A DNA stretch of 35,639 bases from Vulcanisaeta sp. JCM 16161 (GTDB taxonomy: Archaea; Thermoproteota; Thermoprotei; Thermoproteales; Thermocladiaceae), in assembly GCF_001316285.1 (NCBI RefSeq), contig NZ_BBDO01000012.1, positions 1-35,639 of the forward strand. Reading direction: 5' to 3'. Positions 1 to 35,639 of this stretch are shown here, piece after piece. The notes under the pieces are model-generated. The model did not search any database, had not been told where the DNA came from, and was given only the letters and a program-made list of their open reading frames with translations. The translations under genes and the position numbers were made by a program. Within the stretch, counting starts at the first letter, position 1. Every line of letters starts with the position of its first letter.

Positions 1-80
1 ATTAACACCACTCTCAGAGCTAACGAATTAACTCACCTCCAAAGCCTTATTAAGTATTCCGTAAGTCTATCCTTGGTTTT

Positions 81-428
81 ATGGGTCATGTGTGGGTTGA
101 GGCCGAGTTAATAAGTGGAGATAGGGAGGTTAGGGTGAAGGCCTTGGTGGATAGCGGCGCTACCCTGACCGTCATACCTAGGGCGTTGGCTGAGGAACTT
201 GGGTTGAAGGTGATTGATAGGGGCACCGTCATGACGGCGGGCGGACCTGTTGGTGTGGAGTTTAGTGAGGTTAAGGTTAGGTTAATGGGTAGGGAGGCCA
301 CGGTTAGGGTAGTGATTAGCGATATCATTGATAAGGTCCTGATTGGCATAACGACCCTGGAAATACTGGGTTTAATGATAGACCCAACAACGGGCACACT
401 CAGGGAAGCGCCATACCTACTGTATTGA
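81..428 (+). CDS. Small retropepsin-like (clan AA) aspartyl protease
   Basis: A 115-residue protein of the predicted single-domain aspartyl protease family found in archaea. Residues 23-29 read LVDSGAT, the retropepsin catalytic motif with one Asp per chain, so the active form should be a homodimer. A later hydrophobic segment, KVLIGITTLEILGL near residues 88-101, matches the second conserved block of these folds. The length is complete for the family. It starts with ATG about 30 bases after a TATA-like stretch (cttattaagta near 46-56). It converges with the MNT gene, the two coding ends overlapping by about 12 bases. A paralogue with the same motif lies at 12555-12899. The substrate is unknown; the family call rests on the motif and size. 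Confidence 0.75.
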   Translation: MGHVWVEAELISGDREVRVKALVDSGATLTVIPRALAEELGLKVIDRGTVMTAGGPVGVEFSEVKVRLMGREATVRVVISDIIDKVLIGITTLEILGLMIDPTTGTLREAPYLLY

Positions 429-814
429 ATCATCACGCATTACCAGGTATAACTCATCAAGTGCCTCACTCATTAATGCCTCGTATAGGCCATCAACATC
501 CTCAAGAATTATGAGGCCGTGCTCCATTATCGAAAGCCTAAATTCAGGGTCGACATTGATTAGTGGCACGACATCCACAGGCATGCCGAGTACCTCCTCA
601 AGCCTTGTTCCAAGGCTTAATAACTCATTCAGGTCAAGATTCTTCCCGTAAACCGCAATGTCTATGTCCCTAAACTCATTAAGTCTACGAAACTACCGAA
701 TAATATCCCAAGGGAGATACCGTACTCCCTAAGTATATCCCTAATTCTTGAAATAATTAATTCCCTCTCCTCACGATCCATTGAGTGATAGACATACTCG
801 CCACTAAATTCCAT
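417..814 (-). CDS. mntA: MNT-type nucleotidyltransferase, antitoxin of HEPN pair (frame break)
   Basis: About 132 residues when rejoined. The first part ends in ILFGSF and, after a frame change near 690, continues NEFRDIDIAVYG. Together these give the GSF...DID signature of minimal nucleotidyltransferases. In known MntA/HepT pairs this enzyme adds AMP to the HEPN toxin and silences it. Restoring one C (GACTTAAT to GACCTTAAT) joins the halves as GSFVDLNEFRDID. The start ATG at 814 overlaps the end of the HEPN gene by 11 bases, so the two form one transcript. The break looks like a sequence error, not decay, because both sides keep full motif quality. Confidence 0.72.
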
Positions 815-1220
815 AACGATCCCTCAACCTACTTATGAAACTCACCAGGTTTTTAAAGTTCGACTTAATGCTTTGATATATTAAGTAATCATCGATTACC
901 CAATACCTATGAACAAGCAGGTTCCTAAGTCTTATAAGTCTCGTTAAATCCTCGTACTCATTCATCATTAATAAGCCCTTATCCCTCAATATCATTAGTG
1001 CATTTATCGGCGTCCTAGGTCTTTCACTCAAGTCTCTACGTACTATATGCATTGCTAACGCCATTACCGCCTCCGCAATGACTATTAACTCATACCTAAT
1101 GGCCATTTTATCTTCATCGCTTAATTCATTGTATGACTTATTCGTTATTCTTTCAATTTCATTTATTGCATCCTCAACATCCCTAATAAGGCCCCTAATG
1201 AATTCCTTAGAAACACCCAC
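804..1220 (-). CDS. hepT: HEPN domain toxin, HepT/DUF86 type
   Basis: 138 residues, mostly helical. Residues near 98-108 read RLRNLLVHRYW, the R-x4-H-x-Y signature of HepT/DUF86 RNases. Proteins of this family cut RNA as dimers and are neutralised by a partner MNT nucleotidyltransferase, which is the overlapping downstream gene at 417-814. Start codon is GTG at 1220 (an ATG start is not available nearby). Length is typical. Toxin activity itself is inferred from the family and the pairing. Confidence 0.8.
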   Translation of the reverse strand: MGVSKEFIRGLIRDVEDAINEIERITNKSYNELSDEDKMAIRYELIVIAEAVMALAMHIVRRDLSERPRTPINALMILRDKGLLMMNEYEDLTRLIRLRNLLVHRYWVIDDYLIYQSIKSNFKNLVSFISRLRDRYGI

Positions 1221-1265
1221 GTTGGTTTCTAACGCCCTGTTTATTTTAAGGTTGTTTTTAATACG

Positions 1266-2677
1266 TTACTGACTTATACCTAGTTCTCCCGAGGATAGTT
1301 CCAGGGGCTTACCCTTGGGTTCCTTTATGAATAGTGCTGTGAATATTACACCGATTATCGCCACGGCAACCAATACGAGTAATAGGTTCGACATCACCAT
1401 GTACTTAGCCGTTGCGTTCAATGAATTGCTTGTTATTGGGAAGAGCAGTGGAATGAATAGTGCAGCGAGTGTTGCGCCCAACTTACCGCTGCCGGCGGCT
1501 ATTCCGTGACCGGTCGTCCTGAACCTCGTTGGGAACACCTCGGTTGGCAGTATGAACGTCGTTACGTTAGGACCAACGTTGGTGAAGAACTGGGCTAAGC
1601 CGTACAGCACTATTATGGCTACTGGATATATTGCACCACTCCTAAGCATGAGGGCGGCCGCTAGGTATGTGGCGGCTACGATTGAGAATCCCATTATCTG
1701 CATGGACTTCCTACCCATTTTATCCACTAGGAAGGCAGCCACGTAGTAGCCAGGGACTAGGAAGGCTAGCACAACGTATAACTGAACATAAATACCAGCC
1801 AGTGGATTCTTCGCTAGTCCCATTGCCGAGGTTACGAATGGGCCAAATATGTTCATGCCGTAGAAGAACACGTCAAGTGCGAACCAGGGTATTGCCGTAC
1901 CCAGTACCACTGGTAGGTATCTCAGGAAGTTGTCGCGAAAACCATTGCTATAATTATTTATGCCGTTTATCTCCACGTCCTGCCTAAGCACGTCCCTAAT
2001 GGCTCTCCTTGCGCTTCAACATTGCCCTTAACGAAGTACTCAAATCTAGGTGTCTCATGGACCCTACGCCTAAAGTAAATGACGAGTGCCGGCATCACCG
2101 CGCCAAAACCAAGTATTACCCTCCAGGCTAGGTCTGGGTTTACCCTGGCATTTAATAGCCCCAGGCCCAATAGGGCAGCCGTTACTATGCCCCAGCCCTG
2201 CATTGAGAAGACGCCAGCTACGAATAAGCCCCTGCTCCTGGCCGGCGCGTATTCACTCATTAGCGTGGCGCTTATTGGGTAGTCACCGCCAACTCCGAGT
2301 CCAAGTATGAACCTAGTTATCCACAGCATTGTTGGGTTTACTGAGAAGGCGGAGACTATGGCACCAGCTGCTAGTAGTGCGGCCTCCACTCCGTATATGT
2401 ACTTCCTACCGAATATGTCGCCTATCCTACCGAATATGAAGGGGCCTATTACCGCGCCGAATAGTGCTGCTGATGATATTAGGCTTATTTCTGAAGCCGT
2501 TAACGACCAGACCTGCCTTAAGAATACTAGGGCTATTGATATTGCGAATAGGTCATAGGCATCGGCAAAGAAGCCTGCGCCGGATATGAATAGGAGCTTT
2601 AGGTGCCCTGGTGTTGGTTTCGACCAATCAAGTGGTTCAAAGGGCGTTTTATTCGACATCATGATTCGTGAAGCCAA
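1266..2677 (-). CDS. MFS transporter, phosphate/sugar symporter-like (frame break)
   Basis: A roughly 470-residue, 12-helix major facilitator once two frames are joined near 2018. The N-terminal half carries GRIGDIFGRKY (the loop 2-3 MFS motif) and GVGGDYPISATLMSEYA, a block typical of the PHS (phosphate:H+ symporter, Pho84-like) family and its relatives. The C-terminal half carries DKMGRKSMQIMG, the second-half copy of the MFS motif. Restoring one A (CAAGG to CAAAGG) links EAQ to RRAIRDVLRQDVE. The listed start gives a short MASRIM leader; the ATG six codons later (MMSNKT) is equally possible. The substrate cannot be decided from sequence: organic acid, sugar or phosphate are all possible. 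Confidence 0.8.
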
Positions 2678-2763
2678 AACCTTAATAGGGCTTTTGTCAG
2701 TAAAGTACTAACCATATTTATTAATAAATATGTCTATATATCAACGCAAAGTCCATGGGGCAA

Positions 2764-2797
2764 ATTTTTATTAATTCTTATTCTCCACGCATAATCG
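2764..2797 (+). promoter_or_regulatory. Putative archaeal promoter of the L5 gene
   Basis: A T/A-rich TATA-like stretch (tttttattaa, about 2764-2773) lies roughly 27-30 bases before the ATG at 2798. No Shine-Dalgarno sequence is visible, so the transcript is probably leaderless, as is common in this group. Confidence 0.45.
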
Positions 2798-3391
2798 ATG
2801 CCCGCAATAGACCTAACACAGATTGACCTGAAGTCATTGACGCCCGACCAATTGGATTGGAGGAAGTTCGTACTACCCGCCGACCACCCAATGAGGGTTA
2901 TTAGGATTGAGAAGGTAGTAGCCAACATAGGTGTTGGGCAAAGCGGCGAGAGACTTGAGAAGGCCGCTAAAGTCCTTGAGGAATTAACAATGCAGAAACC
3001 AAGCTATAGACTTGCCAAGAAGTCCATTAAGGACTGGAACATTAGGAGGGGCGAACCAATAGGCGTTGCGGTAACACTGAGGAGGAATAAGGCCGTTTGG
3101 TTTTTACTCAGGACATTGGCTGCTGTGGACTTCACACTGAGGGAGAGTTCATTCGATGATTGGGGTAACGTGGCCTTCGGGATAAGGGAGCACATAATGA
3201 TACCGGGTACTAAGTACGACCCAGCGGTCGGTGTGTGGGGATTAAACGTAGTCACAGTACTCGCGAGACCAGGGCTAAGGGTAATGTACAGGAGGAGGGC
3301 TAGGCACGATGTTGGCAGGGAACAAAGAGTAAGTAAGGCAGAGGCAATGAAATTCTTCCAAGAAGTTCTTGGTGTAAAAATAATAAAATAA
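2798..3391 (+). CDS. rpl5: Large-subunit ribosomal protein uL5
   Basis: 197 residues and intact. Residues 34-60 (MRVIRIEKVVANIGVG, then ERLEKAAKVLEELT) and the later QKPSYRLAKKSIKDWNIRRG and FGIREHIMIPG blocks are those of archaeal/eukaryotic L5, which binds 5S rRNA and helix 84 of 23S rRNA. A 33-residue N-terminal extension precedes the usual start, as in other Thermoproteales. It stands alone here, without the S4e/S14/S8 neighbours that normally accompany L5 in archaeal ribosomal operons. This fits the dispersed ribosomal genes of some crenarchaea. Confidence 0.95.
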   Translation: MPAIDLTQIDLKSLTPDQLDWRKFVLPADHPMRVIRIEKVVANIGVGQSGERLEKAAKVLEELTMQKPSYRLAKKSIKDWNIRRGEPIGVAVTLRRNKAVWFLLRTLAAVDFTLRESSFDDWGNVAFGIREHIMIPGTKYDPAVGVWGLNVVTVLARPGLRVMYRRRARHDVGREQRVSKAEAMKFFQEVLGVKIIK

Positions 3392-3438
3392 TAATAAAAT
3401 AAAGTTATTTTTATAAGGTAATTTTTAACAATTAATTA

Positions 3439-5555
3439 TCACGAAGTGCTGGTCATGCTAATTATTGTTCCGTTACTATACTCAATTACCTGTGTGCCGT
3501 TGCTATAGGTTATTACGTATAGCGTGACAGGTTGATAATACATCGTATTGTAGAAGTAACCATCCCATGTCCATATAAACCTTTAACGTATGGTTGTACT
3601 ATGTCGTAATATTCAGCCACGGTAACCATACGTATGGCGCCTGCCAGTATGTAATATTGTAAACTTCTGCAAGCATTTGCAGTTGCTCCGTCTCGTTCGT
3701 CACAAATGGCATTTCAGCTGTCAACTCATTAACAACGCTATTATTAAACCAAGCCATGTTGCCCGAAATACCACCATTAATAACATTTAATATTGAATAT
3801 ACTAATTGATATAGTGGATCTGGCCAATCAGGTATCCAACCTAAATCGACCATTAATGGTGTTGCGCTAGGAGTAACCCAGGTATCACTTTCTGCCGTTG
3901 TTGCGTACTCAACCGATGTTGGTATTCCTATTTGGCTTAGGTCTTGGGCGATTATTTCAAGTTGTTCCTCAACCAATGGCGTTACTGGTGGTATTACTGT
4001 TATTGGTATTGTTGGTAGTTTTTGGCCGCTTGGGTTGCCGATGACAGTGCCGTTTGGTAGTACTGTGTAGAAGTTGCATTCCCAGCCTGACTTGTTGAGG
4101 TACTCAATGGCTAGGTTCGGGTTGTATGAGTACATGGGTAGGTTATCTGGGTTGTAGAATGGTGCGTATGCTGGGTTTGATGGTCCTAAATACAGTTCGG
4201 CCAGTGTTGTGTTTAGTAGTGGTGAGTAGTACGTGTATAACAATGCCGTGTAATTAATGGCATGCACTACGGCCAACCTGAAGTCAGTGCAGTTTGTCGG
4301 CCACTCCTCAGTATTCATTGATATATAAAGAACTCCGGCTGGTTGATAACCGAGTAGTCGTATTATTGATTGTGGTGGTAGATACTTACTGTATGGCCAT
4401 GCTGTGTATATTTGGTCTAGGAATGGTGGGCTTACGTACGATATCTGGGCATCATTACTCGCAAACAACTCAACCCTATCCGAGTGCGACATTGAGAACT
4501 TAATATCAATAATTTGTATATGGGCCGGTTGATCAAGTACAGGCAATGAACCAGGCGGGTAATTATTGCCCCAATAATTCGGATTAGCCTTAAGTACTAT
4601 CTCGGTGAACTCACCAGGAGTACCCGTTACGCTCTGAATCTCGTATGGTCCTGTTCCTGGAGCACCATACTGACATAAATAACTATTTATTGAATTAGGC
4701 TGGACGCGCCGTGGGCGTCTACGTATGCTGGGGGTACCATAGCGCCCCACCAAGCGGCTATGTCTAGTAGGAAGAATCTATATGGTCTCAGTAAGTTGAA
4801 TTCTACTTTGTATGGTCCTAGGACTACGATTGCTTGGTTGGGGTATGTCATTAGCTTCTGTATTGTTGCGTTGTTTACGTTGAAGTTGCTTAGTACGTTG
4901 GCTAGGGCGTAGGCGCATAGTGTGGCGTTGCTGATGTAGCGTTGTTGCCCGTGGCATACGCCAATGCATGACAAGCACCCCAAGGAATAGCATAACCAGT
5001 TTCGAAATACTTCGTATAACTGAACAAAATCCTCGCATAGTTGCTTATTCCTGGTCCCTGCCCCATCAGAATCGTCCTGTAGAAGCTGAACCAAACAACC
5101 GTAGCATTAAACGCCTCACCATCAGTAAAGTAAACACCCTGCCTAAGCGTGAATGTATAGTTCTCATAGTTAGAACTGATAGTCCAATTAGTAGCTAACA
5201 TAGGCTCAACCTGGAATATATTCGAAGGGTTCCAAGTAACCAATTCCTGATAAACAACGTTAAATATTTCCTCGTCTTGCACGTAGAAGCCCGTTGCCGG
5301 GTCTAGGCAGTCTGGTGATGCTGTCCAGGATATGTCCACCAACTCATTAGGATTTGGCGGTGCCAATGTAATCGTTTGATTCGAGACCACGGTCACCGTC
5401 GGCTTAGTAACTGTCGGAGGCGGAGAAACAACCTTCTTACTCGGGTGATAAGTCACCGCGAAGTAAGCACCCAACGCAACAACCACCACAACAACCACGA
5501 TTACACCCACCAGTGCGGTACGGGATATCCCTCTATTTAGTCTTTGTTTAGGCAC
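3439..5555 (-). CDS. ABC transporter substrate-binding protein, family 5 (four frame breaks)
   Basis: About 705 residues after joining five segments. A GTG start at 5555 gives a positively charged N-terminus and a strong Val/Ala-rich membrane segment (residues 13-36), then a Thr/Pro/Val linker typical of archaeal surface-anchored binding proteins. The body has DCLDPATGFYVQDEEIFNVVYQELV, GVYFTDGEAFNATVVWFSF, GTGPYEIQSV and an asparagine-rich (N-glycosylated) chain, as in the DppA/OppA family. Breaks at about 4925, 4710, 3603 and 3582 each mend with one G or C, e.g. AYVDAHGG joined to VQPNSINSY, and WLEYYDIVQPYVKG joined to FIWTWDGYFYNT. No permease or ATPase genes adjoin it, so it is an orphan here. 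Ligand unknown: peptide, sugar or other. Confidence 0.82.
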
Positions 5556-5779
5556 TTATTATAGCATTTATTCCTGAATTTAAGTTTTCTTATTTTAGAA
5601 ATTGAATAAAAGTATTATAAGCTTAAGTCATTATTATATTCTTTCTATTTCTTTTTACAGCAACAATTAATACTTACATTCATTATTAACGCTTTTAGCA
5701 CTTTCATTTCTGATAATCATGAACATGCTTACCGTAAAATCTAATTGAATACTTAAAAATTAGTTATCGCATTAACACC

Positions 5780-6980
5780 GTGGATAATTGCGTTGTTGGT
5801 AATAGTATTAGCCTTACGGAGTTAGTGAATAAGTTTGGTACGCCGCTTATTGTTTATGACCTTGGTAGGGTTGAGGAGAATTATAAGGCCATTAAGGAAG
5901 CCACCGGTGCTAGGGTCCTTTACTCAATAAAGGCTAATCCTAACCTGGCAATACTAACCTTTCTGAGGAAGCTTGGTTCGGGCGTGGATGCCGCATCACC
6001 CGGCGAGATATTTCTGGCGTTGAAGGCTGGTTTTGAACCGGGTAATATATTGTATACTGGGGCCTTTCGGTCACTTGACGATATTAAGTACGGCATTGAT
6101 GCGGGGTCCTTTTTAACTTCGATTCGCGGAGAGAATTTGAGAGGGCGTTATCCCTTGGCTACAGGCTAGGACTGTTTTCTTCAGGGTTGATTTGGGCTAT
6201 GGCAGGGGCTTCGTGCCTGGCGTTACATTGGCTGGTGAGGAGAGTAAGTTCGGCATGTTCCTGAACGATGCTATTGATGCGTATAGCCTCGCTAAGTCTA
6301 TTGGTGTTGAGGAGTTCGGTATACACGCTATGATGGGTAGTAATGTGCTTGATGCTGAGTACTTCATTAGGATTGCTGAGTTGCTTAGGGAGCATGCAGA
6401 GTTCATTGAGGATAGGGTTGGCGTTAGGATTAAGTACTTTGACATGGGTGGTGGGTTTGGGATTCCATACAGGCCAGGCGAGAAACCCCTTGACCTAAGT
6501 AAGCTAAGTGTACTTAGAAACTTCTTCCCTGGTGAGTTATGGATTGAGCCTGGTAGGTTCATTGTTGGTGATGCGGGTTATCTAGTCACGAGAGTCACCG
6601 AGGTTAAGAGGAAGGGTAGCAGGACCTTTGTTGGCGTTGATGTTGGCATGAACGTGCTCATTAGGCCCATGCTATACGGCGCGTATCACCACATAATCAC
6701 GTGCGGTGGCGGTGAGGAGCAGGAGGTTGTGGATGTCGTTGGGCCTATTTGCGAGAATACGGATAAATTAGCCATCAATAGGGAGTTGCCAAGGGTTAGG
6801 GAGGGTGACTTACTCATTATCCTTAACGCGGGTGCCTACGTATATTCAATGAGCAGTAATTACAATGGTAGGCCTAGGCCAGCCGAGGTCATCGTTTACA
6901 AGGGTGAGTATGGAATTGCCAGGTTTAGGGAGCCCCTGGACTCACTCATTGCCGGTCAGGTCATTCCCAACTTTATTTAG
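5780..6980 (+). CDS. lysA: Diaminopimelate decarboxylase (two frame breaks)
   Basis: About 400 residues of the fold-III PLP decarboxylase family. LYSIKANPN holds the PLP-binding Lys, and GGGFGIPY and EPGRFIVGDAGYLV the phosphate-binding and hinge regions. GVDVGMNVLIRPMLYGAYH, CENTDKLA and AYVYSMSSNYNGRPRP match LysA more than ornithine or arginine decarboxylases. It would make lysine from meso-diaminopimelate. Breaks near 6104 (a G run) and 6160 (AGGCT for AGGGCT) join DAGVLFNFDSRREFERALSLG to RTVFFRVDLGYGRG. Start is GTG 5780, about 24 bases after a TATA-like acttaaaaatt. Other substrates of the family cannot be excluded. Confidence 0.85.
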
Positions 6981-7045
6981 ACTACTTATCACTATTTACT
7001 TATCAGCGCAACTTTGCTTAAATAGGCCCTTCCTCTCATTACCAT

Positions 7046-7565
7046 GTGTCGACGTGGGACGAATTAGTAAAAAGCGTGGGTTCGATAGGCAGCATTAGGG
7101 AACTCTTTCTTAAGGCTAGGTCTGCCGGTTTTAATGTTGCTGAGTTAATGAATAATTACCTGCGCAGTGAGCCCCTGTTTAACTTCATTGGTCTTGAGTT
7201 TGTTGAGGTTGGTGATGGTTTTGTTAGGGCTGTTTTTCCCTATAAGCGTGAGATTCTTAGGAGGGGTGGTATGGTTCATGGCGGTGTTGTTATGACGGTT
7301 ATTGACACGGTTCTCGGTACTGCCGTTATGACCGTTAATGACGGCATTGACCAATACACGGCAGAGTTAAAGGTTCACTTCCTAGAGCCGTTGATGAATG
7401 GACATTCACAGTGGAGGGTAGGGTGATAAGGCCGGCAGACACCTAGCCGTCGCAGAGGCCCATGTATATGACGCAAATAAGAAGCTATGCGCAGTGGGGA
7501 TAGGGACGTGGTTCATGGTTAGGAATAGCGGGCAGAGGGGTGGTAATCATAATTCCCAGGGCTAA
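7046..7565 (+). CDS. PaaI-type hotdog thioesterase (two frame breaks)
   Basis: About 173 residues when joined. GGMVHGGVVMTVIDTVLGTAV is the HGG...D signature of the PaaI/4HBT thioesterase family; these enzymes split acyl- or aryl-CoA esters. After the central helix it runs YTAELKVHFLEPLMNG, then FTVEGRVIRPG, then RHLAVAEAHVYDANKKLCAVG in three frames. Single-base losses at about 7405 and 7437 explain this. The N-terminal 45 residues are longer than in bacterial PaaI. GTG at 7046 is the chosen start. It sits 34 bases before a CoA-transferase and probably shares its transcript, which supports a CoA-ester role. Confidence 0.78.
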
Positions 7566-7598
7566 TATCCTTATTAACCCTGGCTTAGAATTCACTCA

Positions 7599-8685
7599 AT
7601 GTTTAGGGTTCTGGATCTAACCAGGCTTTATCCTGGCGGTGTCGCGACGAGGATCCTGGCTGACCTCGGCTTTGACGTTATTAAGGTTGAGGATACGGAG
7701 GTTGGTGATTACCTAAGGGAGTTATCGCCGAAGCTCTTTGAGTGGTTGAATGCTGGCAAGAGGAGTATTGCCATCAACCTGAAAACGAGTGAGGGCAGGG
7801 AACTATTCTATAGGTTGGTTGGGAATAGTCACGTGGTTATTGAGGGCTTTAGACCTGGCGTGGCTAAAAAGCTGGGTATTGACTATGAGACCCTTAGGAG
7901 AGTGAATGATAGGCTTATCTACTGCTCAATAAATGGTTATGGCGAGTATGGCCCATACTCCGGGCTTCCAAACCACGATATCAACACGGTCGGTGTCGCC
8001 GGCCTACTGGACCCGAACCTCTTCAGTGATGGTGCGCCCAAGCCGCTAACAATTCAGGTTGCTGATGTTGGTTCAGCTACTATGCGTAATCGGCGTCTTA
8101 AGCCTTCTACTACGTGGTGTTGGTGGTAGGGTTGAGGTCTCCATGATGGAGGCTGCACTACTCTTTAATACGCTAAACATGGCAATGACATACGAGGGTG
8201 TCGACCCGAACCTAACGGGTAAGTACCCATTCTACAACATCTATAGGTGTAGGGATGGCTACATAACGATTGGCGCCATAGAGACCAAGTTCTGGCAGAG
8301 GCTATGCAGGGCCTTAAACCGCGAGGACCTAGTCAATAGGCAGTTCGATAAGGAGGCCATAAGCGAATTGAGTAAAGAATTAAGTAAGTACACGGTTGCG
8401 GAAGCCCTCAAACTCCTCTGGAGCTATGACGTACCGGCAGCCCCCATAAACTCCATAAAGGACCTTGAAAAAGACCCACAATTAACTGCGAGGGGTTTTA
8501 ATGGGAGGGACTTCCTTAACCCATTATTAATAAATGGCGTTAGGCCAGGCGTGAAGGGCAGGGCACCAAGGCTGGGTGAGAACACCATGGAAATATTGAT
8601 GGAAATTGGCTTATCACGTGATGAAATAAGTAAATTAGCTAAACTGGGTGTAATCATTGGATTAACTCAAACAAACAATAATTGA
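7599..8685 (+). CDS. Class III CoA-transferase, CaiB/BaiF family (frame break)
   Basis: About 362 residues. RVLDLTRLYPGGVATRILADLGFDVIKVE is the family start. GKRSIAINLKTSEGRELF and SHVVIEGFRPGVAKKLGIDY follow. HDINTVGVAGLL holds the Asp that forms the acyl intermediate in formyl-CoA transferase and corresponds to a catalytic Asp in alpha-methylacyl-CoA racemase. The change of frame near 8078 needs two bases: ACTATGC restored to ACCTATGCC gives GSATYAVIGVLSLLL. The C-terminal half (SMMEAALLFNTLN, KFWQRLCRAL, VPAAPINSI) is complete. Racemase and transferase cannot be told apart from this sequence; the nearby beta-oxidation genes favour an acyl-CoA substrate. Its end overlaps the convergent mqnD gene. 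Confidence 0.82.
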
Positions 8686-9468
8686 ACCTCAGGTAATAAG
8701 CCCCTTTCATGACCCATCTCAAGTAATACCCTAATAGCCTTTTCGCCATCGATACCCATATCCACCGTATAGTCATTCACGTACATCCTAACGAACCTAT
8801 CAGTGTCGCTCATGTTTAAGCCCCTTGAGAACTCCATGCATGCGCCAACGCCTCCTCCCTATGACTCATTGCGTACCTAATGGACTCCAGCAATGCCTCC
8901 TTAACAGCCTTAGCCATATCGAGTCCCAGGGATGCCTTAACAACATCTAGGCCCAGGGGCGTTGGGAGTTTCGTCTCTTCATACCACCACTCACCGAGGT
9001 CTATGATCTTCTTAAGCCCATACCTTTCATAGGTTATTTGTCCCTCATGTATAAGGCGCCGGCATCAACGACTCCAGCCCTCACCGCATCCATGATCTTA
9101 TCGAAGGGTATCTCCACGGTCTTTACATTGGGCATTGCAAGTTTAACTAGAAGTGTTGCCGTGGTGTACGTGCCGGGTACCGCAACTAACTCGGGCCTTG
9201 TAGTATTACCTACAACAACGGGGCCGTACCTAAGCCCCATGGATGCGCCGACCCTCAGTATGTAGTACTTACTTCCTATGTATGCCATTGCGTGCGTACT
9301 TACTGCCGTGACGTCGATCCTACCGTGCATTGCCAATTTATTCAATGTCTCAATATCGACTAGGAACTCCCTGATGGTGAATGGCGACTTAACCAACCCC
9401 CTCTTTAGTGCGTAGAACATGAATGCGTCGTCCGGGTCCGGACTATGCCCAATCAGTAATTCCATCAC
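8667..9468 (-). CDS. mqnD: MqnD, 1,4-dihydroxy-6-naphthoate synthase (two frame breaks)
   Basis: About 268 residues. The start LIGHSPDPDDAFMFYAL and the block HEGQITYERYGLKKIIDLGEWW are hallmarks of MqnD, which splits cyclic dehypoxanthine futalosine to 1,4-dihydroxy-6-naphthoate late in the futalosine menaquinone route. The fold is that of a periplasmic-binding protein acting in the cytoplasm. Frame changes at about 9040 (GCCTTATAC for GCCCTTATAC) and 8845 (GCATGG for GCCATGG) are each repaired by one C. The end overlaps the CoA-transferase end by 19 bases. It follows mqnA by 22 bases and is probably the last gene of an mqnE-mqnA-mqnD operon. Confidence 0.88.
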
Positions 9469-9490
9469 CTCAATGATTCACCCCATGATA

Positions 9491-10233
9491 TTAAGCTTTA
9501 TTGCCCAGGAACTCTAGGCAATTGTTTATACCGAATATTCTCAATTCCTCATTAATACCCGAGATCACCCTATCATCAACCCTGTACCTAATAGCCTTGA
9601 AATACTGCCTAATTAATTCCTTAGACACGCCAATCCTGCCCGCAGTGTACTGAATAACGGGCTCCGGATCCTCCTCAAATAATTCAAGGGATCTCTCGAT
9701 AGCGTTAATTACCGTACTAAGTTCGTGTTCTTCGTAATTCCTAGTAACTGCCATGACAGCATAAATAAGTGGTAGTCCAACCCTCTCCCTCCATAACTCA
9801 CCAACATCAATAATGTATGGGTAGCCAGCATCAACCATCCTCAGCGCATCATCCCCAATGACCAGCACGGCGCCGAAATCCCTCAGTGCCGCATATGGAT
9901 TATCAATAACCCTTAGGTCAATACCCAATAACCTCTTAACCGCCAGTGCGTTGACGCTCGTGTCACTAACGGCTGCGTAGCCCATGCCCGAGCCCTTAAA
10001 CAACCTAGCCGATATAACCGGGCCATCACTATAAATGGCGAAACTGGGGATTACATAGAGTAGGTTGCAATTGTATGCTGCGTATGTTAGTGGTACAAAG
10101 CCAATCCTAGCCTTACCCTCCAATAGGAGCTTTATCGACTCATTATTGCCAGCCCATATTGGTTAAGCCCTGAATAATAGAATAATGGATCCGAGTGGGC
10201 ATACTTTAGCCTAATAATGCTCATTGCGGTCAT
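9491..10233 (-). CDS. mqnA: MqnA, chorismate dehydratase (frame break)
   Basis: About 248 residues. It begins MTAMSIIRLKYAHSDPLFYY, then after a repairable loss of C near 10150 reads NPIWAGNNESIKLLLEGKARIGFVPL. ISARLFKG, VIGDDALR, and DVGELWRERVGLPLIYAVMAV match the MqnA family, which dehydrates chorismate to 3-enolpyruvylbenzoate, the first committed step of the futalosine route. The start ATG at 10233 overlaps the TGA of mqnE as ATGA, indicating coupled translation. The ATG at 10224 is an alternative. MqnA and MqnD share the same fold; the DVGELW...GLPLIYA block and gene order support MqnA. Confidence 0.87.
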
Positions 10234-11327
10234 CCCAACGCGTTGTTTACCTCGGCGATTAACCTATGGAATGTATCCCTAAGGAATAGCCTTAGGCCGG
10301 CCTCACGGGCTATGTGCGCCAACTCCCCAAGCGTCACAGACTCCCTAGAACCCGCCTGTTTAAGCACTTGCTCGTTAATCATCGTGCCCACTAGGTCGTT
10401 GGCACCGGCCATTAACAATGTCGAAGCCAGCCTCTTACCTGTTGAAACCCAGTACGCACCTATCCTCCTAATTGAATCACCGAGTATTAGCCTTGAGATG
10501 GCTACAACCCTTACATCATACTCAGCCGGCGCTGGCCCCTTGACCAAGCCATCCCTATATAACTTCGTGTTCCAGGGAACGAACTTTATAGGTATGAAGA
10601 GGAGTATTCCGTGGGTCCTCTCCTGAACCTCCTTAATGGCGAAGACATGTTCAACAATGTGCCTCGGCTTCTCAATATGGCCGTAGAGCATGGTCGCATT
10701 ACTCATAAGCCCAACCCTATGCGCCTCCTCCTGAATCCGAAGCCAGGTCTCCGCATTGAACTTATACGGAGTTATCACCCTCCTAACCTCCTCATTAAGT
10801 ATCTCGGCACCACCTCCACTAAGTGCATCAAGCCCAGCCTCCCTGAACCTCTCGAGGACCTCCCTCGTGCTCATCCTCCAAACCCTCGCGTAGAAGTCTA
10901 TCTCCGCGGCCGTAGGCCCCTTAATGATTATGTCAGGCGCGGCCTTCTTGACCGACCTGAACACGTCCTCGAAGTACTCAATGTCCAGGTCAGGATTGAA
11001 TCCACCGTTTATGTGGAGCTCCGTTACGCCAAAGCGTGCCTTGGCCTCAAGCACGCCCTTGGTTATCTCCTCGGGAGTCCTAACGTAGGCCTCTGGGTGG
11101 CCCTTAGGCCTATAGAAGGCGCATATTGGGCACTGGGCAACGCATATGTTTGAGTAATTGATAACGACGTTATTAACCACGGTCACGGTATCCCCAGTTA
11201 TCTTCCGAGTGAGTTCATTAGCCACGCGGGCCAGGTCCTTGAAATCACACCCAACCATGAATTCCTCGGCGTCGGACTTGGTAATACCGTTAATCACGGC
11301 ATTACGTAAGTCATCTATTGTGCACAT
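10230..11327 (-). CDS. mqnE: MqnE, aminofutalosine synthase (radical SAM)
   Basis: 365 residues, intact. NICVAQCPICAFYR carries the CxxxCxxC cluster of radical SAM enzymes. ELHINGGFNPDLDIEYFEDV, KGPTAAEIDFYARV and GGGAEILNEEVRRVI follow, as in MqnE rather than MqnC: MqnE has AxEI before the aromatic residue, and FIPIKFVPWNT instead of F.PGN. MqnE joins 3-enolpyruvylbenzoate and SAM-derived adenosyl radical to make aminofutalosine. It is the first gene of the minus-strand menaquinone operon. The assignment between MqnE and its paralogue MqnC at 11427-12526 rests on these blocks. Confidence 0.87.
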   Translation of the reverse strand: MCTIDDLRNAVINGITKSDAEEFMVGCDFKDLARVANELTRKITGDTVTVVNNVVINYSNICVAQCPICAFYRPKGHPEAYVRTPEEITKGVLEAKARFGVTELHINGGFNPDLDIEYFEDVFRSVKKAAPDIIIKGPTAAEIDFYARVWRMSTREVLERFREAGLDALSGGGAEILNEEVRRVITPYKFNAETWLRIQEEAHRVGLMSNATMLYGHIEKPRHIVEHVFAIKEVQERTHGILLFIPIKFVPWNTKLYRDGLVKGPAPAEYDVRVVAISRLILGDSIRRIGAYWVSTGKRLASTLLMAGANDLVGTMINEQVLKQAGSRESVTLGELAHIAREAGLRLFLRDTFHRLIAEVNNALG

Positions 11328-11438
11328 GACACAGCGTTGGTGGTCACCCCCCTTTTTAAGTATTGGTCATTATGATTCTATTTACTTCATTAAGATACAA
11401 CGTAATAACTTAAATAATGCAGTCCAATGTGTAGTGAC
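11328..11438. promoter_or_regulatory. Divergent promoter between mqnE and mqnC
   Basis: About 100 bases separate two divergent menaquinone genes. Read on the minus strand, acttaaaaaggg (about 11349-11360) is a TATA-like box some 25 bases before the mqnE start at 11327. On the plus strand, acttaaataat (11408-11418) is TATA-like. It lies only about 14 bases before ATG 11427 but 26 before the in-frame GTG at 11439, which would fit a leaderless mqnC transcript starting at the GTG. Confidence 0.5.
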
Positions 11439-12526
11439 GTGGATAATAACTGGAGTCCCATTGTTGAGAAGGCTGTTTATGAGGAGCGATTGAGCCCACG
11501 TGATATTGAGGAATTATTTAAGGCCGATCTTTGGGAGCTTGGTTCCGCGGCCGAGTACTTGACAAGGAGGTACTTCGGTAATGTGGTTACCTTCATACCA
11601 AACATGATACTTAATTACACGAATGTTTGCGTGATAGCCTGCAGGTTCTGCGCCTTCTATAGACCGCCTGGGCATCCTGAGGCCTATACGTTGAGTGTTG
11701 AGGAGGCCGTGCATAGGGTTATGGCTGTTGATAGGGAATTCGGTATTAGGCAGGTGTTGATTCAGGGCGGTATAAATCCCGAGTTAGGTATTGAGTATTA
11801 CGAGGATTTATTTAGGGCGTTGAAGGCCAAATTACCCCACGTGGCGATCCATGGACTAAGCCAATAGAGATCGATTACTTAGCGAGGAAGCATAGGATGA
11901 GCTATTCAGAGGTTCTGGATAGGCTTAGGGAGGCTGGTATGGACACGTTAGCCGGCGGTGGTGGTGAAATACTGGTTGATAGGGTGAGGAGGGTCATCGC
12001 GCCCCACAAGATTGATGCCGAGACCTGGCTGAACATAATGGAGACCGCCCATAGGATGGGCATAATGAGTAATGCAACGATGATGTACGGCCACGTAGAG
12101 ACCGTAAGCGACTGGGCCGAGCACCTCTATAGGGTAATTGAGCTTCAGAGGAGGACCCGCGGATTCCTATCGTTCACCGCTTGGAACTTTGAGCCAGGCA
12201 ATAGTGAGTTGACTAGGGAAGTCCCATACCCACTGACCTCAGCCACATTATTGAGGGTGGTCGCCGTGGCGAGGCTCGTGTTTAAGAACGAATTACCCAA
12301 CATACAGTCAAGCTGGCTAACAAACGGTCTCGACGCAGCCCAGCTAGCCCTTAAATTCGGCGCTAATGACTTCGGCGGCACACTGTATGAGGAGAGGGTT
12401 ATACCGGCCACGGGTTTAAAAATGCCGGTGCTAACCAATGCCTCTATTATTAACCTGATTAAAGGCCTTGGATTAGTACCTGCCGAGAGGGATAATTGGT
12501 ACAGAATTATCAAAATATATAACTAG
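11427..12526 (+). CDS. mqnC: MqnC, cyclic dehypoxanthine futalosine synthase (frame break)
   Basis: About 366 residues. NVCVIACRFCAFYR gives the CxxxCxxC radical SAM cluster. QVLIQGGINPELGIEYYEDL, GGGGEILVDRVRRVI, NATMMYGHVET and NFEPGNSELT are MqnC features, as opposed to the MqnE paralogue at 10230-11327. It closes the futalosine ring to the cyclic product used by MqnD. One lost C near 11853 (AGCCAATAG for AGCCCAATAG) creates a false stop; restored, HGLS continues as PIEIDYLARKHRMSYSEV. Start may be ATG 11427 or GTG 11439; the TATA spacing favours the GTG. No hydrolase equivalent to MqnB is in the window. Confidence 0.88.
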
Positions 12527-12554
12527 GCATTAGGTTGAGCATTATTGATGCATT

Positions 12555-12899
12555 ATGGGCCTGGTCTATGTTGATGCCGTGGTTAAGCATGGGGACAAGT
12601 CCGTACCGATTAAGCTACTTGTTGATTCAGGAGCCATGTACACGGTCTTAAGAAGAGATGTTTGGGAGTACCTTGGGCTTAGGCCTATACAGGAGATGGA
12701 GTTTATCCTTGCTGATGGCACCATAATTAGACGATGGGTTTCGGAGGCGGTAATTGAATTGAGGGGTTATGGTGAGAGGCACACGCCGGTTGTGCTTGGC
12801 GAGACGGAGGATGAGAACTTACTCGGTACTGTCACGCTTGAGATATTCGGGCTTGTCCTGGACCATTCAGGAGGGAGTTACGCCCAGCTAGGATGTTGA
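12555..12899 (+). CDS. Second small clan AA aspartyl protease
   Basis: 114 residues, paralogue of the gene at 81-428. KLLVDSGAMYTVL near residues 21-33 is the catalytic DSG motif; ENLLGTVTLEIFGLVLD near 89-105 is the second conserved block. A single catalytic Asp implies a homodimer. It begins 28 bases after mqnC on the same strand but there is no functional reason to link the two. Complete ORF with ATG start at 12555. Substrate unknown. Confidence 0.75.
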   Translation: MGLVYVDAVVKHGDKSVPIKLLVDSGAMYTVLRRDVWEYLGLRPIQEMEFILADGTIIRRWVSEAVIELRGYGERHTPVVLGETEDENLLGTVTLEIFGLVLDHSGGSYAQLGC

Positions 12900-12936
12900 T
12901 GAAGTAATAAAGTGAAGAGTTTAAATTTGTATTACA

Positions 12937-12969
12937 TTATTATATTACTGATTTTATTATATTACTGAT
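12937..12969 (+). repeat. Two 16-base direct repeats at the vapB promoter
   Basis: ttattatattactgat occurs at 12937-12952 and again at 12954-12969, a 17-base period. The second copy runs into the ATG at 12968. A ribbon-helix-helix antitoxin follows, so these are candidate autoregulatory operator sites overlapping the TATA region and start. Confidence 0.55.
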
Positions 12970-13204
12970 GTGCGGTAGTGTTATAATTACGATAAGGGTG
13001 CCAAAGGAATTGAAAGAAATTATGGACAAGTATTCCGGAATAATTAATTGGAGTGAGGAAATTAGGAACTTCATAATTAGGCGAATCACCGAAATTAGGC
13101 AGGAGGAAGCATTGAATAGGCTAAATAGTATTATCGAGAAACTTCCTGAGCTGCCTACCGGTTCTATCGTGTCCCTCGTGAGGGAGGATCGTGATAGTCA
13201 TTGA
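12968..13204 (+). CDS. vapB: VapB-type ribbon-helix-helix antitoxin
   Basis: 78 residues. It starts with a beta strand VIITIRVPKELKEIMDKY, then WSEEIRNFIIRRI, the pattern of short ribbon-helix-helix (CopG-like) VapB proteins: an RVP strand, a loop with W-S-E and a second helix. A charged C-terminal tail would wrap around the PIN toxin. The next gene, a PIN-domain remnant, overlaps it by 14 bases in the usual vapBC order. It is intact although its toxin is damaged. The operator-like direct repeats lie directly upstream. Confidence 0.75.
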   Translation: MCGSVIITIRVPKELKEIMDKYSGIINWSEEIRNFIIRRITEIRQEEALNRLNSIIEKLPELPTGSIVSLVREDRDSH

Positions 13205-13515
13205 TACATCAACCTTAGCTAAGTACGTATTGAGGGAAGTGGGGTGGAGTGATATTTATGAATTTATACGTGTTAATAAACCAATTTATTCAGTTGCTTA
13301 ATGCGGTGATTGAATTAGTCGATACCGGCGTTATAGTACTGGAACCTGAGGAACAGTACATGCCTGATGCCTTTATGATCGCGTTACGTAACGACATTAC
13401 TGTGTATGACTCCCTATACATAGCCCAGGCGTTGAAGAGAGGAACCCTTCTAACGAGTGATAAGGAGCAGGCTAGCGTTGCCAGGAAATTAGGCATATCA
13501 GTAATACTCATGTAG
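13191..13515 (+). pseudogene. vapC: VapC PIN-domain toxin with internal deletion
   Basis: About 108 residues in two frames. The first 37 (GTG start at 13191, VIDTSTLAKYVLREVGW) carry the first catalytic Asp and end at a TAA near 13304. The other frame gives NAVIELVDTGVIVLEPEEQY, then TVYDSLYIAQAL and LLTSDKEQASVARKLG with the later Asps. Compared with intact family members of about 130 residues, some 25-30 residues are missing after KPIYSV, including the helix with the conserved Glu. This is more than the single-base errors seen elsewhere, so the toxin is probably dead. Confidence 0.65.
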
Positions 13516-13591
13516 GGCTTCCCATTAGTTATTTTAGCTCGTGCCTGTACAATAAACTTAATTAGCAGGTGACTATGCCCTGGGTCTTGTT

Positions 13592-13932
13592 ATGTGGAGG
13601 AGGGTTTCCATACTGGTCAAGGTTTTTGAGAAGAGGAACTCTGTAATTACCTGGTTGATAATAAGCCAATACTCGTGGTTAAATACGGCGATAATTACTA
13701 CGGGATGCTCGCCATATGCGCTCACATGGGCTGCGCCTTACTAACGGATGTCGATGGTTACGTAGCCACATGCCCAGCACACCAGGCCAAGTACGACGTT
13801 AGGACGGGCGAAATGATCGAGAAGCCACAGGTAAGGCCTGAGGTTAAGTGTGAGTACGCCGACGTCAAGGCGCCACTACCAACCTACAAGGTTAGAGTCA
13901 CCCAGGATGGATTCCTCGAAATCGACGTTTAG
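13592..13932 (+). CDS. Rieske-type [2Fe-2S] ferredoxin (frame break)
   Basis: About 113 residues. ICAHMGCALL supplies the C-x-H ligand pair and CPAHQAKYDVRTGEM the C-x2-H pair, spaced as in soluble Rieske ferredoxins that pass electrons to oxygenases or nitrite reductases. No membrane segment is present, so it is not a bc1-type subunit. The N-terminal strand MWRRVSILVKVFEKRNSVIT is in another frame; adding one C near 13647 (ACCTGG to ACCCTGG) gives VITLVDNKPILVVKYG. No obvious partner enzyme adjoins it. Confidence 0.82.
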
Positions 13933-13955
13933 GCATTAATTAAAATTAAGATCAC

Positions 13956-14345
13956 TTAGGTAATGCCACAACCCATTTTCTTAGCTAACCTAGCCAGTCT
14001 AGTATCGAAGATAGCTAATGGCTTATTTTTCAGTAAGCGTGTGCTAGTATTACCATGTCATTGTAATTCTTGATGCCTGCTGTAAGCGTTAAATTAATTG
14101 CATTAAGTATCTTATCACTGCATTCACAGAGTATCTCAGCCTTATCGTTGATTAGATATTGCACCATATAATCAATGCGATCCTCAAGCCCATGCCCTCT
14201 AAAAAAACCGGATGAGCTCATGAATAACGATAGGTGGTATAAGCCATTTTTCTAATGAATTCAGAGGCATACTGGCCTCATTATGGAATTCAGAATCAGT
14301 GAATAAATCGAAAATTATAACATTAGTATCAATTATCGCCTCCAT
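13956..14345 (-). CDS. vapC: VapC-type PIN-domain toxin (two frame breaks)
   Basis: About 130 residues when joined, full length for VapC. It begins MEAIIDTNVIIFDLF (first Asp). VIHELI has the conserved Glu. NDMVILAHA has the third acid, and KPLAIFDTRLARLAKKMG the fourth. Breaks lie at a T7 run near 14203 (one T too many) and near 14037 (GCTTAC for GCCTTAC). All four acidic positions are kept, unlike the damaged PIN gene at 13191, so this is likely an active RNase toxin. It begins 3 bases after the stop of the AbrB-type antitoxin. Confidence 0.72.
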
Positions 14346-14348
14346 AGT

Positions 14349-14561
14349 CTAATGAGCCCTTTCAATGCCAGTCTCAATATCCTCAAGCGTCAACTTCCTA
14401 CCAAACGTAAGTCTCTTTCTATCGTCTGATAACTTCCTAAATACTATCTTATCGTCCTCAACGTAAACTATCAACACGTCGCCAATCCTAATCCCAAGCC
14501 TCTCCCTAATATCCGCGGGTATTGTGACCTGGTAATTCCTGGTAACCTTAACTTTTTCCAT
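14349..14561 (-). CDS. AbrB/SpoVT-type antitoxin
   Basis: 70 residues. VKVTRNYQVTIPADIRERLGI then IGDVLIVYVEDDKIVFRK is the swapped-hairpin AbrB/MazE fold: Q-V-T-I-P, R-E-x-L-G-I, G-D. It lies just upstream of a PIN-domain toxin and should both bind DNA and neutralise that toxin. The start ATG at 14561 follows two tandem 12-base repeats that may be its own operator. Confidence 0.82.
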   Translation of the reverse strand: MEKVKVTRNYQVTIPADIRERLGIRIGDVLIVYVEDDKIVFRKLSDDRKRLTFGRKLTLEDIETGIERAH

Positions 14562-14563
14562 AT

Positions 14564-14587
14564 TAGGCTACTATTTAGGCTACTATT
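14564..14587 (-). repeat. Tandem 12-base repeat before the AbrB antitoxin
   Basis: On the plus strand taggctactatt occurs at 14564-14575 and again at 14576-14587, then taa. It begins two bases upstream of the antitoxin start and abuts an A/T-rich TATA-like stretch. It is a candidate autoregulatory site for the AbrB-type protein. Confidence 0.5.
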
Positions 14588-14633
14588 TAATTTACTAGAT
14601 CGATTTAAATCTTACTATTGAGACTAATATGAC

Positions 14634-14804
14634 TTAACCAGGGAAAAACATGCCTTTCTTTACGTTCAATATCCCCTTACCATCCAGCGCAGCCTTTATT
14701 GATCTCAAAACATCAAGCGCATTACCGAGCTCGTGCCTTAACCATCTTGAACGCACAACGCCAATGCCGTGGTGATGGCTTATGGATCCGCCATTCCTTA
14801 AGGT
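14634..14804 (-). pseudogene. C-terminal remnant of an FAD-linked oxidase
   Basis: The last 56 codons before a stop read TLRNGGSISHHHGIGVVRS, then ELGNALDVLRSIKAALDGKGILNVKKG. This is the C-terminal end of GlcD/AGPS-type FAD-linked oxidases (GGSISHHHGIG, IKAALDP-GILNPGK). Family members are about 450 residues; nothing of the FAD-binding domain is visible upstream, where the reading frame loses similarity. I therefore read it as a gene fragment, not a working oxidase. It is followed upstream by a fragment of a different enzyme. Confidence 0.65.
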
Positions 14805-14922
14805 AACTGCCCAGCGGCTGCTGGTCGAATGCCCGGTCTCGTGGGACTTAATGGTGGGCATGCTGAGTACCTGACAGTGCCTGAGATAGCCGTTATACCC
14901 CTGAGAAGGGTGTTGATATCTA

Positions 14923-15048
14923 CTACGCGGCGCCAATCGCCGCCGGTATTGCGAAACCCAATGACGTAAAACCCGCAGGGTTGAAGTAGGTCCTTGGCTT
15001 ATAGACCGGTAATTCGAACATGGCGACTTGATTACCACCAGGTAAAAC
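14923..15048 (-). pseudogene. Fragment of a thiamine-diphosphate enzyme
   Basis: 41 codons read VLPGGNQVAMFELPVYKPRT then YFNPAGFTSLGFAIPAAIGA. This is the entry of the TPP-binding domain of acetolactate-synthase-like enzymes (GN..., GFxSxGFAxPAAIGA). The following GDG motif is missing; two TAG codons follow and about 120 bases of unrecognised sequence lead to the oxidase remnant. Full enzymes are about 550 residues. Probably a decayed piece on the minus strand. Confidence 0.55.
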
Positions 15049-15171
15049 TTTTTTCGATTAGTGCTATGAATATAGCCATATAATATTTCATTATTCATGG
15101 ATAGCAATTAAATATTTGCGCGCAGTCGCCTGTCTTTGGAGAACAAAATTAAAGCATTATTATAGCGTAGG

Positions 15172-16656
15172 CTAACTCCCATGTCTAATGTCCATATTGT
15201 CCATGTTATCTCGTATACCCTCAGGATACACCTTAGCTATGAAAGATGATAATGCGATAAAAACGGGTATAAACTCTCTCTTAATATGAACAACTGTACG
15301 CATAACTGTCTTTCTTGGCTTAAACTCATATATGTTCAATTGTGCATTAATCCCAAACTTCTTGCCAATGTTCACAACATTGTATATGAAGTCCTTAAGA
15401 ACTGCGCCCTTTGAACGTGTAGTGGCTTGTATATAATAGCCATTTCTCCCATGCTCTATCTTAAACGTGTAATTTTTATAAAATATGTATATATTATAAT
15501 CATTGATTATGGAATTAACCAGATTTTGCACCCTATAATGATTCAAAATTAAAAAGATAATTTTAGAATTGTCAAGAGACAGTATGTAGGTAAGGAAATC
15601 CTTAGCGAATTTCTTAGAATACTCATGTGTGAGGATTACGGAATTAACATTGGATACATTTACAGTTTTATAATTCATTTGTTCGAGCATAGACCTAAAT
15701 TTATTGGATAACGGCTCGTTATTAATAAATGCATGTAATGAAAAACCGACTAAATGCTTCTTATTGTTGAATATCCCGTCACCCATAAAAATCCCAACAT
15801 TGTAATATGCCTTAAAATTAATCGGTTCATCATTACTGATAATCTTGATAAATGCATTCAACTTATTTAAGAAATCGAAATTCACCAGCGTAACATCAAA
15901 GTAAGTATCGTATTTCACGCTCAACATCTCATCTTCCTTCTCATTGTTAATATTTATGCGATTAGCTATAACGCGGAGAGTAACCGGTCTTTGAGCTATA
16001 GCGCTAATTAATCCTGCTACTAATGCATGAATTTCTGTCTCTGTATTGGAAATGAGGAATTTATCGTAATGTCTACTGCCATCAGTTGCCAATAAACCGG
16101 CTAATATTTTCCTAAAGTTGGGATCATACGTAATTTTATCATGTATATTAACATAAAATGAGATCGCGGGCATATTAATTGCGAAAGAAATAGATGGTTT
16201 AATGGTACGGTTTAGTTCTATGGTTATATACGCATTTCCTGCCTTCTCGCTATTCGGAAATAATACGTGAAGGGCTCTACTTGTATTATTAACCTTTTTT
16301 TTATCATGTAGTTATTGCTTAACAAACTTTGCTTAATACCTGGTAACATCGTATGAACAGTATATCCCTTGATTGTACTATCGAGCGACTTAAGGAAGTT
16401 GTAATATTCAAGAACATCGTTGACTACTAACGCTTTATTCGGCGCCACTTTATTAACATATTCGTATGGATTTACATTCGATAAATTTTCATATTGTGGA
16501 TTATCAAGCACAAAATTAATCCTTCTTAACAATTCTTTTTTTAACAAATTCCATTATCTCGCTCTCAGACATTTTCTCATACCAGTAACTCATCAAATAA
16601 GATAATTCTACAGGGTTTAAAAATGCGTTAAACCGTGAACCTTGTTCAGAAATCAT
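15172..16656 (-). CDS. LAGLIDADG-like protein with unknown N-terminal domain (two frame breaks)
   Basis: About 494 residues after joining frames at an A7 run near 16545 and at TTTCCG near 16262. Residues about 1-190 (MISEQGSRFNAFLNPVELSY onward) match nothing I recognise. Then RKILAGLLATDGS and, some 110 residues later, YYNVGIFMGDGIFNNKK, look like the paired LAGLIDADG helices of a two-domain homing endonuclease, each with a terminal acidic residue. The C-terminal half is rich in Asn, Ile and Lys, and the gene is more AT-rich than its neighbours, which suggests transfer. The reading frame continues upstream past a TAG (AKRRDKLEV), so the start may be lost. Alternatives are a Thermoproteales-specific repeat family such as PaREP2. 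Function is not established. Confidence 0.45.
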
Positions 16657-16771
16657 AACTTCTAATTTATCTCTGCGCTTGGCCTAGAGGATCTCTTTTA
16701 CCTCGGTTATTCCTGTTACTTTCTTTATTGCTTAACTTGTAGGTGAACCAAATGCGCAGTGAATATACGCT

Positions 16772-17089
16772 TTAATTAGCCACGCTATATGTCGAGGCAC
16801 CGGCGGCGCTGACTACCTTAATGCCCTTGCTCTCGGCATACTCAACATCGATGTGATCGGTGCCGACGGATGCCGTACCAATCACCTTAAGGTTCCTACC
16901 AGCATCTATAATGTCCTTAGTCACCCTATGCCAAACACTGACTATTACCGCGTCGTAATCACGAATCGCATCCCTTAGCTGTTCCGTCGTCATTGGCCTA
17001 ACGTCAACCTCACCAACCTCACTTAGCATTTTCATTGCCTGGGGGCCAACGTCTGGATCTACGAGCGGTACCGTGACCAGAATCCTCAT
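16772..17089 (-). pseudogene. Truncated D-2-hydroxyacid dehydrogenase
   Basis: 105 residues read as the first third of a phosphoglycerate-dehydrogenase-type protein: MRILVTVPLVDPDVG, DYDAVIVSVW, LKVIGTASVGTDHIDVEYAESKGI. It stops at AGASTYSVAN, exactly before the AEH block that begins the NAD-binding domain. The Rossmann fold, catalytic Arg, Glu and His are all absent, and the downstream bases do not restore them in any frame I checked. Normal length is 310-340. It is therefore a 5' gene fragment next to the LAGLIDADG-like gene. Confidence 0.75.
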
Positions 17090-17192
17090 ATGTTAAGCAA
17101 TAGGTTCACGTGGTAATAAGCATACCCATTATTTATAGTACGGAGAGAAATGACGAATTTTAATTGATATGTATAAGCCTATATATCCGTGA

Positions 17193-17531
17193 TTACGCAC
17201 TTCGCGCGGTGTTCATTATGTCTATGAGGGTTGCCGCATCCATTATATTGCCAGTCACCTTAATTATGCCCGAGAAGTACGCCTGCATTGCATCGAGTTG
17301 CCCCTTAATTAACTTCAATAAATTGTCCTTATTTACCTGTATTGTGGCGGTTGGTGACCTATGAGTGCCCTTAGTAAGTTTCACGGTGCCGCCACCAACC
17401 TCAACATAGAATGGATCATACCCCTCCCCAGTGAATTGAAACACCTTAACCGGACCACTCACCTTACTGGTCAGCTTTGGTAAAGCCTTCTCGGTCATTG
17501 ACCTTAGAAGTTCGAAGGGATCCTCAGACAT
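17193..17531 (-). CDS. SCP2 sterol-carrier-type protein
   Basis: 112 residues, intact. VKLTKGTHRSPTATIQVNKDNLLKLIKGQLDAMQAYFSGIIKVTGN is the SCP2 fold signature (a strand, then a helix, then AYFSGxIKVTGN). These small proteins hold fatty-acyl-CoA or other lipids in a hydrophobic tunnel. It lies beside a fused hydroxyacyl-CoA dehydrogenase/hydratase gene on the same strand and near a thiolase, so it probably presents acyl-CoA to that pathway. It is 76 bases downstream of the fusion gene's stop and could be co-transcribed with it. Confidence 0.82.
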   Translation of the reverse strand: MSEDPFELLRSMTEKALPKLTSKVSGPVKVFQFTGEGYDPFYVEVGGGTVKLTKGTHRSPTATIQVNKDNLLKLIKGQLDAMQAYFSGIIKVTGNIMDAATLIDIMNTARSA

Positions 17532-17607
17532 ATCAATCGAGAATAGTATTAATTCCCTAAAATTTTAAGTAATATCGCTATTTATACTATATATCATCGT
17601 TGTACTA

Positions 17608-19596
17608 TTACTCACCCTTAAACTCGGGCCTCCTCCTCATGCAAATGCCATTACTCCCTCCTGGGCATCCTTAGTGTTAACCGCCATGCTGAAGAATGCC
17701 GCCTCAAGTAGCATGCCTATGTCAACCGGTACCTGAGTTCCAAAGTTTATCGCATACTTCGCATAGGTTAATGCGATTGGTGGTCCCTGGCTAGTCTCAT
17801 TGCGAATGACCTAACCTCATCCTCAAACCTCTCCTTAGGCACAACCCTATTGACAAGGCCGATCCTATAGCCTCATCAGCCTTAATTCTATCGCCGAGCA
17901 TTATCAATTCCTTGGCCCTGCCAAGTCCAACGTACCTAATCAACTTCTGTGTACCTCCAGCACCCGGTATTATGCCAAGGGTTATCTCAGGCTGCCCGAG
18001 CTCTGACCTATCAGTGGCTATCCTGAAGTCGCAAGCCATTGCGATCTCCAGGCCACCACCAAGTGCGTAACCATCAATAGCCGCTATGACGGGCTTGGGG
18101 AACCTCTCAATCTTATTAACGGCGTCCTGGAACTTCCTATTATAGAGGAAGAAGTAGTAGGTGTGTAGTGGGCCTTGGAACGACGTGACATCAGCGCCCG
18201 CCGAGAACGCCCTGTCACCAGCGCCCCTAATTATTACGACCCTGACCTCCTTATCATCCCAAAGCATGTCAAGAGCCCTACTTATTTCATCAAGCATCGT
18301 CAGGGTCAGGGCATTAAGCCTCTGCGGCCTGTTGAGTATTATCCAGGCAAGTGGTGGTTCCCTCCTCAGTATTATCTCCTTAAACTCGGTCACACCAACG
18401 GCGCCATACTCGTAGAAGCCACGACCACTCTTCTGCCCGAGCCTACCCTCCTGAACCATCTGCGTAAGTAGTGGGTCTGGCTTGAACAACTCATAGCCAT
18501 ACCTAGAGTATAGTTGGTTCAGCGACTCAACAACCTTATCAATGCCGAACTCATCTGCATACTCAAAGACGCCCCTTGGCCAACCAAGGCCCAACTTAAC
18601 GCCCTTCTCAATGTCGTCCCTAGAGGCTATGCCCTGCCTGAGTAGCCAAGCGGCCATGTTTATTGCTGGAGCAAATATTTGTACTAAGTCGACCTTCTCA
18701 CCAGCCTCTCTGGGTATGTTGGCCCTCTCGTAGGGTCCACCCTTATACTCATAGAAACCACGACCGCTCTTCTGACCAAGCCAACCCTTCTTGTATAGGT
18801 CCTCAATTAATGGGCATGGGACCCTAAGCATCGGGTCCCTCTCAGCAACTGCCAGACCAACTAGGTAACCCACGTCTATGCCCGTGAAGTCCTGAAGCTC
18901 GAAAATGCCCATGGGTAAACCAGCCCTGTACTTAACGGCTGAGTCAATCTCAACTATGGAATACACATTATTAGCCGCTAATAGGCATGCGGCCGAGTTT
19001 AGCGCTATTAATATTCTATTAACCACGAAGCCCGGTACGTCCTTATTAACCATTATTGGCTCCTTACCGAGCTCTTAACGAAGTCGTAAGCCCTCCTGGC
19101 GGTCTCATCACTTGTTTGGGCACCCTTAATGACCTCGACAAGCGGCATGAGAGCCGGCGGATTAAAGAAGTGAATTCCAACGACCTCTCGGGCCTCTTCG
19201 TGGCACTTGCAATCTCTGTTATTGGTAGGCTACTCGTGTTCGTGGCTAAAATCGCGTGCGAAGGCGCATTTGCGTCGGCCTCAGCAAACACCTGCTTCTT
19301 AAGGTCTAGTTTCTCGGGTACGGCCTCAATCATTATGTCGGCATTCTTAACGGCCTCGGCTACTGATAATGACGTCTTTATCCTACTCATTACCTCATTA
19401 ACCTTCTCCTTACTAATCGTACCCCTCTCAGCAAATTTATCGAGACTCCACTTAATCCTCTCCAGGGCTTTATTTAGCAGGTCTTGTGATACGTCAACCA
19501 TCACAACTTCATAACCCGCCAGTGCGGATACTTCGGCTATACCATGACCCATTGTACCTGCCCTATGACCGCGACCCTCCTAATTTGCGTGCTCAT
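17608..19596 (-). CDS. Fused 3-hydroxyacyl-CoA dehydrogenase / enoyl-CoA hydratase (six frame breaks)
   Basis: About 660 residues. The NAD part starts [24 protein letters not shown] after adding one G near 19565. Then come [28 protein letters not shown] and two copies of [12 protein letters not shown]. From about residue 400 a crotonase domain follows: [16 protein letters not shown] and [16 protein letters not shown] hold both catalytic Glu. Single-base repairs at about 19565, 19190, 19070, 17865, 17790 and 17640 restore one frame; the end becomes [10 protein letters not shown]. This fused architecture occurs in autotrophic crenarchaea, converting crotonyl-CoA to acetoacetyl-CoA in the 4-hydroxybutyrate cycles, and also serves beta-oxidation. 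Which applies here is inferred, not shown. Confidence 0.85.
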
Positions 19597-19751
19597 CGTA
19601 TATCCAACCCTTTACTAAGTTATTAAGTGCGATCCCAATTTACTCAAATTATTTGCGTCAAGGCATATATAATGAATATAGTGGTAATGATCAAGCAATA
19701 GTGAACAGAGGGGCATTACTATTTAAGGCCTTTTTCGAATACTATGGGATT

Positions 19752-20965
19752 ATGAGAGGAGTTGCAATTGTTGGGGTTGGTCATGCGAAGTTTGGGCGTA
19801 GGACTGACACAAACCTAGGCGAGCTTGCCTGGGAGGCTGTTAAGGAGGCCCTTGAGGATTCAAGGCTTGATCAGAAGGATATTCAGTACTTCGTCGTTGG
19901 TAACGCAGGTGGTTGGAGTGCCGAGCCGTTACCGGCCGTGGTCGTTGGCGAGTACTGCGGTTTAAATCCCAGGGGTGCCATGAGGGTTGAGGCAGCCTGC
20001 GCATCGGGTAGTGCCGCACTTTACAATGCCTATTTAGCCGTGGCCTCAGGAATGGCGGACATAGCCATGGCAATAGGCGTTGAGAAGATGTACGAGTCGC
20101 CAACGCCAACGGTCGTCGAATTCATTGGTAGGGCTGGTAATTACTTCTGGGAGTTTGAGAACTTTGGATTGACGTTCCCAGGTTATTACGCACTCTACAT
20201 GACCGCGTACATGAATAGGTTTGGAGCCACTGAGGAGGACTTCTGCAGGGTAGCCGTTAAGAACCATTATTACGGCTCAATGAACCAAAGGCCCAGTTCT
20301 ACGGCGTGAGGATAACTATTGATCAATGCCTCAAGTCCAGGTACGTGGCCTGGCCGATAAAGCTCTACGACTCAAGCCCAATAACCGATGGGGCTGCCGC
20401 CGTGATACTCGCCAGTGAGGATTTGGCTAGGAAGATAACGGACACGCCGGTGTGGATTAGGTCCGTGGGTGTGGCGACAGGTACTGCAAACCTAAGTAAG
20501 AGGTCTGACTTCATAGGATTGGATGCGGCATACCAAGCCGCCGAACAGGCATTTAAGAGGATTGGGATTGAGCATAGGGATACGTGGAAGTATTTCGATG
20601 TTGCTGACGTTCATGACTGCTTCACAATAGCTGAGGTGATGGCGTATGAGGACTTGGGCTTTGTGGAGAGGGGCATGGGTATTCAACTGGTTAGGAATGA
20701 ACAGACATACAAGGGTGGTTTAATACCAGTTAACCTGGATGGTGGCCTTAAGGCGAAGGGCCATCCCATAGGGGCTACGGGGGTTAGTATGGCTGTTGAG
20801 ATGACTAAGCAGTTGAGACAGAGTGTTGAGCCTAGGGATAGGCAGGCCGACATCTATACTGGCTGGGCCTTGGCGCATAACGTCGGTGGTACTGGCCATT
20901 ACGCCTATGTAACCATATACTCACTTGATAAGGATGGTTCACCGAAGGCGAAGCCCAAGAGGTGA
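19752..20965 (+). CDS. Thiolase, acetyl-CoA acyltransferase family (frame break)
   Basis: About 404 residues. MRGVAIVGVGHAKFGRRTDT is the start; the longer upstream frame to 19653 shows no family features. Catalytic Cys is in AACASGSAAL, His in HDCFTIAEVMAYEDLG and the second His in GHPIGATGVS. One C lost near 20285 (AACCAAAGG for AACCCAAAGG) is restored to NHYYGSMNPKAQFYG. The chain resembles the SCP-x thiolase type. The next gene, a DUF35 zinc-ribbon protein, overlaps it, as is typical of archaeal thiolases. It would cleave or make acetoacetyl- or 3-ketoacyl-CoA. Confidence 0.87.
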
Positions 20966-21509
20966 TGGTGATGTCCCTGGAGGCCAAATATGAGGAGTTT
21001 TGGAGGCAATCCATTAAGCAGTTGAATGAAGTTGTCAAGGCCACCGGACTGCCCATAGCGCCTGATGAGAAGGGTCAGTATAGCCTGTGGTATGACGTTA
21101 GGGAGTTGAGGCTTAGGTTCTCAATTAGTGTTGAGAGGATTAAGAAATTCTTCGATGGATTAAGGAGGGTAAGGTTTACGCCACTAGATGCAGAAGATGC
21201 GGTAGGTATTACTTCCCGCCGCAGGCTGATTGCCCGTATTGTAAGACCAGCGACATGGATTGGGTCGAGATAAGCGGTGAGGGTGAGCTACTAACATATA
21301 CGGTAATAAACACGAAGCCCCTAACGTACTCACATTACCCAGATTACATAGTGGCCATTGCTAGGATGAGGGAGGGTTTTAACGTGCTGGCTTGGTTGAG
21401 GGCTGATGACCCTAAGAAGGTTAGGGTTGGCATGAGGGTTAAGCTTAAGGTCGTTAAGAGGGAACCAGAGGGTTACCTGACGTATGAGTTCGTACCCGCA
21501 GAGCAGTGA
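20962..21509 (+). CDS. DUF35 zinc-ribbon OB-fold partner of the thiolase (frame break)
   Basis: About 182 residues. An N-terminal helical part (EFWRQSIKQLNEVV) leads, after a one-base repair near 21190, to CRRCGRYYFPPQADCPYC, a four-Cys zinc ribbon. An OB-fold follows with GEGELLTYTVINTKPLTYSHYPDYIVAIARM. In archaea such proteins hold thiolase to its partner enzyme as a complex. Here the GTG start at 20962 overlaps the thiolase stop, giving tight coupling. The N-terminal 70 residues are longer than in the usual 130-residue family members. Confidence 0.83.
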
Positions 21510-21518
21510 GTGATTACT

Positions 21519-22288
21519 ATGTATAGGTATGTAATTGTTGATGATAAGGGACCCATAACAATCTTTACACTTAATAGGCCGGAGAGACTCAATGCCCTGG
21601 GGCCTGAACTTAGGGCTGAGTTATTGGATGCCCTGCGTAGGTTTAATAATGATGCAGGTAAGAGGGTTGGCATAATAACTGGTGCTGGTAGGGCTTTCTC
21701 GGCGGGTGCCGACATATCCATTAAACCGAGTGGTCCTGGGACCATTAATCTTGAGGAGGAGCTTAGGGACTCCTTCCACTTAATACTTAGGGAAATAAGG
21801 TTTAGCGATAAGTTATTCATTGCCGCCATTAATGGCGTGGCTGCCGGCGCCGGAATTAGTCTTGCCGTTGCGTGTGACTTTGCCTTTGCCTCAAGGAATG
21901 CCAGGTTTGTCATGGCATTTCAAAACATAGGTTTAGTTCCGGACACGGGATTGACGCTTATGATGGCTAGATTAGTTGGCGCTAGGGCACTTAGGTACTT
22001 ACTCATTGGTGGTGAGTTCACGGCTGAGGAGGCCGAGGCCATGGGCCTTGTTAGGGTTGTTGATGACCCATTAGGGGAGGCCGTCAAGCTTGCCAATGAG
22101 ATTGTCCAGGGCCCGTTCAAGGCCTATTCGTATGGTAAGAGACTAATTAATGAGGTCTTGTTTAAGGACCTTGATCAATTCCTAGCAGTCGAGGCAAGGC
22201 TGCAGGGTGAGTTGGGTAATACCATGATTTCGTGGAGGGCGTCTCAGCTTTTCTCGAGAAGAGGAGACCTAAATTCATTGGTTATTGA
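21519..22288 (+). CDS. Enoyl-CoA hydratase/isomerase, PaaG-like (frame break)
   Basis: About 256 residues of the crotonase fold. FTLNRPERLNALG and [12 protein letters not shown] form the CoA-binding part. In AAGAGISLAVACDF the usual first Glu is replaced by Ser, while GLVPDTGLTLMMARLVG has Asp at the second site. That pairing is seen in PaaG-type isomerases rather than hydratases, so isomerisation is more likely than hydration. One C lost near 22222 (ACCATGAT for ACCCATGAT) is repaired to give HDFVEGVSAFLEKRRPKFIGY, the normal family end. ATG at 21519 is preferred; a GTG three codons earlier is possible. Confidence 0.83.
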
Positions 22289-22361
22289 CCATTTTATGTA
22301 TGCAAAATGATGCTTATTAAATATTTAGTTCAGTGTTCATAAATTAAAATATGATGTATTA

Positions 22362-22370
22362 TTTTTAAAT
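22362..22370 (+). promoter_or_regulatory. TATA-like box of the amidohydrolase gene
   Basis: tttttaaat lies about 27 bases before the ATG at 22394, with no leader or Shine-Dalgarno visible. It marks the amidohydrolase as a separate transcription unit from the thiolase group. Confidence 0.45.
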
Positions 22371-22393
22371 AGCTGCTGATTTTATCTCTATTA

Positions 22394-23326
22394 ATGCCAG
22401 GTTATTACTTCATTGATTTTCACGTTCATCCAGCCGCGGAACTTAGGCAATTAAGGAATAAGCTTCATAATGCTGGTGCCATTGCCTCAACACTTTACCC
22501 GATCGATATCGACCCAACACTTAGCCTGACCCTTAGCGGCCTGTATAGGTTAGCTAGGGACCTGGGCATGTACGTTGATGTTAAGTCAGTGATTAGGGAG
22601 GTCTATGACCTAATTAGTAAGTGGCCTGAGTACATGATTGATAATATGAAGCTTTGGTATGAGGTCTTTAAGGAGGGCGTTAGTGACTTCTTCATACCGT
22701 TCTCGAGCATAAACCCGAGCTTTGGTGTTAAGTATGTTAAGCAGAAAATTAGGGAAATGGAACACCTGGGACTTAGGGGTGTGTTTGTCTCTCCAACACT
22801 TCAATTCTTCAACCCAGCCACGAGCCCAGCCTTTAAGCAGTTGATGGAGTATGCCGAGAAGAATGATGTCTTAATCGTGATGCATCTTGGAATGCCTAAG
22901 GACGTTGATGAGAGGATTATAACGCACGTGATGCCCAAGAACCTTGTGGAGGTTCTTGATGAGTATAGGCCCTACATGGTTATTAATGGGCTTGGAACAC
23001 CGCCGGAGAGGTTTGGCCTATGGATTAGGGAGGTTCTCAAGGTGATGAGGAGGTATGACAATACGTACTTAAGCACCTCCGGAATTAATTGTTACCTATT
23101 CAATGATGAGTCCGCAAAGCCGATATTGAACGCCTTGGGCCCCGACAGAATATTATTTGGGAGTGGTTATCCATACAGGAGGTTTAGGGACTTAGTTGGC
23201 GATGTTAAGTGCGTTGAGGGCAGTGATAGCGTTGGTGGTGTTGATAAGGAGATGATAATGATGAGCAACGCGCTCGAATTATTTAAGTACCATGGATTTA
23301 GAATCAACGAGAACCTAAGTACCTAG
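22394..23326 (+). CDS. Metal-dependent amidohydrolase, TIM-barrel family
   Basis: 310 residues, complete and without frame breaks. IDFHVHP gives the HxH metal pair, VLIVMHLGMP the later His, and LFGSGYPYRRFRDLV the position of the usual GSD-P block, with Gly replacing Asp. The overall pattern (INPSFGVKYVKQKI, GLRGVFVSPTLQFFNP) is that of the amidohydrolase_2 group: aminocarboxymuconate-semialdehyde decarboxylase-like proteins that decarboxylate or hydrolyse ring-derived acids. The Gly in place of Asp makes the metal site unusual. The specific reaction is unknown. Confidence 0.72.
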   Translation: MPGYYFIDFHVHPAAELRQLRNKLHNAGAIASTLYPIDIDPTLSLTLSGLYRLARDLGMYVDVKSVIREVYDLISKWPEYMIDNMKLWYEVFKEGVSDFFIPFSSINPSFGVKYVKQKIREMEHLGLRGVFVSPTLQFFNPATSPAFKQLMEYAEKNDVLIVMHLGMPKDVDERIITHVMPKNLVEVLDEYRPYMVINGLGTPPERFGLWIREVLKVMRRYDNTYLSTSGINCYLFNDESAKPILNALGPDRILFGSGYPYRRFRDLVGDVKCVEGSDSVGGVDKEMIMMSNALELFKYHGFRINENLST

Positions 23327-23491
23327 ACTCACCGGGTTTCCATGACCAGGATAAATAATCCTAAGCAGCGCTGGCTTGTTACCGTGCTCGACAATGGCAT
23401 TCCGCCGAGTAATACGCCATCCTTAAAGATAAGCGGTGCTACCGGGCATGTGACTTAAATGAGTACAAACCTCCATGTAAACTCGATGATT

Positions 23492-25153
23492 TTAGGGATT
23501 AAGGGTTATCTGAAACCTCTCCTTAAGCACCTTCTTATCAACTTACCAGTGCTTGTCTTCGGCAGCTCAGACTCGACAATCACGACTTTATCCGGCACCC
23601 ACCACTTGGGTATTTTACCCTCATTAACTAGGTTCATTAAGTAATTCTTGATTTCGTCCTCGGTGACTCTTTGGCTGGGTTTTGGCACGACTATGGCTAC
23701 TGGCCTCTCACCCCACTTTGGGTGTGGAATACCAATGACGGCGACCTCATAAACAGCGGGGTGCATGCTTATTAAGTCTTCAAGTCTCGTGCTTGATATC
23801 CACTCACCACCGCTCTTAATAACGTCCTTTGCCCTGTCCATAATCCAGATATAGCCCTCACTATCCCAAACGGCAATGTCGTCAGTGTGGAACCAACCAT
23901 CGCGCCATGCATTCTTCGTCTTCTCAGGGTCATTTAGGTACTCCCTGATTATCCACGGCGCCCTAACCACCAACTCACCCATAGTCCTGCCATCCCTAGG
24001 CACATCCCTACCCTGCTCATCAACAATCCTAATATCCACCAATGGTATTGGCAAACCAGCACTGAGTACTAACTCCCTCCTTTTGTCCTCCGGCCAATTC
24101 CTCATTTTTGGTTTCTCCATTGATAGGAGTATGACTGGGGCTGTCTCCGTTAGGCCAAAGCCCTGAACCACGCGTATACCCCTCCTATTCGCCTCCTCGA
24201 GCAAGCCCCTTGGCAGTGCTGAACCGCCTACTATGAACTTTAGACCTCTGAGGTCATACTTGGGCGAATCTGGGTGGTAAAGCAGGTTGTATAGGATTGT
24301 TGGCACTCCATTAACGATTGTCACGCCCTCATCCTTAATAAGCTTCAATATCCAACCCCACTCAAACCTACCTGGGTATACCTGCTTAATGCCGGTGAGC
24401 GTGGCTATGTACGGTAATCCCCATGCATGGACGTGGAACATCGGCACCAGGGGCATTGCAACATCATAAATACTCGCATTTATTGGTGGTGCCGTTATTG
24501 ATAGTGCAACGGACATTGCGTGAAGCACCAATTGTCTATGCGTGAAGTACGTACTTCGGCCTACCCGTTGTTCCGGACGTAAACATCATGGTGGCCACGG
24601 TATTCTCACTAAGTTCTGGGAAGTTGTATGGTCTCGAATTTCTTACTAAGTCCTCATACCAATAAACCTCAGCTCCATCGAAACTCACCTCGCCATGCTC
24701 AGCCTTATCGCTCATAATCACGACCTTCCTTATGGTCTTCACGAGTGATACCGCGACTCTAGCAAGCGGTATGAAGTCCTCATTTATGAATAAAACCTCG
24801 TCCTGGGCCTGGAGTAACGTGTATATTATGTCTTCAGGAGCCAGCAACACATTCACGGTGTGCAGCACAGCGCCATACATGGGTATGCCGAAGTAAAGCT
24901 CGTAGTGCCTAATGGTATTCCAATCAAGCACTGCAACCCTGCTACCGAACCTGCCAGGCTCGCCAGGCCTTACACCTAATTCCTCAAGCACGGAACCAAG
25001 CCTTTGTATCCTATCCCACTCATTGGAGTAGTTCGACCTTACTACCTGGCCGTTGGGTGGTGCATAGATGATTTCCGTGTCTGGGTATAGCTGTGCCGCC
25101 CTGCGTATTATCTTGTCCAACGTTAATTGGTAATCATGGTACTGAGAACTCAT
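23492..25153 (-). CDS. AMP-forming acyl-CoA synthetase (two frame breaks)
   Basis: About 554 residues. MMFTSGTTGRPK is the P-loop, VQGFGLTETAP the A5 motif, DGWFHTDDIAVWDSEGYIWIMDR the adenylate-binding Asp/Arg block, and SELPKTSTGK the catalytic-Lys hinge. The break near 24550 needs two G (AAGTACG) and links GRPK to YFTHRQLVLHAMSVAL. The break near 23527 needs one T and yields GKFDKKVLKERFQITLNP. It belongs to the medium/long-chain fatty-acyl-CoA ligase group (FHVHAWGLPY). It likely feeds acyl-CoA into the neighbouring thiolase and hydratase genes; the acid used is not readable. Confidence 0.88.
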
Positions 25154-25218
25154 CGCTGAATCACTATATGAATTAGGTCGATGTAGAATAAAGTATTGCC
25201 CATATATTGGCTATATAC

Positions 25219-25868
25219 CTACTTACGCGAAACTACATAATAGTTAATAAAGCCACCAACCCTAACAACCCCACTCCTAACAACTATAAAGCCTGCACTG
25301 GAAACCTCGTGTTCCAACTCACCCTCCCTGTAAAGCCTATAATACCTGGCAATACCCCTATCAATGCCATAACTCCAGGTAATGTAGCCCTCACAATCAC
25401 CAATGGGTCTCAGCCTCCTAAGCGTAGCCTTGTCGCAACCCCACACGGTGGCGATAAATAGGCCGCCAGGTCTTAATGCCTCATGAACCCCGCGTAAAGC
25501 ATTACCTATTAAGGACTTGGGTATATGATGCAACGTGGATATTGATATCACTAAATCCATAGACCCCGGCCTAATTGGTAAGTGCGTACCTGAACAATTA
25601 ACCCACTCAATATCACTGCTAGAAGCCATTATCATGCCTACGCTCAACTCACAACCAACATAGAGGGAGTTACTAAGAAATGATCTCAAAACCCCCAGGT
25701 TACCGCCGGCCCCAGCGCCAATGTCAAGTACGAAACGCGGCACTAAACCCCTAATGGTATCACCAACCTCATTAAGTAGGCTCTAGCTAAGGCCCCACCT
25801 TCCCTGGTCTTAGGATAAACCCTGGAGATTGTATCGTAAGTTTCCATAACCTCCTTTAACCTCTCCAT
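25219..25868 (-). CDS. Class I SAM-dependent methyltransferase (frame break)
   Basis: About 217 residues. RFVLDIGAGAGGNLGVL is motif I of the SAM-binding fold, MDLVISISTLHHIPKS motif IV, and EALRPGGLFIATVWG motif post-II. The first 40 residues (MERLKEVMETYDTISRVYPKTR) are in another frame; adding one C near 25780 (GCCTAC to GCCCTAC) joins ARALLNEVGDTIRG to the core. The Tyr-Asp start resembles Trm9-like or ubiquinone/menaquinone-type methyltransferases. With the menaquinone genes 13 kb away I would not assign it to quinone methylation. Substrate unknown. Confidence 0.75.
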
Positions 25869-25924
25869 TAAGACCCAGTTAATACATGGTAGCCCCTTAT
25901 TAAGTCAGTTGGGATTCATTATTG

Positions 25925-26347
25925 ATGATCCTGACTAAGGACAGGATGAGTGTTATTACCCTTGTGAATGAGTTGAGGAGGCTCGTTAATGAGAACCTCG
26001 TCAAATCCATACTCGTGGACTTCGTAAAGGAAACGCCAGGCTTCACCCACATAATCTCCCTGGGTGGTAATGCTAAACAGGTATATACTGACGACACTAC
26101 GATATACCTAATACTCACCGATGGAAGGTTAATTAATGGGGGCATTGATGATTACGGTATATACCACAACATTGAGGGTGCCACGTGGGTAATCACAGGC
26201 GCCATATTCCCACCACGCGGTAACGAAAGTGGCGGCTCCATGGACCTAACAATACATAGCAAGTCAGGTAAGGTAAGGAATATGCTGGAGAACGCCGTTT
26301 ACGAGGCCGTTAAGGGAAGCGATGTTATGGTTAATATAGCGTATTAG
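25925..26347 (+). CDS. Hypothetical protein, family not recognised
   Basis: About 140 residues, complete, ATG at 25925. The chain alternates short strands and helices (MSVITLVNELRRLVNENLVKS, then TPGFTHIISLGGNAKQVYTDD, TTIYLILTDGRLINGGI). There is no signal peptide, cysteine cluster or known motif. It is followed 60 bases later by a PaREP1 gene, which is intact and in the same orientation. I cannot name a function. Confidence 0.6.
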   Translation: MILTKDRMSVITLVNELRRLVNENLVKSILVDFVKETPGFTHIISLGGNAKQVYTDDTTIYLILTDGRLINGGIDDYGIYHNIEGATWVITGAIFPPRGNESGGSMDLTIHSKSGKVRNMLENAVYEAVKGSDVMVNIAY

Positions 26348-26408
26348 TAATCATACGCTATGACGTGGGTAAAAATATTTTTAAAATTAATATGTATGAA
26401 TTATAAGC

Positions 26409-26894
26409 ATGGTAATGCATGGGTTACCTAAGCCCTGGTTTGACATTGATGGCTATAAGAGGACGAGATTACTCGAGACCAAGTATGAGATTGAGTTGGC
26501 CAAGAGATTCCTAGATGAGGGTTTAATTAGGAATGCCGCTGGTAAGGCGTTTCAAGCCGTTAAGGCGTTATTAGCCGCCTTGGCCGTGGATATTAGGGAT
26601 AAATTGATTGCGAGATATCCAGGTAAGGTGAGGATCAAGGGCGGCAAAACAGTTGATAGGGCCTATTGGGTCATAGCCGTGATGCCCACGAACTACATGC
26701 TTGGGTTGTCGGCATTGATTAATGAGGAAATTCATTACCTGGCGGCAATAGCCCTGCACCTGCATCAGTATCAGTATAATGGGCCTGACAGGGAGGGTAT
26801 CTTAAGCCAGTATAGGACTGATGATGAGGCTAAGGAGGACATACTATTAATAATTAATAATGTAAGTAAAATATTAAGTAAATTGAACATTTAA
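26409..26894 (+). CDS. PaREP1/PaREP8 family protein (HEPN-like)
   Basis: 161 residues, complete. WFDIDGYKRTRLLETKYEIELAKRFLDEGLIRNAAGKAFQAVKAL and AYWVIAVMPTNYMLGL are features of the PaREP1/PaREP8 family, a helical group multiplied in Thermoproteales genomes and related to HEPN proteins. HLHQYQYNG and the C-terminal helical tail are also typical. It has its own A/T-rich promoter (aaaaatatttttaaaatt near 26372-26389). A toxin or RNA-related role has been suggested for HEPN relatives, but no nucleotidyltransferase partner lies next to it here. Confidence 0.82.
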   Translation: MVMHGLPKPWFDIDGYKRTRLLETKYEIELAKRFLDEGLIRNAAGKAFQAVKALLAALAVDIRDKLIARYPGKVRIKGGKTVDRAYWVIAVMPTNYMLGLSALINEEIHYLAAIALHLHQYQYNGPDREGILSQYRTDDEAKEDILLIINNVSKILSKLNI

Positions 26895-26923
26895 TTTACA
26901 ATTGACTAAACATAACCAGGGTC

Positions 26924-27628
26924 CTATGAACTGCTGGTTACGCTCGTGAACTCCACAGTAATTGTTAGGTTTGACGACAACAGTACTTCGGCGTGGTATG
27001 AGCCGTATGGTGTCTCCGTATAGTTTATTGCCGTGCCATTAACGTAGATACCCTCAAGCGTGTATCCGTAGAATGGCCATGCCACTATGAATAGTGTGGT
27101 GTTCATGGGAAGTATCAATGATTGCGTGGTTGGTCCATTAATAATTAGTGATTGATTGGTCATAAAACCTGGCGTACTGAGTATTGCTATTATGCCTCCT
27201 CCATTCGTTAAGTTCACTGTGGCATTAACATATGGTACGCACTCAATGGTTATGAATTCATAATTAGCGCCCTCCGAGAGAGTTATGTTGCTTGAAGGTT
27301 CGTAAGTAATTAATGGGTATTTGCAATTTGACGTTGATGTGACGTTAAACGTAACCGTAATGCCCGGCTCACCAACGTAGGCAGGTCCAAAAACCTGGGA
27401 ACCACTTCCCTGGTAATACGCATACCAACCATTGGATGCACTCGCATATACGGTCCAGGTTGCGTAGTTAGGCGCCGTAATGTTTATGAAAAGGTATGAT
27501 GGAGGCGGTGGTGTTTGTGAAGTCGCCGGAGCTACGTACATGCTTATGGATAGTGCATAATGAGTTACTAATATTGTGATAGAAAGAATTACTATTAATA
27601 ATAGGTATTTCCTCCAGGCCATATTCAA
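26924..27628 (-). CDS. Exported, glycosylated surface protein, unknown
   Basis: 234 residues. A charged start (MNMAWRKY) precedes a strong hydrophobic segment (residues 9-28), a signal or membrane anchor. The rest is beta-strand rich and carries many N-x-S/T sites, as in archaeal cell-surface proteins. It has repeat-like strands such as PNYATWTVYASASNGW and GYTLEGIYVNGTAINYTE. Two Cys (NCKYP, IECVP) could form a disulphide. No enzymatic motif seen. It is not linked to a transport operon. Confidence 0.65.
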   Translation of the reverse strand: MNMAWRKYLLLIVILSITILVTHYALSISMYVAPATSQTPPPPSYLFINITAPNYATWTVYASASNGWYAYYQGSGSQVFGPAYVGEPGITVTFNVTSTSNCKYPLITYEPSSNITLSEGANYEFITIECVPYVNATVNLTNGGGIIAILSTPGFMTNQSLIINGPTTQSLILPMNTTLFIVAWPFYGYTLEGIYVNGTAINYTETPYGSYHAEVLLSSNLTITVEFTSVTSSS

Positions 27629-27782
27629 TCAATATATTCTATTAAGGTATCTTTTTAAAGAGTAATTATTATCTATATCCAGCGATATAGCGTTGTAATC
27701 TATTCATGGGCATTGTCATGGTTATTATCATGGCATAAGGCTTCTACACTGGGTATCTACCCTCAATAAATGGCAAACTAAA

Positions 27783-28177
27783 TCATTCATTACTGCCCTG
27801 GGTTTGCCTTAGCCACCCTAACTCATTAAGGTCAAGCCACTTACCGTACTTAATAACACTCAGCATGTTCCACATTATGAGCCCGCAACAATGTGCTTGC
27901 AGACCTCGCCCCTAATCACGGATGCCTCACAGGTGCATTTCGCGCCGTATGGCCCAACCGACACGTAGTAATAAGTGTTGTCCCTGGTCTCTGAGGGTAC
28001 CTTAAGCCTAACGCCATTTATTGACTTACCATCATCCCTAACATCGATTATCTCCGAGCGCTGGGCTAGTTTATATGAGTCCAGCACCTTATCAATTCTC
28101 CAACTAAGTTTATCGGATAACTCCAGTAGCCATTCCTTCAATCTCTTACTTAATTGTGGCGTTAATTCCTCTGCCAA
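27783..28177 (-). CDS. SWIM zinc-finger protein (frame break)
   Basis: About 131 residues. KCTCEASVIRGEVCKHIVAG holds the CxCx(n)CxH pattern of the SWIM zinc finger, a DNA- or protein-binding module in archaeal small proteins. The first 80 residues form a helix and strands (LSKRLKEWLLELSDKL, GVRLKVPSE). One G lost near 27883 (GGCTC for GGGCTC) hides the end; repaired, it reads GLIMWNMLSVIKYGKWLDLN. Its neighbour at 28257-28505 is a separate zinc-ribbon protein on the same strand, which may belong with it. Confidence 0.72.
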
Positions 28178-28256
28178 AATTAATCACCAGGAATTCCATA
28201 GTGAATTCGTATTGGCTTAAATTAATCTTTCTAGCTCATGAATAGGTATTACCCAT

Positions 28257-28505
28257 TTAATGATTAATGGCTAGTTCAAGGTATAATTCATCAATTACTG
28301 AGTTCCAATCGAATATTAATGAACCATCGATATTTCTAAGGGCTCTCCTAGCCGCATCACGCAATTTCCAACTAACCCTGAGACCGCACCTAATGCAATA
28401 AACACTGACGTTTTTATCATCCTCCTCCATAAACAATGCGCCACCACACCTTGGGCAATCAAGGTTCAGTCTAATCCTCATTAACTCCACGTTAAGTAAA
28501 CGCAT
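28257..28505 (-). CDS. Small zinc-ribbon protein
   Basis: 82 residues. LDCPRCGGALFMEEDDKN then VYCIRCGLRVSWKL supplies two CxxCG knuckles 18-22 residues apart, the pattern of a zinc ribbon. A helical C-terminal tail (LYLELAINH) follows. No known enzyme. It is just upstream of the SWIM protein gene on the same strand (79-base gap). Confidence 0.68.
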   Translation of the reverse strand: MRLLNVELMRIRLNLDCPRCGGALFMEEDDKNVSVYCIRCGLRVSWKLRDAARRALRNIDGSLIFDWNSVIDELYLELAINH

Positions 28506-28550
28506 ATTTAACCCCTCCTAACTAATTAGCTAATTAGAACAGCAAAACTT

Positions 28551-29377
28551 TCACTTAACCCCCAACAACCCAAGAAAGCTCCTAACGAAATCACCATTCC
28601 TACTAACAATTAGACTAAACCTCCTATCGCTACTAACCAACTCATTACCCAACTCACCACCATTAAGCGTGTATACGTTGACCTTCATAGCCCTGGAAAT
28701 CACGTAGCGCCGGCTATGTCGAATATCCTAAGCCTATTTCTAAGGTCCATGAAGGCCAGGAACCTACCCATCGATGCCATAACCATCTCCAGACTGGCAG
28801 CACCGAGACTCCTAATCTTAAATCTACTAAACCTATCATAAACAGCCCTAAGCCCCCGTAGCAGCTTCTCATCTGCATCGGGTTCCAAGTAAAGCGATAT
28901 CACTGGCCTATCAATATCCTCACTAAGGTCACTGAGGTCATCACCCCTAAACTCAATTCCGCCTGAACCACCGTAGTAAAGCGCGTCCTTTGCTACGTAG
29001 TAAACAACGCCATCTGTTAAATCGCCAAATTTTAGTGGGTTTCCGTACTTACCTGCCGCAATTGATATGGAGTAGAATGGTATACCAAGCACAAAATTCA
29101 GCGAACCATCCAATGGGTCAACGACGAATGTATATTCAGGTTCGCCATCACCAATCCTTACAACACCCCTCTCCTCGGTATTTATCACAGCCCTCAAGCC
29201 CTCCTCCTCAATTCCCCTGATTATTATGTCCTCAACCTCAAGGTCTATTCTCCGTGAAACATCGGTTGATCCTCTCTTCATTATCTGCCTATAACTCATG
29301 TCATTAGCCTTGGACCTAACGAAGGAGCCAGCCTTAGTGGCTAGGTCCTTAATCAGTGATTCCAGGTTAACCTCCAC
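28551..29377 (-). CDS. Inositol-monophosphatase-family sugar phosphatase (frame break)
   Basis: About 275 residues. STDVSRRIDLEVEDIIIRGI and VVDPLDGSLNFVLGIPFYSISIA carry the metal-binding DPxDGS motif of the IMPase superfamily, and GAASLEMVMASMGRF the later helix. ITEER appears as INTEERG. One C lost near 28708 (GCTACGTGA for GCTACCGTG) ends the frame early; repaired, DIAGATVISRAMKVNV continues to FLGLLGVK. In archaea these enzymes act on fructose-1,6-bisphosphate or inositol phosphate; the sequence does not decide which. It lies 38 bases after the phosphoesterase. Confidence 0.85.
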
Positions 29378-29415
29378 GTTGTGCCACTATCGATTGCACT
29401 ATTTAAAAATCCTAC

Positions 29416-30413
29416 CTAACCCCTGAGCAGGAAGTAATTCTTCAATTTGTTATCCTCGATTATTAAATAGACCATCCTAAGCACACCTTCCGAGTACTCA
29501 CTACCCGCGTTAATCACCGGGACCTTAGCACCACCATTACTCTTGATATAATCAATGCCGGGCGCCTCATGTATGTGCCCATGCATTCCAATCAGCGGTG
29601 AGTACTCCTCAATCAAAGCCCTAACAGACCTACTACCTACGTGAGCCCTTAATACCTCGCCACCCCTAATCACAGGTTTGAAGTCCTTACTCAATTGATA
29701 AGCTTGGTCAATGAGTGTGTTATATGGTGGGTCGTGGATCACCATTATCAATTTATTAAGCCTTGACTGATCAACGCTCCTAATTAATTTCTCAACCCTT
29801 GCCCTAAGCTCCTCCTCACTGACCTCCCTCGCGTGTTCCAGGGCGTTGGCGTTGAGTATCCAAAGCCCAGGAAGTAGTAGCCATTAAGCTCAATAACATC
29901 CTCATCAATGGGTATTAACACGTCAGAGGCCTGCTTCCTAATGTAATCCGCAATTTCTGGGTAATCATCATTGCCAGGCATTATCAATAGTTTGACGCCA
30001 GCCTCCCTATACCTAGCAATTACCTTCCCCAGGTCCTCCTCTAGGGCATTAATCATGAGCTTAACAAAGGTCTCCCTAACCCTATCCCTATTGCCGGCTA
30101 GCTCCTCATAACCAGCCTTATCAGTAACGAATGGGTAATAACCCCTACCCCTCAACTCCCTAATTACTTTATCGAGGTCCTTACCGTCCACAGCCTTAAC
30201 ATCGCCGAAGATATTAACCACGTACTTACTAACGCCAGAACCAAGGCTGAAGGAACCATCATCCCTAATAATAGGCACCAACGCCTTACCGGTGAGGTCA
30301 CCTGCAAAGACCACGACATCAGCCTTATAGAACCTAATGGCATTGGACAACTTGCCATAAGCCACACTTGAACCATGAAGGTCCGAGACAAGCAAAATCC
30401 TTAATCTACCCAC
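29416..30413 (-). CDS. Calcineurin-like metallophosphoesterase (frame break)
   Basis: About 333 residues. The five metal-site blocks are present in order: LLVSDLHGS, FAGDLTG, IMPGNDDYPE, MVIHDPPYN and IGMHGHIHE. The third is GNDD in place of the usual GNHD. One G lost near 29860 (ACGCGAGG) is repaired to TAREVSEEELRARVEKL, linking the two halves. GTG is the start at 30413, about 25 bases after a TATA-like ttatttaaaac. The family cleaves phosphodiester bonds in nucleic acids or cyclic nucleotides; no specific substrate can be read. It is co-directional with the IMPase gene. Confidence 0.85.
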
Positions 30414-30597
30414 GAAGACGCCCGTTTTAAATAATATTTAAACCTAACCCATCAAAACAAAGGAAATACAAACCAAATTATTTAAACAAATAATTAAATA
30501 AAAATAATAACCAGGGTACTACATGGTAACGCCTTACACCGAATCATCAGTTTCAATTCATGCCATAGTGACTCAATAGGGTAAGTATTTAATTACT

Positions 30598-30634
30598 TCT
30601 GGTAGTAGTACCAGTTACTGGTAGTGGTACCAGT
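30598..30634 (+). promoter_or_regulatory. Palindromic ACTGGT/ACCAGT array at the start of ATPase 1
   Basis: Half-sites tCTGGT (30598-30603), ACCAGT (30610-30615), ACTGGT (30617-30622) and ACCAGT (30629-30634) alternate in orientation, with six-base gaps and one central T at 30616. Arms match at 14 of 17 positions around that centre. The array overlaps the GTG start region of the ATPase (30624/30633). A TATA-like tatttaatta lies upstream at about 30586-30595. The same layout lies at the start of the second ATPase. Confidence 0.65.
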
Positions 30635-31740
30635 GCTTTTCGACTTAAAGCCGAAGGACCGCATTGAGGAGTTATACGATTTCAGGGACGAACTTAATAA
30701 ATTACTCGCATGCTATAGATGGTAGGATTGCGTTAATACTAGGCCTTAGAAGGATGGGTAAATCAAGTCTGTTGAGGAGTTTTCTAAATAGTTATAATAT
30801 ACCGCACATACTGATTGATGCCAGGAGGATTATACTTAATGAGGGAGGTATGAGTATTAGAGGCTTCATGAACGAGCTCTCCCAATCATTGACCAACTTC
30901 CTACAGCAGAGGGCCAGCTTTAGAGATAAATTAATAGGTTTATTACGTAATATCGATGGTATTTCAATAGGTGTGCAACCCCTAAGTATATCTATTTCCT
31001 GGCGTAGGGGTAGGGCTGTACTTACATCACTATTGGAGGCTGTGAATAGGGTTGCCGAGGACCTAAACATAAAGGTTGTGTTGGCTATCGATGAGGTTCA
31101 GGAGTTGAGGGCGCTGGGCCTGAACATACCCATGCTTCTGGCGTATATTTACGATAACTTGGGCAATATTGTAGCCATATTGACTGGATCTCAGGTGGGC
31201 ATGGTTTACGACACGTTGAGGCTTAATGACCCTAAATCACCGCTCTACGGTAGAGCAGTGGTTGAGGTGAAACTTAGGAGACTTAGTCCCGATGAGTCCC
31301 TGGACTTCCTAAGGAGGGGCTTTGAGCAGTATGGGGTCCAGGTTGGCGATGATGTTATTAGGGAGGCTGCGAGCAGGCTAGATGGCATAATTGGATGGTT
31401 AACGTTGTTTGGTTGGTATTATGTGCATGGTAATAGGGATCTAAACTCCATAATTGATGTGGCTGCTAGGCAGGAAATTGAGGAATTGAAATCATTCCTG
31501 ACCAAGTCAAGGGCTGAGAATAGGTATAAGGTGATACTGAGGATCGTTGCCGAGAAGCCGAGGAGGTGGTCTGAGATAAAGAGGGCTGTGGAGATGGAGG
31601 AGGGTGTCATTGTGAACGACCGTAATTTCACGGATTTATTAAGGCATTTAATTAATATGGGTATACTTGAGAAGCAGGGCGATGCGTATAAAATAGCAGA
31701 CCCTGTACTTGAGTACGGCGTTAGGAAGTACCTGAGATAA
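30624..31740 (+). CDS. Archaeal ATPase with C-terminal helix-turn-helix, first of a pair (frame break)
   Basis: About 372 residues. The GTG start at 30624 gives VVPVLFDLKPKDRIEELYDF, and a frame change near 30718 leads to GRIALILGLRRMGKSSLLRSF, the Walker A motif. VVLAIDEVQEL is Walker B and LTGSQ sensor 1. The C-terminal part (PRRWSEIKRAVEMEEGVIVN) is a winged helix. This is the 'ATPase predominantly from Archaea' (STAND-like) group. The N-terminus aligns with that of the second ATPase (VVPV-LFDLKPK with MPPV-KFFDTRPK), so the start before the palindrome's last arm is favoured. Function unknown; such ATPases are multiplied in crenarchaea. Confidence 0.82.
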
Positions 31741-31823
31741 TTATGTTAATTTTTGAGGGTGCACTTAATCATTGTATTGAGACTTGAGTTGAAGAATTGA
31801 TTGTGGTTACGGTTACGTAAGGT

Positions 31824-31830
31824 ATATAAA
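31824..31830 (+). promoter_or_regulatory. TATA box of ATPase 2
   Basis: atataaa at 31824-31830, within ggtatataaaactgg, is a strong archaeal TATA box. It is about 28 bases before the ATG at 31855 and directly abuts the 39-base palindrome. Confidence 0.65.
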
Positions 31831-31867
31831 ACTGGTGGCATACCAGTAACTGGTATGCCACCAGTTT
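31829..31867 (+). promoter_or_regulatory. Perfect 39-base palindrome at the start of ATPase 2
   Basis: The arm aaactggtggcataccagt (31829-31847) and its exact reverse complement (31849-31867) flank one central base at 31848. Inside are four ACTGGT/ACCAGT half-sites in alternating order with five-base gaps. It starts at the end of the TATA box and covers the expected transcription start and the ATG (31855), the position of a repressor operator. A hairpin or recombination site is also possible. Confidence 0.75.
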
Positions 31868-32855
31868 CCTGTAAATTCTTCGATACTCGACCTAAGGTTA
31901 GTAGGGATGCCGTGTTTGGTAGGGATGACGTGATTAATGAAATTGAACGCTTATTGAACAATGGCTTTTGGCCTGTTATTCTCGGTCCCAAGAGGATTGG
32001 TAAGACTACGGTTATGAGGGTTGTGATTAATGAGCTTGGTGGAATATATATTGATGCATCGACAATAACGGGGCTTAAGGGCCTTGGACTTAGGCTTATC
32101 AATGAGATTAAGAGATTAAACATTAAGGTTAGGCTTAACCTAGCCGTGCTTCAATTGGATATTGAAAGAAGGCCTACGATAACTATCGAGGGATTAATTA
32201 AGGAGTTAGGTGATGTAGTTATTGGTATTGATGAGGTTCAGAACATAATTAGTCCAAAACTCCCTGCGCTTCTTTCCGTGGCTTATAATGAGTCTAGGGT
32301 CAGGTTTGTATTTAGTGGCTCATTAATTGGTACCACGCGGTTAATAATGAGGAGTCCCGAGTCCTTGGGTAGACCGTTGATTAGGTTTGAGCTTAAGCCC
32401 TTCACTAGGGAACAGTCCATGGAGTTTCTGAGGGTTGGTTCAAGGGAATGTGGTATCGGCATCAGCGATACCGAGATTGAGGATGCCGTAAGTGAGTTCG
32501 ACGGTATTGTTGGTTGGTTAACGTACTATGGAAGCCTTAGATCAAGTGGCAAAGATCATTTAGAGGCCATGAAGGCCTAAGGGGTATTGCCAGGGAGGTT
32601 ATTAAGGAAGAATTGAGTAGGTTAGGGAAGTATGAATTGGTAATTTATAGGGCATTGGCTACGTTGGGTAAGGCTAGATGGGTTGATATCAAGAGACTTA
32701 CTGAATACCTAATCGGCCACTCAATAGATGATAAGACGTTCAGCACGAGCCTAAAGACCCTGGTTAATATGTACATGATTAGGGAGGTTGGGCGAGGTAT
32801 TTACGAGGTTATTGATGAATATATGGCTAAGCTGGTCCGTGAATACGGCGTTTAA
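31855..32855 (+). CDS. Archaeal ATPase, second of a pair (frame break)
   Basis: About 334 residues, paralogue of the ATPase at 30624-31740. ATG 31855 gives MPPVSCKFFDTRPKVSRDAV. Walker A is ILGPKRIGKTTVM, Walker B VVIGIDEVQNI and sensor 1 FSGS. Near 32577 one C lost (GGCCTAAGG for GGCCCTAAGG) hides the link to LRGIAREVIKEELSRLGKYE; the C-terminal winged helix (LGKARWVDIKRLTEYL) is in the next frame. Its extra N-terminal reading (31801 onward) is merely translation of the palindrome. It differs from ATPase 1 in length of the linker and in the sensor region. Function unknown. Confidence 0.8.
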
Positions 32856-32944
32856 TTACGGAATATCCATCATTAAGTCCTTGATTGATCCTTCATTCAA
32901 ACCACGTGATACTTTGTCGCAACCACGCATAGCTAGCTAGGGAG

Positions 32945-33028
32945 GGGGTTAATGCAATCCTAGTGGGCACGGCCCTAATGAAGAATCCAAACCTGGCAGA
33001 AGATCTACCAAAAATAACAATACATTAA
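32945..33028 (+). pseudogene. trpC: 3' remnant of indole-3-glycerol-phosphate synthase
   Basis: 28 codons read GVNAILVGTALMKNPNLAED then LPKITIH and a stop, the last strand-helix of TrpC (AxAILVGTALM-NP). Just upstream LARE continues the family pattern for four more codons before a TAG. No other part of the 240-residue enzyme is visible, and no trp genes are nearby. It is a decayed gene end left beside the ATPase and transporter genes. Confidence 0.6.
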
Positions 33029-33206
33029 TGATCGGAAACCCCCGAACCTTAACCTTCTTTTTCCACAAAGTATAAAGTATTACGATTAAATATATTTATA
33101 TAGTTTAAGGTTCATGTGTATGTATTTAATAATTAATAATTAGCTATATAGATAACACCACTTCGCTCTCTACACCTTAATGGCTAATATTTCTCAAAAT
33201 GCTCAA

Positions 33207-33246
33207 TTTTTTTGACATAATAAGTTTTTAAACCTTTTTTTGACAT
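33207..33246 (+). repeat. 12-base direct repeats flanking the transporter TATA box
   Basis: tttttttgacat occurs exactly at 33207-33218 and 33235-33246, 28 bases apart. Between them lies agtttttaaacc (about 33223-33234), a TATA-like box about 30 bases before ATG 33259. The pair is well placed to bind a regulator on both sides of the box. Confidence 0.5.
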
Positions 33247-33258
33247 CTGTCTGTCTGT

Positions 33259-34648
33259 ATGCGAACAAACCTGGCTACGTATGAACATGATAAATGGGTG
33301 GTTACAATAGCCAGCTGGGCACTGTTAGCACTTGCCTTGGCGATGCTTTTAGGCGGGGTTTATATGCAAGTTGTTCTTCATGAGACTAAGGCACCCCTAT
33401 GGTTAGGTATCGTGGCTGCATTACCATTGGCAATACCTCTAGAGCTTTGGAACTTCTCAGATCCAGATACTTTATTCAGAGTTATGGCTCTTCAAGACAG
33501 ATTCCTGGTTGCATGCTTTGGCTTTGCGATCGGCCTTGGTGCAATACTTCTGTATGGATTAAACCTATTTACGCATCCCAACTTCGGCATTAAGGACCTA
33601 TTCATAGGTGGTGTGGTTCTAGGCGGCTTACTATTCGGTATAGGTGTTGGTTTAGCAGGCTACTTCCCGGGCACCATATGGATAGCCCTTGGCCAGGGTA
33701 GGAGGGATGCGATATACGCGGTCATTGGGGGTCTGTTAGGGGCCTTCACCTGGTCCATGATATTTGGATGGGCAAGGGGCCCGCTATGGAACACGTTGAA
33801 CTTTGGCCCAATAACCTGGCCCCAGCTCTTCGGTATACCGTTCAGTGATAAGGTTGGTATGTTTGTAGGCTCCATAGTCTTCGGCATACTGCTATTATTA
33901 GTATTCCTATTCTTACCAAGGTACCCGAAGATGCCTATTAAGCAGGCATGCGGATTCCACCTAGCTGGGGTCGGTAAGGAGACTGTTATCAGGTTCACGG
34001 ACATGATGAATGATGACTTAGCCAAGTATCCCAACCAGAATAAATTCCTAGTGGAGTTGATTAACGAGAGTAGTGTTAGGAATGCTAGGTTTATAATGAT
34101 CCTAGGCGCCGCCTTCACCATAGAGGCGGTTGCGTGATAATACTGCACCAGATATTTGGCGAATCAACGACATACTCATGGATAGGGGCCCAGATATCAT
34201 ACTTAATCAACCCATACTGGCTGCATCAAACCCATACTTCCAGCTATTCGGCGGGATGCATATAGTTAATGGGGTACCTGTTAATAAGCCATTTAGTGAA
34301 ATAGGTTGGGAACCCATAACAGACCTAAGCACGTTCCTAGGCGGCTTAATATCGTCAATATTCATATCGAGGAGGTTCATGGGGTTCAGGCGCCAGATAC
34401 CGAGGGTTTGGGTTCATAGGTTCGGTGAGTCAGAGTGGAAGAGGTTCCTCGGTTCATTCTTCGGAGCCTACCTTGTCCTATTCGGCGCCAGGATGGCTAA
34501 CGGGTGTGCAAGCGGCCACATATTGAGCGGTGATATACAGATGGCTGTTTCAAGCGCGTTATTCCTAGTAATGGTAATGATTGGGAGCATATTAACCTTA
34601 AGATACGTGCTAAAGCTTAAGATAAACAACTGGGGCTACGTACAGTAA
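33259..34648 (+). CDS. YeeE/YedE-family sulfur transporter (two frame breaks)
   Basis: About 464 residues, many membrane helices. GGLLFGIGVGLAGYFPGTIW and GARMANGCASGHILSG correspond to the two conserved blocks of the YeeE/YedE (thiosulfate/sulfur uptake) family. The Cys usual in G-C-P-G-T of the first block is Phe here, while the Cys in NGCASGH is present. Breaks near 34132 (GTTGCG for GTTTGCG) and 34215 (CTGCAT for CTGGCAT) restore CVIILHQIFGESTTYSW and WLASNPYFQLFGGMHIV. It probably imports a reduced sulfur species in a sulfur-using archaeon; this is inferred. A small open frame follows. Confidence 0.8.
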
Positions 34649-34716
34649 GCCAAAAATGCAACATATAGTCATTTAAAAATATTTTATTTTTCATTTCCTA
34701 AACATTGTTGCCTGAA

Positions 34717-34847
34717 ATGGGCAAAGGAATACGATACTGCTACTAGCCATAACGGCATACTACTCACAGTCACCAATGACTGTCGATGGGCAAGTAGTTC
34801 AGAACTATGAACCAGTCCCAACGGTTGCCGAGGCTAAGGCTAGGTAA
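34717..34847 (+). CDS. Possible 43-residue membrane peptide (frame break)
   Basis: After a one-base repair near 34730 it would read MGKGNTILLLAITAYYSQSP then MTVDGQVVQNYEPVPTVAEAKAR and stop. The hydrophobic first half and charged end suggest a small membrane or anchored peptide. It is 68 bases after the sulfur transporter on the same strand. The length is too short for a firm call and the repair is assumed; it may be noise. Confidence 0.3.
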
Positions 34848-34959
34848 GTTCAAAACCCTCATGTTTAAAATTAGAAATAAAATACCTCTTTTCTTCACCA
34901 ACATTATTAAATTCATCACATCCCTGCGTAAGGGTTATTAACCTGCATAGGCTTGACTA

Positions 34960-35639
34960 TTGATTCAAGTGGCCACTAGGGATGAGTTGAAGAAGGCTAT
35001 ACTGGAGTTGATTAGGACTGATGAGGAGTTCCGCCTAGCCGTGGCTGGGGCCCTGGGCTTGGACACTATTCTTAATGAGCTTAAGGCGCTTAGGCAAGAT
35101 TTCAACGCAATGTTAAGCAGAGTAATCAATATTGAAAGTAAAGTAACTAATATTGAAAATAGAGTAACAAGCATTGAAAATAGGGCAACTGGCCTTGAGG
35201 GTAGGGTAACTGGTATTGAGGATAAGTAACTAGCATTGAGAACAGGGTAACAAAAATCGAGAATAGGATAACAAACATTGAAGATAGATTAACAAAAATC
35301 GAGAATAGGATGACGGAGGTTGAGAATAGAATTACAAATATTGAGAACAGGCTGGCAAATGTTGAAAATAGGGTAACAAATATTGAGAATGTTTTAAAGA
35401 GGCATGAAGACTTACTGCAGAAGCATTCAAGGATTCTACAGGAACATAGTAGAATTCTTCAAAGCCACTCGACTAGGCTTGACGAGTTGACTAAGGATGT
35501 TCAGGACATTAAGAGGGCCCTCAACCAAATGACTACGACAATAAACCAGATGAATAGGACTCTTCAGAAGCTAACCTATAGCATTGAGGATGAGGCTATT
35601 GATGTGGTTTCCTGGAGGCTTAGGGAGAGGTTGGGTATT
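34960..35639 (+). CDS. Coiled-coil protein, DUF3782-like, cut by window end (frame break)
   Basis: At least 226 residues, incomplete at the 3' edge. TTG 34960 or GTG 34969 starts it. Residues 1-50 (VATRDELKKAILELIRTDEE) form a helix, then about 13 seven-residue units of the type VTNIENR (codons 35122-35393) give a long parallel coiled coil. After that comes RHEDLLQKHSRILQEHSRIL and IEDEAIDVVSWRLRERLG, the start of the nuclease-like domain of DUF3782-type archaeal proteins. A frame change near 35227 is mended by one A in an A-rich spot. The family is linked to the PD-(D/E)XK fold; the catalytic part lies beyond this window. Confidence 0.7.
35122..35393 (+). repeat. Degenerate 21-base coding repeat, about 13 units
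   Basis: A 21-base unit encoding [VIL]-T-x-[IV]-E-N-[RK] recurs about 13 times, one base short in total because of the frame change near 35227. Units have diverged in their third positions (for example attgaaaat versus attgagaac), so the array is old and kept by selection on the protein. It encodes the coiled coil of the DUF3782-like gene. Confidence 0.75.

Follow-up and report, generated by a model that had tools for sequence, protein, structure and literature searches.

Introduction

C proteins are small helix-turn-helix proteins that control restriction-modification systems. C.Csp231I is described as having two CTAAG-n5-CTTAG repeats and an apparently leaderless transcript (PMC4824078). 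The C-boxes of restriction-modification controllers fall into classes that differ in their letters, and C proteins with a similar operator plan are activators at low level and turn into repressors at high level (PMC4824078).

The ATPases considered here belong to a different group, that of the archaeal AAA+ ATPases SSO1545 (PDB 2fna; profile E-value 3e-113) and PABY2304 (PDB 2qen; 6e-97), and the profile matches to both extend over the full length, winged helix included. PDB 2fna carries the annotation "Conserved hypothetical protein," and passages of PMC5760070 and PMC4599002 cite SSO1545. We found no description of a self-recognised operator or a tandem-dyad element in the literature searched, which lay mostly outside subscription papers.

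Here we analyze a stretch of 35,639 nt from a Vulcanisaeta contig (the window), in which a sequence-only reading had proposed a repressor or autoregulator site at the start of an ATPase gene. Our results support extending that guess to a whole family of putatively self-recognised operators with a partly readable recognition code.

A perfect palindrome at the start of an ATPase gene

The proposed site is a perfect palindrome of 39 nt. Its arms, of 19 nt each (31829-31847 and 31849-31867), are 100% complementary and separated by a 1-nt gap, and it carries four ACTGGT half-sites on a TATA box and a start codon, exactly as had been described. When inverted repeats with arms of at least 12 nt and a distance of at most 60 were listed, it was the sole 100% complementary one among the six in the window. 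A gap-1 perfect repeat with 19-nt arms is expected about 1.6e-7 times in 35,639 nt; the palindrome is therefore not a chance event, and the earlier judgement that it was very unlikely to be one holds. Searches of the window for tRNAs and Rfam families gave 0 matches. The ATG of this downstream ATPase lies 32 nt past the first base of the TATA box, so its transcript is probably leaderless. Features of the locus are collected in Table 1.

Table 1. Features of the two ATPase genes and their candidate operators in the window.
Feature	Position	Strand	Basis or remark
Tandem-dyad operator of upstream ATPase, CTGGT-AGTAGT-ACCAGT-t-ACTGGT-AGTGGT-ACCAGT	30599..30634	.	Sequence
Likely GTG start of upstream ATPase, on the border of dyad 2	30633..30635	+	Comparison with family starts
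Long open frame of upstream ATPase	30664..31740	+	PF01637 40 bits, MCM_C winged helix 46 bits
Asn318-Asp319 codons, start of recognition helix of upstream ATPase	31615..31620	+	Structure model
TATA box TATATAA, abutting dyad 1	31823..31829	+	Sequence; A+T-rich at this place in 110 distinct operators
Whole candidate operator, 39-nt perfect palindrome	31829..31867	.	Repeat search and orthologues
Dyad 1, ACTGGT-GGCAT-ACCAGT	31831..31847	.	Between TATA box and expected transcription start
Dyad 2, ACTGGT-ATGCC-ACCAGT	31849..31865	.	Spans expected transcription start and start codon
ATG of downstream (second) ATPase, within dyad 2	31855..31857	+	Sequence
ATPase domain PF01637 of downstream ATPase, 57.5 bits	31855..32580	+	Frame interrupted after domain
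C-terminal winged helix of downstream ATPase, MCM_C-like, 19.7 bits (cut-off 27 not reached)	32613..32855	+	
Asp-Asp codons (IDDKTF), start of recognition helix of downstream ATPase	32727..32732	+	Sequence

Just upstream lies the other ATPase gene of the window, which also has tandem dyads at its start, a feature absent from the sequence-only reading of the palindrome. From its GTG it reads LFDLKPK, with the frame broken further on. Both proteins exceed the PF01637 cut-off of 33.2; against the MCM_C cut-off of 27, the upstream ATPase scores above and the downstream ATPase below. In the structure model of the upstream ATPase (mean pLDDT 92.6), the winged helix comprises three helices plus a wing. 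The third helix begins with residue 319, extends to residue 331, and leads into the wing. In fold, this model matches 2fna and 2qen best, with a TM score of 0.83 to 2fna over 350 columns at 33% identity.

Two other observations concern reading frames in the window. Genes at 1266-2677, 11427-12526, 19653-20965, and elsewhere are split into adjacent open frames, as are both ATPases. The splits look like frequent small insertions or deletions of the assembly, and the broken ATPase frames may reflect sequencing errors rather than decay. On the reverse strand, a 333-aa frame at 15172-16173 contains ILAGLLATDG, which we take to resemble the LAGLIDADG homing endonuclease motif.

The conserved unit is a pair of dyads

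A contig scan of genomes yielded six relatives, four of them in Vulcanisaeta. Close protein matches (76-91% identity) are present in G001, G002, G003, G010, G021, and G022, along with fragments in G004; in G003 the gene is in pieces. The tandem pattern ACTGGT-N5-ACCAGT was found at exactly one locus in each of six genomes out of the 25 of the same family that were searched, and all six belong to the seven genomes in which the protein has a close match. In the seventh, G004, only a single dyad accompanies a rearranged copy. There, at 7980-8805 of L006 (V. distributa JCM 11216), the sequence starts like the upstream ATPase and then runs on into fragments of the downstream ATPase, which makes the locus a rearranged or hybrid copy with one dyad. 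An additional orthologue, in G081, has the dyad pair.

Across seven orthologues, six of which had been picked by the tandem pattern itself, the six-letter arms are identical except for one edge base and show no synonymous change, whereas the five-base spacers vary. Fully complementary N5 spacers occur in the window and in one of the seven. Because the arms are kept while the spacers vary, the dyad pair is what is conserved, and perfect symmetry over all 39 bases is a secondary or incidental matter. The conserved unit is two tandem 17-bp dyads, ACTGGT-N5-ACCAGT, one base apart and situated between the TATA box and the start codon. The pair is retained across relatives, while full palindromy is mostly lost in the orthologues. 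We rejected the perfect 39 nt as a functional unit, since only the window and one of seven orthologues hold it.

Several palindromic regions deserve separate mention. In the window (31829-31867), L147, and L190, the spacers are complementary as well, so that the whole pair forms one perfect palindrome; templated correction through a hairpin is a possible origin. In a Sulfolobaceae metagenome-assembled genome (L003), a single palindrome (AGCTATATTAGTAACTAATAT...) sits at an ATPase start, with a second copy about 110 bp upstream (approximately 6355-6375 and 6464-6484). The palindromic region at the ATPase start of L164 (G009) contains a run of N.

Tandem dyads recur across the ATPase family

The same tandem-dyad plan, written in paralogue-specific letters, precedes many genes for AAA+ ATPases with a C-terminal winged helix. 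These family genes encode PF01637 ATPases, most of which end in a winged helix akin to MCM_C, and some draft Vulcanisaeta genomes have about twenty profile matches, fragments included, among the matches listed. Half-sites of paralogues in closed and draft genomes include ACTTCC, ACTAAC, AGTTCC, AGTATC, ATTTGG, ACTGCT, and ACTGGG.

The first sample consisted of 76 genes that an LFD-type start motif placed within 100 fetched regions. A tandem-dyad score of at least 20 was reached in 45 of the 76 upstream windows, compared to 4 of 1500 dinucleotide shuffles and 0 of 659 control windows; the last figure rules out that dyads are a general property of sequence in these regions. When the gap was held to exactly one base and the score to at least 18, 51 of 75 genes have the element and 24 lack the strict form. 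In the wider class, which takes in other families and where at least 55 of 81 genomes contain the family among the matches listed, a scan allowing gaps of 0-2 reached 18 or more in 37 of the 57 genes scanned next, with 20 below. Two other classes contain the family in at least 113 of 229 and at least 21 of 400 genomes, again among the matches listed; there, 31 of 49 scanned genes have the strict tandem form and 18 do not. In all of these classes, the genes scanned were a fetched subset of the family matches. Tandem-dyad operators therefore occur in genomes of three classes. The sequence-only reading had named absence of the motif upstream of homologous ATPases as the outcome that would speak against it; the counts of 51/75, 31/49, and, in the slightly looser scan, 37/57 go the other way.

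Genes without the strict form are varied. Some have an inner palindrome only (for example L260 and L267-L274), some have a two-base gap, and some, such as the second gene of L181, have nothing legible. A two-base instead of a one-base gap between the dyads is seen in several genes of the class to which G005 belongs (L275-L290, L308). No convincing element appeared in a 290-nt stretch at nine classical PF01637 ATPases from these genomes (L096-L104): their best scores, 11-18, are scattered, and the top score of 18 belongs to L097, 22 bases ahead of the Pfam match.

Operator geometry

We compiled 110 distinct strict operators. The five bases preceding dyad 1 are 80-95% A+T and thus TATA-like, and the centers of the two dyads are 17-22 bp apart (mode 19). 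The codon preceding LFD is ATG, GTG, or TTG in 80 of the 110, and in most it begins within a few bases of the end of dyad 2, on either side. In archaea, transcription begins at a usual distance from the TATA box, and repressors usually act between the TATA box and the start codon. Applied here, that distance would put dyad 1 between the TATA box and the transcription start and dyad 2 over the start, which is the position of a repressor.

Some starts depart from this pattern. The expected position holds ATA in L147 (1-2052, G010), ACG in L171 (G018), and CTG in 4 of 110; these may be unusual start codons on leaderless transcripts, or decay. In L107, L176, L198, L222, and others, dyad 2 has a GGGG-rich central spacer a few bases ahead of the start codon. 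This spacer resembles a ribosome-binding site, and the operator may double as an element of translation.

The geometry also bears on what the frame through the palindrome means. It is open in the window, and one could read the element as an N-terminal coding repeat (TGGIPVTGMPPV) whose symmetry is a by-product; the sequence-only reading had likewise considered a longer translated start. An in-frame stop interrupts 64 of the 110 distinct operators, however, and dyad lengths of 16-21 shift the reading frame between paralogues. The arms, moreover, are the same in seven orthologues bar the one edge base and show no synonymous differences. On the strength of the stops we rejected the coding repeat, which is extremely improbable. 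The longer start fares no better: to the same stops is added the orthologue L127, its gene itself in pieces, in which the number of bases between the dyads differs.

Operator letters follow the recognition helix

The automatic finder of inner palindromes gave wrong registers in many genes, so we copied operators by hand. This was possible for 86 full-length genes out of 132; the 46 left out comprise 27 proteins shorter than 310 aa and 19 long ones whose operator was illegible or ambiguous. For 50 proteins the end of the sequence was visible before operator curation, and only the new-gene test described below was blind to the derivation of the code. Removing relatives above 70% identity reduced the 86 genes to 59. 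In these, operator similarity correlates with winged-helix identity when the ATPase domain is controlled for (partial rho 0.264, p 0.0005); the converse correlation, with ATPase-domain identity and the winged helix controlled for, is 0.015 (p 0.39). A smaller, automatic set points in the same direction (0.21, p 0.004).

We then related each half-site base to the 358 consensus columns of the protein. No column predicts base 2 as well as column 319 does (z 15, next 7.8); for base 4 (z 11.9, next 8.2) and base 5 (z 9.8, next 8.5), column 318 comes first. In the structure model of the window's upstream ATPase, these two columns form the start of the recognition helix. Bases 1 and 3 are nearly invariant. 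Base 6 is at odds with a simple code, since the columns that predict it best belong to the ATPase domain.

The clearest association is that of Asp319 with C at base 2 (ACT...); other residues go mostly with G or T (AGT..., ATT...). Its phi is 0.93, compared to 0.62 for the next best column. The rule holds in 110 of 114 genes, the exceptions being L123 and L326 (Asp-Ser), L314 (Ser-Pro), and L161 (Gly-Asp). Across the family, an Asp-Asp pair at the start of the recognition helix, as in the window's downstream ATPase, goes with ACTGG half-sites. Asp at residue 318 accompanies G-G at bases 4-5 in 17 of 18 cases.

Shared ancestry was addressed with a quick tree of the ATPase domain only, built without a mixture model, from which L271 (gap at column 319) and L281 (operator misdetected; scored as a miss in the new-gene test) were dropped. 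On this tree base 2 changes 15 times and the Asp/non-Asp state also changes 15 times. Of 8 independent supported pairs, about 7.8 agree and 0 oppose (p 0.0078). For residue 318 the same comparison gave 4.2 of 7 pairs, which is not significant (p 0.125).

The new-gene test covered 60 loci of the two other classes, with operators called by script: 11 had no start motif, 49 were scanned, and 31 had a strict operator. Asp was paired with C in 16 of 16 genes. The 15 non-Asp genes had 9 G, 2 T, 3 C, and 1 undecided, that is, non-C in 11 of the 14 decidable; for at least 3 of the 31 (L281, L305, L306) the script seems to have set the operator in the wrong place. Of the 18 genes below threshold, 4 followed the rule in the automatic register, 8 went against it, and 6 gave no decision, and many of these genes have a two-base gap between the dyads. 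A post hoc rescan of the 18 with gaps of 0-3 paired Asp with C in 9 of 10, while the 8 non-Asp genes gave 5 non-C, 2 C (the Ser genes L277 and L308, mostly C), and 1 tie.

Because the key operator letter follows the first recognition-helix residue of the gene's own protein, each ATPase is very probably the protein that binds and controls the gene encoding it. The proposal of a repressor or autoregulator site is thereby strengthened, with binding as the prediction.

Two other readings must contend with the same association. The dyads could work in RNA, as tandem leader hairpins acting on translation or on the stability of the mRNA. In many paralogues dyad 2 probably forms part of the transcript, and it often has a G-rich, ribosome-binding-site-like spacer near the start codon, which suits such hairpins. 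Dyad 1, however, has the same letters and should stay untranscribed, lying as it does between the TATA box and the expected start; in the window's subfamily the start codon itself is inside dyad 2; and base identity tracks a protein residue, for which RNA pairing has no need. We consider action in RNA very unlikely. Alternatively, the sites could be recognised by a different DNA-binding protein, such as a general regulator of the family, since binding of the ATPase to its operators is a prediction. A general regulator would need one sequence, and the letters differ among paralogues of a single genome, each tracking its own recognition helix. This counts against another protein, to which we give very little credence.

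Search for targets beyond the ATPase genes

We searched genomes for further copies of two operator sequences. A search of ten genomes with ACTTCYRGGGGYRGAAG found 15 sites in 9 of them, 14 at starts of family members. The fifteenth (G287, L346) precedes a sequence that, judged by eye, resembles a broken family start; the motif script set no start anchor there. With ACTGGT-N5-ACCAG, searched in 12 genomes, sites lie at the ATPase in seven, plus the rearranged copy in G004, and two complete dyads occur in G007, a genome without a close orthologue. Elsewhere this pattern had 13 one-strand matches, compared to 7 for a reversed control pattern. Since the sites of both operators are found mainly at ATPase genes, no clear regulon beyond the own gene emerges for these two sequences in the ten and 12 genomes.

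A model of autoregulation

The architecture of the operators, their wide presence in the family, and the co-variation of residue and base come directly from computation. From them we infer binding, oligomeric state, repression over activation, and a nucleotide switch. On the sequence evidence, we think it highly probable that each ATPase docks its winged helix on the tandem dyads of its own promoter and represses transcription there; the dyads would then be an autoregulatory operator. Several winged-helix copies of the ATPase would occupy the two dyads, one on each half-site. Bound in this way, the ATPase would cover the promoter from TATA box through start codon, block assembly of the transcription complex, and so limit its own synthesis. 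Binding of ATP or a ligand by the ATPase domain may set the affinity for the operator. Most of the specificity would come from the residue that opens the recognition helix, with Asp selecting C and Ser, Asn, Lys, or Pro mostly G or T; the preceding residue, 318, probably helps, its Asp going with G-G at bases 4-5.

The sign of the control could be the reverse: the ATPase might bind its operator and activate the promoter, or use the site as a landing place for a role outside transcription. C proteins with a similar operator plan do activate at low level, and they repress at high level (PMC4824078). The sites considered here, however, lie between the TATA box and the start codon, not upstream of the TATA box, and we regard activation or a landing site as rather unlikely.

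A broader reading is plausible, at slightly less than an even chance. SSO1545-type ATPases would form a large archaeal family of self-addressed switches, each with its own promoter as the only or main specific chromosomal site. A one- or two-residue code, diversifying together with the operators, would keep paralogues separate. The ATPase cycle, perhaps triggered by an invader or by stress as in STAND proteins, would release the promoter and let the protein accumulate.

Should this be right, the family would provide an unusually large natural set of matched winged-helix/operator pairs. In any case, a widespread archaeal ATPase family with a solved structure gains a concrete molecular role, since its members very probably bind DNA and regulate their own genes. 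The operator-helix pairs form a natural data set on how a winged helix chooses DNA letters, with Asp to C as a simple rule, and this rule may allow operators to be predicted from protein sequences and vice versa. The code also points to a way in which many paralogues could share a cell without regulating one another.

Comparison with known systems

The closest structural relative offers a prediction. L294, a family member that matches 2fna closely (579.8 bits), carries ACTTCTGGGGGTAGAAGT twice at its start, both copies perfect and separated by one base, between a T-rich, TATA-like stretch and a GTG. Because 2fna has Ser-Asp at positions 318/319, its own operator is predicted to be of the ACTTC type.

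More distant fold matches of the upstream-ATPase model share the AAA+ domain: the initiators Cdc6/Orc1, the STAND-type protein Avs3, and a maltose-system entry whose chain we take to be MalT, also of the STAND type. Cdc6/Orc1 also has a winged helix. Sequence identity in these fold matches is 10-16%. A further difference from Cdc6/Orc1 and STAND-type proteins is that the two ATPase operators searched occur mainly at the ATPase genes themselves.

In function, the nearest parallel is the C-box of restriction-modification controllers. C-boxes are inverted repeats on the regulator's own promoter (PMC4824078), and the ATPase genes likewise have two tandem inverted repeats on their own promoters. 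The proteins differ: C proteins are tied to a restriction system, whereas the regulator proposed here is archaeal and a full AAA+ ATPase with a winged helix instead of a small helix-turn-helix protein. Given that build, the ATPase may work like a C protein without being one.
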